From contig DURL01000110.1 in NCBI GenBank assembly GCA_012837345.1, forward strand, positions 32,842 to 96,841: a stretch of DNA of 64,000 nt. The letters run 5' to 3'. Position numbers and translations under genes: made by a program. Origin of the DNA: Bacteroidales bacterium (GTDB taxonomy: Bacteria; Bacteroidota; Bacteroidia; Bacteroidales; Dysgonomonadaceae). The notes under the pieces were generated by a model. The model worked only from the letters and a program-made list of their open reading frames with translations, was not told where the DNA came from and ran no database searches. This document shows positions 1 to 64,000 of this stretch, piece after piece; position 1 is the stretch's first letter; each line of letters opens with the position of its first letter.

Positions 1-2
1 CC

Positions 3-371
3 GGGGGGAAGAGACTCACCCTCGTAATCGCCCTCAGTTATTCCTCCAAGTGGGAGCTGACAGAAGCTGTCAAAAAGATCTGTAACGATGTGAAGAGCGG
101 CACTCTCCAGGAAGAAGAGATCAGCGAAGTGACGATCGACAACTATCTTTCCACCCATGCGCTACCCGATCCGGATCTGTTGATCCGTACCGGAGGGGAG
201 CAGCGTATCAGCAATTTTCTGCTGTGGCAGTGTGCTTATACCGAGTTCTATTTCACGGATACCTTCTGGCCTGACTTCAACGATGAAGAGCTCTACAAAG
301 CGATTCTCGAATTCCAGAAACGGGAAAGACGGTATGGTAAGATAAGCGAACAGATCGAATACGAACAATAA
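3..371 (+). CDS. uppS: Isoprenyl transferase / undecaprenyl diphosphate synthase, C-terminal part (5' end outside window)
   Basis: Frame open from the window start; motifs [40 protein letters not shown] typical of UppS. Confidence 0.93.
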
Positions 372-422
372 TGAATCGAAACTGACCTCCTGAGAGTCAG
401 CGTAAAGAATAAAATCACCACA

Positions 423-3119
423 ATGTTGAAGCGAACATTCTCATTACTTTTACTAGCCACCATACTTTCACAGGCAACAATCCTGGCCCAACAGAATGAC
501 ACCATTTCTGTCGACCTGCCCTCTGAGTTGAATGTGAATTACACGGCACCACCCCGAAAAAATATCATTGCCGATATCGATGTAACCGGTGTGGAAGGCA
601 CCATGTATGAGGACCAGAAATTCGTGCTGGTCGGTTTCTCCGGACTGGCTAAAGGGCAGGAGATACAGATACCGGGTGAAGAGATCACCGGAGCACTGAA
701 ACGATTCTGGCGCCAGGGACTCTTCTCCGATGTGAAGATCCTTCAGACCAGGGTCGAGGGTGACAGTGTGTGGCTGGAGATCCGTCTCACCGACCGTCCC
801 AGGGTAGCCGACATTCGTTACTTCGGGATGAAGAAAAGCGAGCAGGATGACATAGAGAAGAAGATTGGTTTTGTGAAAGGGAACCAGATCACGCCACCCC
901 AGATCAACCGTGCGGAGACAATGATCAAAAGCTTCTTCGACGAGAAAGGGTTCGGCGACGCTGAGATACGCATCTTCCAGCGCCCCGACACCACACAACG
1001 AAATCAGGTGGTTCTGGAGATCAGTGTCGACAAGAAAGAGAAGTTGAAAGTGAACAGCATCCTCATCGATGGCAATGAGGCACTGAGTGACAACCAGCTG
1101 AAATGGGCGATGAAAAAGACCAATGAGAAAGGGAGGCTTCGCAACCTGTTCCGTGCCAAGAAATTCGTAGAGGATCTCTATGAGGAAGACAAAAAGAATC
1201 TGATCAGCAAATATCACGAGAAGGGTTACCGTGATGCGGAGATCATCCGCGACACGGTCTACAAGCATGACGAGAAAACAGTCAACATTGAGATCGCCCT
1301 GGAGGAAGGACCTCAATATCATATCCGCTCCATCAACTGGGTGGGTAACACGCAGTATCCCTCGGCACAACTTGGGCAACTGCTCAACATGACACCCGGT
1401 GATGTATACAATCAGAAGAAACTACAGGAGCGTCTGATTGTGGATGAAGATGCGGCGGTGAACCTTTATCAGAACAACGGGTATCTCTTTTCCAATATCG
1501 ATCCGGTGGAGATCAACATCGAAAAAGACTCGGTAGACCTGGAGCTACGCGTGGTGGAGGGACCCAAGGCCACCATCAAACGGGTAATCATACAGGGTAA
1601 CGACCGCCTTTACGAAGATGTGATCCGCCGCGAGCTGCGTACCAAGCCGGGAGCGGTCTTCAGCAAGGAGGACCTGCTCCGTTCGGTGCGTGAGATCGCA
1701 CAGACAGGACACTTCGACCCGGAAGCACTCTCTGCCGATATCTCGGGCGGTATCAACCCCAACCCGGAAGATGGCACGGTAGATATCACCTACCCGCTCA
1801 CCTCGAAGGGCAACGACCAGATTGAGTTCTCCGCCGGATGGGGTGTCACCGGCCTGGTGGGTAAGTTGAGCCTGAAGCTGAACAACTTCTCGCTGCAAAA
1901 CCTGCTCAACCCCTCCATGCACAGGGGGATCATTCCACAGGGTGAAGGACAGACACTGGTGCTGAGCGCACAGACAAACGGTCGTTACTACCAATCTTAC
2001 CAGTTCCAGTTCATGGAACCCTGGTTTGGCGGGAAAAGACCCAACAACCTCTCCGTAAGTGCCTATTACTCTCGCTATACCGGCCTCAACAGTGATTACT
2101 ATTCGCAGAACAGCTACTACAACCCCTATATGTACGGGTATGGCAATTACGGCGGATACGGCGGTTATGGCGGTTATGGCGGATACGGCGGTTATGGCGG
2201 ATACGGCGGTTATGGCGGCGGATATCAGGATATGGCGGAATATGCCTATGACCCCAATCAGGTCTTCAGCATGCTGGGTCTCTCGCTGGGGTATGGCAAG
2301 CGCCTGGAATGGCCCGACGACTACTTTCAGTTCATGGGGGAGCTGGGCTTCCAGCGCTATGGGCTGAAGAACTGGTCATGGAATCAGTTCCCCTTTCAGA
2401 CTGGTGTCAGCAACAGCATCACGCTCGGCTTCACTCTCTCACGTATCTCTACCGATAACCCGATTTACACCCGTACCGGGTCACAGTTCACCCTGAGCGT
2501 GAGTGCCACCCCACCCTTCTCCCTCTGGGACGGGAAGGATTACAGCACCCTGGCCTACAGCAACCCGGAGAAATACCGCTGGAACGAGTACCACAAGTGG
2601 AAGTTGAAGATCCGTACCTTCACCCCACTGACACCCTCTACGGTGAAGCGCACACCAGTGCTTGCCACCAGGGTTGAGTTCGGGGTCCTGGGTCACTACA
2701 ACAAAAACAAGCTGACCCCCTTTGAGACCTTCGACGTGGGGGGTGACGGCATGAGTGGTTATTCCACCTCCTTTGCCACCGAGAATATTGCCCTGAGAGG
2801 GTACGAGAACAACTCCATTGCGCAGCAGGCGAGAGCCTACACACGCCTTGGCCTGGAGGTTCGTTATCCCTTTATTCTGGAACCCAATTCCACCATCTAT
2901 GGAGTTGCCTTCCTTGAGGCCGGTAATGCCTGGTATGAAGTGAAAGACCTCAACCCCTTCGACCTGAAACGGTCAGCAGGTGTCGGCGCCCGTATCTTCC
3001 TGCCGATGATCGGGCTGATGGGTATTGACTGGGCCTACGGGTTTGACACTGTATATGGCACAGGCAGCCGTCAAAGAGGGGGTGGTCAGTTCCACTTCAT
3101 CATCGGGCAGGAATTCTGA
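423..3119 (+). CDS. bamA: Outer membrane protein assembly factor BamA (POTRA repeats + Omp85 barrel)
   Basis: 898 aa; signal peptide; repeated POTRA-like segments (IKRVIIQGNDRLYEDVIRREL...); C-terminal barrel ending in F; next to uppS and skp homologs. Confidence 0.93.
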   Translation: MLKRTFSLLLLATILSQATILAQQNDTISVDLPSELNVNYTAPPRKNIIADIDVTGVEGTMYEDQKFVLVGFSGLAKGQEIQIPGEEITGALKRFWRQGLFSDVKILQTRVEGDSVWLEIRLTDRPRVADIRYFGMKKSEQDDIEKKIGFVKGNQITPPQINRAETMIKSFFDEKGFGDAEIRIFQRPDTTQRNQVVLEISVDKKEKLKVNSILIDGNEALSDNQLKWAMKKTNEKGRLRNLFRAKKFVEDLYEEDKKNLISKYHEKGYRDAEIIRDTVYKHDEKTVNIEIALEEGPQYHIRSINWVGNTQYPSAQLGQLLNMTPGDVYNQKKLQERLIVDEDAAVNLYQNNGYLFSNIDPVEINIEKDSVDLELRVVEGPKATIKRVIIQGNDRLYEDVIRRELRTKPGAVFSKEDLLRSVREIAQTGHFDPEALSADISGGINPNPEDGTVDITYPLTSKGNDQIEFSAGWGVTGLVGKLSLKLNNFSLQNLLNPSMHRGIIPQGEGQTLVLSAQTNGRYYQSYQFQFMEPWFGGKRPNNLSVSAYYSRYTGLNSDYYSQNSYYNPYMYGYGNYGGYGGYGGYGGYGGYGGYGGYGGGYQDMAEYAYDPNQVFSMLGLSLGYGKRLEWPDDYFQFMGELGFQRYGLKNWSWNQFPFQTGVSNSITLGFTLSRISTDNPIYTRTGSQFTLSVSATPPFSLWDGKDYSTLAYSNPEKYRWNEYHKWKLKIRTFTPLTPSTVKRTPVLATRVEFGVLGHYNKNKLTPFETFDVGGDGMSGYSTSFATENIALRGYENNSIAQQARAYTRLGLEVRYPFILEPNSTIYGVAFLEAGNAWYEVKDLNPFDLKRSAGVGARIFLPMIGLMGIDWAYGFDTVYGTGSRQRGGGQFHFIIGQEF
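2151..2225 (+). repeat. In-frame 9-nt tandem repeat (GGC GGW TAY x7, then GGCGGCGGATAT) encoding (GGY)7GGGY inside bamA
   Basis: Direct reading: ggcggatac/ggcggttat units from 2151 to 2213 plus a terminal variant. Confidence 0.95.
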
Positions 3120-3224
3120 TGCCTGACTCTTTAACAATTTTTACGCACCTTGCTCTAAACGTTATACCTTTACAATCGTCTCTATTATCAGATTCACCTG
3201 TTTCAAACATTAAAAAGAAGAAAT

Positions 3225-3737
3225 ATGAAAAGAGTATTGTTTATTTTGGGACTTTTGTTGACTCTATCAGTGGGGAACAGTTATGCGCAGAAGTATGCAC
3301 TGATTGATATGGAGTACATCCTGAAACGGATCCCCACCTATGAAAGCGCCAACAAGCAGATGGAAGCCATGTCGGATGAATGGCAAAGCGAAGTGGACAA
3401 GGAGGTAGAGCTTGTCAATGCCATGTACAAGAAATACCAGGCCGATCTGGTCTTCCTGGCTGGCAGCGAAAAAACCAAACGGGAAAACGAGATTGTGGCA
3501 AAGGAGAATGCGATCCAGGAACTGCGTAACCAGTATTTCGGTCCCCAGGGTGCATTGTTCGAACAGCAGGAGAAGCTGATCAAACCGATTCAGGACAGCA
3601 TTTATGAAACGATAAAAGAGATTGCCACTGAACAGGGATATGCCATGGTAGTGGATCGTGCTTCTGCCACCTCGGTGATTTTTGCCTCTCCCTCCATCGA
3701 TATCAGTGATCTGGTACTCGCACGGTTAGGCTATTAA
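3225..3737 (+). CDS. OmpH/Skp family periplasmic chaperone
   Basis: 170 aa, signal peptide, KYALIDMEYILKRIPTYESANKQME..., coiled-coil middle; downstream of bamA. Confidence 0.88.
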   Translation: MKRVLFILGLLLTLSVGNSYAQKYALIDMEYILKRIPTYESANKQMEAMSDEWQSEVDKEVELVNAMYKKYQADLVFLAGSEKTKRENEIVAKENAIQELRNQYFGPQGALFEQQEKLIKPIQDSIYETIKEIATEQGYAMVVDRASATSVIFASPSIDISDLVLARLGY

Positions 3738-3748
3738 AAATAAAAGTG

Positions 3749-3756
3749 TATCTTTG
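3749..3756 (+). promoter_or_regulatory. Putative Bacteroidetes -7 box TATCTTTG upstream of the second skp-like gene
   Basis: Matches TAnnTTTG, 49 bp before ATG 3805. Confidence 0.45.
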
Positions 3757-3804
3757 TGACCTCTTTAAGTGAGCATTATAAACTATAAATTGACAAATAG
3801 AATC

Positions 3805-4314
3805 ATGTTGAAAAAATTATTGATCTGTATGATTGCCCTGGCACCTCTGGCAGCTGTGGCACAGGATGTGAAAATCGCGTATATCAACGCACAGGAGGTT
3901 TTCTCTGTCATGCCGGAGCTTTCCGGAGTTGAAACACAGCTGAGTAGCAAGCAGGAGGAGATCTCCAAGAATGGGCAGGCCTTGGTGGATGAGTTCAACA
4001 AAAAAGCAGAGGAGTTCGACAAGAACAGAGCCACATCAGAAGCCGTGCAGCAGGATCAGCAAAAACAACTGGCGCAGATCCAGGAGAGATACCAGGTTTA
4101 TCTGCAGAACAGCCAGCAGGAGATGCAGCAATTGCAACAGACGTTGCTGGAACCCATCAACAAAAAGATTGCCGATGCAATCAAGGCGGTAGGGGATGAA
4201 AACAATTATACTTTTGTCTTCGATGTCTCTACCATGCAATCACCCATCGTCTACGTCAGTCCCTCAGCTGTGAATATCACCCCGCTGGTCAAGACCAAGC
4301 TGGGTATTCAGTAA
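3805..4314 (+). CDS. OmpH/Skp family periplasmic chaperone (second copy)
   Basis: MLKKLLICMIALAPLAAVAQDVKIAYINAQEVFSVMPELSGVE...; start moved to the M preceding the signal peptide. Confidence 0.88.
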   Translation: MLKKLLICMIALAPLAAVAQDVKIAYINAQEVFSVMPELSGVETQLSSKQEEISKNGQALVDEFNKKAEEFDKNRATSEAVQQDQQKQLAQIQERYQVYLQNSQQEMQQLQQTLLEPINKKIADAIKAVGDENNYTFVFDVSTMQSPIVYVSPSAVNITPLVKTKLGIQ

Positions 4315-4341
4315 GAGCATACAAAAAACCTCTCACAAATA

Positions 4342-4378
4342 AAAAAAGGGTTTCCGTTGAAAGAGACCCTTTTTTTTG
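4342..4378 (+). terminator. Rho-independent terminator, probably bidirectional
   Basis: AAAAAAAGGGTTTC-cgttgaaa-GAGACCCTTTTTTTT between convergent genes. Confidence 0.8.
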
Positions 4379-4394
4379 TGTGGTACCATATGAT

Positions 4395-5531
4395 TCACAT
4401 CCCTTTGATCACCAGTAACGGTGTATCTGAGTGAAACAGCATACGGCGGGCGATGCCGGGGTTGAACATCCGTGCAAAGATGTTTCTCCGGGAGCTGGAA
4501 AGGGAGATCATATCGATCTGATGTTCTTTCACAAACTTCTCCAGCGACTCCTCCAACCCGATGTTCTGATCAATCAGCCGATATTCGGTGACCAGATGTG
4601 GATAGAGCTCAGCAAATCGTTTTTGAATACCCGATAGTTTGATCTCGTTCCACACATCTTCCTTTTTGGCGATATGTGCCAGATAAACCTTTACCTGATA
4701 GGGTTTCAGGAACTGCATCATGATATCGAACGCCTTGAATTCGCGTTCCTGGAAATTGGTGAGAAAGACGATGGTTTTCATCTGTGCCACCCCCTGCACC
4801 TGTGTACCTTCCGGTATCGCAAACACCGGTGTACGGGAACCATCCATCACCTCAGCTGTGACGCTGCCAATGAGATCCAGTTCCTTGGCATTGCGCCCCC
4901 GTGTGCCCATGACGATAGCCGTGGGCCTGATCTTCTTGGAGTAGGAGATGACCTCCTCTTCGGGAAGTCCCTCCACCAGTTGTGTGTGGAACGGCACGTC
5001 GGGGAGGATTCCCTTGGTGACCTGCTCCTTGATCCTGGCGACCAGCTGTTGCATCTCTTTCTCCGTTTTGCTCTTCACATCCTGATAAATTGTCTTGTCT
5101 GCCGGCTGTATGGCGAAGGAATCACCGAAAGGTACAGAGGCAGGATAAAAAGGAGTAAAGAAAACATGCATCAGTTTCACTTCACAATCAAGGTCATATG
5201 CCAGACGAAATGCAAACGCACAAGCAGTGAGCGAGAAATCGGAAAAATCGACCGGTACCAGTATCTCTTTCTTGTTCTCCCTTTGCAACATCTTATCATC
5301 CTGTTCGGTGAAATCGAGTTCTTCAATAATCTTCAGGGCCCGCGGCAGGTCGCTCTCGTTGATTCTCACCCGCACGTTACCCGGTACCACCGGTTCAATC
5401 ATCCTGACACCGTGAATCACTGCCGGAATACCCTCAGACTCCAGAATCGTCTTAAGGATATGAGCCTTGTCATAGCTATGAATGGCAACCGTGACCATCT
5501 TCTCATCATGATTTTTATGATCTTTTTCCAT
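4395..5531 (-). CDS. Universal stress protein: two Usp-like modules with an N-terminal DUF2007-like domain
   Basis: N-term MVTVAIHSYDKAHILKTILESEGIPAVIHG..VRVRINESDLPRALKIIEEL resembles DUF2007; then ILVPVDFSDFSLTACAFAFRLA and AIVMGTRGRNAKELDLIGSVTAEVM (Usp). Confidence 0.75.
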   Translation of the reverse strand: MEKDHKNHDEKMVTVAIHSYDKAHILKTILESEGIPAVIHGVRMIEPVVPGNVRVRINESDLPRALKIIEELDFTEQDDKMLQRENKKEILVPVDFSDFSLTACAFAFRLAYDLDCEVKLMHVFFTPFYPASVPFGDSFAIQPADKTIYQDVKSKTEKEMQQLVARIKEQVTKGILPDVPFHTQLVEGLPEEEVISYSKKIRPTAIVMGTRGRNAKELDLIGSVTAEVMDGSRTPVFAIPEGTQVQGVAQMKTIVFLTNFQEREFKAFDIMMQFLKPYQVKVYLAHIAKKEDVWNEIKLSGIQKRFAELYPHLVTEYRLIDQNIGLEESLEKFVKEHQIDMISLSSSRRNIFARMFNPGIARRMLFHSDTPLLVIKGM

Positions 5532-5619
5532 ACTGCATTCCGTTGGGACAGCTGCCGTCAGAGACTACATCTGTCATGTAAAAACCTAATTAAAAAAACA
5601 ATCACAGGTTTAAGTCAAG

Positions 5620-5919
5620 TCACTTTTCGTCCTCTTCCGTCACTTCAGATACCGGATCGGGTTCCGGGTAATCATCCAGCCCCAGAATCTTAAGTGCTTT
5701 ATCAAAAATTGTGGTATCATCCAGTACGACAATACCACCATTCGGTCCCGGTTCAATATGTATCCCCACACTTTTGCCTTCCTTGTAATTGTATCCGCCA
5801 AAATAGTTCCTTACGGTTTCGGGTTTCATTTCCAGCTCCGCTGCTATTTGGTGGATACTACCATCAGGGAGTTTGTCTTTCAGATCTCTCAGCTCATTAA
5901 AGGTAATTGTTCTTGCCAT
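5620..5919 (-). CDS. Small HTH-type DNA-binding protein
   Basis: 99 aa: LPDGSIHQIAAELEMKPETVRNYFGG looks like a helix-turn-helix. Confidence 0.6.
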   Translation of the reverse strand: MARTITFNELRDLKDKLPDGSIHQIAAELEMKPETVRNYFGGYNYKEGKSVGIHIEPGPNGGIVVLDDTTIFDKALKILGLDDYPEPDPVSEVTEEDEK

Positions 5920-6051
5920 GGCTTTTTATTTTTTAGTTGATAATGCGACGTAGATTTATTTGATGGCTTAAACATACGGAAAAAAATAGATATTCCAAAC
6001 TTTTTCCACAAAATCTTTGTGAAAAAAGAGGAATCCGTAAGGCTTTTTTTC

Positions 6052-6750
6052 TTAGTGAGGGAGGGAGGACAACAGGGGACTGAACAGCGTCAGCAGGAAG
6101 AGATAACTGAGGATAAACAGAGCAAGCCAATTACCATGGCGGCGACTGTAGAGAGTAACAGCTGTGGCAGGCTGAATCGCCGTCGTTCGTTTCATCAGGA
6201 GCATCATCAGTCGATAGAGCAGGAAAGCCAGAAGAGTCCCGGCCAGCATTCCAGCCAGGATATCGGAGACAAAGTGCACCCCCAGATAGACGCGCGTGTA
6301 GCTGTTAAGCGCAGCCCAGCTGAGAGTGGTAAGGGTAACAGCGCGGTTTCGGAACAGCAGGGAGAGAAACACGGCCAGGCCGAAGCTGTTGGTGGCATGT
6401 CCGGAGATAAAGCCATATCTACCCCCCCGATAGCCGTTGACAATATCAACCAGTTCTTTGAAGTCGGGGTGATGGGTAGGCCGATAACGCTCAAAAAAAG
6501 GCTTACAGAGACCTGATGAGAACTGATCGCTCGCCACGAACACCAGGATGATGAAGAGTGAGACAAGCAGTGCCTGTTTGCGGGGGGTCTTGTAGAAAAA
6601 GAGGAATAGGATGACCAGAAAGAGCGGGATCCAGACAAAACGGCCGCTCACAGTCCACATCCAGTCATCCAGGAAGGGAGACTCACTTCCGTTAAGCAGA
6701 AGAAAAAGATCTCTTTCCAGGGGGAGTATATTCTCAATTGTCTCTTTCAT
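6052..6750 (-). CDS. PAP2 superfamily phosphatase
   Basis: KPFFERYRPTHHPDF / GRYGFISGHATNSFG / YLGVHFVSDILAG motifs; multiple TM helices. Confidence 0.88.
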   Translation of the reverse strand: MKETIENILPLERDLFLLLNGSESPFLDDWMWTVSGRFVWIPLFLVILFLFFYKTPRKQALLVSLFIILVFVASDQFSSGLCKPFFERYRPTHHPDFKELVDIVNGYRGGRYGFISGHATNSFGLAVFLSLLFRNRAVTLTTLSWAALNSYTRVYLGVHFVSDILAGMLAGTLLAFLLYRLMMLLMKRTTAIQPATAVTLYSRRHGNWLALFILSYLFLLTLFSPLLSSLPH

Positions 6751-6818
6751 TTGATTACGTTTATACCGTTAATTTTTGGGACTGATGATCGGGGTGACAT
6801 GGCTTTGCCGCCAACATT

Positions 6819-7658
6819 TTAGATAACCGCTACATTATCTTTCTCAGTCCAGCCTACGCTGCCGTTGGCAATCTCCACCTCGTACCAGTTGCCGTCGCTG
6901 TTTCTGATCTTCACCTTTGCCCCCTCGTGCAGTTCGAACAGAGGGTTGCTGTTCCGGTCGGGGGATGCGTTCACCGTTGCTGCCCCCACCATCACGATGG
7001 CTTCGTCACGTTGTAGACGTTCCCTTTTCTGGCTAAAAGCGAAGGTCATGGTTGCTATCATCAGCACCAGCCATACAAGACCGCTGTAAAAAGCGGCTTT
7101 CCTTGCCCAGAGGATGCGCAGGAACAGAAAAATAGCCACGCAGATCAGCACCAGCAGAAAGAGGATGATGCTAATCACAGCCCAGCGATTGGAGTTGTTG
7201 AGGTCTCTCACTCCTTTGAACCACTCCTTCAGGAAGAAAGTGCCTGCCTGCTCAATACGGTCCTCCGTCCTGTTTTGTGCAAAACGCAGGTTATGCCGGA
7301 TGTCACCATCACCGGGATCCAGCAGATGGGCCCGTTCATAGTTCAGGAGGGCTTTTGCCAACTGGTTATCCCTGAAATAGGCATTCCCCAGGTTGTAGTA
7401 GAGGGCTGCCGACTCCCGGTTCTCCGAGAGCGCTCCGACCACAATCGATTCATACAGTTCAATGCTTTTCTCATAGTCGCCAGTCCTGTACGCCTCTGCT
7501 GCCTCGTCAGCAGAGAGAGGTGATTCTACTCTTGCATCTGCGGAGTAGACCGCTTTCTGAAGGGTGTCGATAGCCTCCTGAGCTGCTGTCATCTCTGACG
7601 GCAGCAGCATCAACAACAGGCTGAGGCCCATCATATGGATTAGGTTCATCCGTGTCAT
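6819..7658 (-). CDS. batE: BatE-like protein: TPR + TM + SH3-like domain
   Basis: TPR ESAALYYNLGNAYFRDNQLAKALLNYERAHLLDPGDGDIRHNL; C-terminal SH3-like; last gene of the bat cluster. Confidence 0.8.
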   Translation of the reverse strand: MTRMNLIHMMGLSLLLMLLPSEMTAAQEAIDTLQKAVYSADARVESPLSADEAAEAYRTGDYEKSIELYESIVVGALSENRESAALYYNLGNAYFRDNQLAKALLNYERAHLLDPGDGDIRHNLRFAQNRTEDRIEQAGTFFLKEWFKGVRDLNNSNRWAVISIILFLLVLICVAIFLFLRILWARKAAFYSGLVWLVLMIATMTFAFSQKRERLQRDEAIVMVGAATVNASPDRNSNPLFELHEGAKVKIRNSDGNWYEVEIANGSVGWTEKDNVAVI

Positions 7659-9505
7659 TTTGATTTCTTTAATCTGTTTTCCATCGCACCGATCGCATCG
7701 AGTGTATCCTGATAAATACTTTCCATGGCGGTATCTCCACCGGCAGGAGCATACCGTGCAAACTCGCAGTTGTCAAGGATCCGCAGGAAACGGCTGGTCA
7801 GCTCTTCACCGATACCGGTACTCTTCAGCTCCGATTCCACATTGTCGCGTGACAAGCGGGCAACCGGTATCGCCAGCTTGTCGCTGAAATAGCCCCAGAG
7901 GGCACGCAGCACCTCCTCATGGAAGTTCTCACTCTTCTGCTCCCTGAGATAGCGTTCAGCCAGTTTCAACCGTTTGAGTGCAATCTTATTGGCCTTACGG
8001 TTTCGCATCAGTGTCACGTTGGCGTTCTCCCGCACCTGTTTCCGATAGATCAGATAAAATGTGATCAGCGATAGCAGAGGGATCAGGATCCAAAGCCAAT
8101 AGCCCAATGAGCCGACGAAGAAGCGGTCACGCGACTGAAAGGCAGGCACTCCGGTCTTCAGGAAGCGGATATCCTGTTCCACCTTCACATCCTGACGGTT
8201 CACAAAGGAGGTGCCGGGGGCACTCCCCGACTCACCCTTTTCAACATTCAACCGGTATTCCGGGGTAGTCAATGTCTTGTAGGTCGCGCTCCCGGGATCG
8301 AAATAGGTGAACTCCACGGGTGGAAGGGTATAACTCCCTTCATAGCGGGGAATCACCATGTACTCAATGCGACGCATGCCGGTGAGTCCGTTCGTGGTCA
8401 CGTTGAAGATGTTATCTACCGTGGGGTCATACCGTTCAAAGTTATCGGGGAAAGCCACCTCGGGGGTGCGTATCAACTTCAGGTTGCCTGTACCCGATAT
8501 CTCCAGTTGCAAGGTGATGGCTTCGTTTGCCCTGGTTACGGTGTTGCTGAGCAGCGGCTTCAGGGTGAAGTTACCTACGGCGTTGGCGTAGCTCTCCGGT
8601 TTGTTCTCCGGCAGTGGTTTCACCGCAATCTCGAGCGGGTTGGTTTTCAACGCTTTCTTCACATCCACCATCACCTCCTGTGGTCCGAAAAAAGAGGATA
8701 TTTTTTTGCCAGAGGGTACCGAGAAGACCATCTCGAGGCTGCCCGACGGTATGGTGATCCTGCCGGAACGCTGCGGGAAAAGCAGCGTCTTGCGAAGATC
8801 AGCTGTATAGTAGTTTCTGCCGTTATACCGTTCCATTTGCAACTGCTTGTTCACCGGCAGATCGATCTCCTCTACCATGAACCCCTCAAACTCCGGGAAC
8901 TGGATCTTCCCGAAATTGACCACGTTTAACGTGGTATAGAGGCGGAAGGTGACCGTAAATCCCTCCTGTTCGTAGAGGTTGTTCTTGGACAGGATCGCCC
9001 GGATAAAGGCATCGTTGGCCGAAACAGTTGCTGCGCCGGTACCGGATGCGGAACTTCTCTCCTGTTTACTGCCCTCATCACCGGGTGCCACCCCGCGGCT
9101 CTCATCTGGCGGCAGCACCTTGACCTGCAGGCTGTTCGATTGGTAGTTGCTGCCGTCAACGGTGATCGATGCAGCCGGGATGGTGTAGCTGCCTGCCTTG
9201 TTTGCCATCAGGATATAGGTGTAGGTCACCGACATCTCAGAACTGCTTTTGCCGTTGATGATGCTTTGACTGTAACTGGTGGAGGTGCTGGGTCCGAAGA
9301 GCAACTCAAGACCCTTTAGTTCGGGCAATCGCAGGTCACGACCCTCTTTGTTGAGGTGATAGCTGAGACGGAACTGTTCTCCTTCCACCACTGTTGCCGG
9401 CGCCGTAGCTTTAAAGGTAACCTGAGCCGGGAGCCAGGATGTGTTACCTGCAAGCATTACCCAAATCAGTAAAAGAATAGGGTGTATGTTTTTCCTCTTT
9501 TTCAT
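7655..9505 (-). CDS. batD: BatD / oxygen-tolerance family protein
   Basis: Start set to MKKRKNIHPILLLIWVMLAG (9505). The longer ORF to 9784 overlaps batC in another frame and is not used. Confidence 0.85.
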   Translation of the reverse strand: MKKRKNIHPILLLIWVMLAGNTSWLPAQVTFKATAPATVVEGEQFRLSYHLNKEGRDLRLPELKGLELLFGPSTSTSYSQSIINGKSSSEMSVTYTYILMANKAGSYTIPAASITVDGSNYQSNSLQVKVLPPDESRGVAPGDEGSKQERSSASGTGAATVSANDAFIRAILSKNNLYEQEGFTVTFRLYTTLNVVNFGKIQFPEFEGFMVEEIDLPVNKQLQMERYNGRNYYTADLRKTLLFPQRSGRITIPSGSLEMVFSVPSGKKISSFFGPQEVMVDVKKALKTNPLEIAVKPLPENKPESYANAVGNFTLKPLLSNTVTRANEAITLQLEISGTGNLKLIRTPEVAFPDNFERYDPTVDNIFNVTTNGLTGMRRIEYMVIPRYEGSYTLPPVEFTYFDPGSATYKTLTTPEYRLNVEKGESGSAPGTSFVNRQDVKVEQDIRFLKTGVPAFQSRDRFFVGSLGYWLWILIPLLSLITFYLIYRKQVRENANVTLMRNRKANKIALKRLKLAERYLREQKSENFHEEVLRALWGYFSDKLAIPVARLSRDNVESELKSTGIGEELTSRFLRILDNCEFARYAPAGGDTAMESIYQDTLDAIGAMENRLKKSK

Positions 9506-9518
9506 CGGTTTTGTAATG

Positions 9519-10238
9519 CTACCAGTTTCTGTTATTTCGTCTGTTGTCATCTGCTTTCTGCTCTCTCTCCTGAGCCTTGATCTGCTGAACCTTCTCCTGT
9601 GTCTGTTGCTCATCCTGCTCAATGGCCTGCAGCAACTGGCGTGCATTGTCACGCGACATCTGTTCCGGTTGGTCGGGTTGCTCCGCACGTTTATCCTTTT
9701 GGTTCTGCGGCTGCTGCTGTTGCTGCTCCTGTTGCTGCTCCTGTTGCTGTTCCTGTTGATCCTCACCCTGATTCTGCTGATCATCCTGTTGGTCCTGAAT
9801 CATCTTTTGAACCACTGCCAGGTTGTAACGGGTCTCCTCGTCCTGTGGATTGAGCCGTAATGCCATCTTGTAGGCCTCCATGGATTGCTGCAGCTCTTTC
9901 TTCTGTAAAAGTGTGTTCCCGATGTTGTGCCAGCCGGCGGCTGCCTCCTGCGGGTTCTCCTGTTCGATGCTCACAAAGTGCTGGTATTGTTCCGCAGCCT
10001 TATCCCACTCTTTCTGTCTGTAGAAGGTATTTCCCAGGTTGAATGCAGCCTCTTTTGATTCGGGGTTCTTTTCTACCGCTTTTCCGTAGAGGTCGGCTGC
10101 CTCGGAGTACTTCTGTTGTTCATATTGCTTGTTCCCTTTCCGGATGTTTTTCCTGACCTCTTTCTGTGCCATCGCCGACAAGGGTATAGATGCCATGATC
10201 AGAAAGAAAAGGGACTGAAGAATCAATGATCGTTTCAT
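9519..10238 (-). CDS. batC: BatC-like TPR protein with Gln-rich C-terminal linker
   Basis: TPR repeats (AAFNLGNTFYRQKEWDKAAEQY..., WHNIGNTLLQKKELQQSMEAY) then QDDQQNQGEDQQEQQQEQQQEQQQQQPQNQ. Confidence 0.82.
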   Translation of the reverse strand: MKRSLILQSLFFLIMASIPLSAMAQKEVRKNIRKGNKQYEQQKYSEAADLYGKAVEKNPESKEAAFNLGNTFYRQKEWDKAAEQYQHFVSIEQENPQEAAAGWHNIGNTLLQKKELQQSMEAYKMALRLNPQDEETRYNLAVVQKMIQDQQDDQQNQGEDQQEQQQEQQQEQQQQQPQNQKDKRAEQPDQPEQMSRDNARQLLQAIEQDEQQTQEKVQQIKAQEREQKADDNRRNNRNW

Positions 10239-11257
10239 TTGAATAACCTCACGTTTCTGAATAACCTGTTTTTCTTGTCATAAATGAGTACCTCCACCAA
10301 AAGAATACCCAGTAGAATCCACCCTAATAAGGGGAACTGCTCATCATATTCGGAATAGGAGAGCGAGGCGGTACGGGCTGTTTCCAACTCATCCAGCTGT
10401 GCCTCCAGCACGCGGATGGCACTGTTTGAGTTGTCGGCACGTACATAGAGACCTCCTCCATTGCGGGCTATCTCCATTGCCATCTCCTCGTTCAGTCGCG
10501 ATACCACCACATTGCCCTCGCTGTCTGTCAGGTAGTTGCTGCCTGAGCCATCGTCCGGCAGAGGAGAGCCCTCGGGTGACCCTACCCCCAGCACGTTGAT
10601 CATCACTCCCGCTTTTGCCGCTTCAGCAGCCACCTCGGTAGCGTTGCCCTCATGGTCCTCGCCGTCGGTGATGATCACCATCGCCCTGCTCACCTTCTCG
10701 TCCGCCGAAAAAGAACTCATCCCCAGGCTGATGGCCTGACCAATGGCTGTACCCTGCACCGGGACCAACGAAGGGTCGATGCTGTTAAGGAAGATCCTGG
10801 CCGACTGGGTGTCGGAGGTGAGTGGCATCTGGATGTATGCCTCACCGGCAAAGACGATCAGAGCCACCTTGTCATTCCTGCGCACATCAATGAGACGGGA
10901 TAGGATCTGACGGGCACGGCTCAGCCTGTCGGGTGAGAGATCTTGGGCAAGCATTGAGTTGGATACATCGATGGCGATGACCAGCTCGATGCCCTCCTTT
11001 TCCACCGTCTCTACCTTGGTACCGAACTGCGGGCGGGCCACAAGAAAGATACCGGTGCTGAGTGCGGCAAAGTAAAGCCAGAACTTCAGGTAGGAGCGTT
11101 TCAGCGACAGCTCGGGCATCATCATCCTGAGCATGTTGAGGCTCCCCATCTTCTGGACATCTTTCCGCTTTCGGATATTCAGGTAGAGGTAAACAGCCAG
11201 CAAAAAGGGCATGGCCGCAAACAACCACAGGTATTCCGGATTTCCGAATCTAAACAT
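10235..11257 (-). CDS. batB: BatB-like VWA domain membrane protein
   Basis: ELVIAIDVSNSMLAQDLSPDRLSRAR; MIDAS-type VWA; TM at both ends. Confidence 0.85.
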   Translation of the reverse strand: MFRFGNPEYLWLFAAMPFLLAVYLYLNIRKRKDVQKMGSLNMLRMMMPELSLKRSYLKFWLYFAALSTGIFLVARPQFGTKVETVEKEGIELVIAIDVSNSMLAQDLSPDRLSRARQILSRLIDVRRNDKVALIVFAGEAYIQMPLTSDTQSARIFLNSIDPSLVPVQGTAIGQAISLGMSSFSADEKVSRAMVIITDGEDHEGNATEVAAEAAKAGVMINVLGVGSPEGSPLPDDGSGSNYLTDSEGNVVVSRLNEEMAMEIARNGGGLYVRADNSNSAIRVLEAQLDELETARTASLSYSEYDEQFPLLGWILLGILLVEVLIYDKKNRLFRNVRLFK

Positions 11258-11319
11258 AGTATCTTCGTTTCTCTTTGTTCATTCCTATGTATCAGTACTA
11301 CCCTGTACCATTATTTTGA

Positions 11320-12303
11320 TCACGGGATATTCCTCAACCAGGTACGTCTGAGCAGCAGCTCCAGCAGGATCAATGCCAGGGCAGCCAAAGCCCAGGGCAG
11401 GAACAGCTCCTGCCGGCGTGTCACATTCTGCACACTGATCAGGTACTTCTCCATCTCGTCGATCTCATTGTAGACCTGACGCAGCCCCTCCGTATCCTGC
11501 GCACGGAAATAGTGGCCACCGGTCATGGCTGCAATCTCAGTGAGGGTCTCCTCATCAATATCCACCGGCATGTTCTGCATACGGATACCATAGGGGGTGC
11601 TCACCGGCGTAGGGGCCATCCCTTTGGTGCCGACACCCACGGTGTATACCCTTATCCCATAGGAGCGGGCCAGGTCGGCTGCCGTGAGCGGTGCGATCTG
11701 TCCGCTGTTGTTGGTCCCATCTGTCAGCAGGATCACCACTTTCGATTGCGACTGGCTCTCCTTCAGCCGGTTCACCGAGTTGGCAAGACCTAATCCGATA
11801 GCCGTCCCGTCGTCGATCATACCGAAGTTGATCTCATTGAGCAGGTTCAACAGCACCTTGTGGTCGGTGGTGAGAGGGCACTGGGTGAAGCTCTCCCCGG
11901 CAAAGATCACCAGTCCGATGTTGTCGTTGCTGCGATCGGTGATGAATTCGGCCGCCACCTTACGGGCTGCCTGCAACCGGTCGGGTTGCAGATCCTGCGC
12001 CAGCATGGAGCCGGAAACATCGAGTGCCAGTACAATATCGATACCCTGTGTCTCTGACTCTTCCCAGCTGCTCACCGACTGAGGGCGGGCAATGACCACG
12101 ATCACCAGGGCGATGGAAATCAGCCGCAGGAGAAAGGGGAAGTGTCGCATGTAAACCCTCAAGCCGGGCTTCATGCCGTTGAATGCATCGGCAGAGGCGA
12201 GCCGGAAGGAGGCCTGCGCCTTTGAAAGGCGCACCACGTACCATACTGTCAGCGGGATGAGCAACAGCAGCAGATAGAGATATTCAGGGTGCAAAAATTC
12301 CAT
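11320..12303 (-). CDS. batA: BatA-like VWA domain membrane protein
   Basis: DIVLALDVSGSMLAQDLQPDRLQAARKVAAEFI...; TM at both ends. Confidence 0.87.
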   Translation of the reverse strand: MEFLHPEYLYLLLLLIPLTVWYVVRLSKAQASFRLASADAFNGMKPGLRVYMRHFPFLLRLISIALVIVVIARPQSVSSWEESETQGIDIVLALDVSGSMLAQDLQPDRLQAARKVAAEFITDRSNDNIGLVIFAGESFTQCPLTTDHKVLLNLLNEINFGMIDDGTAIGLGLANSVNRLKESQSQSKVVILLTDGTNNSGQIAPLTAADLARSYGIRVYTVGVGTKGMAPTPVSTPYGIRMQNMPVDIDEETLTEIAAMTGGHYFRAQDTEGLRQVYNEIDEMEKYLISVQNVTRRQELFLPWALAALALILLELLLRRTWLRNIP

Positions 12304-12309
12304 ATTCGT

Positions 12310-13371
12310 TCACTCTTTTGCTTTTTTCGGATCATTGTCACCTGTTCCTCTACCATCCTGTTTCGGATCAGGCAGGGGGTCATCCTCCTTTGTCTGGTTT
12401 ACGAATAAATAGGCGTTCACCATGCTCAGGTCGTTCTCATCGGCGTAGGGTTTATATTTGGCAAACTTCACCAGATCGGCAGTGGTGAGGATCTGTTTCA
12501 GGTTGTCGCATACCGAGTCGGTCTCAGCCACCTTGCGGATGGCATGCAGGATCTCCCCGGATGTCATCTCCATGGCCTGGATCCCCTCCCGCTCCCAGAT
12601 ATAGGATCGCAGGATATCCGTCAGACGGCTGTAAAATTCCTTCTCCCGTCCCTGTAGCCATAATTTCTCCTGTTTGAGTTTGTCCAGTTCGTTCACGGCA
12701 CGCAGATGGGCCGGCAACAGCTCCGGTGGCTTGAAGAAATACCCTTTTTTCTTCTTCTTCAGCACCAGGTAAATCACCACACCGATCAGTGCCAGCAGGA
12801 GCATCACACCAACGACGATCCAGAGCAGCCAGAGCCAGTCGGTCCAGACGAAGGGAGCCTCACGCACCGCCTTGATATCATTAAGCTGCAGGAGGTTGAA
12901 ATCTATGGAGTCGGTTTCGCCCTTGTTGATTAGCTCCAGGTAAGCCAGCGTTGAGTCAGAGAGCTGCGGTGAGGTCACCTTCAGCCCGAAGGAGTTGGAG
13001 AGGATGGTGTCGCTCCCATCGTATATCGGGATATGAGGCACATGGTAGAGGGTAGAGTCGAACGAAGTGACCAGGTAGCGGAAATTGAGGGTCATCACGT
13101 TGTTCTCGATCGTGGTATCGGGAGGCAGCATCGCAATCACCTCGATGCCGGGGATGATCTCTTTCTCGTACACAGGAAAATGGATGCTCTTCTCCCTGGG
13201 AGTGATCACCTTCAGGTTGATCACCGCCTGTTCCCCGATAAGGATCTCAGTGGGTTGCACAGTGGCTTGTACCGATGCCCGTTGCGCATGGAGCACACCC
13301 CCCAGCAGGATGCCAGCTACCGCCAACATCCCCCTGCGCATCCCTCTGTTATGTAATATCTTCCTTTTCAA
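12310..13371 (-). CDS. Membrane protein of the aerotolerance operon (BatD/DUF4381-like)
   Basis: Signal peptide, beta-rich extracytoplasmic part, TM (WLLWIVVGVMLLLALIGVVIYLVLKKKKKG), cytoplasmic helical tail; between DUF58 and batA. Confidence 0.65.
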   Translation of the reverse strand: MKRKILHNRGMRRGMLAVAGILLGGVLHAQRASVQATVQPTEILIGEQAVINLKVITPREKSIHFPVYEKEIIPGIEVIAMLPPDTTIENNVMTLNFRYLVTSFDSTLYHVPHIPIYDGSDTILSNSFGLKVTSPQLSDSTLAYLELINKGETDSIDFNLLQLNDIKAVREAPFVWTDWLWLLWIVVGVMLLLALIGVVIYLVLKKKKKGYFFKPPELLPAHLRAVNELDKLKQEKLWLQGREKEFYSRLTDILRSYIWEREGIQAMEMTSGEILHAIRKVAETDSVCDNLKQILTTADLVKFAKYKPYADENDLSMVNAYLFVNQTKEDDPLPDPKQDGRGTGDNDPKKAKE

Positions 13372-13373
13372 GC

Positions 13374-14243
13374 CTATCTTCTTTGTTGAAATAGTTGCAA
13401 CAACGACTTCACATAGTCACTTTCGGTGGAGATAGAGACACTGTCCACCCCGCTCTGGCGGGTGGCCGTGATCATCTTCTCCTGCAGGCCGTTCCACCAG
13501 CCCTGGTATTGCTCACGCACCCGTTTCGAGGAGCTGTCGATCCATCGTTCTCCGTTGGTCTCGGGATCCCACACCTTCATCAACCCTACCGGCTGAAGAG
13601 CAGTGCTCAGCTGATCGTACACCTGTATGGCTGCCAGGTCATGCTTGCGCCCGGCGATCTGCATCGCTTTCTGATAGTCATCAGCGTCAATGAAGTCGGA
13701 GATCAGGAAGGCGGTGCATCGCTTCTTGATGGCGTTGGTCATGTAGCGCAATGCCATATTGAGGTCAGTACCGTTGCTCTCGGGCGTGAATCCCAGTATC
13801 TCACGAATGATAAAGAGAATATGCTTTCTCCCTTTCTGGGGCGGGATGAATTTCTCCACCTTGTCGGTGAAAAAGATGACACCAATCTTGTCGTTGTTCT
13901 GTATCGCTGAGAAGGCGAGTGTGGCGGCGATCTCCGCCACCATGTCACGTTTGAGTAGTGAGCGGGATCCGAAGCCAAGACTTTCCGACATATCAATCAT
14001 CAGCATCACCGTCAGCTCCCGCTCTTCTTCAAAGATCTTGATGTAAGGACGGTTGTAGCGGGCAGTCACGTTCCAGTCGATGTCCCGCATATCGTCACCA
14101 TAACGATACTCCCTCACCTCAGAAAATGCCATACCCCGCCCCTTAAAAGCAGAATGGTACTCACCGGCGAAGATGTTTCGCGAGAGACCCCTTGCTTTTA
14201 TTTCGATGTGGCGTACTTTCTTGATCAGGTCGGTTGCTTCCAT
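13374..14243 (-). CDS. DUF58 domain-containing protein
   Basis: GEYHSAFKGRGMAFSEVREYRYGDDMRDIDWNVTARYNRPYIKIFEEERE is the DUF58 signature. Confidence 0.92.
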   Translation of the reverse strand: MEATDLIKKVRHIEIKARGLSRNIFAGEYHSAFKGRGMAFSEVREYRYGDDMRDIDWNVTARYNRPYIKIFEEERELTVMLMIDMSESLGFGSRSLLKRDMVAEIAATLAFSAIQNNDKIGVIFFTDKVEKFIPPQKGRKHILFIIREILGFTPESNGTDLNMALRYMTNAIKKRCTAFLISDFIDADDYQKAMQIAGRKHDLAAIQVYDQLSTALQPVGLMKVWDPETNGERWIDSSSKRVREQYQGWWNGLQEKMITATRQSGVDSVSISTESDYVKSLLQLFQQRR

Positions 14244-14314
14244 ATAGAATTGCAGTTTCTCCCCGCGGGATGTTACAGCATTGAGTGAATCATCTCTGTT
14301 CAGCCTCCTGTCGA

Positions 14315-15310
14315 TCAGGGCACCTCTACCTTGTTGAGTATCTCGCTGACAATCTCCTCGCTGCTCATGTTGTTGGCTTCCGCCTCGTAGGTGAGCCCGA
14401 TACGGTGGCGCAGCACGTCGTGACTTACAGCACGTATATCTTCGGGGATCACGTAGCCGCGGCGTTTGATAAAGGCAAAGGCGCGTGCTGCCAATGCCAG
14501 GTTGATCGAGGCACGGGGTGAAGCACCGAAGCCGATCATATCTTTCAGGTGGCTCATCCCATACTGATCGGGAAAACGGGTGGCGAAAACGATATCTATA
14601 ATATATTTGCTGATCTTCTCGTCGATGTATACCTCCCGCACCACCTTACGGGCATCCAGTATCTCCTGTGTGGTGACCACAGGACGATCGGTGGTCAAAG
14701 GCTCAAAGATGTTTTGCCGGATGATCTGCTTCTCCTCTTCACGTGTGGGGTAGCTGATCACCACCTTCAGCATGAAACGGTCCACCTGTGCTTCGGGCAG
14801 CGGGTAGGTTCCCTCCTGCTCGATCGGGTTCTGGGTAGCCATCACCAGGAAGGGACTGGGCAGGGGGTAGGTCTCCTCCCCGATGGTCACCTGCCGCTCC
14901 TGCATTGCTTCCAACAGGGCACTCTGCACCTTGGCAGGTGCGCGATTGATCTCATCAGCCAGTATGAAGTTGGCAAAAATGGGACCATGCTTCACCTGGA
15001 ACTCCTCGTTGCGCTGACTATAGATCATGGTTCCCACCACGTCGGCCGGCAACAGATCAGGTGTAAACTGAATACGGCTGTAATCGGCGTCGATCAACTG
15101 CGCAAGCGTCTTGATTGCCAGCGTCTTGGCGAGCCCCGGCACCCCTTCCAGCAGGATATGACCGTCGGAGAGAAGTCCGATCAGCAGGGATTCCACCAGG
15201 TGTTTCTGACCCACGATCACCCGGTTCATGCCGGTGACGAGCGTCTGCACGAAAGCACTCTTTTGTTCAATTCTATCGTTTAGCTCTTTAATATCGACTA
15301 CTTGGCTCAT
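14315..15310 (-). CDS. MoxR family AAA+ ATPase
   Basis: LLEGVPGLAKTLAIKTLAQ (Walker A), ILADEINRAPAKVQSALLEAMQERQVTIG, MATQNPIEQEGTYPLPEAQVDRFMLK. Confidence 0.95.
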   Translation of the reverse strand: MSQVVDIKELNDRIEQKSAFVQTLVTGMNRVIVGQKHLVESLLIGLLSDGHILLEGVPGLAKTLAIKTLAQLIDADYSRIQFTPDLLPADVVGTMIYSQRNEEFQVKHGPIFANFILADEINRAPAKVQSALLEAMQERQVTIGEETYPLPSPFLVMATQNPIEQEGTYPLPEAQVDRFMLKVVISYPTREEEKQIIRQNIFEPLTTDRPVVTTQEILDARKVVREVYIDEKISKYIIDIVFATRFPDQYGMSHLKDMIGFGASPRASINLALAARAFAFIKRRGYVIPEDIRAVSHDVLRHRIGLTYEAEANNMSSEEIVSEILNKVEVP

Positions 15311-15350
15311 TGTATTGATTGTTAAAAATAGATTCCGTTGATATGGGATA

Positions 15351-15358
15351 CAAAAATA
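15351..15358 (-). promoter_or_regulatory. Putative -7 box TATTTTTG for the moxR/bat operon
   Basis: Plus strand CAAAAATA = TATTTTTG on minus, about 40 bp upstream of the moxR start. Confidence 0.45.
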
Positions 15359-15441
15359 GAAATGTTAAATTGGTTTTCGTTGGAATCGCCGTTAAAAATG
15401 TTTAAGTGCCAGGGCTTTCTCAATCCCGCCTCCATATCAGG

Positions 15442-16131
15442 TCAGCGAGCAGCAAACTCCATGGCAAACAGCTCCCGGAATGCATTTCTCATGCCGTGGG
15501 AGACCTCTTGGAAATCTACTTCCTGTCCCAGCTCCTTCTGCATGGAGGTGACCCCCCGGTCAGTGAATCCGCAGGGGTTGATGAAGTTGAAGTAGGAGAG
15601 GTCACTGTTGATGTTGAGTGCCAGGCCGTGCATGGTGACGTAACGGCTGGCCCTCACGCCGATGGCGCAGATCTTGCGTGCCCGTGAGGGATTACCCGCA
15701 TCGATCCAGACCCCCATCGCTTTTTCATCTTTCTCTCCCCTTATTCCATAGGGTTTCAGTGTCTCGATCACCACATCCTCCAGCAGGGAGATGTAACGTT
15801 TGATGCCAATGGCGAATGCTTCCAGGTCGATGATCGGATATGCCACCAGCTGACCGGGGCCGTGATAGGTGATGTCGCCCCCCCGGTTTATCTCATGCAG
15901 GTCTATCTGCCTGTTCTCGCACATCTGTCTCGTGATGAGCAGGTTCTGCCGGTTACCGCTTTTGCCGATCGTGAAAACATGTTCATGTTCACAGAAGAGC
16001 AGATACTGATCTTTCTCCTCTCTCCGATCCTGTTTGTCCCGGATGACAGCGTCAAACAATTTTTCCTGGTAAGCCCACGCCTCCCGGTAGCGGATACGAC
16101 CCAACTCTTCAAACCAAACTTTTCTGCTCAT
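15442..16131 (-). CDS. lipB: Octanoyltransferase LipB
   Basis: NRGGDITYHGPGQLVAYPIIDL; KICAIGVRASRYVTMHGLALNIN; NPCGFTDRGVTSM. Confidence 0.95.
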   Translation of the reverse strand: MSRKVWFEELGRIRYREAWAYQEKLFDAVIRDKQDRREEKDQYLLFCEHEHVFTIGKSGNRQNLLITRQMCENRQIDLHEINRGGDITYHGPGQLVAYPIIDLEAFAIGIKRYISLLEDVVIETLKPYGIRGEKDEKAMGVWIDAGNPSRARKICAIGVRASRYVTMHGLALNINSDLSYFNFINPCGFTDRGVTSMQKELGQEVDFQEVSHGMRNAFRELFAMEFAAR

Positions 16132-16992
16132 CTAGACATGTTTTTCTGCGTGATAGGAGGATCGCACCAGCGGTCCGCTCTCCACGAAACGGAATCCTTT
16201 ATCGAGGGCCACACTCCTGTATTTCGCAAACTGATCCGGTGTGACATACTCCTTCACCGCCAGATGCCTGCGTGTGGGTTGCAGGTACTGTCCCACGGTG
16301 AGCACGCTGCACCCCACGGCCAGCAGGTCATCCATCGTCTCGTAGATCTCCTCCTCCGTCTCACCCAGGCCCACCATCACACCCGACTTGGCTCTTACCT
16401 TGCCACTGGCAGCGATCACCCCGAGGGTCTTGAGGCTCACCTCATATTTTGCTCTGCTGCGCACCTTGGGTGTCAGCCTGCGTACGGTCTCCATGTTGTG
16501 CGACACGATATTGGGACCGGCGTCGATCACCTTGCGGATCAGCTCCTCCTGACCGTTGAAGTCGGGGATCAGCGTCTCGATGGTCACCTTCGGACAACGC
16601 TCCTTGATACGTTGCACGGTACGCGACCAGATCTCGGCCCCGCCGTCCTCCAGGTCGTCACGGTCGACGCTGGTGAGCACCACATGGCGCAGGTTCATCT
16701 GTTCAATGGTGTCGGCCAGCCGTGCCGGTTCATCCCAGTCGACTCCCAGCGGGGTGCCGGTCTTCACGTTACAGAAGCGGCAGGAGCGGGTACAGACCTC
16801 TCCCAGGATCATGAAGGTAGCGGTACCCCTTCCCCAGCACTCCGCCATATTGGGACACTTACCGCTCACGCAGATGGTGTGCAGTTTCTTTCTGGCGATG
16901 ATCTCCTTCACATCAAGGTATTGCTTGCCCTGGGGCAGGGATATTTTCAGCCATTCCGGCTTACGTTGCATGGTTTCCGGTTTTTTTTCCAT
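16132..16992 (-). CDS. lipA: Lipoyl synthase
   Basis: HTICVSGKCPNMAECWGRGTATFMILGEVCTRSCRFCNV (radical SAM). Start set to MEKKPETMQRKPEWLK (16992). Confidence 0.95.
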   Translation of the reverse strand: MEKKPETMQRKPEWLKISLPQGKQYLDVKEIIARKKLHTICVSGKCPNMAECWGRGTATFMILGEVCTRSCRFCNVKTGTPLGVDWDEPARLADTIEQMNLRHVVLTSVDRDDLEDGGAEIWSRTVQRIKERCPKVTIETLIPDFNGQEELIRKVIDAGPNIVSHNMETVRRLTPKVRSRAKYEVSLKTLGVIAASGKVRAKSGVMVGLGETEEEIYETMDDLLAVGCSVLTVGQYLQPTRRHLAVKEYVTPDQFAKYRSVALDKGFRFVESGPLVRSSYHAEKHV

Positions 16993-17210
16993 ATTGATAT
17001 TCTGTTTACAAGCAACTGCAGGGATAATCAGGCGTGTCAGGGTTCCTCTTCCGTTGGCAGCTGCAAGCTGTGTGATTGATAAAAATGTCAAAACAGCACA
17101 AAAATAGGACATTCTTCCCGGATTAACGAATCTGACGGCTTCATTCTCTTTCTTTTCCCGTAACTATTTTTAAACCCCTACAATTCTGTTTATAAAGCCA
17201 AAAAAATATA

Positions 17211-17218
17211 TCTTTGCG
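17211..17218 (+). promoter_or_regulatory. Putative -7 box TATCTTTG upstream of tgt
   Basis: Line 17161 ends ...atatatctttgcgct; the TAnnTTTG box includes the TTG used as the ORF-track start. Confidence 0.45.
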
Positions 17219-17243
17219 CTTTAAACCGAACAACAGGCACAAT

Positions 17244-18374
17244 TTGGATTTCCAGTTACAACATACCGACCCCAGGTCGGAGGCGCGTGCAGGTATCATC
17301 ACTACCGACCACGGAAAGGTAGAGACACCGGTCTTCATGCCGGTGGGCACGGTGGGCAGCGTCAAGGCGGTCCACATCAGTGAGTTGAAAGAGGATATCG
17401 GGGCAGAGATCATCCTGGGAAACACCTATCATCTCTACCTGCGTCCCGGTCTCGAGATTATCAAGGCAGCAGGAGGACTCCATCGTTTCAACAGTTGGAA
17501 CCGTCCGATGCTGACGGACAGCGGCGGCTTTCAGGTCTTCTCGCTCACCGAGAACCGCAAGCTGACCGAGGAGGGAGCCGTTTTCCAGTCGCACATCGAC
17601 GGATCAAGGCATTTCTTCACCCCGGAGAAGGTGATTGACATCCAGCGCACCATTGGTGCCGACATCATCATGGCGTTCGACGAATGCACCCCCGGCGATG
17701 CCGACTACACCTATGCGAAGGAGTCGCTGGAGCTTACCGAGCGCTGGCTCGACCGCTGCATCTCCCGCATGGGGGAGACAGAATGTCCTTACGGTCACAC
17801 CCAGGCACTCTTTCCCATCGTACAGGGTTGTGTCTACCCGGACCTGCGGCGGCGCGCCGCGGAAAAGGTGGCAGCCCTGGGTGCCGACGGCAATGCCATC
17901 GGGGGACTGGCCGTGGGTGAACCCACGGAGAAGATGTATGAGATGGTGGAGCTGGTGAACGGCATCCTGCCGAAGGATAAGCCCCGTTATCTGATGGGTG
18001 TGGGCAAGCCGGAGAACATCCTGGAGGCGATTGAACGGGGCGTGGATATGTTCGACTGCATCATGCCCACCCGCAATGGCCGCAACGGACAGCTCTTCAC
18101 CAAGGAGGGCATCATGAACATGCGAAATGAACGGTGGAAAAACGATTTCTCCCCCCTCGAGGAGGAGGGCGAGTCATTTGTGGACCGTCTCTACAGTAAG
18201 GCTTACCTGCGGCACCTGATCAACACCAACGAGATCCTGGGACTGCAGATCGCCTCCATTCACAACCTGGCTTTTTATGTCTGGCTGGCAAAGGAGGCAC
18301 GGAAACAGATCATCGCCGGCAATTTCACTGATTGGAAAACGCGAATGATCGAAAAGGTGACACGTAGATTATGA
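17244..18374 (+). CDS. tgt: Queuine tRNA-ribosyltransferase
   Basis: LDFQLQHTDPRSEARAGIITTDHGKVETPVFMPVGT; GGFQVFSL; GGLAVGEP. TTG start at 17244 proposed. Confidence 0.92.
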   Translation: MDFQLQHTDPRSEARAGIITTDHGKVETPVFMPVGTVGSVKAVHISELKEDIGAEIILGNTYHLYLRPGLEIIKAAGGLHRFNSWNRPMLTDSGGFQVFSLTENRKLTEEGAVFQSHIDGSRHFFTPEKVIDIQRTIGADIIMAFDECTPGDADYTYAKESLELTERWLDRCISRMGETECPYGHTQALFPIVQGCVYPDLRRRAAEKVAALGADGNAIGGLAVGEPTEKMYEMVELVNGILPKDKPRYLMGVGKPENILEAIERGVDMFDCIMPTRNGRNGQLFTKEGIMNMRNERWKNDFSPLEEEGESFVDRLYSKAYLRHLINTNEILGLQIASIHNLAFYVWLAKEARKQIIAGNFTDWKTRMIEKVTRRL

Positions 18375-19474
18375 AAAAGATCCTCTCCCTGCTAAACCTG
18401 AAACGTCTGGACTGGTATATCATCAGGAAGTTCCTGGGCACCTACATCTTCATGATCGCGCTGATCATCTCCATCGCGGTGGTGTTCGACATCAATGAGA
18501 AGATCGACAAGTTCATGACCAACAACGCCTCACTGAATGAGATCATCTTCGACTATTACCTCAACTTCATCCCATACTACACCAACCTGTTCAGCCCCCT
18601 CTTTGTCTTCCTGGCAGTGATCTTCTTCACCTCCAAGATGGCCAACAACTCGGAGATCATCGCCATCCTCTCCAACGGCATCGGCTTCCGAAGGATGATG
18701 AAACCGTACATGGTGGCAGCGCTCGTGATCGCCATCTTCACTTTCATCTTCGGTGGTTACATCATCCCGCCGGCCAATGCAACACGGATCGAGTTTGAAC
18801 AGACCTATGTGGATCCGAGAAAAAAGAAAACGGGCGACCGTGACATCCAGTTCCGCGTGGGGCCGGGCACCATTGTCTACTTTGGCAACTTCGACATGAA
18901 GAGCCGAACAGGTTATAACTTCTCCATCGACCACTTCGACAGCCTCCAGCTGGTGTCGCGTCTCACGGCACAGTCCATCCGTTACGATTCAGCCTTCCAG
19001 TGGACCATCCACAACTACCAGGTGAGGAATTTCAATGGGAACATAGAGACCATTACCCAGGGCAGCTCCGTCGACACCACCCTGCGAATTGTACCTGACG
19101 ACTTTATCATTGCCAAGACGGATCAGCAGATGATGACCTCCCCCAGGCTGCGTCACTACGTGAAGAGCCAGAAGGAGCGGGGAATGGGAAATATACAGGC
19201 ATTCCAGATCGAGTATCACTCTCGTATCGCCAATGTCTTCTCTGCTTTCATTCTCACACTGATCGGCGCTGCTCTCTCAGCCAAGAAGGTGAAAGGAGGC
19301 ATGGGCCTCAACATCGGTATCGGTCTGGGGCTGAGCATGGCCTACATCCTTTTCATGACGGTCAGTTCCACCTTTGCGGTGAAAGGGAGCATGAGTCCCT
19401 TCATTGCGGCATGGATTCCCAATGTCATCTTCATCCTGATCGCGATATTCCTATACCGCAAAGCACCGAACTAA
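18371..19474 (+). CDS. LptF/LptG (YjgP/YjgQ) family permease
   Basis: DWYIIRKFLGTYIFMIALIISIAVVFDINEKIDKF; SEIIAILSNGIGFRRMMKPY; TM at both ends; 4-bp overlap with tgt. Confidence 0.9.
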   Translation: MKKILSLLNLKRLDWYIIRKFLGTYIFMIALIISIAVVFDINEKIDKFMTNNASLNEIIFDYYLNFIPYYTNLFSPLFVFLAVIFFTSKMANNSEIIAILSNGIGFRRMMKPYMVAALVIAIFTFIFGGYIIPPANATRIEFEQTYVDPRKKKTGDRDIQFRVGPGTIVYFGNFDMKSRTGYNFSIDHFDSLQLVSRLTAQSIRYDSAFQWTIHNYQVRNFNGNIETITQGSSVDTTLRIVPDDFIIAKTDQQMMTSPRLRHYVKSQKERGMGNIQAFQIEYHSRIANVFSAFILTLIGAALSAKKVKGGMGLNIGIGLGLSMAYILFMTVSSTFAVKGSMSPFIAAWIPNVIFILIAIFLYRKAPN

Positions 19475-19485
19475 AAGTTCACGCC

Positions 19486-19557
19486 AATCAGCGAATCCTC
19501 AAATCAGCTAATTATCGAATCAACTAATTATCGAATCAACAAATCAGCCAATCATTC
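19486..19557. repeat. Tandem octamer array, 9 units, consensus close to AATCARCN
   Basis: AATCAGCG|AATCCTCA|AATCAGCT|AATTATCG|AATCAACT|AATTATCG|AATCAACA|AATCAGCC|AATCATTC. Confidence 0.9.
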
Positions 19558-19561
19558 CGAT

Positions 19562-20368
19562 ATGAAAACGTTTATCCTCACAATGCTTTTGGCGTTATCA
19601 ACCATGCTGCAGGCACAGACCAGATACCCTACCCTCGTGATCGAGACCAACTGTGGCACCATGAAAGCAATGTTGTACGACGACACACCACGGCACGGAG
19701 ATCACTACATGAGGTTGATCAGAAATGGTTACTTCGACGGAACCCTCTTTCACCGGGTAGTGAAGAACTTTGTGATACAGGGCGGGGCGCAGGACTCACG
19801 GAATGCACCTCCCGGGGCAGAGATCGGCAGCGGCCGCAGCGACATGGAGCTGACGCCGGAGTTCCGGGAGCATCACTTCCATAAGAAAGGGGCATTGGCA
19901 GCCCCGCGGAAGGGAGACAACGAGAACCCGCAGAAGAAATCGGATGCTTCCCAACTTTATATCGTACATGGGAAGGTCTACAGCCAGGGGCGGCTCGACA
20001 GCACAGAGATGAGCGTGAACATACCCATCAAGAATGAGATCATTCGCACCCATTACTCCCCCCACAAGGAGGAGCTGGCACGGCTCAAGGAGAGTGATCC
20101 GCAGGGTTTCAACACTCTGCTCGACTCGGTGCTCAGCGTGGTCGACTCTCTCTACCAGGAGGCTCCCGGCAAGTTCTTCTGGCCGGAGGGACTGAAAGAG
20201 GCCTACAGCACCATTGGAGGTGTCCACCATCTCGACGGGGAGTACACCGTTTTCGGGGAGGTGACCGAGGGGCTGGAGGTGATCGACAGAATCGCTTCCC
20301 TTGCGGTGGATGGTAACAGCCGCCCCACGAGTGATGCAAGGATCATCCGTGTCTACCTTGAGGAGTAG
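19562..20368 (+). CDS. Cyclophilin-type peptidyl-prolyl cis-trans isomerase
   Basis: TNCGTMKAMLYDDTPRHGDHYMRLIRNGYFDGTLFHRVVKNFVIQGGAQDS; YTVFGEVTEGLEVIDRIA. Confidence 0.92.
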   Translation: MKTFILTMLLALSTMLQAQTRYPTLVIETNCGTMKAMLYDDTPRHGDHYMRLIRNGYFDGTLFHRVVKNFVIQGGAQDSRNAPPGAEIGSGRSDMELTPEFREHHFHKKGALAAPRKGDNENPQKKSDASQLYIVHGKVYSQGRLDSTEMSVNIPIKNEIIRTHYSPHKEELARLKESDPQGFNTLLDSVLSVVDSLYQEAPGKFFWPEGLKEAYSTIGGVHHLDGEYTVFGEVTEGLEVIDRIASLAVDGNSRPTSDARIIRVYLEE

Positions 20369-20383
20369 CGCTGCAGCTTTTCC

Positions 20384-21157
20384 TTACCTGATGTTCTCCC
20401 TGACCTGCTGCAGGTAGGCCTTCATCCCTTCACTGTCTTTCATCTCGATGATGGCCAACAGCTCTTTGAGCTTCTCCCTGATATGAGTCAGCTGTCCCGG
20501 TGTATAGGGGTTGAAAAGGATCTCGGTAAGCAGGAAGTCATCTTCCGAGAGCAGTCCCTGGGCGATCTGCATATGCTTCTTGAAGGTGGTGCCGGGTGCA
20601 TCCTGATGCTTCATCACCGAAGCAAACACCAGGGTGGAGGCAAAGGGGATGGAGAGCGAGTAGGCGATGGTCTCGTCGTGCTCACGGAATGAGTATTCAA
20701 ACACGTTCAGCTTCAGGTGCCGGTAGAGATCGCGGAAGAAGACCTTACCCAGGTGCGATGATTCGGCAATGATGATGGCACTCTGACTACTCAGGTCGTT
20801 CAGGCTGGCAAAGGTGGGCCCGAACATGGGGTGTGTGGAGACATAGGGGCGGGTGCGTTCCCTGTAGAACTCTTCCAGTCCGGTTTTCACCGAAGCTATA
20901 TCACTCAGAATACATGTTTCCGGAAGAAAAGGCAACACCTTCTCGAATGCAGGAATAGTATATTTAAGTGTAGCGGCATTGATCACCAGCTCCGGTGCAA
21001 ATGCCTGCACCTCCATCGGATCGGTCATCCGCTGTGTGTTGTAGATAAACCGCAGCTTCTGCGGATCGGTGTCAAGCACCGCCACCTCGTGGTCGAAGCT
21101 AAGCACATCGGCAAAGAAGGAACCCATCTTGCCGGCTCCAAGGATCAGTATCTTCAT
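20384..21157 (-). CDS. tyrA: Prephenate dehydrogenase
   Basis: MKILILGAGKMGSFFADVL (Rossmann); SDIASVKTGLEEFY; STHPMFGPTFASL. Confidence 0.85.
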   Translation of the reverse strand: MKILILGAGKMGSFFADVLSFDHEVAVLDTDPQKLRFIYNTQRMTDPMEVQAFAPELVINAATLKYTIPAFEKVLPFLPETCILSDIASVKTGLEEFYRERTRPYVSTHPMFGPTFASLNDLSSQSAIIIAESSHLGKVFFRDLYRHLKLNVFEYSFREHDETIAYSLSIPFASTLVFASVMKHQDAPGTTFKKHMQIAQGLLSEDDFLLTEILFNPYTPGQLTHIREKLKELLAIIEMKDSEGMKAYLQQVRENIR

Positions 21158-21175
21158 CGTTTCTTCCTGTAAGGG

Positions 21176-22246
21176 TTACTTTTTTGCTTTCTCCATTACC
21201 ACCATCTGCTGACGCACCGACTCGGAGTGGATCGCCTCCAGCACCTTCTTCACAAAGCCGCCCGACATCTCCATCCGCTCACCCTGGTAGGCACGATCGG
21301 TGAGGATCTGGTCGTAACGCTGTGTCTGCAGGATCGGCATGCCATGCTCCAGCTTGTAATGACCGATCTCGCGGGAGACACGCATACGCTTGGCCAGCAG
21401 CTGCAGCAGCTCATTGTCCAGGTCATCGATCTGGTCGCGCAGCACCGAAAGATCCTCGGTAGTCTGCACCGTATCACGGATCACGATGGTGTCGAGAATC
21501 TCCTTGAGTGCCGCGGGTGTGACCTGCTGTGCCTTGTCGCTCCACGCTTCATCGGGAGAGCTGTGTGACTCGATGATCAGTCCCGAATAGTTGAGGTCCA
21601 TGGCCTGCTGACTGATCTTGAAGATCAGGTTGCGTGCACCGCCTATATGACTGGGGTCACAGATCATCGGCAGGGTGGGAAAGCGCCGTTTCAGCTCGAT
21701 GGGGATATGCCATTGCGGGATGTTACGGTAAATGGTTTTATCGGTGGTGCTAAAGCCGCGGTGTATCACCCCCAGCTTACGGATGCCCGCATTGTAGAGT
21801 CGCTCCAGTGCCCCGATCCATAGTTCCAGGTCGGGGTTCACCGGGTTTTTGATCAGGATGGGGATGTCCACTCCCTTGAGGGTATCCGCTATCTCCTGCA
21901 CGGCAAAAGGGTTGGCAGCGGTACGTGCTCCTATCCAAAGGATATCGACCCCATACTTCAACGCCTCATAGACATGTTTCTCGGTAGCTACCTCGGTGGC
22001 CATATACATACCGGTCTCCTTTTCCGCCTGCATCATCCACTTGAGAGCAGGGCTGCCGACACCTTCAAAGCCGCCTGGTTTGGTACGGGGCTTCCAGACC
22101 CCTGCACGAAATATTTTCACCCCCACAGCTGCCAGCTCCCTGGCGGTGGTCATTACCTGTTCTTCTGTTTCGGCACTGCAGGGACCCGCAATCACCAGCG
22201 GTCTCTTCGCGTCAATGCCCGGCAATAAAATCGATTCGAATTCCAT
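21176..22246 (-). CDS. Bifunctional DAHP synthase / chorismate mutase
   Basis: VIAGPCSAETEEQVMTTARELAAVGVKIFRAGVWKPRTKPGGFEGVG (DAHPS), then LRDQIDDLDNELLQLLAKRMRVSREIGHYKLEHGMPILQTQRYDQI (chorismate mutase). Confidence 0.93.
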   Translation of the reverse strand: MEFESILLPGIDAKRPLVIAGPCSAETEEQVMTTARELAAVGVKIFRAGVWKPRTKPGGFEGVGSPALKWMMQAEKETGMYMATEVATEKHVYEALKYGVDILWIGARTAANPFAVQEIADTLKGVDIPILIKNPVNPDLELWIGALERLYNAGIRKLGVIHRGFSTTDKTIYRNIPQWHIPIELKRRFPTLPMICDPSHIGGARNLIFKISQQAMDLNYSGLIIESHSSPDEAWSDKAQQVTPAALKEILDTIVIRDTVQTTEDLSVLRDQIDDLDNELLQLLAKRMRVSREIGHYKLEHGMPILQTQRYDQILTDRAYQGERMEMSGGFVKKVLEAIHSESVRQQMVVMEKAKK

Positions 22247-22295
22247 ATTGTCTGTTTTTTATATTGTCTCTATTGTAGTTCATTCCCAATTTCAA

Positions 22296-22431
22296 AATCC
22301 TCAAATCACCACATCCTCACATCCTCACATCAGCTAATCAGCTAATCATCACATCAGCTAATCAGCTAATCATCACATCCTCAAATCAGCCAATCAGCTA
22401 ATCAGCTAATCACCCAATCCTCACATCATCG
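22296..22431. repeat. Tandem octamer array, 17 units, consensus close to MATCMKCW (ATCAGCTA / ATCATCAC / ATCCTCAC variants)
   Basis: AATCCTCA AATCACCA CATCCTCA CATCCTCA CATCAGCT AATCAGCT AATCATCA CATCAGCT AATCAGCT AATCATCA CATCCTCA AATCAGCC AATCAGCT AATCAGCT AATCACCC AATCCTCA CATCATCG; 8-nt phase never breaks. Confidence 0.93.
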
Positions 22432-23601
22432 AATATACTCCTCAATCCGTCTGTAAGCCTCCTGTAGCTTCTCCGCGGAGGCACCCAGCGAGATGCGGAT
22501 AAACCGTTCCCCGTTGCTGCCGAAGATAAAGCCGGGTGTGAGAAATACCCGTGCTCTCTGCAGAAGATCGTTGACCAGCGCTTCGCTGCTCTCCGTCTCT
22601 GCCGGCAGCTTACCCCAGACGAACAATCCCACCTGCCGGGGATCGTAGCTACAACCCAGCAGCAGCATGATCTTCTCAGCCCAGCTACGGCGCTCACGAT
22701 AGATACGGTTCATCCCGGCATGCCACTCATCACTATTTGAGAGTGCAGCCACCGTCGCCAGCTGCATCGGTTTGAACTGACCGCTGTCGATGTTGCTTTT
22801 GGCCTTGAGCACCCACTGTACGAACTGTGCGTTGGATGCCAGCATCCCCATGCGCCATCCCGACATGTTGTGCGACTTGCTCAGTGAGTTGAGCTCGATG
22901 CATATCTCCTTTGCTCCCGGCACGGAGAGGATGCTCATGGGTCTGTCGTTCAGGATAAAGCTATAGGGGTTATCATGACAGATCACGATGTTGTGTTTCC
23001 TGCCAAAAGCCACCAGCTTCTCGAACAGTTCAGGAGAGGCGTTCGCGCCGGTAGGCATATTGGGATAGTTGACCCACATCAGCTTCACACGGCTCAGATC
23101 CCTTTTCTCCAACGCCTCAAAGTCGGGCTCCCACCCCTTCTCTTCCAGCAGGTCATACTCCATCACCTCTGCCCGCAACAGCTTCGACACCGAGCGATAG
23201 GTGGGATAACCGGGGTTGGGCACCAGTACCGCATCTCCGAAGTTGAGGAAGGTCATCGAGACATGCAGGATACCCTCTTTCGAGCCGATCAGCGGCAGCA
23301 CCTCGGCAGCTGTCAGCTCCACTCCGTAGATACGGTGATACCACTCTCCGTAGGCTCTCCTCAGCTCCGGGATACCGGTATAGGGCTGGTAGGCATGCAC
23401 ATCGGGTCGTTGCACTGTTTCACAGAGTGTCTCGATGGTCTCCTGCGATGGCATCCGGTCCGGGGCTCCCACCGCCAGGCTGACCACATCCCGCCCTTCG
23501 GCATTCATGCGTGCTACCTCGGCCAGCTTTACCGAGAAATAATACTCTTCAATTGCTTTGATATGTGTTGCCGGTTCAATCATCTTCATAGTTCTTCTCA
23601 T
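22426..23601 (-). CDS. PLP-dependent class I/II aminotransferase (aromatic operon)
   Basis: VVSLAVGAPDRMPSQETIETL; VLVPNPGYPTYRSVSKLL; ELNSLSKSHNMSGWRMGMLA (PLP Lys). Start among nearby Met codons uncertain. Confidence 0.88.
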   Translation of the reverse strand: MRRTMKMIEPATHIKAIEEYYFSVKLAEVARMNAEGRDVVSLAVGAPDRMPSQETIETLCETVQRPDVHAYQPYTGIPELRRAYGEWYHRIYGVELTAAEVLPLIGSKEGILHVSMTFLNFGDAVLVPNPGYPTYRSVSKLLRAEVMEYDLLEEKGWEPDFEALEKRDLSRVKLMWVNYPNMPTGANASPELFEKLVAFGRKHNIVICHDNPYSFILNDRPMSILSVPGAKEICIELNSLSKSHNMSGWRMGMLASNAQFVQWVLKAKSNIDSGQFKPMQLATVAALSNSDEWHAGMNRIYRERRSWAEKIMLLLGCSYDPRQVGLFVWGKLPAETESSEALVNDLLQRARVFLTPGFIFGSNGERFIRISLGASAEKLQEAYRRIEEYIR

Positions 23602-23611
23602 TTCATTTTAT

Positions 23612-24460
23612 TCACTTCTCTCCTGAATTCTTTTCTTCCCTGTACTCGCCCAGCACCTTTAGGTTACTGATCAGCGGAGTGATGGCGTCGATCGACTGTT
23701 TGTAACGCTGATAATCGGAAAAGGTGAGATCGATATAAAATTGATACTCCCACTCGCTACCAATGATGGGGAGCGATTGGATACGGGTCAGGTTGACACC
23801 ATAGAAGGAGAGCACCGAGAGCACCTTCGATAGCGACCCCTCGCTGTGTGGCAGGACAAACACCAGCGATGACTTGTTGATATGATTCGCCTTCTGCACC
23901 TCCCGGAGCATCTCCTCACGTGCCAGGATAAAGAAACGGGTGAAGTTACGCTTGTTGGTCTCAATGCCTGCCGCAAGAATCTCCAACCCGTACATATCCG
24001 CCGCCAGCCGGCTGCAGATGGTGGCCGTACCTCTCATCTCCCGCTCACGAATCTCTTTTGCAGCCAGGGCGGTATCATCATGCTCCACAATCTTGATGCC
24101 CGGCAGTTCATCCAGGAACTCCTCACATTGCATCAGTGCCATGGGATGTGACATCACCTCTCTCACCTCACCGAGAGCAGTGCCCGGTAGAGCTGCCAGG
24201 GTATGGGTGATTCGCAGTTTGTATTCACCGGCGATCTGCAGACGGTGCTGTTTCAACAGATCATGGTTGGGCAGCAGACTGCCCGCAATGGTATTCTCAA
24301 TGGCCATCACTCCTATCAACTGCGGATCATTGTCCGCTTCGGTGAAGATCTCACGGAATGTTTGACAGGGAACAATTTCCAGCTCCTCCCCTTTGAAATA
24401 GTCGCGTGCCGCGATCTCGTGATAGGCTCCCAGTCCACCCTGTATAGCTACTCTTTTCAT
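23612..24460 (-). CDS. pheA: Prephenate dehydratase with C-terminal ACT domain
   Basis: VAIQGGLGAYHEIAARDYF; GVMAIENTIAGSLLPNHDLL; TRFFILARE; SLVFVLPHSEGSLSKVLSVLSFYGVNLTRIQSLPIIGSEWEYQFYIDL (ACT). Confidence 0.93.
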   Translation of the reverse strand: MKRVAIQGGLGAYHEIAARDYFKGEELEIVPCQTFREIFTEADNDPQLIGVMAIENTIAGSLLPNHDLLKQHRLQIAGEYKLRITHTLAALPGTALGEVREVMSHPMALMQCEEFLDELPGIKIVEHDDTALAAKEIREREMRGTATICSRLAADMYGLEILAAGIETNKRNFTRFFILAREEMLREVQKANHINKSSLVFVLPHSEGSLSKVLSVLSFYGVNLTRIQSLPIIGSEWEYQFYIDLTFSDYQRYKQSIDAITPLISNLKVLGEYREEKNSGEK

Positions 24461-24489
24461 TTTTTTATCTGGTTTGTCATATACTCAAT

Positions 24490-24523
24490 AAAAAAAATCC
24501 CATCGTGTGATCGACAGGATTTT
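24490..24523 (-). terminator. Attenuator terminator in the pheA leader (mutually exclusive with the antiterminator)
   Basis: On minus: AAAATCCTGTCG-atcaca-CGATGGGATTTTTTTT; 12-bp stem with two G.U pairs, followed by a U-run; ends about 29 nt before the pheA ATG. Confidence 0.88.
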
Positions 24524-24577
24524 ATTTTTATCTGATATGACTTTTTAATTTCTTCTCATTTTGCATATAAAATCCTG
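24515..24577 (-). promoter_or_regulatory. Antiterminator pairing: CAGGATTTTAT (24577-24567) with ATAAAATCCTG (24525-24515)
   Basis: 11-nt perfect complementarity on the minus-strand RNA; the 3' arm is also the 5' arm of the terminator. Confidence 0.82.
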
Positions 24578-24580
24578 CCC

Positions 24581-24637
24581 CTACCTGCTAAAGTAAAAGT
24601 AAAACCAGAAAGAAAATGCAAATACAGAATTGTTCAC
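24581..24637 (-). CDS. Aromatic-rich leader peptide MNNSVFAFSFWFYFYFSR (GTG start)
   Basis: Minus codons GTG AAC AAT TCT GTA TTT GCA TTT TCT TTC TGG TTT TAC TTT TAC TTT AGC AGG TAG; 6 Phe, 2 Tyr, 1 Trp within 11 consecutive codons. Confidence 0.82.
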   Translation of the reverse strand: MNNSVFAFSFWFYFYFSR

Positions 24638-24665
24638 TTTGTTATTATTTCGTGATGATAGAGTG

Positions 24666-24694
24666 CAAATGTACAATAAATTTTAATCACACAA
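24666..24694 (-). promoter_or_regulatory. Putative promoter TTG-N18-TACATTTG of the phe leader/operon
   Basis: Plus strand CAAATGTA 24666-24673 and CAA 24692-24694; matches Bacteroidetes TTG-N(about 19)-TAnnTTTG; 28 nt upstream of the leader GTG. Confidence 0.65.
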
Positions 24695-24790
24695 ATAAAA
24701 AAGACAAAAAAAGAGCAATCCTTCTGTTTCTTACCCCTAGAAAGAGGTTCTTTTTATGAGAAACAATCGCAAATTTCTATAAAAAATCTC

Positions 24791-24798
24791 TATATTTG
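24791..24798 (+). promoter_or_regulatory. Putative -7 box TATATTTG for the POT transporter gene
   Basis: TAnnTTTG match 48 bp before ATG 24847. Confidence 0.5.
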
Positions 24799-24846
24799 CA
24801 GCTTAAATACCGAAAACTAATATTAGTCACCCTAAATTTACAGAGA

Positions 24847-26382
24847 ATGTTTAAAAATCATCCTAAAGGACTACTCGCTGCGTCGCTGGCGAATATGGGG
24901 GAGCGATTTGGTTTTTACACCATGATGGCGATCCTGACACTCTTCTTAATGACCAAATTCGGACTGGACGAGACCACCACCGGTATCATCTATTCCATCT
25001 TTTATGCATCAATCTATCTACTGGCACTGGTAGGCGGTCTCCTGGCCGACAGGACCCGTAACTACAAGGGGATCATCATGGCCGGCCTGCTGTTGATGTC
25101 ACTGGGCTACGTGATCATCGCCATACCCACTCCCACTCCCGTGCCGGCCGACAAGTTCGGACTCTTCCTGGCCATCAGCTGCCTTGGCTTGCTGGTGATT
25201 GCCTTCGGCAACGGCCTTTTTAAGGGTAATCTGCAGGCGCTGGTGGGACAGATGTATGATGATCCGAAGTACAGCAAGATGCGGGACTCAGGCTTCCAGC
25301 TTTTTTATATGTTCATCAACGTGGGGGCCATCTTCGCTCCCTTCCTGGCGGTAGGGGTCAGAAACTGGTGGGTGGAAAAGAATGGCTTCCTCTACAACGC
25401 TGACCTGCCTACTCTGGCACATCAGTATCTGGGCAACACCATCACGGCTGAGGGAGGTGAACGTTTTCAGCGTCTGGCTGGTGAGGTGGGATATAGTGGC
25501 AGCGATATGACAGCTTTTGCCGGTGAATATCTCAATGTCTTCACCACCGGGTTCCATTATGCCTTTGCGGTGGCCATTGTCGCCATGTTGATCTCGCTGG
25601 TGATCTACATGATCAATAAAAACCGTTTCCCTGATCCGGCGAACAAACATGCTGTAGCAGCAGATGGTTCAGCAGTGAAAGAGATGGATATCAAAGAGGT
25701 GAAACAGCGGCTCTATGCCCTCTTCGCCGTCTTCGCAGTGGTGATCTTCTTCTGGTTCTCGTTTCACCAGAACGGTCTCACCCTCACCTATTTTGCCAAA
25801 GACTATACCGATCTGAGCCAGATCAGAGTCAACCTGGGGTTTGCCACCCTGGAGGGTGCTGAGATCTTCCAGTCCATCAACCCCTTCTTCGTGGTGTTCC
25901 TCACCCCTATCATCGTGGGTTTCTTCGGATGGCTTCGAACCAAAGGCAAGGAACCCTCCACGCCGCGTAAGATAGCCATCGGTATGGGTATCGCCGCACT
26001 GGCGTATGCCGTGATGGCCATCGGTTCCATGGGTCTTCCTTTCAAAAGTGAACTGGAAGCCATGGGTGGTCTCCCCGATGCAGCGCGAGTAACTCCCTGG
26101 CTGCTGATCGGCACCTATTTCATTCTGACCGTGGCCGAGCTCTTCATCAGTCCCCTTGGCATCTCCTTCGTCTCGAAGGTGGCTCCGCCCAAATACCAGG
26201 GGATCATGCAGGGAGCATGGTTAGGTGCTACTGCCGCCGGTAACAGTCTGCTCTTTATCGGCGCCATCTTCTACACCTCTATCTCGATGACCGCCACCTG
26301 GATGGTCTTTGTGGTAGCCTGTCTCATCTCCATGTTCACCATGCTGGGCATGATCAAATGGCTGGAGAGGATCGCGAAATAA
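24847..26382 (+). CDS. POT/PTR family proton-dependent oligopeptide transporter (MFS)
   Basis: MFKNHPKGLLAASLANMGERFGFYTMMAILTLFL; many TM helices; start set after the promoter-like TATATTTG. Confidence 0.9.
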   Translation: MFKNHPKGLLAASLANMGERFGFYTMMAILTLFLMTKFGLDETTTGIIYSIFYASIYLLALVGGLLADRTRNYKGIIMAGLLLMSLGYVIIAIPTPTPVPADKFGLFLAISCLGLLVIAFGNGLFKGNLQALVGQMYDDPKYSKMRDSGFQLFYMFINVGAIFAPFLAVGVRNWWVEKNGFLYNADLPTLAHQYLGNTITAEGGERFQRLAGEVGYSGSDMTAFAGEYLNVFTTGFHYAFAVAIVAMLISLVIYMINKNRFPDPANKHAVAADGSAVKEMDIKEVKQRLYALFAVFAVVIFFWFSFHQNGLTLTYFAKDYTDLSQIRVNLGFATLEGAEIFQSINPFFVVFLTPIIVGFFGWLRTKGKEPSTPRKIAIGMGIAALAYAVMAIGSMGLPFKSELEAMGGLPDAARVTPWLLIGTYFILTVAELFISPLGISFVSKVAPPKYQGIMQGAWLGATAAGNSLLFIGAIFYTSISMTATWMVFVVACLISMFTMLGMIKWLERIAK

Positions 26383-26412
26383 GCACACAACCGTTCACCC
26401 GAACGAATCAGG

Positions 26413-26440
26413 CCGGTGGGGAAACCCACCGGTTTTTTTT
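26413..26440 (+). terminator. Rho-independent terminator
   Basis: CCGGTGGG-gaaa-CCCACCGG-TTTTTTTT. Confidence 0.95.
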
Positions 26441-26542
26441 GTGGAATCAGATCCGGAATCAAAGAAGCTCACCCAATGAGAGATAGTTTCTATGGTTGAT
26501 AACTTGTTGCGATAAGCTGAAAAAGCTACTTCCTTTTTCTGT

Positions 26543-26550
26543 ATATTTGT
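26543..26550 (+). promoter_or_regulatory. Putative -7 box TATATTTG upstream of dnaE
   Basis: TAnnTTTG match 31 bp before the dnaE ATG. Confidence 0.5.
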
Positions 26551-26581
26551 CGTAGATAACCCCGGGTAACCATTCAGAGAT

Positions 26582-29500
26582 ATGCATCCATTTATCCACC
26601 TACACGTTCACTCCCAGTATTCGTTGCTGGACGGGCAGGCCAGTATCCAGCGGCTCGTCGACAAAGCCATGAACGATGGCATGCGTGCCATCGCCCTGAC
26701 CGATCACGGTGCGATGTACGGCATCAAGGAGTTCCTCAACTATTGCAACAAGAAAAACGGGCCGCGTAAGACCGAGATTGCCAACCTGAAAAAAGAAATT
26801 GACGCCCTCACGCAGGGAGAGGATGCTGACGGCAGGAAGGAGGCCTTGCAGCAGCAGTTGCAGGCGGCAGAGCAGAAGCTGTTCAAGCCGATCGTGGGGT
26901 GCGAGTGCTACCTGGCCCGTCGCGACCGATTCTCACAGTCGGAGAAGATCGACGGCAGCGGCTGGCACCTGGTGGTGTTGGCCAAGAACCTGACCGGTTA
27001 CAAGAATCTGATCAAGATCGTCTCCAAGAGCTGGACCGAGGGGTTCTACTACCGACCCCGCATCGACAAGGAGTTACTGGAGCAACATAGCGAGGGACTG
27101 ATCGTCTCCTCCGCCTGTCTGGGGGGTGAGATCTCCCGCAAGGTGGACAGCGGGCAGACCAGCGACGCCGAGGAGGCGGTACAGTGGTACAAGAGAGTAT
27201 TCGGCGACGATTACTACCTGGAGTTGCAGCGCCATAAGACCAACCGCCCCGATGCGGACCAGAGCACCTACCCCAAGCAGGAGCGGGTGAACCAGGAGCT
27301 GATCCGCATCGCCCGCAAATATGATGTGAAGCTGATTGCCACCAACGATGTGCACTTCGTGAACGAGGAGGATGCCGATGCACATGATCGTCTCATCTGC
27401 CTCAGCACGGGAAAAGATTTCGATGATCCCGACAGGATGCGCTACACCAAGCAGGAGTGGCTGAAGAGCACCGAGGAGATGAACCGGATCTTCGCAGATA
27501 TCCCGGAGGCGCTGACCAACACCCTGGAGGTGGCAGACAAGGTGGAGTTCTACTCCATCGACAACCCCCCCCTGATGCCCTTCTACCCCATTGATCCCGC
27601 CTTCGGCACCGAGGAGCAGTACCGGGAGAAGTATCCCGAGCAGGTGCTGATGGAGGAGTTCGGCAAGGATACCTTTCACCGGCTGGGTGATTACGACAAG
27701 GTGATACGGGTGAAGCTGGAGGCTGATTACCTGGCACACCTCACCTTTCAGGGAGCACAACGGCGCTATGGGGAAGAGCTGACAGAGGAGATACATGAAC
27801 GACTTACCTTCGAGCTGGAGACCATCAAACGTATGGGGTTCCCCGGCTACTTCCTCATCGTGCAGGATTTCATCAACGCTGCCCGGGAGATGGATGTGGC
27901 AGTGGGTCCGGGTCGAGGCTCGGCAGCCGGCTCCGCTGCCGCCTACTGCCTGGGCATCACCGACATCGACCCGTTGAAGTATGACCTGCTGTTTGAGCGT
28001 TTCCTGAACCCCGACCGCATCTCCATGCCCGATATTGACATTGACTTCGACGATGAGGGGCGCGGCAAGGTGTTGCGCTGGGTGACAGAGAAATATGGGA
28101 GTGAGAAGGTAGCCCATATCATCACCTACGGCACCATGGCGACAAAATCGTCCATCAAGGATGTGGCACGGGTGCACAAGTTGCCTCTTTCGGAATCGAA
28201 CCGGCTGGCCAAGCTTGTACCCGACAGGATTCCCAACGTTAAGAAGGTAAACCTGAGAGCTGCCATCGACAATGTGCCGGAGCTGAAAGAGGCAGCCAAC
28301 AGCAGCGATCCGCTGTTGAGAGACACCCTCAGATATGCCTGCATGCTGGAGGGAAACGTGCGCAACACGGGTGTGCATGCCTGTGGCGTGATCATCGGTC
28401 AAACCGATATATCGGACGTGGTGCCGATCAGCACGGCCGAGGACAAGGAGACGCGCGAGAAGCTGCTGGTGACACAGTACGAGGGGTCGGTGATCGAGGA
28501 GACCGGACTGATCAAGATGGACTTCCTCGGCCTCAAGACCCTCTCCATCATTAAGGATGCGCTGGTCACCATTGAGCAGACGAGGGGGGTGAAGATCAAC
28601 ATCGACACCATTGACATGAACGATGCGACCACCTATCGGCTCTACTGCAACGGACAGACCACCGGCACCTTCCAGTTTGAGTCGACGGGTATGCAGAAGT
28701 ACCTCAAGGAGCTTCAACCCAGCAAGTTTGAAGACCTTATTGCCATGAACGCCCTCTACCGTCCCGGACCGATGGATTACATCCCCTCCTTCATCGCGCG
28801 CAAGCATGGCAGGGAAGAGATCAGCTACGACCTGCCCATCATGGAGAAATATCTGAGTGAGACCTACGGCATCACCGTCTACCAGGAGCAGGTGATGCTC
28901 CTCTCGCGTCTGCTGGCAGGGTTCACCCGTGGCCAGTCGGATGAGCTGCGCAAGGCGATGGGCAAGAAGCTGATCGACAAGATGACCGCCCTGAAGGAGA
29001 AGTTTCTGGCAGGCGGCAAGCAAAACGGATACCAGGAGAAGATCCTCAACAAGATATGGGCCGACTGGGAGAAGTTCGCCTCATACGCCTTCAACAAGTC
29101 ACACGCCACCTGCTACTCCTGGGTGGCCTACCAGACCGCATGGCTGAAGGCCAACTACCCGTCGGAATACATGGCAGCCGTGCTCTCCAACAACCTGAAC
29201 AACATCACCGAGATCACCAAGTTCATGGATGAGTGCAAGGCGATGGGGATGAACGTGCTCTGTCCTGATGTGAATGAGTCTTTCCTCAAGTTCTCGGTCA
29301 ACAGCGAGGGGGATGTCCGGTTCGGTCTGGCTGCCATCAAGAGCGTGGGGCAGGGTGCAGCCAACGACATCATTGCAGAGAGAGAAAAAAACGGCCCCTA
29401 CAGCGATATCTTCGACTTCGTGGAACGGGTGAACCTCTCCTCCTGCAACAAGAAGACCATCGAGGCACTGGCTCTCGCCGGCGCCTTCGACTCGCTGCCC

Positions 29501-30325
29501 GGCATCCATCGTGAGCAGTTCTTCGCCACCAACAGCAAAGGGGAGGAGTTCATGGAGACACTGATCCGCTACGGCAGTAAATACCAGATGGATAAGCAGG
29601 GTGCCATGGTCTCCCTCTTCGGCGATGACACCTCCTTCCAGATTGCCCGCCCGGAGATACCACAGGCGGCGCGCTGGTCCGACCTGGAACGACTCAACAA
29701 GGAGCGTGAGTTGATTGGCATTTACCTTTCAGCACACCCCCTGGATGATTATGAATTTATCCTGAAATATGTGTGCAATGCCGACACGGTGCGACTACAG
29801 GAGCTCGAACCTCTCAATGGTATGGAGATCACCTTTGGAGGCATCATCACAATGGTCCGGGAGGGACAGACCAAACGTGGCTCACCCTATACCATCTTTA
29901 AGATAGAGGATTATGCAGGCAGCTACGAGATGGCACTCTTCAGTGAGGACAGCGTCAACTTCGGCCGTTACGCCCGCATAGGGCTCTCCATCTACATTGA
30001 GGGTAAGGTACAACCGAAGCGCTACCGTGAAAACGAACTGGAGGTGAAAATCACCTCCATCAGTCTGCTTTCTGAGGTGAAGGATAAACTGGTATCGAAA
30101 ATAACCCTGCAGATGCCGCTTAGTAAGCTGGATGACACCACGGTTGCCGAATTATCGGCCCTGATAAAAAACAATTCAGGAAATTCGTTGTTATATTTCC
30201 AGATCATCGGTGAGGAGCGGCACATGAACATACAGTTGTTTTCCCGTCCCGCCAAAATCAGAGTGAACAAGCATCTGGTGGACACTCTGCGAGATGAACT
30301 GGATATCGATTTCAAAATCAATTAA
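26582..30325 (+). CDS. dnaE: DNA polymerase III subunit alpha
   Basis: 1247 aa; PHP start FIHLHVHSQYSLLDGQASIQRLVDKA; GPGRGSAAGSAAAYCLGITDIDPL; PDIDIDFDDEGRGKV; OB fold at C-terminus. Confidence 0.97.
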   Translation: MHPFIHLHVHSQYSLLDGQASIQRLVDKAMNDGMRAIALTDHGAMYGIKEFLNYCNKKNGPRKTEIANLKKEIDALTQGEDADGRKEALQQQLQAAEQKLFKPIVGCECYLARRDRFSQSEKIDGSGWHLVVLAKNLTGYKNLIKIVSKSWTEGFYYRPRIDKELLEQHSEGLIVSSACLGGEISRKVDSGQTSDAEEAVQWYKRVFGDDYYLELQRHKTNRPDADQSTYPKQERVNQELIRIARKYDVKLIATNDVHFVNEEDADAHDRLICLSTGKDFDDPDRMRYTKQEWLKSTEEMNRIFADIPEALTNTLEVADKVEFYSIDNPPLMPFYPIDPAFGTEEQYREKYPEQVLMEEFGKDTFHRLGDYDKVIRVKLEADYLAHLTFQGAQRRYGEELTEEIHERLTFELETIKRMGFPGYFLIVQDFINAAREMDVAVGPGRGSAAGSAAAYCLGITDIDPLKYDLLFERFLNPDRISMPDIDIDFDDEGRGKVLRWVTEKYGSEKVAHIITYGTMATKSSIKDVARVHKLPLSESNRLAKLVPDRIPNVKKVNLRAAIDNVPELKEAANSSDPLLRDTLRYACMLEGNVRNTGVHACGVIIGQTDISDVVPISTAEDKETREKLLVTQYEGSVIEETGLIKMDFLGLKTLSIIKDALVTIEQTRGVKINIDTIDMNDATTYRLYCNGQTTGTFQFESTGMQKYLKELQPSKFEDLIAMNALYRPGPMDYIPSFIARKHGREEISYDLPIMEKYLSETYGITVYQEQVMLLSRLLAGFTRGQSDELRKAMGKKLIDKMTALKEKFLAGGKQNGYQEKILNKIWADWEKFASYAFNKSHATCYSWVAYQTAWLKANYPSEYMAAVLSNNLNNITEITKFMDECKAMGMNVLCPDVNESFLKFSVNSEGDVRFGLAAIKSVGQGAANDIIAEREKNGPYSDIFDFVERVNLSSCNKKTIEALALAGAFDSLPGIHREQFFATNSKGEEFMETLIRYGSKYQMDKQGAMVSLFGDDTSFQIARPEIPQAARWSDLERLNKERELIGIYLSAHPLDDYEFILKYVCNADTVRLQELEPLNGMEITFGGIITMVREGQTKRGSPYTIFKIEDYAGSYEMALFSEDSVNFGRYARIGLSIYIEGKVQPKRYRENELEVKITSISLLSEVKDKLVSKITLQMPLSKLDDTTVAELSALIKNNSGNSLLYFQIIGEERHMNIQLFSRPAKIRVNKHLVDTLRDELDIDFKIN

Positions 30326-30351
30326 TCATAATCATAACTAAACAGAGAAAT

Positions 30352-30666
30352 ATGGCTCTTCAAATTACAGACGCGAACATAGAAGAAGTGTTACAATCGG
30401 ACAAACTGGTCGTAATCGACTTTTGGGCCGAATGGTGTGGCCCCTGCAAGATGGTAGGACCGATCGTTGATCAGATCAGCGAAGAATACAAAGATCGTGT
30501 GGTTGTCGGCAAGCTGGATGTGGACAACAACGACGATACCACCTCCCGTTACGGCATCCGTAACATCCCTACGGTACTCTTCATCAAGAATGGGGAGGTT
30601 GTAGACAAAGTGGTTGGTGCCGGACCCAAAAACATGTTCACCGACAAGATAGAGAAATTGCTTTGA
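30352..30666 (+). CDS. trxA: Thioredoxin
   Basis: VVIDFWAEWCGPCKMVGPIVDQI; RNIPTVLFIKNGEVVDKVVGA. Confidence 0.96.
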   Translation: MALQITDANIEEVLQSDKLVVIDFWAEWCGPCKMVGPIVDQISEEYKDRVVVGKLDVDNNDDTTSRYGIRNIPTVLFIKNGEVVDKVVGAGPKNMFTDKIEKLL

Positions 30667-30744
30667 GATTGATCTGCATGCTCCCTTCCCGTTGTCATTG
30701 ATGAAGATAACAACGGGTCAACCCTTTAGGAAAGGAGTAACCAC

Positions 30745-30788
30745 AAAAAAAACATCCCGTTGAAAAATCAATCGGGATGTTTTTTTTT
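30745..30788 (+). terminator. Rho-independent terminator (convergent, probably bidirectional)
   Basis: AAACATCCCG-ttgaaaaatcaat-CGGGATGTTTTTTTTT. Confidence 0.88.
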
Positions 30789-30801
30789 GCTCCGTACGAT
30801 A

Positions 30802-31023
30802 TCAATATTCGTCCTCATTGAAGAAGAAGTCCTCCTTACTTGGATAATCAGGCCAGATGTCTTCAATCGATTCAAACACCTCACCGTCCTCTTCTATCTC
30901 CTGAAGATTTTCGATGACCTCCAGGGGGGCACCCGAGCGCTGGGCATAATCAATCAGCTCATCCTTTGTAGCGGGCCAAGGGGCATCTTCCAGCTTGGAT
31001 GCCAGTTCTAGTGTCCAATACAT
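30802..31023 (-). CDS. DUF2795 domain-containing protein
   Basis: 73 aa: LEDAPWPATKDELIDYAQRSGAPLEVIENLQEI ... acidic C-terminus. Confidence 0.8.
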   Translation of the reverse strand: MYWTLELASKLEDAPWPATKDELIDYAQRSGAPLEVIENLQEIEEDGEVFESIEDIWPDYPSKEDFFFNEDEY

Positions 31024-31078
31024 TGAAAAATCCTTTCTTTAGTTTGTTTCAAAATTTCCGCAAATGTATAAAAAGTTT

Positions 31079-31639
31079 TTATATATCACCCTGTTCCCAG
31101 AATATTTCTTCCGATGTCATGCTGCACGCTTTACGGGCAAGCACAAAAAAGTAATCAGAAAGGCGATTCAGGAAGATCAACACCTCGTCCGCGACAGGTA
31201 ATTCCGTCGCTACCCGGTAGACATGTCGCTCAGCCCGTCTGGCAATAGTGCGGCAAATATGCGCCCTTGAAGCAGTCTCATTCCCCCCCGGGAGTACAAA
31301 GCGATTGAGACGTGGCAGTGAGACATCGGTCTTGTCTATCTGCTCCTCAATTCGGTGGATGTCATTGGCACCAATGATGCTGGCGGCATGGGGTGACTTA
31401 CTTTCGGTCTCAGTAGCCATGTAGGACCCTATGGTAAACAACTTGTGCTGTAGATACAGCAGGAAATCATAATCCTCTTTATCGGGAATAGTGCAGTTTA
31501 ACCAGCCGATATGACTGTTCAGTTCATCAAGGGTGCCATATGCTTCCAGCCGGATATGGCTTTTATGAACGCGGGTTCCACCTACCAGCGATGTGGTACC
31601 CTGGTCTCCTGTTTTCGTATAAATGATGCTTTTTTTCAT
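31079..31639 (-). CDS. Cob(I)yrinic acid a,c-diamide adenosyltransferase (PduO type)
   Basis: IYTKTGDQGTTSLVGGTRVHKSHIRLEAYGTLDELNSHIG; RLNRFVLPGGNETASRAHICRTIARRAER. Confidence 0.94.
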   Translation of the reverse strand: MKKSIIYTKTGDQGTTSLVGGTRVHKSHIRLEAYGTLDELNSHIGWLNCTIPDKEDYDFLLYLQHKLFTIGSYMATETESKSPHAASIIGANDIHRIEEQIDKTDVSLPRLNRFVLPGGNETASRAHICRTIARRAERHVYRVATELPVADEVLIFLNRLSDYFFVLARKACSMTSEEIFWEQGDI

Positions 31640-31649
31640 TTTTTCCTGT

Positions 31650-31677
31650 TATCAGCTGTCAGCAATCAGCTGTCAGC
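31650..31677. repeat. Direct 14-nt repeat ATCAGCTGTCAGC(A/T) x2
   Basis: gttATCAGCTGTCAGCAATCAGCTGTCAGCTttat. Confidence 0.85.
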
Positions 31678-31748
31678 TTTATATTTAAAAATACTAATGT
31701 TTCGGCCTACGGATCGTAAACTATTCATCTTGAACTTCGAACCAGGAA

Positions 31749-32384
31749 TTATAAATAATAATGTAACCTGCTGAATGACTGTCTACAGAAGGCAATTCCG
31801 GTATCCTTCATATCGAAGGTGATCCCGATGCGTTCATCATTAACGATATTGTGCCAAAATTGTTTTCCCTTTCCCCTATTCACCGGGTGAATAATCCAGA
31901 CAGTATCATCATGACTGAGGCGCAGCAATGTGTCTGTTGAAGGAATCACACCTTCTCCCGGATACAGGACAATGGCATCATAGATCCCCTCTTCCGGCAG
32001 ATGGGATAACATTGTGCACTGACTGCTCTTTGCCGCTGTCAACCTTTTGGCAATGGCAACCTGATCCGCCCTATCCTCCACGCAGCTGCACCGGATATTC
32101 CTGTCGGATGAGATCAGGAAAAGGGTATTCACGCCTGCTCCCGAATGGATCTCCAGTATTCTTTTGGCCTTGAGATAGTTTACCAGTCGAAAGGAAAGAT
32201 GATAAAAAGAGCTGTTTCGCAATAGGTCGTAATGATGTGCGGCGGTATGATCCTCAATCTCATCAAAGGCGTAGTAGTGGTGCGTGGAACGAAGAACCTT
32301 ACGGATCAGGTCAAAGGCAAAGGGTGAATGAACACCATGACCCCGCGACTGTTTGAACCGCTGCCAACCCCTGAACCATGACAT
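31749..32384 (-). CDS. Class I SAM-dependent methyltransferase-like protein
   Basis: FKQSRGHGVHSPFAFDLIRKVL; RILEIHSGAGVNTLFL motif-I-like. Confidence 0.65.
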   Translation of the reverse strand: MSWFRGWQRFKQSRGHGVHSPFAFDLIRKVLRSTHHYYAFDEIEDHTAAHHYDLLRNSSFYHLSFRLVNYLKAKRILEIHSGAGVNTLFLISSDRNIRCSCVEDRADQVAIAKRLTAAKSSQCTMLSHLPEEGIYDAIVLYPGEGVIPSTDTLLRLSHDDTVWIIHPVNRGKGKQFWHNIVNDERIGITFDMKDTGIAFCRQSFSRLHYYL

Positions 32385-32386
32385 GG

Positions 32387-32875
32387 CTACACACTTTTAC
32401 TGACGAGTGCCACTGCATACGCGGTGATCCCCTCCTCACGGCCCACAAAACCCATTTTTTCGGAAGTAGTCGCTTTGATTGAAACCGCATCAGATGCTAT
32501 CCCCATCACCTCGGCCAGTTTTTCCTGCATAGACGGTATATAGGGGTTCAGCTTGGGTTGCTCCGCACAGACAGTGGCATCGATGTTTCCAACCGTGTAT
32601 CCTTTTGATTGCAGGAGAGAGATAGTCTCCCTGAGGAGATTCTTGCTGTCAATATCTTTGAAGTTGGATGAGCTGTCGGGGAAATGATATCCTATATCGC
32701 GCAGGTTGGCTGCCCCCAGCAGTGCATCACAGATGGCATGGATCAGTACATCCGCGTCGGAATGACCATCCAATCCGAGCCTGTACTCGAGCTGTATCCC
32801 CCCGATCCAGAGAGGGCGACCCTCTTTGAGACGGTGCATGTCGTATCCGAATCCAATTCTGATGTTCATATTCAT
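32387..32875 (-). CDS. ispF: 2-C-methyl-D-erythritol 2,4-cyclodiphosphate synthase
   Basis: IRIGFGYDMHRLKEGRPLWIGGIQLEYRLGLDGHSDADVLIHAICDALLGAANLRDIGYHFPD. Confidence 0.96.
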   Translation of the reverse strand: MNMNIRIGFGYDMHRLKEGRPLWIGGIQLEYRLGLDGHSDADVLIHAICDALLGAANLRDIGYHFPDSSSNFKDIDSKNLLRETISLLQSKGYTVGNIDATVCAEQPKLNPYIPSMQEKLAEVMGIASDAVSIKATTSEKMGFVGREEGITAYAVALVSKSV

Positions 32876-34029
32876 CGCATCAAATTCCTGATTCCCTCCA
32901 GATCGAATCCCAGTGAAAGCCGCAATGTCTGATCAAGAGGATTGGAGTGGGCGGTTGACAAAAGGTAAGCAGCATCAATCTGAAACGCTTCTGTCCGGAA
33001 ACCAGCACCAAAGGAGAAATAACGCCGATTGCCCTTGTAGGGGTCCTCATGGTAGTACCCGGTTCGCAAGGAGAACTGATTGAGGTAGGTGTACTCCGCT
33101 CCCAGTGACCAGGCCACCTCCTGCCACTCCTCGCGCAATCCACCCGGGGCATCACCCAGTGAACGAAACAGACCGGCTATGGATGAGATATTATTATAAT
33201 CCTCAATGCGTTGCAGTGCCTCCTCAGAGGTCTCATCCTCATCAGGCAGTTGCGGTGTGGGTACCAGCAGCTTGTTGATGTCGACACTGAATGAGAATGT
33301 ATTACGCTCATCAAGGGGGATGCCCATTGAGGCTCCCATCCTAATGTTGGCAGGAAGAAACATGGAGCTGTTTCCCCCGTCGTATGAGATCTTCGTACCG
33401 ATGTTGGAAAGTGAGAACCCCAGGCCGAGAAGAGCCTCCGAACGGCCCAGAGAGAGATAAGACTCGTTGTAACCCGCGATATCGGCGGTGAAAGCATTTC
33501 CCGGGGTGGTCTCATCATTGCCGGTAGCATAGTCAGCACGCAGATAACGCAGGGTCACTGACCCGGCGAATGTTTCGCTCAGCCTGCGTGAATAGGCAAT
33601 ATCCAATGCCATCTCATGGGGTGAGACCGATTGCCAGAACTCACCGCTCATATCACTTACATCGATGCTGCCCAGGGTGAAGAAACGAAGTGAGGCGCTT
33701 ATCGCATCAATCGCATCGTTGCCCGGCTTCCAGTATCCTGCCACATAGAGCAGATGAATATCATTCACCAGCTTACTCAGCCAGGGGGTGTAAGAGAATG
33801 AAACACCCGCATCCCCAGTGATAAATGGGTACTTGGCAGCGTTCCAGTGTTGCGAGTAGAGATCAGGCATGGTAGCAACACCTATGTCACCCATCCCTGC
33901 AGCCCTGGCGTCGGGAGCAAACAGCAATGAGGGCATGGCAACTGGAATGGGGTTGTAATCTTGTGCCTCAACAGGAAGTATGCAGCATAAGGAGAGTGTA
34001 ACAACGATTGCCAGGAGGATTCTTTTCAT
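32872..34029 (-). CDS. porV: Type IX secretion system outer membrane protein PorV (LptO)
   Basis: PVAMPSLLFAPDARAAGMGDIGVATMPDLYSQHWNAAKYPFITGDAGVSFSYTPWLSKLV. Confidence 0.88.
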   Translation of the reverse strand: MKRILLAIVVTLSLCCILPVEAQDYNPIPVAMPSLLFAPDARAAGMGDIGVATMPDLYSQHWNAAKYPFITGDAGVSFSYTPWLSKLVNDIHLLYVAGYWKPGNDAIDAISASLRFFTLGSIDVSDMSGEFWQSVSPHEMALDIAYSRRLSETFAGSVTLRYLRADYATGNDETTPGNAFTADIAGYNESYLSLGRSEALLGLGFSLSNIGTKISYDGGNSSMFLPANIRMGASMGIPLDERNTFSFSVDINKLLVPTPQLPDEDETSEEALQRIEDYNNISSIAGLFRSLGDAPGGLREEWQEVAWSLGAEYTYLNQFSLRTGYYHEDPYKGNRRYFSFGAGFRTEAFQIDAAYLLSTAHSNPLDQTLRLSLGFDLEGIRNLMR

Positions 34030-34059
34030 ATTCGATTGGTATTTTTGATCTCCGTAGTG

Positions 34060-34674
34060 TTATTTCACCCGAAAATCGAGCAATTTTCTCTCTTTAAGAT
34101 AACCCTGAAGGTGATCGTTGATCTTTACGGGACCCACACCTGCAGGTGTACCGGTAAAGATCAGGTCCCCGATCTTCAGCGTAAAGAACCGGCTGATATA
34201 GGCAATGATCCGGTCAACCGTATAGATCATCTCCCTACTATTGCCCGATTGAACCGTCTCTCCATTGATGTCAAGATGGAAACTCAGCCCCTGCAGATCA
34301 CCGGCCTCCTCCATTGAAATAAAAGAGCCTATGGCAGCCGAATGATCGAACCCTTTGGCTATCTCCCATGGCAGCCCCAGCTCTTTTTGCTTCTTCTGCA
34401 AATCACGTGCTGTGAAATCGATGCCCACGGTAACCTCGTCGTAATAACGATGAGCGAAACGTTCTGAGATATTCTTTCCCAGCCGGCTCACCTTAACCAC
34501 CAGTTCGGTTTCATATTGCACATCATCCGAGAAATCGGGCAGAAAAAAGGGATTTCCATCTTTGAGCAATGCGGTGTCGGGTTTCATGAACAGCACCGGT
34601 TCACTGCTGTCAAAGGTACGCTTCATCTCTTTATTGTGTGAAGCATAGTTCAGTCCCACGGCAAATATCTTCAT
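34060..34674 (-). CDS. Fumarylacetoacetate hydrolase family protein
   Basis: KIFAVGLNYASHNKEM; YETELVVKVSRLGKNI; GDLIFTGTPAGVGPV. Confidence 0.9.
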   Translation of the reverse strand: MKIFAVGLNYASHNKEMKRTFDSSEPVLFMKPDTALLKDGNPFFLPDFSDDVQYETELVVKVSRLGKNISERFAHRYYDEVTVGIDFTARDLQKKQKELGLPWEIAKGFDHSAAIGSFISMEEAGDLQGLSFHLDINGETVQSGNSREMIYTVDRIIAYISRFFTLKIGDLIFTGTPAGVGPVKINDHLQGYLKERKLLDFRVK

Positions 34675-35306
34675 GACAACAAACGGTTAAACATCACCGC
34701 CAAATGTGCGTAGAGTGAAGTGTTCTGCAACACGACTCCTTCCGGCACCCGTATACGGAAAGGGGTGAAGTTCCAGATACCCTTGATACCACCTGAAATC
34801 ATATATTCAGACACTTCCTGCGCATAACCGGGGGGTACCGTGAGAACACCTATCCTGGCATTCATGCTACTGTTTCTCTCAATAAACTCACTCGAATGAT
34901 AAACCGGTATGGTGTGGATCTTCTTGTTGACCAACGACTCGTTCACGTCGAACCCGGCAATGATTTTCAAGCCGAACTGCTCCAGCCCGGAATCGGACAG
35001 CAAGGCAGCTCCCAGGCTACCCACCCCAAAAACCACAGCTCTATGGGTCTTGGTGAAGCCCAGGAATGTTTCCAGGACATAGATCAGATCGTCGATCTCG
35101 TAACCGACCCTGGTCTTGCCATGGATATCTACATAGGAGAGATCTTTGGCAATCTGGGATGCAGAGACATCAATTTTTCTGGCGATCTGTGTGGAAGAGA
35201 CGATCGTTTCCCCCTGGCTCTTGAGTAACTTCACGTAAGAGAGGTACCAGGGCAGCCTTCTTAATGCCGGCTCAGGTATTTTTGCGTAATGATTCTGATC
35301 AGCCAT
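34671..35306 (-). CDS. rex: Redox-sensing transcriptional repressor Rex
   Basis: IPEPALRRLPWYLSYVKLLKSQGETIVSSTQIARKIDVSASQIAKDLSYV; VFGVGSLGAALLS. Confidence 0.93.
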   Translation of the reverse strand: MADQNHYAKIPEPALRRLPWYLSYVKLLKSQGETIVSSTQIARKIDVSASQIAKDLSYVDIHGKTRVGYEIDDLIYVLETFLGFTKTHRAVVFGVGSLGAALLSDSGLEQFGLKIIAGFDVNESLVNKKIHTIPVYHSSEFIERNSSMNARIGVLTVPPGYAQEVSEYMISGGIKGIWNFTPFRIRVPEGVVLQNTSLYAHLAVMFNRLLS

Positions 35307-35331
35307 CTGTTTGGTAATCTTTGTTGGATCA

Positions 35332-35339
35332 CAAAGATA
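35332..35339 (-). promoter_or_regulatory. Putative -7 box TATCTTTG upstream of rex
   Basis: Plus strand CAAAGATA. Confidence 0.4.
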
Positions 35340-35435
35340 GGTTCTTTTCGGAGATTTTCAGAGATCCCCGACCCATATTTACGGACAAATTTTGTTCATT
35401 CACCCTTCTGTCGTCCCGACACCACATGGCACCTG

Positions 35436-36245
35436 TCAGTGTCTGAGGCCTGAAACATCCTTGAGTACCGCTCTCACAACACCTTTCTTGAGATGGGTAT
35501 CAATCACCACGGGTAGGCGGTTCTCGTCGTTGGTGAGAGAGGCTTTTAGTGCTTCTTTCTGATTGGTGAAGGCATCGTCTTGTATCGTCATGGTGATGTC
35601 AATCACCTCATAACGTTTGCCATTGTTTGCTTTGATAGAGGAGGTCCCCATATAATTGACGAACATCTGTACCGGTCGCCGCCCCGAAATAAACTGTATA
35701 AAGGTCCTGTCGCCGGGCTGCATCCCCGTGTAGTCAATGTTCCTCACATAAGAGAGCACCGAGAGATAGTCGTAGGTACACTTGTCGGTAGTAACCGTTT
35801 CATCAAAGCGCTCTTCGCCGTTCCAGGTGCGCAGGGCGCGAATGCTTACCTCGTTTCCCTCATGATAGGTATAAGCCTGTCTTTCCACCGAATAATCCTT
35901 TGCCTCTGCTGCCTCCTTGGTGAAAAGCAGTGGACGCAGGTCCTTATCGACAAAGGAGGTAAGGGTGTCATTGACAGAGTAGATATTACCTACCAACCCC
36001 GAGGTGTTGAGTGTCATCACCGTCTTGTAGGCGTTCACACCTCTGTAATTGGCATCGGTTACTGACAGTGATCCTTTACCTGCGCGAGCATTGAGGATGC
36101 CAAAACTGAAATAGAGGTCATACACGATCTTTTCACCGCTGACAAACGCATTGTTTTCAATCTTACACTGACCATTCATTGCTGCCGGTGACAACAACAG
36201 AACAAATAACAATGGGAAGATTATTAAATAAGTCTTTCTGTTCAT
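35436..36245 (-). CDS. DUF3108 domain-containing protein
   Basis: FVSGEKIVYDLYFSFGILNARAGKGSLSVTDANYRGVNAYKTVMTLNTSGL...; start at MNRKTYLIIFPLLFVLLL. Confidence 0.82.
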   Translation of the reverse strand: MNRKTYLIIFPLLFVLLLSPAAMNGQCKIENNAFVSGEKIVYDLYFSFGILNARAGKGSLSVTDANYRGVNAYKTVMTLNTSGLVGNIYSVNDTLTSFVDKDLRPLLFTKEAAEAKDYSVERQAYTYHEGNEVSIRALRTWNGEERFDETVTTDKCTYDYLSVLSYVRNIDYTGMQPGDRTFIQFISGRRPVQMFVNYMGTSSIKANNGKRYEVIDITMTIQDDAFTNQKEALKASLTNDENRLPVVIDTHLKKGVVRAVLKDVSGLRH

Positions 36246-36291
36246 CTTTTCAATTGATTTTAAGTAGTTCCACCCCACCAGGAGCCCACTG

Positions 36292-38262
36292 CTACAGCAT
36301 CCGCATACCTGACGAACCACCGCCGCTGCGGGTGCTCCCCCTGCCGGAGAAAGGTGAGCTCTGTGATGATTGTTGTCTCTCTCTTTCCCTTTCCTGATTG
36401 GGATCTCTTCGCTTTTTCTCCTCCGGTTTATTCTTTGTGATCTCCAGCGGTTTCTGTTGAATTAGCGGCACATTCGTGATATCCCAGTCCTCAAGATGAT
36501 CGGTGAAGGCCCTTATCGTGAGCTTACCGGGATAGTAAAACACCTGTTCCGGCTGGCGCTTCACTTCATAGTCGCCGGTTGTCCAGACGCCATCACCATC
36601 CTCATCAATGACAAGCCGCGCATAAACCTCACCGGGGGGCAGATCCTGAAATCTGGCGCTGTTCCCTTTGACGGAACTCTTACGAAATGGTTTATCCGAC
36701 TTGTCAAGTAACTCCACAAAGGCGGCTTTGCCGGCAGGAAGAGCGTTGATCACCATCTCCAGGTTACCATACTGATCCAGATCCTTTACCGTAAAAGCCT
36801 GCTCGTACTTGTCGTTCCACAAACCGTAATGACTCATGATGGTGGCGGAATCGACTGCCAGCTTATATTTCCCGCCAGGGACCCAGGAAGGCCTCAGGGT
36901 GAACATACGGGGATTGAGGGAATCCTGTTCCATGCGAAAGGGCACTGGCAGGAAGAGCGTATCCTCCTGCATGAGTAGCTGCACATGGGAAGAGTCGAAA
37001 CGTATCACCGGCTCGCCAAACTCGAACCGCACCGGATTATAGAGATCGAACGTGGTCTGCACATTCGTTTTCATCTGTATAAACCGGATCGGTTCCTCCT
37101 CTCCTTCTTCCTCCTCCGTATCCTTTTCCTCGGAACGACGCTGACGTGCAGCACCGCGAACAGAGAAGGTAAGAGTATCGGTATCTATATAATCCCGGTT
37201 TAAAGAATCAGTGCGGAAATAGTCAATCTTCATCATGATTGAATCCTGACGGTACACCATCGAATCGGTGATCCAGAGCAACAGGGAGTCATTACCTGCA
37301 TTTCGCTCCAGCACATACCAGTCGTTCTGCGGCTGCTCCGGCTGCATCAGCGTGAAGACAGGCATGGGCGCGGGAGCGGCAAACTGAAGAAGAAGACGTT
37401 CTTTTGCGGTACGCTCATGCTGCTTCATGTATTTCCGCTGAAAGTTTGAAAGGAATGAGCGCAGGAGCAGGTCATCCGGCAAAAAACGGGTATAGTGGAC
37501 CGTCTTGATGGTATCAATGGTCAGACTGTCCTGGAAGATGGTATCCTGTCGTACTGCCTCCATGGTAGAAGGGACAATCACAGTATCGAGGAAAGCTATT
37601 GTTTCCTGTGGATTATCATATTTGTAATCCCTGTTCAGATCGCCAAGGGCAAAAACCTTATAGCTTCCCGGCGCCATCCCCCTGATTGTAAACTGACCCC
37701 GTGAGTCGGTACGGGAGATGCGTTCGAAGGGTACCCGGGTGAATAGGGTATCATCAAAGTGAGAGTGGATACCCACATAGATTCCGGATACCGGCTCCAG
37801 ATCTGATGCCGATAGCACCTTACCCGAGACAGCCAGGGTGTCGAGGCGGTCACCGGTGGAAAAGGAGAAGACGAGATTCTCGAGAGGGTTCTCCTCATTG
37901 TTATCCACAATGGCATCCGTGAAATCAATGGTATAGGTTGTGTTGGGTAATAGCTCATCATTAAGCTCCACCACCGCTTTCCTGCCTACGGAACGTATCA
38001 CCGGCATATTCTGTTGAGGGGGTGTGATGATCACTTTCTCATTGGGTGTCTTGATCTTGATGTTCTCATTAAACTCAATCTCAATCCTGTTGGGAGAGGT
38101 GTTGAGCGCATTGAAATCAGGAGTCGAACGGCGTACAACGGGAGGATCCACATCATAGGCACCACCTGTGGGTGCTGCAATGTTTGCGCAGGAATAGAAG
38201 ATGATGAAAGCCGTCAGGGCCAGGAATAGAAATGAGAGGTATGAGAAAATTTTGTTCAACAT
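36292..38262 (-). CDS. Lipoprotein with SbsA-type Ig-like domain
   Basis: FIIFYSCANIAAPTGGAYDVDPPVVRRSTPDFNALNTSPNRIEIEFNENI...; Arg/Ser/Gly-rich C-terminus. Confidence 0.78.
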   Translation of the reverse strand: MLNKIFSYLSFLFLALTAFIIFYSCANIAAPTGGAYDVDPPVVRRSTPDFNALNTSPNRIEIEFNENIKIKTPNEKVIITPPQQNMPVIRSVGRKAVVELNDELLPNTTYTIDFTDAIVDNNEENPLENLVFSFSTGDRLDTLAVSGKVLSASDLEPVSGIYVGIHSHFDDTLFTRVPFERISRTDSRGQFTIRGMAPGSYKVFALGDLNRDYKYDNPQETIAFLDTVIVPSTMEAVRQDTIFQDSLTIDTIKTVHYTRFLPDDLLLRSFLSNFQRKYMKQHERTAKERLLLQFAAPAPMPVFTLMQPEQPQNDWYVLERNAGNDSLLLWITDSMVYRQDSIMMKIDYFRTDSLNRDYIDTDTLTFSVRGAARQRRSEEKDTEEEEGEEEPIRFIQMKTNVQTTFDLYNPVRFEFGEPVIRFDSSHVQLLMQEDTLFLPVPFRMEQDSLNPRMFTLRPSWVPGGKYKLAVDSATIMSHYGLWNDKYEQAFTVKDLDQYGNLEMVINALPAGKAAFVELLDKSDKPFRKSSVKGNSARFQDLPPGEVYARLVIDEDGDGVWTTGDYEVKRQPEQVFYYPGKLTIRAFTDHLEDWDITNVPLIQQKPLEITKNKPEEKKRRDPNQERERERQQSSQSSPFSGRGSTRSGGGSSGMRML

Positions 38263-38367
38263 TGTACCACGTTCGAATGAGTTTGGTGATTATCGGACAA
38301 AAATACAATCATTTACCCGTTTTATTCAATATGAATTGAGAAAAATCGTGAAAATGGCGCGGATTAC

Positions 38368-39660
38368 TCAATGAGAGGTTGTATCTGATGAGGTGAGAAG
38401 AGAATGACCAATCCGGCAATAAAGACATTTGTGTTGATCACAGTATGCTTTCTTCAGTTGAATCAGCGCCTGGGTATCAAAAGCGTTGAACGGCACCACT
38501 CCTGACTGGCGAAACATCTGTACGATATTATTTTTTTCCGGTTTCAGGGATAGCAGCAACGATATGGCTCTGTCACAATACTCCTCTCTGTCGGTTTTCT
38601 TGCCGTAAGCAAACAGGATGGGGGCAACAGTGTTGATGAGCAGGAGATCGATTGAAGCGGCACCAGGCGGTTTCGCTTTGAGAGGTGACTCCTTGCCAAA
38701 AGAATAATGCGTGGACCAGTATAAGGAAGGCTCGCTGCGGAAGCACTCTGAGAGCTGTGAGACAGTATCCATCTCCAGAATCGCGGAGAAAAGACGACCT
38801 GTCTGCTGGAGGAGGGATGCCAGTTGGGCGATCCGAAGAGGGGGGAAGGAGTAGGGCCGGATCCTCATCTTACGGAACAGAAACCCATCCATACACTTCA
38901 ACCCATATTTTGCACTAAGAAACTGGTATTCTCTCTGCAAACGTTGATAATACGGGTCATGCAACGACTGATCCTGCAGCAGACCTGCCTGTCCAAACAA
39001 TAGCGCCTCCACCATCAACAGGTCATCAGAATGACGCTGAATAATACGAAAAGGCAAGGAGAGGGCAAGGGATTCAAAAGAGCGGCTATTCAGGCCAAAG
39101 CCAAAGTTGCGTGTGAGAATCACATAAAACACCTCATCCCACGATTGCGAGAATCGCTCAAGATGAATATTGATCTCCCCGCACTTATGCTCAAGGCGCT
39201 CCACACACAGATCATCAAGATAAGAACGAATCAATCGCGGATCCATGGAAGAGAGAAAATCGCGGCAAGGAAGAGGATGATCACTCTGCAGCAGAAAGGC
39301 CGCGTTCGCCTGCACCTTCTCCGGAACAACCAGAAGGGATTGTTGCAACGTTTCTCCTCTCTGATTCACAACCTCTCTGTTCACCCGTCCCACCAGATGA
39401 AGGATCACTGTATTGTATGCAGGATCGAGATGGTGCCCATGCAGATACCAATCAGCCGATGTAGTGTGAATTTCCACGTTACCCGCCCACAGTACCTTGC
39501 CAATCCTCAGCTTGGCATTAAAGAAATCCGGTCCGGCATCCATGTTACGTATCCCGGGATCAATCACCTCAACCCTGTTGCCATCTGTGGTCACAAGCGT
39601 GTCGCGGGGATACAACCTGTAGTACCACACGTAGTGTAACAACTGTTCATGACTGTTCAT
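38368..39660 (-). CDS. DUF2851 family protein
   Basis: LLHYVWYYRLYPRDTLVTTDGNRVEVIDPGIRNMDAGPDFFNAKLRIGKVLWAGNVEIHTTSADWYLHGHHLDPAYNTVILHLV. Confidence 0.87.
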   Translation of the reverse strand: MNSHEQLLHYVWYYRLYPRDTLVTTDGNRVEVIDPGIRNMDAGPDFFNAKLRIGKVLWAGNVEIHTTSADWYLHGHHLDPAYNTVILHLVGRVNREVVNQRGETLQQSLLVVPEKVQANAAFLLQSDHPLPCRDFLSSMDPRLIRSYLDDLCVERLEHKCGEINIHLERFSQSWDEVFYVILTRNFGFGLNSRSFESLALSLPFRIIQRHSDDLLMVEALLFGQAGLLQDQSLHDPYYQRLQREYQFLSAKYGLKCMDGFLFRKMRIRPYSFPPLRIAQLASLLQQTGRLFSAILEMDTVSQLSECFRSEPSLYWSTHYSFGKESPLKAKPPGAASIDLLLINTVAPILFAYGKKTDREEYCDRAISLLLSLKPEKNNIVQMFRQSGVVPFNAFDTQALIQLKKAYCDQHKCLYCRIGHSLLTSSDTTSH

Positions 39661-39765
39661 GGCTCTCAGGTTTAATATCCAAATTTATAACCATCTATCG
39701 AAAAAAACAAGCGAAAGAGCAAAAAAGGGAGGCTCCATAAATCTGTGATTGTGAAGAATAATGAC

Positions 39766-39773
39766 TACTTTTG
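39766..39773 (+). promoter_or_regulatory. Putative -7 box TACTTTTG upstream of the MATE gene
   Basis: TAnnTTTG match. Confidence 0.4.
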
Positions 39774-39841
39774 CACATTCTTTCGATGCTTGCAACAGGT
39801 TGCAATGAATCAAGAAATAGGTTATCAGGAATTAGAATATT

Positions 39842-41221
39842 TTGGATACAGAAAAAGAACTTGCTTTTCGCTCCCAAAAAATATGGAGACTTGTATGGGA
39901 CTATTCGTTACCCAGTATTGTGGGTACGTTGGTCACCGCATTATACAACGTGGTCGATCGCATCTTCATCGGACAGGTGGAGGGTGCTTTTGCCATCTCG
40001 GGGCTGGCCATCACCTTCCCGGTGATGACACTCACCTCCTCACTGGGGATGCTGGTGGGATCAGGAGCTGCTGCCCGCATCTCCATCAGCCTGGGTAAGC
40101 GGGATCATCATACGGCCGAGCAGATCCTGGGCAACTCACTGCTGCTGACAGTGATCCTCAACGCAATCTTCATCACCCTTTTCTACATTTACCTGGAGCC
40201 AATCCTGATGGCCTTCGGTGCCAGCAGCCTCACCTACCCCTATGCCCGCGACTACCTGGAGATCGTGCTGCTGGGTAACGTCTTCGTGAGTCTCTGTTAC
40301 AACTTCAACGCCATGATGCGTTCATCGGGTTATCCCACCAAGGCGATGGTGACCATGTTAATCGGAGCAGTGCTCAACCTCATTCTCAGCCCCCTGTTTC
40401 TCTTCGTCTTCAAGCTGGGCATCAGAGGGGTGGCATGGGCAACAGTGATCTCCATGTTCATCGGGATGCTCTTTGTGATGCATCACTTCACGCTGCGCAG
40501 CAGCGTGATCCGACTCAGGTGGAGAAACATACGTCTCAAAGGAAGAATCATCCTCTCCATCATCACAATAGGTCTCTCCCCTTTCAGCATGCAGGTAGCC
40601 GCTTCGGCCGTCGCCTTGCTGATGAACACCTCACTGCTCCGCTATGGGGGTGACCTGGCCGTGGGTGCTTACGGCATCGTCAACTCTATTCTCATGCTTG
40701 TCCTGATGGTGGTGTTGGGCCTCAATCAGGGTACCCAGCCCATCATCGGCTACAATTATGGGGCAGGGAACTATCACAGGGTACGAGAAACATTGTTCTA
40801 TGCCCTCAGGATGGCAACACTCTTCACCACTGCTGGTTTCATTCTCGGTCAGTTCTTCCCACAACTGCTGGCTTCTGCCTTCACCACCGACGAGGAGCTG
40901 CTTGAGATCAGTAGTACGGGATTGCGCATCGCAATGCTGGCCTTGCCGCTTGTGGGTTTCCAGATTGTCAGCTCCAACTTCTTCCAGAGCATCGGCTTTG
41001 CTGTCAAATCGATCATCCAGAGCCTTAGTCGTCAGCTGATCTTCATGGTGCCGGGCATCATACTGCTACCCCGTATCTGGGGACTGAAAGGGTTGTGGAT
41101 TGCCATCCCGGTCTCCGACACGCTGGCTGCGATGCTGTCGCTCTACCTGCTGGTGATCCAGTTGCGTCACCTGAAGCAGATGGAACAGGATCAACTGAAA
41201 ATTGATTTGCGGCATGACTGA
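39842..41221 (+). CDS. MATE family efflux transporter
   Basis: IWRLVWDYSLPSIVGTLVTALYNVVDRIFIGQVEGAFAISGLAITFPVM; TTG start at 39842, exact start uncertain. Confidence 0.9.
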   Translation: MDTEKELAFRSQKIWRLVWDYSLPSIVGTLVTALYNVVDRIFIGQVEGAFAISGLAITFPVMTLTSSLGMLVGSGAAARISISLGKRDHHTAEQILGNSLLLTVILNAIFITLFYIYLEPILMAFGASSLTYPYARDYLEIVLLGNVFVSLCYNFNAMMRSSGYPTKAMVTMLIGAVLNLILSPLFLFVFKLGIRGVAWATVISMFIGMLFVMHHFTLRSSVIRLRWRNIRLKGRIILSIITIGLSPFSMQVAASAVALLMNTSLLRYGGDLAVGAYGIVNSILMLVLMVVLGLNQGTQPIIGYNYGAGNYHRVRETLFYALRMATLFTTAGFILGQFFPQLLASAFTTDEELLEISSTGLRIAMLALPLVGFQIVSSNFFQSIGFAVKSIIQSLSRQLIFMVPGIILLPRIWGLKGLWIAIPVSDTLAAMLSLYLLVIQLRHLKQMEQDQLKIDLRHD

Positions 41222-41270
41222 CATGACCGTTTTTTTCCTCTCAAATGGATGAAAAGAGCGCGATTTTGTG

Positions 41271-41278
41271 TAGATTTG
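41271..41278 (+). promoter_or_regulatory. Putative -7 box TAGATTTG upstream of gpmA
   Basis: TAnnTTTG match 46 bp before ATG. Confidence 0.45.
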
Positions 41279-41323
41279 CATACCCAAATGACCAACTAAT
41301 TACTCACACATAAAAAAGTAGAT

Positions 41324-42070
41324 ATGAAGAAAGTAGTCTTGATTCGCCATGGCGAAAGTGCCTGGAACAAGGAGAACCGTTTCACCGGATGGACCGACGT
41401 GGATCTTACCGAGAAAGGTGTCGCGGAAGCCCACAAAGCCGGACAATATCTGAAAAAAGAGGGTTTCCGTTTTGAGAAAGCCTATACCTCCTACCTCAAA
41501 AGAGCGGTGAAAACACTCAACGTGGTACTCGATGAGATGGATCTGGACTGGATCCCGGTGGAGAAGACATGGCGCCTGAACGAGAAGCATTATGGCATGT
41601 TGCAGGGACTCAACAAAGCTGAGACAGCTGCCAGGTATGGTGATGAACAGGTGCTGGTATGGCGTCGCAGCTACGATGTGCCGCCGTTGCCACTGGAAAA
41701 GGATGATGAACGTTCACCCTTTCAGGATCCCCGTTACAAAGGTGTGGATGAGAAGGATCTCCCCCTGACTGAAGCACTGAAAGATACGGTAGAGCGGATC
41801 CTTCCCTACTGGAACGAGACCATCGTGCCGGAGATGAAACAGTTCAACGAAGTGATTGTGGCAGCCCATGGCAATAGCCTGAGAGGGATCATCAAGCATC
41901 TGAAGAACATCTCCGACGAAGAGATCGTGAGCCTGAACCTCCCCACCGCTGTTCCCTACGTCTTCGAGTTCGACGATGCGATGAACCTGCAGAAGGATTA
42001 TTTCCTGGGTGACCCGGAAGAGATCAAGAAGCTGATGGATGCGGTTGCCAACCAGGGAAAAGCAAAATAA
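41324..42070 (+). CDS. gpmA: 2,3-bisphosphoglycerate-dependent phosphoglycerate mutase
   Basis: [67 protein letters not shown]. Confidence 0.97.
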
Positions 42071-42123
42071 CAAGCCGTAGGATTGACCTGCCGGTTATTC
42101 CATCTACCGGGAGATGAAAACAG

Positions 42124-42158
42124 AGGTTGTGCCGGCCATTTCCGGCACAACCTTTTTT
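42124..42158 (+). terminator. Rho-independent terminator, perfect 12-bp stem
   Basis: AGGTTGTGCCGG-ccattt-CCGGCACAACCT-TTTTT. Confidence 0.95.
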
Positions 42159-42255
42159 ATTGTAGAAAATCACAAAAATGAACGTCATCTCATTTTTTAT
42201 TTTTATTTTTATTGCAGCAATCGTAAAAGACGCCAACTGATAACATCCTTGACAA

Positions 42256-43932
42256 ATGAAAAAAACCACACTTTCATTACTCTTGCTCCTCTTTTTGGTG
42301 GCAAGATGTGATAAAGATCCCGATTTCCCCGGGCAATCTGAAAACCCAATCCTCTTCTCCTCTCAAATCAATGAGGCTGAGTCAATGCCCTCCGAAGCAA
42401 TCACGCGGTGGCAGGCAGGCGATCAAATTGGTGTATACACCGAGGGCAATGCCATGCATCGGAACATCCCCTACACTACCAACGCTGCAGGAGAGTTCAG
42501 CTCCACCAAACCCATCTATTTTCCTGCCGGGGAGGAATCAATCGACATTATTGCCTATTACCCCTACAACGCGGCACAGAGCAGCAACACACTTTCCATC
42601 AACCTCACAACCAACCCTCAGAACATCCTTTACAGCAATAACCTGAAAGGGATTGGTGCTTCGAGCAAGGAGAAGCTTAACAGGTTGGATTTTAATCACC
42701 TGTTACAACGAATCTATATAAGCCTCACGGCTACGGATGCTTCGATGCTCTCCGGCAGCCTGATGGCGTATTTGAATGGATACACGCAAGGCTCTCTCTC
42801 GCTGAGCGATGGTACTCTGTCACTCAATGAGGAGAGCCGTGGCATTATCCCTCTGGAGATTACCGGCAGCGGAAATGAAAGGATGATTCATGGGGTGTTG
42901 CTCTTCTCGCAGGGTAGCAGCGTGGAGCTAACCTTTCTGGTAAATGGTGTTCCCTTTAAGTGGAACATACCCCTGATCCAAAAAGAGAATTACATCTACA
43001 CCTATGGTGTGGAGCTTGAGGAGGAGAGCCTGCGGGTTACAACCCCGCTGACCGGGAGCAACAGTGGTGAAGCCTACATCCTTCATCCGGTGGACAATAC
43101 AACCCCCCCGCCCGTGATTCCCACCGATCCTGAGCTTGTTGAACGGCCTTCCATGCAGATCTTCATGGAAACACCCGTTCCCGGCTCCGGCACACTATCT
43201 CCCGAAATATACCAGGTCACCCATATCATCAACAATCTCAGTTGGCTCAACAACAGCAATGCCACGGCTGGGGTGAGGAACTACACCATCCATTACGATA
43301 CCGAGGAACGATACCCCGTATGGGTTGCCTATCCTCTTCATCCCTCGTTCCTGCGATCCGGTAACCGGACAGATGACTGGCAGTATGACCCGTTGATACC
43401 GGTGGCATACCAGCCCGACCTCTTCTCCGCATGGCAGACCCGCACGGTCAGCAGGGGGCACATGCTGCCGAGTGCCAGTAGAAGTGCCACCCGCGATCTG
43501 AACAGGAGCACCTTCTACTTCACCAACATGGTGGCGCAAGACAGCGAGATGAATGGCACCACCTGGAGCGATTTGGAGGAGAAGGTACGGTACTGGAGCA
43601 AACAGACGGAATATGACACACTGTATGTAGTGACCGGGAGCATCCTTCCCTCACCACCCGAAACAATCAGCTATGCCCTCGATGCCTCCGGCAGAAATGC
43701 AGCCATCCCCAAATACCTATACAAGGCACTCTGCCGTAAGAACAAGCAGAACGGTGAATACAACACGATTGCATTCAAGATGGAGAACCGTACCACCGGT
43801 ATCGATTACATCAATAGTATGCTATCTGTTGAGGAGCTGGAACAGCTGACCGGATTCACCTTTTTCAGTAAGCTGCCGGCAGGTGTCGCGACAGAGGTGA
43901 AGAGACAAAAGAGCCTCAGTAAATGGTATTGA
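42256..43932 (+). CDS. Predicted lipoprotein: N-terminal fimbrillin (Mfa-like) domain fused to C-terminal DNA/RNA non-specific endonuclease
   Basis: N-term ITRWQAGDQIGVYTEGN..IPYTTNAAGEFSSTKPIYFPAGEESIDIIAYYPY (fimbrillin pattern); C-term RTVSRGHMLPSASRSATRDLNRSTFYFTNMVAQDSEMNGTTWSDLEEKVRYW (NUC family). Confidence 0.82.
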   Translation: MKKTTLSLLLLLFLVARCDKDPDFPGQSENPILFSSQINEAESMPSEAITRWQAGDQIGVYTEGNAMHRNIPYTTNAAGEFSSTKPIYFPAGEESIDIIAYYPYNAAQSSNTLSINLTTNPQNILYSNNLKGIGASSKEKLNRLDFNHLLQRIYISLTATDASMLSGSLMAYLNGYTQGSLSLSDGTLSLNEESRGIIPLEITGSGNERMIHGVLLFSQGSSVELTFLVNGVPFKWNIPLIQKENYIYTYGVELEEESLRVTTPLTGSNSGEAYILHPVDNTTPPPVIPTDPELVERPSMQIFMETPVPGSGTLSPEIYQVTHIINNLSWLNNSNATAGVRNYTIHYDTEERYPVWVAYPLHPSFLRSGNRTDDWQYDPLIPVAYQPDLFSAWQTRTVSRGHMLPSASRSATRDLNRSTFYFTNMVAQDSEMNGTTWSDLEEKVRYWSKQTEYDTLYVVTGSILPSPPETISYALDASGRNAAIPKYLYKALCRKNKQNGEYNTIAFKMENRTTGIDYINSMLSVEELEQLTGFTFFSKLPAGVATEVKRQKSLSKWY

Positions 43933-43974
43933 GGACTTCTGGTTAAGTTCCCTGCAAGAGCTACAAAAAAAAAG

Positions 43975-44008
43975 CGGTTGTCTACTTTTTCAAATAGACA
44001 ACCGTTTT
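43975..44008. terminator. Bidirectional rho-independent terminator
   Basis: aaaaaaaagCGGTTGTCTA-ctttttcaaa-TAGACAACCGTTTT between convergent genes. Confidence 0.88.
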
Positions 44009-44023
44009 ACTTTTTCCGCTTCT

Positions 44024-44515
44024 TTAAAGAAGCTCTTGCAAATCTCCCGTATCGATGTTCATTGCGGTGATCACACCCTGTTCGTCGATCAGGTAGCTTC
44101 TGAACCCCTTGTTGAACCTTAAATCCTGGTAGAGGTCCGAATCTGTACCATTCGTTTCCCGATAACAGGAAATCATCTCCAGGTGATCCATTGCCAGTGT
44201 TCTCTCCAGCACATTCGGGTTCTCGTCGAACGAGACCGATATGAATGTGACATCCGCATTGTTCCTTGAGAGAAAATTATAGAGTTGCACATTGGCTGCA
44301 CGGGATTGGGCATCGTAACTGGCCCAAAAATTCAGCAAAACTTTTTTACCTTTCAATTCATGTAATGCAAGCCTCTCACCTTCCGAGTCCGTTAAAACGA
44401 TATCAGGAATCGTTTCTCCGGGATGATAACCTATGGAAGGCAGATCACTTTTGACAGATCCTGATGAGAGCGCTAGTGAAAGAATTGCTGCAAGGCAAAA
44501 GTTCACATACTTCAT
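44024..44515 (-). CDS. TlpA/redoxin-like thioredoxin-fold protein lacking catalytic cysteines
   Basis: GETIPDIVLTDSEGERLALHELKGKKVLLNFWASYDAQSRAANVQLYNFL; WASYDAQSR where WAxWCxxCR is expected. Confidence 0.8.
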   Translation of the reverse strand: MKYVNFCLAAILSLALSSGSVKSDLPSIGYHPGETIPDIVLTDSEGERLALHELKGKKVLLNFWASYDAQSRAANVQLYNFLSRNNADVTFISVSFDENPNVLERTLAMDHLEMISCYRETNGTDSDLYQDLRFNKGFRSYLIDEQGVITAMNIDTGDLQELL

Positions 44516-44719
44516 ATAAAAATATTTTGATTACTACTCAGATTCAGCTGTTGCTTCGCGCAGCAGTCCAAATCCCTTGTCTTTAACCCCTTTTCGCTAA
44601 AAGGGAGCAATTTTGGTCTGCAAAAGTAGTGCTCTTTTGCTTACCAGCGCACATTTTCCCCAAAAAGAAACCTTCCAAATGTTAATAAATAAATTTACAG
44701 ATCTTTATAGTGTTTATAT

Positions 44720-45688
44720 TCAACCCATTACGGAAAAGAAGGATTCCACTGCCTCAATGGATGTGTCTTTGAGAATCACAGTCTTATCACTGTCCAGCAG
44801 GTAAATCGTAGGGATTGCCTTGACGTCGTAAAGTCTGCGGCGGGTGATTGCCATCCCCGGATCGTAGCCATGTAGCCATTGCTGCGGCATCTGAGGCAGG
44901 TAAGCTCTCCATTCTTCAAGGTCACTATCAGGATAGATCGTCAGTATGGTGAGCATGCTCCTGGTGGGACTGTTCAATGCCAATGCCTTGTTCAGTGGTG
45001 CGGAACTGTCCAGGCGACGGGTGACTGCTTCACAGGTAGGACAACCGGGATTGGAGAAGATCAGCAGCAGGTATTGGCTTTTAATATCATACAGTGCCCC
45101 TGATTCTCCCGATGGAAGGGTGAAGGTAAAATTGTTCGCTTTATCCCCCACACGGTTTAGCAGGGTCATCTCCAGCAGGAAGTTATAGCGCGACCGTTCG
45201 GCATCCTCCAGCAGGCGGGATCCGGTAATCACTTTCAACACGGGAATGAAATGCTCTTCATTACGGAAGGGTGAATTGGGGTCATAGAAATATTTCTCCA
45301 TAAGTGACACAAAATAGCGGTACATGACTGTGTCGGCTTCAGCCCGCCGGAGAGTCTGCAGTAGTGATTCAGCCGACTCACCGGCAGGGTGGATGCTCAG
45401 CAGGTGAATATAATCCACAAAAGCCTGTTCGGTGATGGCTGGTTTTTTGGTGAGCCCACTATCGGCAAAGTCAAAACGGTCCCAGAAATGACGGATCAGA
45501 TATTGTGCACGCTCATCGGGATCTGTTAAGGCTTCCGGCACTTGAGGGAAGACAAAGGTGTCAGGCACGACTGTTTCCGTCCCATACGTTTCCCTACTCT
45601 CTGTACCGCTCTTTTTGCTTGATGAGCAGGAGAGTGAACTGAACAGGGTCAGTCCGGCAAAAAGGATGAACCAAACTAGATATCTCAT
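44720..45688 (-). CDS. DUF5106-like lipoprotein with C-terminal thioredoxin-like domain (CPTC)
   Basis: FAGLTLFSSLSCSSSKK lipobox; LLIFSNPGCPTCEAVTRRLD; YDVKAIPTIYLLDSDKTVILKD. Confidence 0.8.
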   Translation of the reverse strand: MRYLVWFILFAGLTLFSSLSCSSSKKSGTESRETYGTETVVPDTFVFPQVPEALTDPDERAQYLIRHFWDRFDFADSGLTKKPAITEQAFVDYIHLLSIHPAGESAESLLQTLRRAEADTVMYRYFVSLMEKYFYDPNSPFRNEEHFIPVLKVITGSRLLEDAERSRYNFLLEMTLLNRVGDKANNFTFTLPSGESGALYDIKSQYLLLIFSNPGCPTCEAVTRRLDSSAPLNKALALNSPTRSMLTILTIYPDSDLEEWRAYLPQMPQQWLHGYDPGMAITRRRLYDVKAIPTIYLLDSDKTVILKDTSIEAVESFFSVMG

Positions 45689-45785
45689 CTTCTCTGATGC
45701 TATGATTTATGATGTAAAGGTAGAAAAAATTTGTCATGCCGGAGGGAATGAAGCGTCCGGCAGGTGAGTAAACCGATAATTTTCG

Positions 45786-45793
45786 TATATTTG
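45786..45793 (+). promoter_or_regulatory. Putative -7 box TATATTTG upstream of dnaX
   Basis: TAnnTTTG match 27 bp before ATG 45820. Confidence 0.5.
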
Positions 45794-45819
45794 TGGTTCA
45801 TTCTTTGTCCGATTCTGAC

Positions 45820-47652
45820 ATGGATAACTATATCGTTTCAGCAAGAAAATACAGACCTTCCACATTTCAGACGGTGGTGGGACAGAAGGCGCTCACCACC
45901 ACTCTCAAGAACGCCATTGCCGGCAACAAGCTGGCACATGCTTATCTGTTCAGTGGCCCCAGAGGTGTGGGCAAGACCACCTGTGCCCGTATCTTTGCCA
46001 AGACAATCAACTGCCTGAGTCCGACAAGTGAACATGAGGCCTGTAACGCCTGTGAGTCGTGTGTGGCCTTCAACGAGCAGCGATCTTACAACATCCATGA
46101 GCTGGATGCGGCTTCCAACAACGGGGTGGATGACATCCGTTCACTGATTGACCAGGTACGGATCCCTCCTCAGATCGGCAAATATAAGGTTTACATCATC
46201 GACGAGGTGCATATGCTCTCCCCGTCAGCTTTCAATTCATTCCTCAAGACACTGGAAGAACCACCGGCACATGCCATTTTTATCCTGGCTACAACGGAGA
46301 AGCACAAGATCATCCCCACCATCCTCTCCCGTTGCCAGGTGTATGACTTCAACCGTATCAGCATCGGTGACATCGTGGATCACCTCCAACATGTGGCACG
46401 ACAGGAGGGAGTGACCGCAGAAGCAGAAGCACTCAACATCATCGCACAGAAAGCCGACGGGGGAATGCGCGACGCCCTCTCAATCTTCGACCAGACGGTA
46501 AGCTACACGGGTGGCAAGATCACCTATCAGGCGGTGATCGAGAACCTGAACGTGCTGGATTATGAGTACTATTTCAAGTTGACAGAGGCAATCCTGGCCG
46601 GAAGCGTGACCGGGTCTCTTCTGATCCTGAATGACATTCTCAACAGAGGGTTCGAGGGGCAGTACATTATCAGCGGCATCGCCACACATTTCCGGGATCT
46701 GCTGATCTGCCGGGATGCCGTAACAGCACAACTGTTTCAGGTGGGAGCCTCGATCCGTGAGCGCTACAGCCTAATGGCAAAGAAATGCAGCAACGCTTTC
46801 CTCTACGAGGCTATCGCGATCGCAAACGAATACGACCTCAACTACCGCATCAGCAAAAACAAACGACTGATGGTTGAGCTGATGCTGATCAGGATGTGTC
46901 AGCTCTCCGAAACGGGAACTACAGCAGGGAGAGAAAAAAAAAAGGGGCTGAATACAATTGAGGGCCGGCAAAAAAATGACGATACCAGCCAGGTACAGGA
47001 GCCGGCCATCAAACCACTGCACGAACAGAAATCAGTGGAGACCGAGAAGAGACCATCACAGCCCTCTCCCTCATCCGCTCCAGCGCAGGCTGCACCGAAA
47101 ACCACCTCACAACAGGATATAGAAGAGCCGACAGAGGTGCCCTCCCCTGACGCCGCTCACGCCACCGGAAGCAGATCACAAAAAAAGAGCAGTGCTTCGC
47201 GTTCCGGTATGGGTATCTCACTCAGCTCACTGAGCGGCTCCCGGGTGAATGAGCCGGAGATGAAAAAGCCGGAGAAAGAGGTATCCGGTTCACAACTTTT
47301 CAGCGAAGAGCAGTTGGTGACAGCCTGGAATGAGTACGCGGCCCATCTCACAGAAGAGAAGCTGTTGAAAAACAGCATGACGCTCTATCTGCCTCGGATG
47401 ATTGGTGATACACTTTTTGAGGTGGAGGTGAACTCGGACCTCAACAAACAATACCTCACCGACAACAGCCACTCCATTCTCTCTTATTTGCGGGAGAAAC
47501 TGAACAATGGCGAGATCACCATGACGATACAGATCGCCGAGGGCAATGCCATCCGGAAAGCACTCACCTCACATGAGATCTTTGATGAGATGACAAAGCA
47601 GAACCCCTCTCTTCAGAAGCTCTCCGACGAATTCGGACTGGAACTGAGCTGA
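45820..47652 (+). CDS. dnaX: DNA polymerase III subunit gamma/tau
   Basis: MDNYIVSARKYRPSTFQTVVGQKALTTTLKNAIAGNKLAHAYLFSGPRGVGKTTCARIFAKTINC; IDEVHMLSPSAFNSFLKTLEEPPAHAIFILATTEKHKI. Confidence 0.96.
   Translation: MDNYIVSARKYRPSTFQTVVGQKALTTTLKNAIAGNKLAHAYLFSGPRGVGKTTCARIFAKTINCLSPTSEHEACNACESCVAFNEQRSYNIHELDAASNNGVDDIRSLIDQVRIPPQIGKYKVYIIDEVHMLSPSAFNSFLKTLEEPPAHAIFILATTEKHKIIPTILSRCQVYDFNRISIGDIVDHLQHVARQEGVTAEAEALNIIAQKADGGMRDALSIFDQTVSYTGGKITYQAVIENLNVLDYEYYFKLTEAILAGSVTGSLLILNDILNRGFEGQYIISGIATHFRDLLICRDAVTAQLFQVGASIRERYSLMAKKCSNAFLYEAIAIANEYDLNYRISKNKRLMVELMLIRMCQLSETGTTAGREKKKGLNTIEGRQKNDDTSQVQEPAIKPLHEQKSVETEKRPSQPSPSSAPAQAAPKTTSQQDIEEPTEVPSPDAAHATGSRSQKKSSASRSGMGISLSSLSGSRVNEPEMKKPEKEVSGSQLFSEEQLVTAWNEYAAHLTEEKLLKNSMTLYLPRMIGDTLFEVEVNSDLNKQYLTDNSHSILSYLREKLNNGEITMTIQIAEGNAIRKALTSHEIFDEMTKQNPSLQKLSDEFGLELS
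46934..46943 (+). other. Candidate slippery A10 run in dnaX (gamma/tau recoding or transcriptional slippage)
   Basis: GGG AGA GAA AAA AAA AAG GGG CTG; -1 gives GAA AAA AAA AAA GGG GCT GAA TAC AAT TGA, +1 gives GAA AAA AAA AGG GGC TGA. Confidence 0.65.
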
Positions 47653-47656
47653 AGTC

Positions 47657-49096
47657 TTACTCCAGGAGTGGCCAGGCAGGATCTTCTGTTCTGGCCTGTT
47701 GCATCAGCCGTTTCAGTTCAGTCGTTCTCTCCGGATAAAGTGTGACCAGGTTGTGATTCTCTGACGGGTCGGATGCCAGGTTGTAGAGTTCATACCGTCC
47801 CCCCTCACGGATATCGAGGTGCAGCAGCTTCCAGTCTCCCCTGATCAGCGCCTGACGTCCTCCCATCTCCTGAAACTCGAAGTAGAAGTAGTCGTGTGGC
47901 AGCTGTCCACACTCACCCAGCAGCGTGGGCAGGATGCTGATGCCGTCACCCGGTTGCGGCAATTCAACAGCGAGGAGTTCAGCGAAGGAGGGCAGATAAT
48001 CCCAGAAGGCAAAAGCAAGGTCACTCTTGCCGCCGGCTTCCACCTTTCCTTTCCAGGAGATGATGGTAGGGACACGTATCCCCCCCTCATAAAGATCTCT
48101 CTTGTAACCACGGAATTGCGCGTTGCTGTTGAAGAAGTCCGGATCACCACCTCCCTCCCGGTGAGGCCCATTGTCACTGGTGAAGATGATCAGTGTATCA
48201 TCATATATACCCTTCTCCTTCAGCTTATCAATAATCTGTCCCACATAGAAGTCGATACGCTTCACCATGGCTGCATGTGTGGCACGGGGATGCTCCTGTG
48301 ACATGTAACCGCCCTTCCGGAAAGCAGGTCCCGCATCGGTACCCCGGTAAGGCACCTCCTCAAATCGGCCGCGCAGGACACCAATAATTGAATCCTCCGG
48401 CACCACCAACTCGGCATGAGGCAACACCATCGGGACATATAGAAAGAAGGGGTGGTGACTCTCGGTATCAATAAATTCGAGCGTTTTCTCCTGGATCAGA
48501 TCCTGCGAGTAGGTACCGAAACCACCCTGATCATTCCCCTCCAGCAATATCTTCTCCCGGTTACTCCATAGATGCGAGGGATAGTAGTTATGGGCCAACA
48601 GTTGGCAATTGTATCCGAAAAAACGATCCACCCCCTGGTTGAGAGGATCCCCCGCAGAGCCTGGAAAGCCCAAGCCCCATTTTCCAAAGACACCGGTGGT
48701 GTATCCGGCATCACGGAAGAGGTGAAACAGGGTGTAGCTCCCCTCCGGCAGCGGGGCCTGTCCCTCGGGGGCGATCTCCTTGTTGCCCCTGATCGGAGCG
48801 TGACCGGTGTGCAAGCCAGTGAGCAGGCTGGCCCGTGAGGGAGCACTGACGGTGGTGCCTGCATAGCTCCGTGTAAAGCGGGTACCGTTGAGTGCGAGCC
48901 GGTCGATCTGAGGGGTGAGGAACTTCTCCTGACCAAAGCAGCTCAGATCACCATAGCCCAGGTCATCGGCAAGGATGAAGACCACGTTGGGTTTCTGTTG
49001 GCCCTGCAGGGAGGTAATGGCAGCGAAACCGATACCCGCAAGCGTCACTGTCACTGTTTTTGCAAGAGAATTCCGAAGGGAGGGTGAGCTGTCCAT
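47657..49096 (-). CDS. Sulfatase (arylsulfatase family, Ser-type active site)
   Basis: KPNVVFILADDLGYGDLSCFGQ; VSAPSRASLLTGLHTGH (S-x-P-S-R); IIFTSDNGPHREGGGDP. Confidence 0.93.
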   Translation of the reverse strand: MDSSPSLRNSLAKTVTVTLAGIGFAAITSLQGQQKPNVVFILADDLGYGDLSCFGQEKFLTPQIDRLALNGTRFTRSYAGTTVSAPSRASLLTGLHTGHAPIRGNKEIAPEGQAPLPEGSYTLFHLFRDAGYTTGVFGKWGLGFPGSAGDPLNQGVDRFFGYNCQLLAHNYYPSHLWSNREKILLEGNDQGGFGTYSQDLIQEKTLEFIDTESHHPFFLYVPMVLPHAELVVPEDSIIGVLRGRFEEVPYRGTDAGPAFRKGGYMSQEHPRATHAAMVKRIDFYVGQIIDKLKEKGIYDDTLIIFTSDNGPHREGGGDPDFFNSNAQFRGYKRDLYEGGIRVPTIISWKGKVEAGGKSDLAFAFWDYLPSFAELLAVELPQPGDGISILPTLLGECGQLPHDYFYFEFQEMGGRQALIRGDWKLLHLDIREGGRYELYNLASDPSENHNLVTLYPERTTELKRLMQQARTEDPAWPLLE

Positions 49097-49122
49097 GCGT
49101 TCGTTTATTAATTCAGTTACTA

Positions 49123-49146
49123 CAAAGATAAAAACAATTACTTTTG
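49123..49146. promoter_or_regulatory. Divergent -7 boxes: TATCTTTG (minus, 49130-49123) and TACTTTTG (plus, 49139-49146)
   Basis: Two TAnnTTTG matches in opposite orientation between divergent CDSs. Confidence 0.5.
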
Positions 49147-49161
49147 TATCTAAATATCGTG

Positions 49162-49824
49162 ATGATGAAGCTTCTCTTTTCGCTCATACTGTTGCTGCTC
49201 CTCTGCTCTGCCTGTGACAGACCGAACCGGAAACAAGCACCCCTGACAGCTGCCCAGCAGATCATGCCGACAGAAGTAGCGCTGCTTCCCGATACCCTCG
49301 TGGATGCCTCTTACAGTTTCGAAGAGGCCATCGCCGGCAGCAGTGCACCCAGAGAAGTGCTTGACCTTCTGGAATTACGTGAGGTGCATTATCACTCTGT
49401 CGACGGACAAATTCACAGAGGACAGATCCTATGTAACAGGGAGATATCAGATGACATCAGTGAACTTTTTGCCTTTATGCTGGAGGAGGGGTTTGTGATC
49501 GAGAAGGTAGTGCCGGTGGTGAGGTATGGATGGTCCGACAGCCTCTCGATGGCCGACAACAACAGCTACAGCTTTTGTTACCGCAACACCGGTTATTCAA
49601 AACATGCCCGGGGAATGGCGATTGACATCAACCCGCGCTTCAATCCATTGCGTTGGAAAAGGGGAGAACGCCCCAACAAACCGGAAGGAGCAATCATCGA
49701 CACCACCCGCAACGGCACCCTCTATCCCGGTCACCCTGTCGTAAAAGCTTTCACCGACAAAGGTTTCCGCTGGGGACACACTTTCTCTAAATATTACGAC
49801 GACCATCACTTCGAGAAGCAATAG
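49162..49824 (+). CDS. M15 family (VanY/DacA-like) D-Ala-D-Ala carboxypeptidase-like lipoprotein
   Basis: SFCYRNTGYSKHARGMAIDINPRFNP; HPVVKAFTDKGFRWGHTFSKYYDDHHFEK. Confidence 0.83.
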   Translation: MMKLLFSLILLLLLCSACDRPNRKQAPLTAAQQIMPTEVALLPDTLVDASYSFEEAIAGSSAPREVLDLLELREVHYHSVDGQIHRGQILCNREISDDISELFAFMLEEGFVIEKVVPVVRYGWSDSLSMADNNSYSFCYRNTGYSKHARGMAIDINPRFNPLRWKRGERPNKPEGAIIDTTRNGTLYPGHPVVKAFTDKGFRWGHTFSKYYDDHHFEKQ

Positions 49825-49827
49825 AGA

Positions 49828-51369
49828 CTAATAACCGGCCCATGAATTCCTGTCGAGACTGCGATAACTGATCGCCTCTGCCAGGTGCACCGCTTTCACC
49901 GACTCGCTGCCTGCCAGATCGGCGATGGTGCGTGACACCTTCAATATACGGCTATAGCCACGGGCAGAGAGGGAGAGCCGCTCCATGGCCGACTTCAACA
50001 GCTTCAAGCCCGTATCGTCGGGCTGCGCATAACGATGGAGCATCCTGCTGCTCATCTGTGCGTTACAATAGATGCCACTCTCTTTTCGATAACGATCCTT
50101 CTGTACCTCTCGTCCTTTCATCACCCGTTCGCGTATTACCTCACTCTTCTCAGCGGCAGACAGAGCCGTGATCTTGTCGAAAGGTACCGGCACGATCTCT
50201 ACCTGGATGTCGATACGATCCAGCAAGGGTCCTGATATCTTGTTGAGGTAACGCTGCACAGCACCGGGTGTGCATACACACTCCTTTTCAGGATGATTGT
50301 GAAAACCACAGGGACAGGGGTTCATCGCAGCCACCAGCATGAAGCTTGCCGGGTAGTCCACGCTGAAACGGGCCCGGGAGATGATGATCTTGCGGTCTTC
50401 CAGCGGCTGTCGCATCACCTCCAACACGTTACGGTTAAATTCAGGCAGCTCATCCAGAAAGAGCACGCCGTTATGAGCCAGGCTGATCTCTCCCGGCTGG
50501 GGCCATGCCCCACCACCCACCAGGGCCACATCCGATATGGTGTGATGGGGTGAACGAAAGGGCCTGCGTGCCATCAAAGAGAGGTGTTGACCCGTTTTAC
50601 CGGCTACGCTGTGTATCTTGGTTGTTTCGAGAGCCTCCTCCAGGGTGAAGGGAGGCAGGATAGAGGGAATTCTGCGGGCCATCATCGATTTGCCGGAGCC
50701 GGGAGGCCCGATCATGATCACGTTGTGACCTCCGGCAGCCGCCACCTCGAGGGCCCGTTTCACGTTCTCCTGTCCTTTCACGTCCGAGAAATCATACTCA
50801 AACGCGCTTCGCTGCTCGCGAAAGGCTTGCTCTACATCGACCACCACCCTCTCCAGGCTCATCTCCCCATTGAAAAAGGCTGCCACCTGCAGGATATTCT
50901 CAGCACCATAGACGGAGATGCCCTCCACCACAGCGGCCTCCCTGGCATTGGCCGTCGGAAGGATCAGATCAGTGAACCCCTGCTCTTTAGCCATCACGGC
51001 AATGGACAAGGCTCCCTTCAGGGGGAGGATGTTCCCATCGAGCGACAACTCACCCATCATCAGCGTGTGTGGCAGGCGGTCCGTACAAATCGCACCCGAT
51101 GCGGCGAGCACCCCCACCGCCAATGGCAGGTCGTATGCCGAACCCTCCTTGCGGATGTCGGCAGGTGACATGTTGATGACAATCTGTTGACGGGGAAAAC
51201 GGAGACCATTGACCTCCAGTGCGGATACAATACGTTCGTGGCTCTCCTTGACGGAGGTGTCGGGGAGCCCCACCAACAAGAAGCGAATACCACGGGAGAC
51301 ATTCACCTCGATGGTGATGAGCGTGGCATGGATACCTTGTACTGCCGCTCCAAATGTTTTGACCAGCAT
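49828..51369 (-). CDS. YifB/ComM family Mg chelatase-like AAA ATPase
   Basis: MLVKTFGAAVQGIHATLITIEVNVSRGIRFLLVGLPDTSVKESHERI; MIGPPGSGKSMMARRIPSILPP; MNPCPCGFHNHPEKECVC. Confidence 0.95.
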   Translation of the reverse strand: MLVKTFGAAVQGIHATLITIEVNVSRGIRFLLVGLPDTSVKESHERIVSALEVNGLRFPRQQIVINMSPADIRKEGSAYDLPLAVGVLAASGAICTDRLPHTLMMGELSLDGNILPLKGALSIAVMAKEQGFTDLILPTANAREAAVVEGISVYGAENILQVAAFFNGEMSLERVVVDVEQAFREQRSAFEYDFSDVKGQENVKRALEVAAAGGHNVIMIGPPGSGKSMMARRIPSILPPFTLEEALETTKIHSVAGKTGQHLSLMARRPFRSPHHTISDVALVGGGAWPQPGEISLAHNGVLFLDELPEFNRNVLEVMRQPLEDRKIIISRARFSVDYPASFMLVAAMNPCPCGFHNHPEKECVCTPGAVQRYLNKISGPLLDRIDIQVEIVPVPFDKITALSAAEKSEVIRERVMKGREVQKDRYRKESGIYCNAQMSSRMLHRYAQPDDTGLKLLKSAMERLSLSARGYSRILKVSRTIADLAGSESVKAVHLAEAISYRSLDRNSWAGY

Positions 51370-51391
51370 GTAACCGGGATTTGAGTGATAC

Positions 51392-52510
51392 TTACCTTCC
51401 GGAAGCCTCTGCAATCACTTCCGCGATACCATGTGCAGGAATGTTACGCGCCTTTATATACCCCTCAGTGTCAATCAGAATATTATATGGGATATACTGT
51501 ACATTATAGTTGTCTACAATATCTGCCCCCCAGCTTCTCTTCTCGGGAACAGCAATCCAGGGAAGAGAGTCATTTTCGGCATATCCAACCGGATAAAGGT
51601 CGGAATCAATGTAAATGGTGATAAACGCAGCCGCTTCTTTATCCAGCTCAGCATACTCCTCTTTCAGCAGTCCTATCAATTCACGGGAGTCATCACCGGC
51701 AGTAGAGACAAAAGACAACAGCAGATACTTCCCTCTGAAATCGTTCGAGCGGATCTCCTCACCCTCCTTGTCTTTTAGTGTGAAGTAAGGCATCCTGGCA
51801 CCCTCCTCCGACTGGTTCACCTTCTCTGAATATGCTTTCAGCTGCATTGCCAGCTTGCTTTCCAGTATCTCACCCTGCAAGTGCCCCAATACTCGCTTCA
51901 AACCGGTAGGGTTGTCACTCGCTACGAAAAAACTGTTCACAAGAATGAGGCTGGACATTTTCGCGGGATTGGCCTGTATCGACTCCTCCGCCCTGAGGGT
52001 CAGCTCATGATTGAGCACGTTCAGCTTCAACAGCTCCTCCTGACGCGATAACAGATAATTGCTGCCGGTATCCAGTTCACTGCTCAACCGTAGGTTCTCC
52101 AGCAACAAGGCACGCTGCTTAAGCAGATCTTCATTTTCTGTTTTGAAGAGCGTCAGCGCATCATTCACCTCGTTACCCTTGACGGTGATCAGATCGGGAA
52201 GTGCAGCATCACCATTCACCTTGATCCGGTCTGTTTTACCTGCAAAGACCACAACAGCACTTTCATAGTGATCGAGGTATAGAGAATAGGCAGTAAGTGT
52301 GTCTGGGTTGGTCACGTAATTGAAACGTCCTTTGGCATCAACAGGAATGGTATCAATCGCCAGTGAATCATAAGAGAGGTAGGTGGCCAGGATATAGGTG
52401 GAATCCAGATGATCTATTCTTCCACTGATGCTGGTACCCTCACGGCTGCCGCAGGAGAGCGCCATCCACAAGGTGAACAGTAAAAAAAGTATGCCTGATC
52501 CTTTTGTCAT
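51392..52510 (-). CDS. DUF4369-like + thioredoxin-fold lipoprotein lacking the CxxC motif
   Basis: MTKGSGILFLLFTLWMALSCGSREG lipobox; GKYLLLSFVSTAGDDSRELIGLLKEEY; IPYNILIDTEGYIKARNI. Confidence 0.78.
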   Translation of the reverse strand: MTKGSGILFLLFTLWMALSCGSREGTSISGRIDHLDSTYILATYLSYDSLAIDTIPVDAKGRFNYVTNPDTLTAYSLYLDHYESAVVVFAGKTDRIKVNGDAALPDLITVKGNEVNDALTLFKTENEDLLKQRALLLENLRLSSELDTGSNYLLSRQEELLKLNVLNHELTLRAEESIQANPAKMSSLILVNSFFVASDNPTGLKRVLGHLQGEILESKLAMQLKAYSEKVNQSEEGARMPYFTLKDKEGEEIRSNDFRGKYLLLSFVSTAGDDSRELIGLLKEEYAELDKEAAAFITIYIDSDLYPVGYAENDSLPWIAVPEKRSWGADIVDNYNVQYIPYNILIDTEGYIKARNIPAHGIAEVIAEASGR

Positions 52511-52595
52511 AGATAACCGCAGTATTTCAGAACTGTCTGTTACAATTCCATTGAATGCCTTTTTATTATGGCAACCAGCCAATCTTCCAATTAGA

Positions 52596-52603
52596 CAAAG
52601 GTA
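52596..52603 (-). promoter_or_regulatory. Putative -7 box TACCTTTG for the thioredoxin-fold lipoprotein gene
   Basis: Plus strand CAAAGGTA. Confidence 0.4.
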
Positions 52604-52737
52604 GGTGAAATTTTTAAATATTCAAACATTTTCACATTTATTTTGTTTTATTTTTATCCATTCCCTGAATGGGAACGACAGGCAGCAGAATTTGAAATAA
52701 ATTCATTAGATTTGCATCAGCAAAAGCCCCTGTGACT

Positions 52738-53727
52738 ATGTATTTTTCCATCGTGATTCCCCTCTACAACCGTCCGGAAGAGCTGGACGAGCTGTTATCG
52801 AGCCTAAGCAAACAAACCGACAAACGGTTCGAAGTGATTGTTGCGGAGGATGGTTCTACCAGAAAAGGAGACCAGGTAGTAGAGCGGTATCGCGACAGGC
52901 TGACGATCACCTATTTCGAAAAGAGCAACAGTGGCCCCGGTCTCACCCGTAATGCCGGTGCCGCCAGGACTAGCGGTGACTACCTGATCTTCTTCGACTC
53001 CGACTGTATCATCCCTTCACACTATGTGGCGGAGGTATCGGCATTTCTGATGAACAATGCAGTCGACGCCTACGGAGGGCCGGATGCAGCGCTACCCACT
53101 TTCACCCCTGTACAGAAGGCAATCAACTATGCCATGACCTCCTTCTTCACCACGGGTGGTATACGGGGTGGCAAGCGATCAATGGAAAAGTTTCATCCCA
53201 GGAGTTTCAATCTGGGAGTGTCAAAAAAAGCATTCGATACTGTTGGTGGATACGGGCCGATGCGCTTCGGGGAAGATATCGATTTCAGCCTGCGACTCAT
53301 GAAAGCGGGTTTTCACACGGCACTGATACCGGAGGCTTACCTGTATCACAAACGGCGAACTACCTTCCGGCAGTTCTTCAAACAGGTCTATAACTCCGGC
53401 ATCGCCCGGATCAACCTGCACCTGTTGCACCCCGGCTCCATGCGGGTGGTGCACCTGCTACCCGCACTCTTCGTGACAGGCATGGCACTCATCCTGCTAA
53501 CAGGCCTGATACAACCGGAATTTCTGCTCCTGCCGCTGTTCTACAGCCTGGTGATCTTCCTCGATTCACTACGCCTCAACCGGTCGGCGAAGGTAGCACT
53601 ATACAGCGTCGCAGCCGCCTGGATACAACTCACCGGCTATGGCAGCGGCTTCCTTGCCGCCGTCTGGAAAAGGCTGATCCTGAAAAAGGATCCATTCAAC
53701 GCATTTGAAAAGAAATTTTACGATTAA
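52738..53727 (+). CDS. Glycosyltransferase family 2 membrane-associated protein
   Basis: YFSIVIPLYNRPEELDELLSSLSKQTDKRFEVIVAEDGSTRKG; YLIFFDSDCIIP; C-terminal TM helices. Confidence 0.9.
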   Translation: MYFSIVIPLYNRPEELDELLSSLSKQTDKRFEVIVAEDGSTRKGDQVVERYRDRLTITYFEKSNSGPGLTRNAGAARTSGDYLIFFDSDCIIPSHYVAEVSAFLMNNAVDAYGGPDAALPTFTPVQKAINYAMTSFFTTGGIRGGKRSMEKFHPRSFNLGVSKKAFDTVGGYGPMRFGEDIDFSLRLMKAGFHTALIPEAYLYHKRRTTFRQFFKQVYNSGIARINLHLLHPGSMRVVHLLPALFVTGMALILLTGLIQPEFLLLPLFYSLVIFLDSLRLNRSAKVALYSVAAAWIQLTGYGSGFLAAVWKRLILKKDPFNAFEKKFYD

Positions 53728-54383
53728 TCCTTTTGACCGTAAGCCAGGTCACCCGCATCCCCGATGCCCGGCACGATGTAGGAGGAGTCGTTCAGATCCG
53801 GATCGATAGCAGCCGCCCAGATGGTGGTTTTCTCTTCAGGGAAATTTTGAGTGCAATAGTCTATGGCCTGCTGGCTGGCAATGATGGTCGCGATATGGAT
53901 ATGTGATGGATTCCCCTTTGTGAGCAGTGCCCGGTAGGTGAGCTCCATGCTGCCTCCGGTGGCCAGCATCGGATCGGTCAGGATAAGCGTTTTTCCTTCA
54001 ATCGATGGTGAGGCGATATATTCAATATGAATGTCGAAAGTCTTATGTCCCGTCTCCTTATATTTTCGGTATGCCGACACAAAAGCATTCTCCGCCGCAT
54101 CAAAATAGTTGAGCACCCCGTGATGATAAGGCAGTCCCGCCCGCAATATGGTGGCGATCACGATCTCCTCATCGGGTACGCTCACCTTAGCCACATCCAG
54201 CGGAGTGGTCACCTCGATTGTCTTGTAGCGTAACTCTTTGCTGATCTCATAAGCCATGATCTCTCCCAGCCGCTCGATGTTGCGACGAAAACGAAGCCTG
54301 TCGCCCTGGATGGTGACATCGCGAATTTCACGGACAAAGGAGTTGAGTAAGGAGTTGGTTTCCGAAAAGTTGGTTACTTTCAT
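53724..54383 (-). CDS. upp: Uracil phosphoribosyltransferase
   Basis: ILRAGLPYHHGVLNYFDAAENAFVSAYR; KTLILTDPMLATGGSMELTYRAL; start at MKVTNFSETNSLLN. Confidence 0.92.
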   Translation of the reverse strand: MKVTNFSETNSLLNSFVREIRDVTIQGDRLRFRRNIERLGEIMAYEISKELRYKTIEVTTPLDVAKVSVPDEEIVIATILRAGLPYHHGVLNYFDAAENAFVSAYRKYKETGHKTFDIHIEYIASPSIEGKTLILTDPMLATGGSMELTYRALLTKGNPSHIHIATIIASQQAIDYCTQNFPEEKTTIWAAAIDPDLNDSSYIVPGIGDAGDLAYGQKD

Positions 54384-54421
54384 GCTTGTGGTTCTAAAGT
54401 GATCGATCATTTTTCGGAAAA

Positions 54422-54429
54422 CAAAGGTA
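54422..54429 (-). promoter_or_regulatory. Putative -7 box TACCTTTG upstream of upp
   Basis: Plus strand CAAAGGTA. Confidence 0.4.
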
Positions 54430-54553
54430 ATGTTTTTCAGCAGTATGGTAAACAATTCACCTATTTTTTTGTTGAAAGAGAGGTTTTTCTGCGAAAAAAC
54501 GCATAATTAAAGAAAATTTTCTTTAATTCCTTTCCGGTTTCGGAGAAAATCAC

Positions 54554-54561
54554 TATTTTTG
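54554..54561 (+). promoter_or_regulatory. Putative -7 box TATTTTTG upstream of pckA
   Basis: TAnnTTTG match; about 70-nt leader to ATG 54632. Confidence 0.45.
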
Positions 54562-54631
54562 TATCGTTGTTTTTAGGTTCATCATAGCAGAGTTTTATTC
54601 AAACATACATAACAACCCAAAATTTATCAAA

Positions 54632-56239
54632 ATGGCAAATTTAGATTTAAGCAAGTATGGCATTACGGATGTGAAGGAAATCGTCCACAACCCGTCATAC
54701 GAACAACTCTTTAAGGAAGAAACAAATCCCAACCTTGAAGGGTATGAAAGAGGTCAGGTAACAGAACTGGGCGCTGTCAACGTCATGACCGGCGTCTTTA
54801 CCGGACGTTCTCCCAAAGATAAATACATCGTCAAGGATGACACCACAAAAGATACCATATGGTGGACCACTCCCGAATCGAAAAACGACAACAAACCCAT
54901 TTCAACCGAGGTTTGGAACGATTTAAAGGAGACCACAGTGAAACAGCTTTCCGGCAAGAGACTCTTCGTGATGGACACCTTCGCCGGTGCCAACCACGAC
55001 TCCAGGCTGAAAGTACGTTTCATCATGGAGGTCGCATGGCAGGCGCATTTCGTAAAGAACATGTTTATTCGTCCTACCGAAGAGGAGTTGGCCAACTATG
55101 GTGAACCCGATTTCGTGTCGCTGAACGCATCCAAGACCACCAATCCCAAATGGGAAGAGCACGGCCTCAACTCTGAGAACTACACCGTTTTCAATCTGAC
55201 TGAAAGAATGCATTGTGTGGGCGGTTCATGGTATGGAGGTGAGATGAAGAAAGGAATCTTCGCCATGATGAATTACTACCTGCCGCTGAACGGCATGGCT
55301 TCCATGCACTGCTCTGCCAATGTAGGCAAGGAGGGTGACACCGCTATCTTCTTTGGACTCTCGGGTACAGGTAAGACCACCCTCTCAACCGATCCCAAAC
55401 GTGCACTGATCGGTGACGACGAACATGGTTGGGACGATGAAGGGGTATTCAACTTCGAAGGGGGTTGTTATGCCAAGACCATCAACCTCGACAAGGAGTC
55501 TGAACCTGATATCTACAGGGCTATCAAGCGGGATGCTCTTTTGGAGAACGTGACCGTGGATGAGAACGGTAAGATTGACTTCAATGATGGATCGGTTACA
55601 CAGAACACCCGTGTTTCCTACCCCATCTATCATATCGATAACATTGTGAAGCCGGTGTCCAAGGGCGGTCCTGCCCAGAAGGTGATCTTCCTGACTGCTG
55701 ATGCTTTTGGCGTATTGCCTCCGGTATCGAAGCTTACCCCTGAACAGACCAAGTACCACTTCCTCTCCGGTTTCACCGCCAAGCTGGCTGGTACAGAGAG
55801 AGGGGTAACTGCTCCGCAACCCACCTTCTCAGCCTGTTTTGGTGCTGCCTTCCTCTCACTCCACCCCACCAAGTATGGTGAAGAGCTGGTGAAGAAGATG
55901 GAAGCGAGCGGCGCTACCGCCTACCTGGTGAACACCGGATGGAACGGTACCGGTAAGCGTATCTCCATCAAGGATACTCGCGGTATCATCGACAGAATCC
56001 TTGACGGCTCTATCGATAAGGCAGAGACAATGATGATCCCATACTTCAACCTGGAGGTGCCCACCACACTGCAGGATGTAGACGACAAAATCCTCGATCC
56101 GCGTAACACCTATGCTGATGTGAAGGAGTGGGATGAAAAGGCACGCGATCTGGCCGGCCGCTTTATCAAGAACTTCGAGAAGTTCACCGATAACGAAGAG
56201 GGCAAGGCGCTGGTAGCTGCCGGTCCTCAGCTCGATTGA
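54632..56239 (+). CDS. pckA: Phosphoenolpyruvate carboxykinase (ATP)
   Basis: [62 protein letters not shown]. Confidence 0.98.
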
Positions 56240-56267
56240 GCAGGCATCGATTCAATATCAAATAAGC

Positions 56268-56303
56268 AGAGGAGCTGTCCGTTGAGACAGCTCCTCTCTT
56301 TTT
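56268..56303 (+). terminator. Rho-independent terminator
   Basis: AGAGGAGCTGTC-cgttga-GACAGCTCCTCT-ctttttt-like tail. Confidence 0.9.
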
Positions 56304-56316
56304 ATCTCGTTTTAGT

Positions 56317-57105
56317 CTAGTCCAGCATCAACAGCTCCACCCTCCGGAAGTCGATAGGATGACTCTCGCTCTGCAGCGAGATGGTTCCCTTGTGCAGCAT
56401 CTTGTCACCACCGTTGAGGTCTATCAACAGGGGATAAGTGGCATCGCGTTCATCCAGCTGCGGCTGGTTGTATTGCAACACGGTATCGCCGTTCACCAGA
56501 TGGTAGAGCACCTCGTTGCCCCTCACCTCCAGCTCTGCTGTCACCCACTCTTCACCGTAGAAAAAGGCCGAAGAGGAGCTGATGCAATGATCCAGTATCA
56601 ACTCATCTCCCATCACGATATTGGTGCCGGGGGTGCAGACATTCAGGTTGGTGCGTTCCACCAGCAAGTCGCTGCCCAGCAGCTGCACCTCCACCGAGGT
56701 GGGGAAATCCTGGTCGAGCGTCATCGTCTCCGGACGCTGACCATGTACCATGATGCCGGAGTTGCGGTAAGCCCATCCCTCGCCGCCGGGACACTGTTCA
56801 CCCACGAAGCGGTACTCCACACGCAGCTTGTAATGCGACAGCTCATCCTGGTAGAAGAGATGACCGAAACGGTTGTCAAACCGGTCGTACTGATCATAGC
56901 GCACCTTGAGCAACCCATCCTCCACACGGAAGGTGTTGCCATAGTTGTCACCTGCCTCATAGCCGGTGATCTTGGGTGTCCAGCCGGTCAGGTCCTCCCC
57001 GTTAAAGAGTGGGATCCAGTCGTTCTGATCGCTTTTCTGCTGACATGAACCCAACAACAGTAAAATCAGGAAAGAGATCGTCAAAAAAAAACTTTTCTTC
57101 ATCAT
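56317..57105 (-). CDS. DUF1080 (3-keto-disaccharide hydrolase) domain lipoprotein
   Basis: LILLLLGSCQQKSDQNDWIPLFNGEDLTGWTPKITGYE...; YRNSGIMVHGQRPETM. Confidence 0.88.
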   Translation of the reverse strand: MMKKSFFLTISFLILLLLGSCQQKSDQNDWIPLFNGEDLTGWTPKITGYEAGDNYGNTFRVEDGLLKVRYDQYDRFDNRFGHLFYQDELSHYKLRVEYRFVGEQCPGGEGWAYRNSGIMVHGQRPETMTLDQDFPTSVEVQLLGSDLLVERTNLNVCTPGTNIVMGDELILDHCISSSSAFFYGEEWVTAELEVRGNEVLYHLVNGDTVLQYNQPQLDERDATYPLLIDLNGGDKMLHKGTISLQSESHPIDFRRVELLMLD

Positions 57106-57165
57106 TTCTATATTTAAAGGTTGTGTGTCGTTAGAGGTGTTTGGGCAAAGATACAAAACAATCGC

Positions 57166-57197
57166 AAAAAAATCCCGCCTCAGGGTGAAGCGGGATT
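57166..57197 (-). terminator. Rho-independent terminator of the peroxiredoxin gene
   Basis: Minus AATCCCGC-ttcaccctgag-GCGGGATTTTTTT. Confidence 0.88.
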
Positions 57198-57221
57198 CAA
57201 TCGTGCGGTTCGGACAACCGG

Positions 57222-57941
57222 TCAGCCTCTCAGCAACGCATTGTCAATTGCCTCTTTCGAAAGCTTCCTGGTGCAGAAGAACCAGTCGTAGCAATGCATA
57301 TCCTCCTCTTTGGTCTCCATCCGTTCCTTGGCAACACCACATGAGCCGGCGGTGGGTACGATCACCTCGTCACCGGGACGCCAGTCGGCCGGCAGGGCAA
57401 CACCAAACTGATCAGCTGTCTGCAAACCGATCAGGACACGCTTCAACTCGTCAAAGTTGCGTCCCAGCGAGAGGGGATAGTAGATGATGGTGCGGATGAT
57501 GTTCTTCGGATCGATAAAGAAGACCGCCCGTACAGCCTGTGTGCTGTTCTCATTGGGTTGGATCATGCCATATTTTTTGGCTACCTCCATGGTGATGTCC
57601 TCAATCAGCGGGAAGGTCACCTCCACATCCTTCATCCCTTTATATTCGATCTTCTCCTTGATGGTACGCAGCCAGGCGATGTGGCTGTAGAGACCATCCA
57701 CAGAAAGACCCACCAGCTGGCAGTTGAGCGCTTCGAACTCGGGTTGCATGCTGGCAAAGGTCATGAACTCTGAGGTGCATACCGGTGTGAAGTCAGCAGG
57801 GTGGCTGAAGAGGATTTTCCATTTTCCTTCAAACCCTTCCGGGAAGTTGATGATACCCTGTGTTGTCTTGGCGGTGAAGGAGGGTGCCTTGTCACCGATT
57901 CTCGGCATTGCCGGAGTGTTGTTTTCCTGATTTGTTTCCAT
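57222..57941 (-). CDS. Peroxiredoxin (Prx6/AhpC-like)
   Basis: KWKILFSHPADFTPVCTSEFMTFASMQPEFEALNCQLVGLSVDGLYSHIAWLRTI. Confidence 0.94.
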   Translation of the reverse strand: METNQENNTPAMPRIGDKAPSFTAKTTQGIINFPEGFEGKWKILFSHPADFTPVCTSEFMTFASMQPEFEALNCQLVGLSVDGLYSHIAWLRTIKEKIEYKGMKDVEVTFPLIEDITMEVAKKYGMIQPNENSTQAVRAVFFIDPKNIIRTIIYYPLSLGRNFDELKRVLIGLQTADQFGVALPADWRPGDEVIVPTAGSCGVAKERMETKEEDMHCYDWFFCTRKLSKEAIDNALLRG

Positions 57942-58060
57942 CGTTCTTTTTTTAAAGTGATTTTTTACAAAGTTAACCGATTTATGATATTAATAATATT
58001 GATATATATTCTTTCGATATAGCATACATCTATACTATTACATGGCATGGCGTCACCCGA

Positions 58061-59755
58061 TCACTTTTCCCTCGCATAGGGCCAGGCGGCGATACCGCCC
58101 TCCAGCACCTTCACGTTGGTGTATCCGTTTGCTTGCAGGATAAGTGCCGCCTCGTATCCCCGCAACGAGATCTTGCACCAGGTGACAATCTCGGTTTGCT
58201 TATCTTCGGGAAGTTCCCCCAGACGGCTTCGCAGCTGACCCAATGGGATGAGACGCTCACCAATACCGAGACGCATCTGCTCGAATTCAATAGGATTACG
58301 CACATCGAGCAGCAGCAATGACTCTTCTTCCTTCACCCTTCGGTACAGCTCATCAGCCGTTATCCCGGTAAGGTAGCCGTCGAGCTTGTTTTGCATGATG
58401 TGTGCGGTGGCGATACTGTGATCGATAGCCAGTGAGAAGGGAGGGGCATAAGGTAGATCGGCATTTGCCATCTCATCGACGGTCAGCCTCCCCTTGATAG
58501 CCATGGCCCAGATGGCCACCTGCTTGCTCACATCGCCCGGGCCGATTACCTGGGCTCCCAGTATGCGACGACTCTCCTTGTCGACAATCAGCTTCGTGAT
58601 CAGCAGGTTGCCATTCATGAACCCCGGCTTGTCGAGGCTGGCGTTGACCACTGTCTCGAAACCGGTGATGCCCTCTCTGATGGCATGCTGCTCAGAAAGA
58701 CCCGTAGAGCCGACACCATAGTCGAACACCTTGCAGATACCGGTCTGGATAGTGCCGGGGAATTTCACCCTGTTACCCTTGATCATATTCTCCCCGACAA
58801 CCCTTCCCTGCAGGTTGGCCAGGTCACCGAATGGTGCATGTACCGGTTTGCCGGTGATCAGATGGGGTATCTCTACACAGTCACCCACGGCATAGATATC
58901 GGGATCGGCAGTCTGCATGTAGGAGTTGACCTTTATGCCGCCTCTCTCTCCGATCTCAAGACCGGCCTCCCTCGCCAGCCTAGTGTTTGGGATCACACCA
59001 ATGGCCAGCACCGCCAGGTCGCAGGGTATCTCGGTACCATCCTGCAGCTTCACTGCATTCAGCTTCCCGTTTTCACCCAGGAAGGAGGCTACGCCATTGT
59101 GTAGGATCACGTTGACCTTGGTCTGCACGTACGTTTCCACAAGACGGGCCATCTGCTTGTCGAGGAAGGTGAGCAGCTGAGGCAGTAGCTCGACCAGTGT
59201 GATCTCGATCCCTGCCAGGTGGAGTGCCTCCACCGTTTCGATCCCGATCAGTCCACCGCCGATCACCACGGCTCTCTTGATTACGCCCTCATCCTTGATC
59301 TTCCGGAGATAGTCAGCATCGGCAATCGACTGAAGGGTGGTGATTCCCTGCAGCTCCACTCCCGGCACGGGAGGCCGACGAGCAGTAGCGCCGGTGGCGA
59401 TGACGAGCTTGTCGTAAGGAGCCATACCTGTTTCGCCGGTAGTGAGGTCAGTGTAGCTGATCTGCTTCTTCTCCCGGTCAATGCTGTTGACCTCAGTCAG
59501 CACTTTTGTGGTGATTTTCTTGGCATTCCAGAAAAATCGGGAGTCGCGAACCACTCCTGCGGGCGAGCAGAGCAGCTGGCTGCGGTCGTCAAAGAAACCG
59601 CCCACGTAATAGGGGTATCCACAGGAGGCCATAGAGAGGTCAGACGCTTTCTGGTAAACGGTGATCTCCGCATTTTCATCCATACGGCGAGCCTTGGAGG
59701 CCGCTTTTGGCCCGGCAGCGGAGCCACCGATGACAATAATTCGTTTGTTTTCCAT
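58061..59755 (-). CDS. CoA-disulfide reductase-like FAD/NAD oxidoreductase with C-terminal rhodanese domain
   Basis: IIVIGGSAAGPKAASKARRMDENAEITVYQK; VIGGGLIGIETVEALHLAGIEITLVE; rhodanese LLLLDVRNPIEFEQMRLG...EIVTWCKISLRGYEAALIL. Confidence 0.92.
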   Translation of the reverse strand: MENKRIIVIGGSAAGPKAASKARRMDENAEITVYQKASDLSMASCGYPYYVGGFFDDRSQLLCSPAGVVRDSRFFWNAKKITTKVLTEVNSIDREKKQISYTDLTTGETGMAPYDKLVIATGATARRPPVPGVELQGITTLQSIADADYLRKIKDEGVIKRAVVIGGGLIGIETVEALHLAGIEITLVELLPQLLTFLDKQMARLVETYVQTKVNVILHNGVASFLGENGKLNAVKLQDGTEIPCDLAVLAIGVIPNTRLAREAGLEIGERGGIKVNSYMQTADPDIYAVGDCVEIPHLITGKPVHAPFGDLANLQGRVVGENMIKGNRVKFPGTIQTGICKVFDYGVGSTGLSEQHAIREGITGFETVVNASLDKPGFMNGNLLITKLIVDKESRRILGAQVIGPGDVSKQVAIWAMAIKGRLTVDEMANADLPYAPPFSLAIDHSIATAHIMQNKLDGYLTGITADELYRRVKEEESLLLLDVRNPIEFEQMRLGIGERLIPLGQLRSRLGELPEDKQTEIVTWCKISLRGYEAALILQANGYTNVKVLEGGIAAWPYAREK

Positions 59756-59794
59756 CGTTATGACAATGTTGTTAGAGGGTGGTTAAATAAAGGA

Positions 59795-60211
59795 TTATTT
59801 CTGATCCGTTTGAACGGGAATCAATTCGTCGCTGTCGGGGAAATCACAGTTGTCACAACGGTGGTGGTTCTCGAGGCCGCCAATCAGCCTGAAGCAGCGG
59901 CGGCAGCGAAACCACTCTTTGTCGAACTGCACGTTGCCCCCTTCAATGTTAATCATCTTACCCTCCACCATCGCCTGGGCAATGGTTTGTCTTGCCTTTT
60001 CATAGATGCGGGTAAGGGTGGGTCTGGAAACATTCATCACCACGGCAGCCTGCTCCTGTGTCATCCCTTTGTAATCCAATAGTCGCATGGCTTCATACTC
60101 CTCAAAAAGCAGTGTAACCGATTGAAGCAATTTTCGTGGGATGCCAAAGGGTTTAAACCCCTGCATCAGTGGGGGGTGTGCCATTTTCCGGTTCTGTTTG
60201 GGACGGGACAT
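59795..60211 (-). CDS. DUF134 family DNA-binding protein
   Basis: MSRPKQNRKMAHPPLMQGFKPFGIPRKLLQSVTLLFEEYEAMRLLDYKGMTQEQAAVVMNVSRPTLTRIYEKARQTIAQAMVEGKMINIEGG. Confidence 0.92.
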   Translation of the reverse strand: MSRPKQNRKMAHPPLMQGFKPFGIPRKLLQSVTLLFEEYEAMRLLDYKGMTQEQAAVVMNVSRPTLTRIYEKARQTIAQAMVEGKMINIEGGNVQFDKEWFRCRRCFRLIGGLENHHRCDNCDFPDSDELIPVQTDQK

Positions 60212-60251
60212 AAGCTAAAATAATAGGATATAAAAATCAATGATCACTTTT

Positions 60252-60259
60252 CAAAGATA
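60252..60259 (-). promoter_or_regulatory. Putative -7 box TATCTTTG upstream of the DUF134 gene
   Basis: Plus strand CAAAGATA. Confidence 0.4.
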
Positions 60260-60336
60260 ATCAAAATTATGAACCTATGGTCAATAAGGTGTGCAAAATA
60301 TCAACAACCAATGCATCACAATCTCAGTGGGTAACG

Positions 60337-60364
60337 AAAAAAGCCGGTGAAATAATCACCGGCT
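60337..60364 (-). terminator. Rho-independent terminator downstream of tRNA-Arg
   Basis: Minus AGCCGGTGA-ttatt-TCACCGGCTTTTTT. Confidence 0.85.
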
Positions 60365-60379
60365 GAGGTCAGAATGAAG

Positions 60380-60451
60380 TAGCACGGCAGGGAATCGAAC
60401 CCTGATCTAAAGTTTAGGAAACTTCTATTCTATCCGTTGAACTACCGCGCC
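60380..60451 (-). tRNA. tRNA-Arg (anticodon CCT)
   Basis: Minus GGCGCGGTAGTTCAACGGATAGAATAGAAGTTTCCTAAACTTTAGATCAGGGTTCGATTCCCTGCCGTGCTA; 7-bp acceptor with two wobbles, anticodon loop TTCCTAA, T-arm CAGGGTTCGATTCCCTG; CCA not encoded. Confidence 0.92.
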
Positions 60452-60587
60452 CTACGGAACTGCAAAAATAGGCTTTTTTTGATTCACGACAAAAGATTTG
60501 CCACACTGCCTTCCACTTTCAACAAACAATTTAGCGAAAGAGCTGTTTAACATCTGTGTCAACAACTTAAAATTGCATTGTTACATT

Positions 60588-61088
60588 ATGAATAAAATAG
60601 CCATACTTTACGGCAGCTCGGGCGGGAACGCCGAATCGGTTGCCAGGCAGGTGCAGGATCTCTTTGAGGGAGATGCCGACCTGTTCAACGTTCGGGAGGT
60701 CACCCTCGAGGAGATCAAAGAGTACCCCTACTATATCATCGGCACCTCCACCACCGGCATAGGTGATCTGCAGGATGACTGGGAGGGGTTTCTCCCCTCC
60801 TTCACCAGGCTGGATCTCTCAGGGAAGAAGATCGCCATCTTCGCACTGGGTGACAGTGCCTCCTACTCCACCAGCTTTGCCGAATCGATGAAGGTGGTCT
60901 ACGACGAGATCGCCGACAGCACCACCATCGTGGGACAGGTGCCGGACGAAGGGTACACCTACGACGACTCCATGGCGGTGGTCGACGGGATGTTTGTGGG
61001 ACTCCCCATCGATGAGGACAACGAGTATGACCTGACAGAAGAGCGGCTAACCGCCTGGGTGGAAAAATTGAAACCCGTGTTTGTGTAA
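60588..61088 (+). CDS. fldA: Flavodoxin
   Basis: MNKIAILYGSSGGNAESVARQVQDLF; YYIIGTSTTGIGDLQDDWEGFLPSF; IFALGDSASYSTSFAESM. Confidence 0.94.
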   Translation: MNKIAILYGSSGGNAESVARQVQDLFEGDADLFNVREVTLEEIKEYPYYIIGTSTTGIGDLQDDWEGFLPSFTRLDLSGKKIAIFALGDSASYSTSFAESMKVVYDEIADSTTIVGQVPDEGYTYDDSMAVVDGMFVGLPIDEDNEYDLTEERLTAWVEKLKPVFV

Positions 61089-61116
61089 CCCGGGGTCATT
61101 TTTACCTTATATCAAG

Positions 61117-61156
61117 AAAAAGCATGATCTCAGTGAAGAGATCATGCTTTTTTTTT
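61117..61156 (+). terminator. Rho-independent terminator (convergent, bidirectional)
   Basis: AAAAAGCATGATCTC-agtgaa-GAGATCATGCTTTTTTTTT. Confidence 0.95.
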
Positions 61157-61181
61157 GTATCATACAAAAGGAATGGCTTTG

Positions 61182-62534
61182 TTAAAGCTCCTTGATCTTG
61201 ATGTTCTGGAACCAGACCTCGTCCCCATGATCCTGTAACAGGATCAAACCCTCCCCGGCATTGCCGAAGTTGGGCCAATCCTTATACTTGCTGGTCTGCA
61301 CCAGTTGGTTCCACTCTTCGTTGTTGCGTTCATACTCCACGATCTTCACCCCATTGAGCCAGTGCTCCACGTGGTTTCCCTCAACCACCACCATGGCGGT
61401 ATTGAAAAAGCCGCTGCGAAAGGGTTTGTCGGCTGGCGCAGGAATCAGGTCGTAGAGTGACCCCAGTGTGCGGTTGCCATCCTTTCCCATCTTTGCATCG
61501 GGATGACGTCTGTCATCCAGAATCTGAAACTCACAACCGATGGCCGATCCCTGACCCTTGTTTAGATCGGTATCCACGAAGTATTTGATGCCGCTGTTGG
61601 CTCCTTCGGTGATCCGGAAATCGACCTTCAGCATGAAATCCTTGTAAAGTCGCGTGGTGACGATATCGCCGCCATTGGTAGACTCACCACCATCGCTCTT
61701 GTGTACCTTGAGGATACCATCGGCCATCGACCATCCCGCTTCAGGGAAGCTATCCTGCTTGGCTCCGCGCCATCCGTCGCTGCTTTTTCCATCCCAGAGA
61801 AGCACCCAGCCATCAGCTGCCTCCCTCTCGGAGAGGGTGTTGGCGATCTGGTTGATCTGCTTCACATCACTCTTTTCCGGAATCCTGTACTGTTCAAGCT
61901 CTTCGGTAAGGATTCGGATGTTGCGCCATGCCACACTCTTGCCTTCCTGCTCAGCATTGCCGATAGAATGCACCTGCAGGGCGATGAAGCCGGAAGCGGT
62001 GGTGCTGTCCAGCAGGTCGGCACAAGGAACATCGTTCACCCATGTGCGGATGCTGTTGCCGATAGCCTCTATGCGCGCCTTGTTCCACTCTCCGTTTTTG
62101 AATGCCTGCTGTCCTTCGGGGTTGTAGTTCAACGGGTAGAGCCATCCGCGGCGTGCTTCATCGTAGACACCACCGGTCCAGGCCCGCTCTGAGGGATCGA
62201 TTTCGAACTGATAGCCATGCACCCGTCCTTCCTGAAATTCGGGCAGGCTAAGACTGCGAAACTGCACACCGGAGTTGAGGCCATCATCGACCTTGAACTC
62301 AAACTCCAGGATAAAATCGTCATAGTTTTTGTTGGTTGCAAGGAAAGTGTTTGGGGTATTCAGCTGCGATATGCCCACAATGGCACCATCCTCCACCTTG
62401 TATTCGGCGGTACCGTTCAGTTTCTCCCATCCATCCAGATTCTCACCATTAAACAGATCCTGCCACTTAGGTCCTTGTGCGCAGGAGGTGAGCATTGCAA
62501 CCAACGTCACCATCAGTAAAATTCTCTTTTTCAT
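61182..62534 (-). CDS. Lipoprotein with two tandem DUF1080 (3-keto-disaccharide hydrolase) domains
   Basis: [30 protein letters not shown] and [35 protein letters not shown]; two LamG-like DUF1080 repeats. Confidence 0.9.
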
Positions 62535-62602
62535 TGTTGTTTCTCATTTAGATAAAAAATATTCAATTTCTTTTCAATTGGCAAGACTCAAAATCCCAGA
62601 TC

Positions 62603-64000
62603 TCAGATCCGGTAAAAATCTTCCCATCCTTTCCTGGGAGGTTCACCTGTCAGGTAGGCATCGGCAAAGGCATCGTTGGTCACCCGTTTGGTATCCCGAT
62701 CGAAGAGGATCTTGCGGTTGAGGCGTTGTGCTGCCACACCGAGGCTGAACACCTGACTGAGCGGCGCAGAGACCTCGAACGGTGAGCGTGTCTTCTCTTT
62801 CCCCTGACAAGCCAGCAGGAAGTTGGCAAAATGGTTAGAGGGACTCTGTGGCACCTCCGGCAGATATCTCTCCATCTCCCGTGCTTTTTCATCGGGTATG
62901 ATGCTCAGGGTGCTGCCATGTGAACCCCCTTTAAATGTCAGTTCCCTGCTATAGATCTCCTTCCCGGGATTGAGCTTCGCCGGCTGTATTTTCCCGCCCG
63001 CTACGGAGGGTATATTGGGATCGATCTCCGATACACCATAGCCGTCGGGCACAGCGGGTATATTGTCCAGCCCGTCATGCCAGGTGATCACTACCGGTGG
63101 CATATCGCCGCGGGCGGGGAACTTGAACTCGATGGTGCTCGACATCGGGAAGAAGAAGTCGTTGTGGCCGCTGAGCAGCAACGGGTTCACCTCTTCCGGC
63201 AGTCCCAGATCGAGAAACTCATGTGCCGTGTCGATGATATGTGCACCCCAGTCGCCCAGTGCTCCCATCCCGAAATCGTACCAGCAGCGCCACTGCCCGT
63301 AGTGGAAGTCCTTGTTGTAGTCGTGATGGTCGCGCGCCATCAACCAGAGGTCCCAGTCCAGTGTCTCGGGGATCGGTTCTGCCGCAGGAAACTGTTTGAT
63401 ATTGGGATCCCAGCCATGCCAGCGTCGCGGGTTGTTCATATGGGCAGTGAGAGCAGTCACATCCTTGATGATACCCGCCTCCTTCCATGCTTTGAACTGG
63501 AAGTAGTTGGCTTCAGAGTGTCCCTGGTTACCCATTTGTGTGACCACGTTGGGATATTTCTGTACCGCTTTCAGCAGCAGCTCCGACTCGTGGAAGGTGC
63601 GGGTGAGCGGTTTCTCCACGTAGACATGCTTCCCCTCGGCCATCGACATCATCACTGCGGGGAAGTGGGCGAAGTCGGGGGTGGCGATGGCCACCGCCTC
63701 GATCTCGTTGCCCATCTTGTCGAACATCTCCCTGAAATCTGTAAATCGTTTTGCGTTGGGGAATTTGGCGAGGGCCTTTTGAGTATGCTCTGCCCCCAAA
63801 TCCACGTCACAGAGAGCCACCACGTTAGCCAGGCCGGTCTTGTCGAAGTCATTGATGATCTCCCATCCCCTGTTCCCAATACCGATATGAGCCAGGTTCA
63901 CCTTTTTGTTGGCACCATACACCCTGTTGAAGCTTGCCGCACTTGTCCGGGTATGAATGCCACCCAGTGCCATTCCCGCGGATGCCAATGCCGCTTTTCT
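62603..64000 (-). CDS. Gfo/Idh/MocA family oxidoreductase, probably Tat-exported (5' end outside window)
   Basis: RKAALASAGMALGG...KVNLAHIGIGNRGWEIINDFDKTGLANVVALCDVD; HVYVEKPLTRTFHESELLL; frame open to the window end. Confidence 0.92.
   Translation of the reverse strand, partial: RKAALASAGMALGGIHTRTSAASFNRVYGANKKVNLAHIGIGNRGWEIINDFDKTGLANVVALCDVDLGAEHTQKALAKFPNAKRFTDFREMFDKMGNEIEAVAIATPDFAHFPAVMMSMAEGKHVYVEKPLTRTFHESELLLKAVQKYPNVVTQMGNQGHSEANYFQFKAWKEAGIIKDVTALTAHMNNPRRWHGWDPNIKQFPAAEPIPETLDWDLWLMARDHHDYNKDFHYGQWRCWYDFGMGALGDWGAHIIDTAHEFLDLGLPEEVNPLLLSGHNDFFFPMSSTIEFKFPARGDMPPVVITWHDGLDNIPAVPDGYGVSEIDPNIPSVAGGKIQPAKLNPGKEIYSRELTFKGGSHGSTLSIIPDEKAREMERYLPEVPQSPSNHFANFLLACQGKEKTRSPFEVSAPLSQVFSLGVAAQRLNRKILFDRDTKRVTNDAFADAYLTGEPPRKGWEDFYRI

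Follow-up and report, generated by a model that had tools for sequence, protein, structure and literature searches.

A putative Phe/Tyr leader-peptide attenuator upstream of the pheA operon, recurrent across the Bacteroidia

The locus analyzed here lies in a window of 64,000 nucleotides (contig DURL01000110.1 of the Bacteroidales assembly GCA_012837345.1) and raises the question of whether the DNA between the promoter and the first gene of an aromatic amino acid operon can read the supply of the operon's products and, if so, of which products and by what means. The operon comprises four genes:

23612..24460, minus strand: pheA, prephenate dehydratase, the inferred first regulated gene (PF00800, E 1.3e-55)
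22426..23601, minus strand: class I/II aminotransferase (PF00155, E 6.2e-58)
21176..22246, minus strand: DAHP synthase with a C-terminal chorismate mutase (DAHPS/CM; PF00793 and PF01817)
20384..21157, minus strand: tyrA, prephenate dehydrogenase (PF02153, E 1e-07; NF006409, E 1.8e-18, below the curated cut-off)

We find that this pheA-aminotransferase-DAHPS/CM-tyrA operon is very probably controlled by a ribosome-mediated attenuator that would sense charged tRNA-Phe and tRNA-Tyr, and the evidence for it comes from the element's anatomy, its conservation and covariation, its spacing and its folding in models. Read on the minus strand, the region 5' of pheA contains a promoter, a GTG-started leader ORF, antiterminator arms and an intrinsic terminator, an anatomy that the earlier note on this DNA had already laid out with all coordinates right to the base. 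Together with arm 1, which the note lacks, the parts are:

24666..24694, minus strand: promoter of Bacteroidota type, TTG-N18-TACATTTG (TAnnTTTG -7 box), assigned by consensus match
24581..24637, minus strand: leader peptide ORF, GTG start, MNNSVFAFSFWFYFYFSR-TAG, with control codons F12, Y13, F14, Y15 and F16
24616..24622, minus strand: outer part of arm 1 (UUUGCAU), within the leader ORF, pairing with 24566-24560 (98% of cells paired, n=30)
24597..24610, minus strand: inner part of arm 1 (UUCUGGUUUUACUU), leader codons 10-14, pairing with 24586-24573 (97% of cells paired)
24560..24586, minus strand: arm 2 region, forming the 3' strand of the 1:2 hairpin and including the antiterminator arm CAGGATTTTAT at 24577-24567
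24515..24525, minus strand: arm 3 (ATAAAATCCTG), shared by the antiterminator (as its 3' strand) and the terminator (as its 5' strand); for 2:3, 98.2% of cells are paired
24490..24523, minus strand: intrinsic terminator (3:4), 12-bp stem, 6-nt loop and U-run (99.7% of cells paired)

The promoter consists of TTG at 24694-24692, an N18 spacer and TACATTTG at 24673-24666, with the GTG following 28 nt on, at 24637. Among the 30 congeners, 25 have a -33/-7 match no more than 80 nt before the leader, compared with 0.4% of shuffles, and PMC9723704 gives TAnnTTTG as the Bacteroidota promoter consensus. Nine of 11 consecutive leader residues are Phe, Tyr or Trp, and GGG directly follows the TAG stop. 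The leader region of the minus strand folds far more stably than its shuffles (z-score -4.4), and a terminator scan places the stem at 24523-24494 and the U-run up to 24490, with the ATG of pheA 29 nt further, at 24460. A 7-codon ORF, ATGACAAACCAGATAAAAAAATGA (24480-24457, minus strand), whose TGA overlaps this ATG, may have arisen by chance.

The pairing scheme of these arms is that of a switch. ATAAAATCCTG is the exact reverse complement of CAGGATTTTAT, and antiterminator (2:3) and terminator (3:4) are mutually exclusive through their use of arm 3. Consensus folding of the 30 congeners also reveals a 1:2 hairpin that the earlier note had overlooked. Its inner helix joins codons 10-14 (UUC.G.UUUUACUU) to AGGUA..G.C.GGA, spanning the last codons, the stop and the beginning of arm 2, and its outer helix joins UUUGCAU to AUGCAAA; the whole overlaps the control codons, excludes 2:3 and is paired in 97.3% of cells. 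With this hairpin, the full set of four arms of the classical attenuator is present.

A PheA search in relatives yielded 30 Proteiniphilum loci with full upstream DNA, and all of them retain the leader start, the aromatic core, the stop and each of the three pairings. Sixteen of these loci start with ATG and 14 with GTG, at the same position, which supports the reading of GTG as the start codon in the window, and both the stop (TAA, TGA or TAG) and the FYFYF core are found in 30/30. In none of the 30 do the 20 nt preceding the start contain a Shine-Dalgarno-like 4-mer; this segment is A-rich instead (55% vs 34%), as expected for initiation in the Bacteroidota. Residues F6, A7, F12, Y13, F14, Y15, F16 and R18 are invariant, and at seven of these positions (F6, A7, F12, Y13, F14, F16 and R18) a single codon is used throughout, whereas in the PheA protein itself none of 16 invariant Phe/Tyr columns keeps one codon. 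This fixation points to a constraint at the RNA level added to that on codon identity, such as would follow from the codons doubling as arm 1. The pairings differ in the kind of support they receive. Substitutions in 2:3 include an A-U to G-C exchange, 3:4 has two double-change pairs, and changes in arm 3 have their counterparts in arms 2 and 4 alike; the compensatory exchanges in 2:3 and 3:4 recur in a set of 23 sequences drawn from several families, and arms 2 and 3 are joined by a linker of variable length. Changes in 1:2 are wobble or one-sided, with no double-sided case among the 30, and the support for this helix in the alignment is conservation, not covariation. The leader codons and alternate pairings on which the earlier note had staked its interpretation are thus kept in every congener, and the attenuator element is under selection.

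To operate as proposed, the element must place the stalled ribosome correctly, and this can be read from the distance between codons and arms. We assembled 126 regions with leader and terminator from 54 families (as labelled in the genome collection searched), and scanned the sequence that follows the final aromatic codon for the complement of the terminator 5' arm. Leader, terminator and antiterminator recur across these families, the antiterminator being significant at p<=0.05 in 104/126 regions and at p<=0.01 in 71/126. In 90% of the regions, compared with 25% of shuffles, arm 2 starts 7-16 nt past this last Phe/Tyr codon. The median distance observed, 11 nt, is about that shielded by a stalled ribosome from the A-site codon to the leading edge. 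At a stop codon, coverage of up to 12 nt downstream is stated in PMC4833913. Leader, terminator, antiterminator, 1:2 hairpin and spacing, the sequence marks of this mechanistic class, are all in place, in support of the attenuation layout proposed in the earlier note.

Folding with the ribosome footprint in place gives a consistent picture for the stage at which arm 4 has yet to emerge. The probability of 2:3 is close to 1 with the ribosome at each codon from F12 to F16 in 30/30 sequences, and antitermination is predicted at Arg18 or the stop in 0/30. In the window sequence the predicted switch persists at the completion of arm 4, and a leader left untranslated is predicted to end in termination. 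When arm 4 is included, folding at equilibrium does not show the switch in all relatives, as the co-transcriptional stage does: with a 10-nt footprint, the terminator is favoured at the Phe/Tyr codons in 13-22 of the 30. Since equilibrium favours the terminator in many relatives, the switch would need 2:3 to be kinetically trapped, that is, to form first.

From these observations we infer an order of events in which tRNA sensing would govern the whole operon. RNA polymerase would transcribe the leader while a ribosome translates it. When Phe- or Tyr-tRNA is scarce, the ribosome would wait within the FYFYF run, occupying arm 1 and blocking 1:2, with its front edge just short of arm 2; the free arm 2 would then capture arm 3 ahead of the synthesis of arm 4, and transcription would proceed into pheA. 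When both tRNAs are charged, the ribosome would advance to Ser17, Arg18 and the stop, covering arm 2 and leaving arm 3 to pair with arm 4, which would end transcription. A leader that is not translated would form 1:2 and terminate by default.

The breadth of the element was established in two ways. A covariance model built from the 30 Proteiniphilum sequences and run on Bacteroidales genomes matches 122 of 394; among its best 29 matches outside the own genome, 26 precede pheA, two fall at contig ends and the remaining one is found before an aminotransferase-DAHPS-tyrA operon. Independently of this model, a protein search for pheA across the order and the phylum gave 140 upstream regions, and a leader was defined as a short ORF with at least six Phe or Tyr in 11 codons. 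Such an ORF precedes pheA in 82/91 regions of other Bacteroidales, in 30/32 of other Bacteroidia orders and in 4/17 of other classes of the phylum (116/140 overall). Adding 26 regions found with the leader model (166 in total), the leader is present in 142/166, compared with 12/166 on the reverse strand and 13/830 shuffles. It is found at 75 of 80 named loci, two of the five misses having incomplete upstream DNA, and in taxa such as Bacteroides fragilis (MNVFTFTYYFFFYFYFSQKVEREFVCIK), Parabacteroides distasonis, Dysgonomonas and Alistipes. Judged from these sequences, the leader is conserved in nearly all Bacteroidales sampled. The four leader-bearing regions outside the Bacteroidia (L189, L190, L191 and L192) encode PheA proteins 42-46% identical to that of the window, above most others outside the class, and horizontal transfer of operon and attenuator is possible in their case. 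At seven loci (L036, L050, L051, L100, L101, L156 and L157) the terminator ends 130-235 nt before pheA, the usual distance being about 20-50 nt, and a second element or a small ORF may lie in between.

The question of which amino acids are read bears on the alternative closest to our reading, namely that leader and terminator are real and the signal is tRNA-Phe alone, with the Tyr codons as passengers. Enteric pheA leaders do sense Phe, and the last aromatic codon is Phe in 92/126 leaders. Against this, the core codons comprise 614 Phe, 461 Tyr and 16 Trp, Tyr thus accounting for 461/1075 of the Phe/Tyr codons; Y13 and Y15 do not vary in the 30 congeners; and the operon, through tyrA, makes Tyr too. 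Family f28 also speaks for separate signals. Its aromatic operon is split (L291-L295, L074, L075, L311, L312), the aminotransferase-DAHPS/CM-tyrA unit carrying a Tyr-rich leader (STFAYFYYYFYF and similar) in 5/5 genomes and the separate pheA a Phe-only leader (FRFFFFFAFFF) in 2/4 genomes and none in the other two. Small as the sample is, this would fit a sensing of Phe and Tyr by the very units that make them. We therefore regard a Phe-only signal as unlikely; both Phe and Tyr appear to act as control codons, and Tyr looks like a true control residue. Trp does not: beyond its 16 core codons, W11 is replaced by G or R in 11/30 congeners. Of the aromatic residues that the earlier note counted in the leader, Tyr, which it named as a possible signal only, thus gains weight, and Trp does not look like a control residue.

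The remaining alternatives assign the signal to something other than codon charging, or do away with it. The strong conservation of the core residues, together with the fixation of their synonymous sites, could be expected of an arrest peptide, whose aromatic nascent chain would stall the ribosome from within the exit tunnel, a free metabolite perhaps being the trigger and codon charging secondary. Yet pairing of arm 1 explains the synonymous fixation, and across families the order of Phe and Tyr is free (FYFYF, FFYYF, YYFFY) but their composition is preserved, as is the spacing to arm 2, a pattern that fits codon counting and not a single arrest sequence; the presence in the own genome of a His-rich leader before hisG and a Trp-containing one before trpB likewise argues against an arrest peptide, which we hold to be highly improbable. 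We give still less credence to two further explanations. A metabolite-binding riboswitch or T-box, with the ORF incidental, would be in keeping with the structured, strongly folding 5' region, but no Rfam riboswitch or T-box model reaches threshold in the window or in 14 representative loci, the leader ORF and four arms account for the RNA without an extra conserved aptamer-like domain, and the linker between arms 2 and 3 is variable; such a sensor is extremely improbable. Just as hard to credit is a constitutive terminator next to a chance or unrelated small ORF, with expression arising from read-through or another promoter. U-rich, AT-rich upstream DNA can indeed yield chance Phe codons, as the reverse strand illustrates, but at a rate far below that of the leaders observed, and chance would not account for the conserved start and stop or for an antiterminator at fixed spacing.

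The attenuator that we favour would work by a familiar mechanism. At gathering score, Rfam returns only a tRNA for the window (no T-box, riboswitch or Phe_leader), and at E up to 10 it returns sub-threshold matches only, the best being Phe_leader (RF01859; 28 bits vs a gathering score of 55, E 0.01 in a 401-base search). The 14 representative loci stay below threshold for every family. The earlier note could not say whether such a leader had been catalogued, and in Rfam no family covers the Bacteroidota pheA leader. Like the enterobacterial pheA (pheL) element described by RF01859, the window element has a Phe-rich leader ORF, 1:2, 2:3 and 3:4 pairings and a terminator before pheA; unlike it, it has mixed Phe/Tyr codons and no Shine-Dalgarno-like motif, its operon adds DAHPS/CM and tyrA, and its host belongs to the Bacteroidota. 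Multivalent enteric attenuators, such as those of thr and ilvGMEDA, combine in a single leader the codons of two or more end products of their operon and resemble the window leader in this respect, but differ in amino acids, operons and sequences.

In the literature that we searched for a Phe/Tyr leader in the Bacteroidota, only two general hints were found. Work on Flavobacterium psychrophilum from 2021 (PMC9723704) reports signs of leader-peptide attenuation ahead of operons for amino-acid biosynthesis, together with structured 5' elements of pheA and hisG that are kept across the Flavobacteriaceae and have no Rfam hits. Its pheA element shares phylum and gene with that of the window, and these elements likely overlap our loci from other Bacteroidia orders; unlike the present analysis, the main-text passages on them contain neither a leader sequence nor arms, nor a survey of the Bacteroidales. 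In Bacteroides thetaiotaomicron, some long 5' UTRs hold sORFs reminiscent of attenuation leader peptides (PMC7366714, from 2020), leader-like as in the window, but the example given is BT_4401 and the word "phenylalanine" is absent from the main text. In sum, the mechanism is textbook and attenuation in the Bacteroidota was already suspected, but the element itself is uncatalogued and unusually widespread. A comparative attenuator survey by Lopatovskaya et al. from 2010, cited in PMC4833913, may already include Bacteroidetes cases.

Leaders of the same general kind were observed before other operons. In the own genome, MKANWFHHHHFHTCSQAS lies 167 nt before the hisG start (G000:C165, L286, minus strand), with five His, four of them consecutive, and is followed by a terminator, CCCGTCTGAAGAGCATCAGGCGGG plus a T-run, before hisG. 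A Trp leader with a terminator, MTNILVNGYWWRCLQLTSRKE, lies upstream of trpB (G000:C51, L063/L287/L289), where Rfam likewise gives no family above threshold for L063, and similar Trp leaders occur in other Bacteroidales (L297, L298, L299 and L300: MRTILVNTYWWRYLQLTKS, MKTSLFNAYWWRCLQLQKS, MKKMSKILCANWWWLFKLQQKW and MNLTVVNKFWWWRLQLQRS). No branched-chain leader was found upstream of ilvD, where the spacer consists of short repeats, and the R1 matches at C24:63515-63720 (both strands) and C204 proved on reading to be ordinary terminators.

Considering the dual Phe/Tyr leader of pheA, present in nearly every genus having the operon, and its sister his and trp leaders, we lean towards the view that attenuation is class-wide and probably ancestral in the Bacteroidia. 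If so, it would define a leader peptide and RNA family missed by Rfam in Bacteroides fragilis, Parabacteroides, Dysgonomonas, Alistipes and others, and abundant gut and environmental bacteria would control aromatic amino acid synthesis through the position of the ribosome. Class-wide attenuation would further imply a tight coupling of transcription and translation despite the largely Shine-Dalgarno-independent initiation of the phylum, and the attenuator would then constitute a natural reporter for whether RNA polymerase and ribosome are closely coupled in the Bacteroidota.
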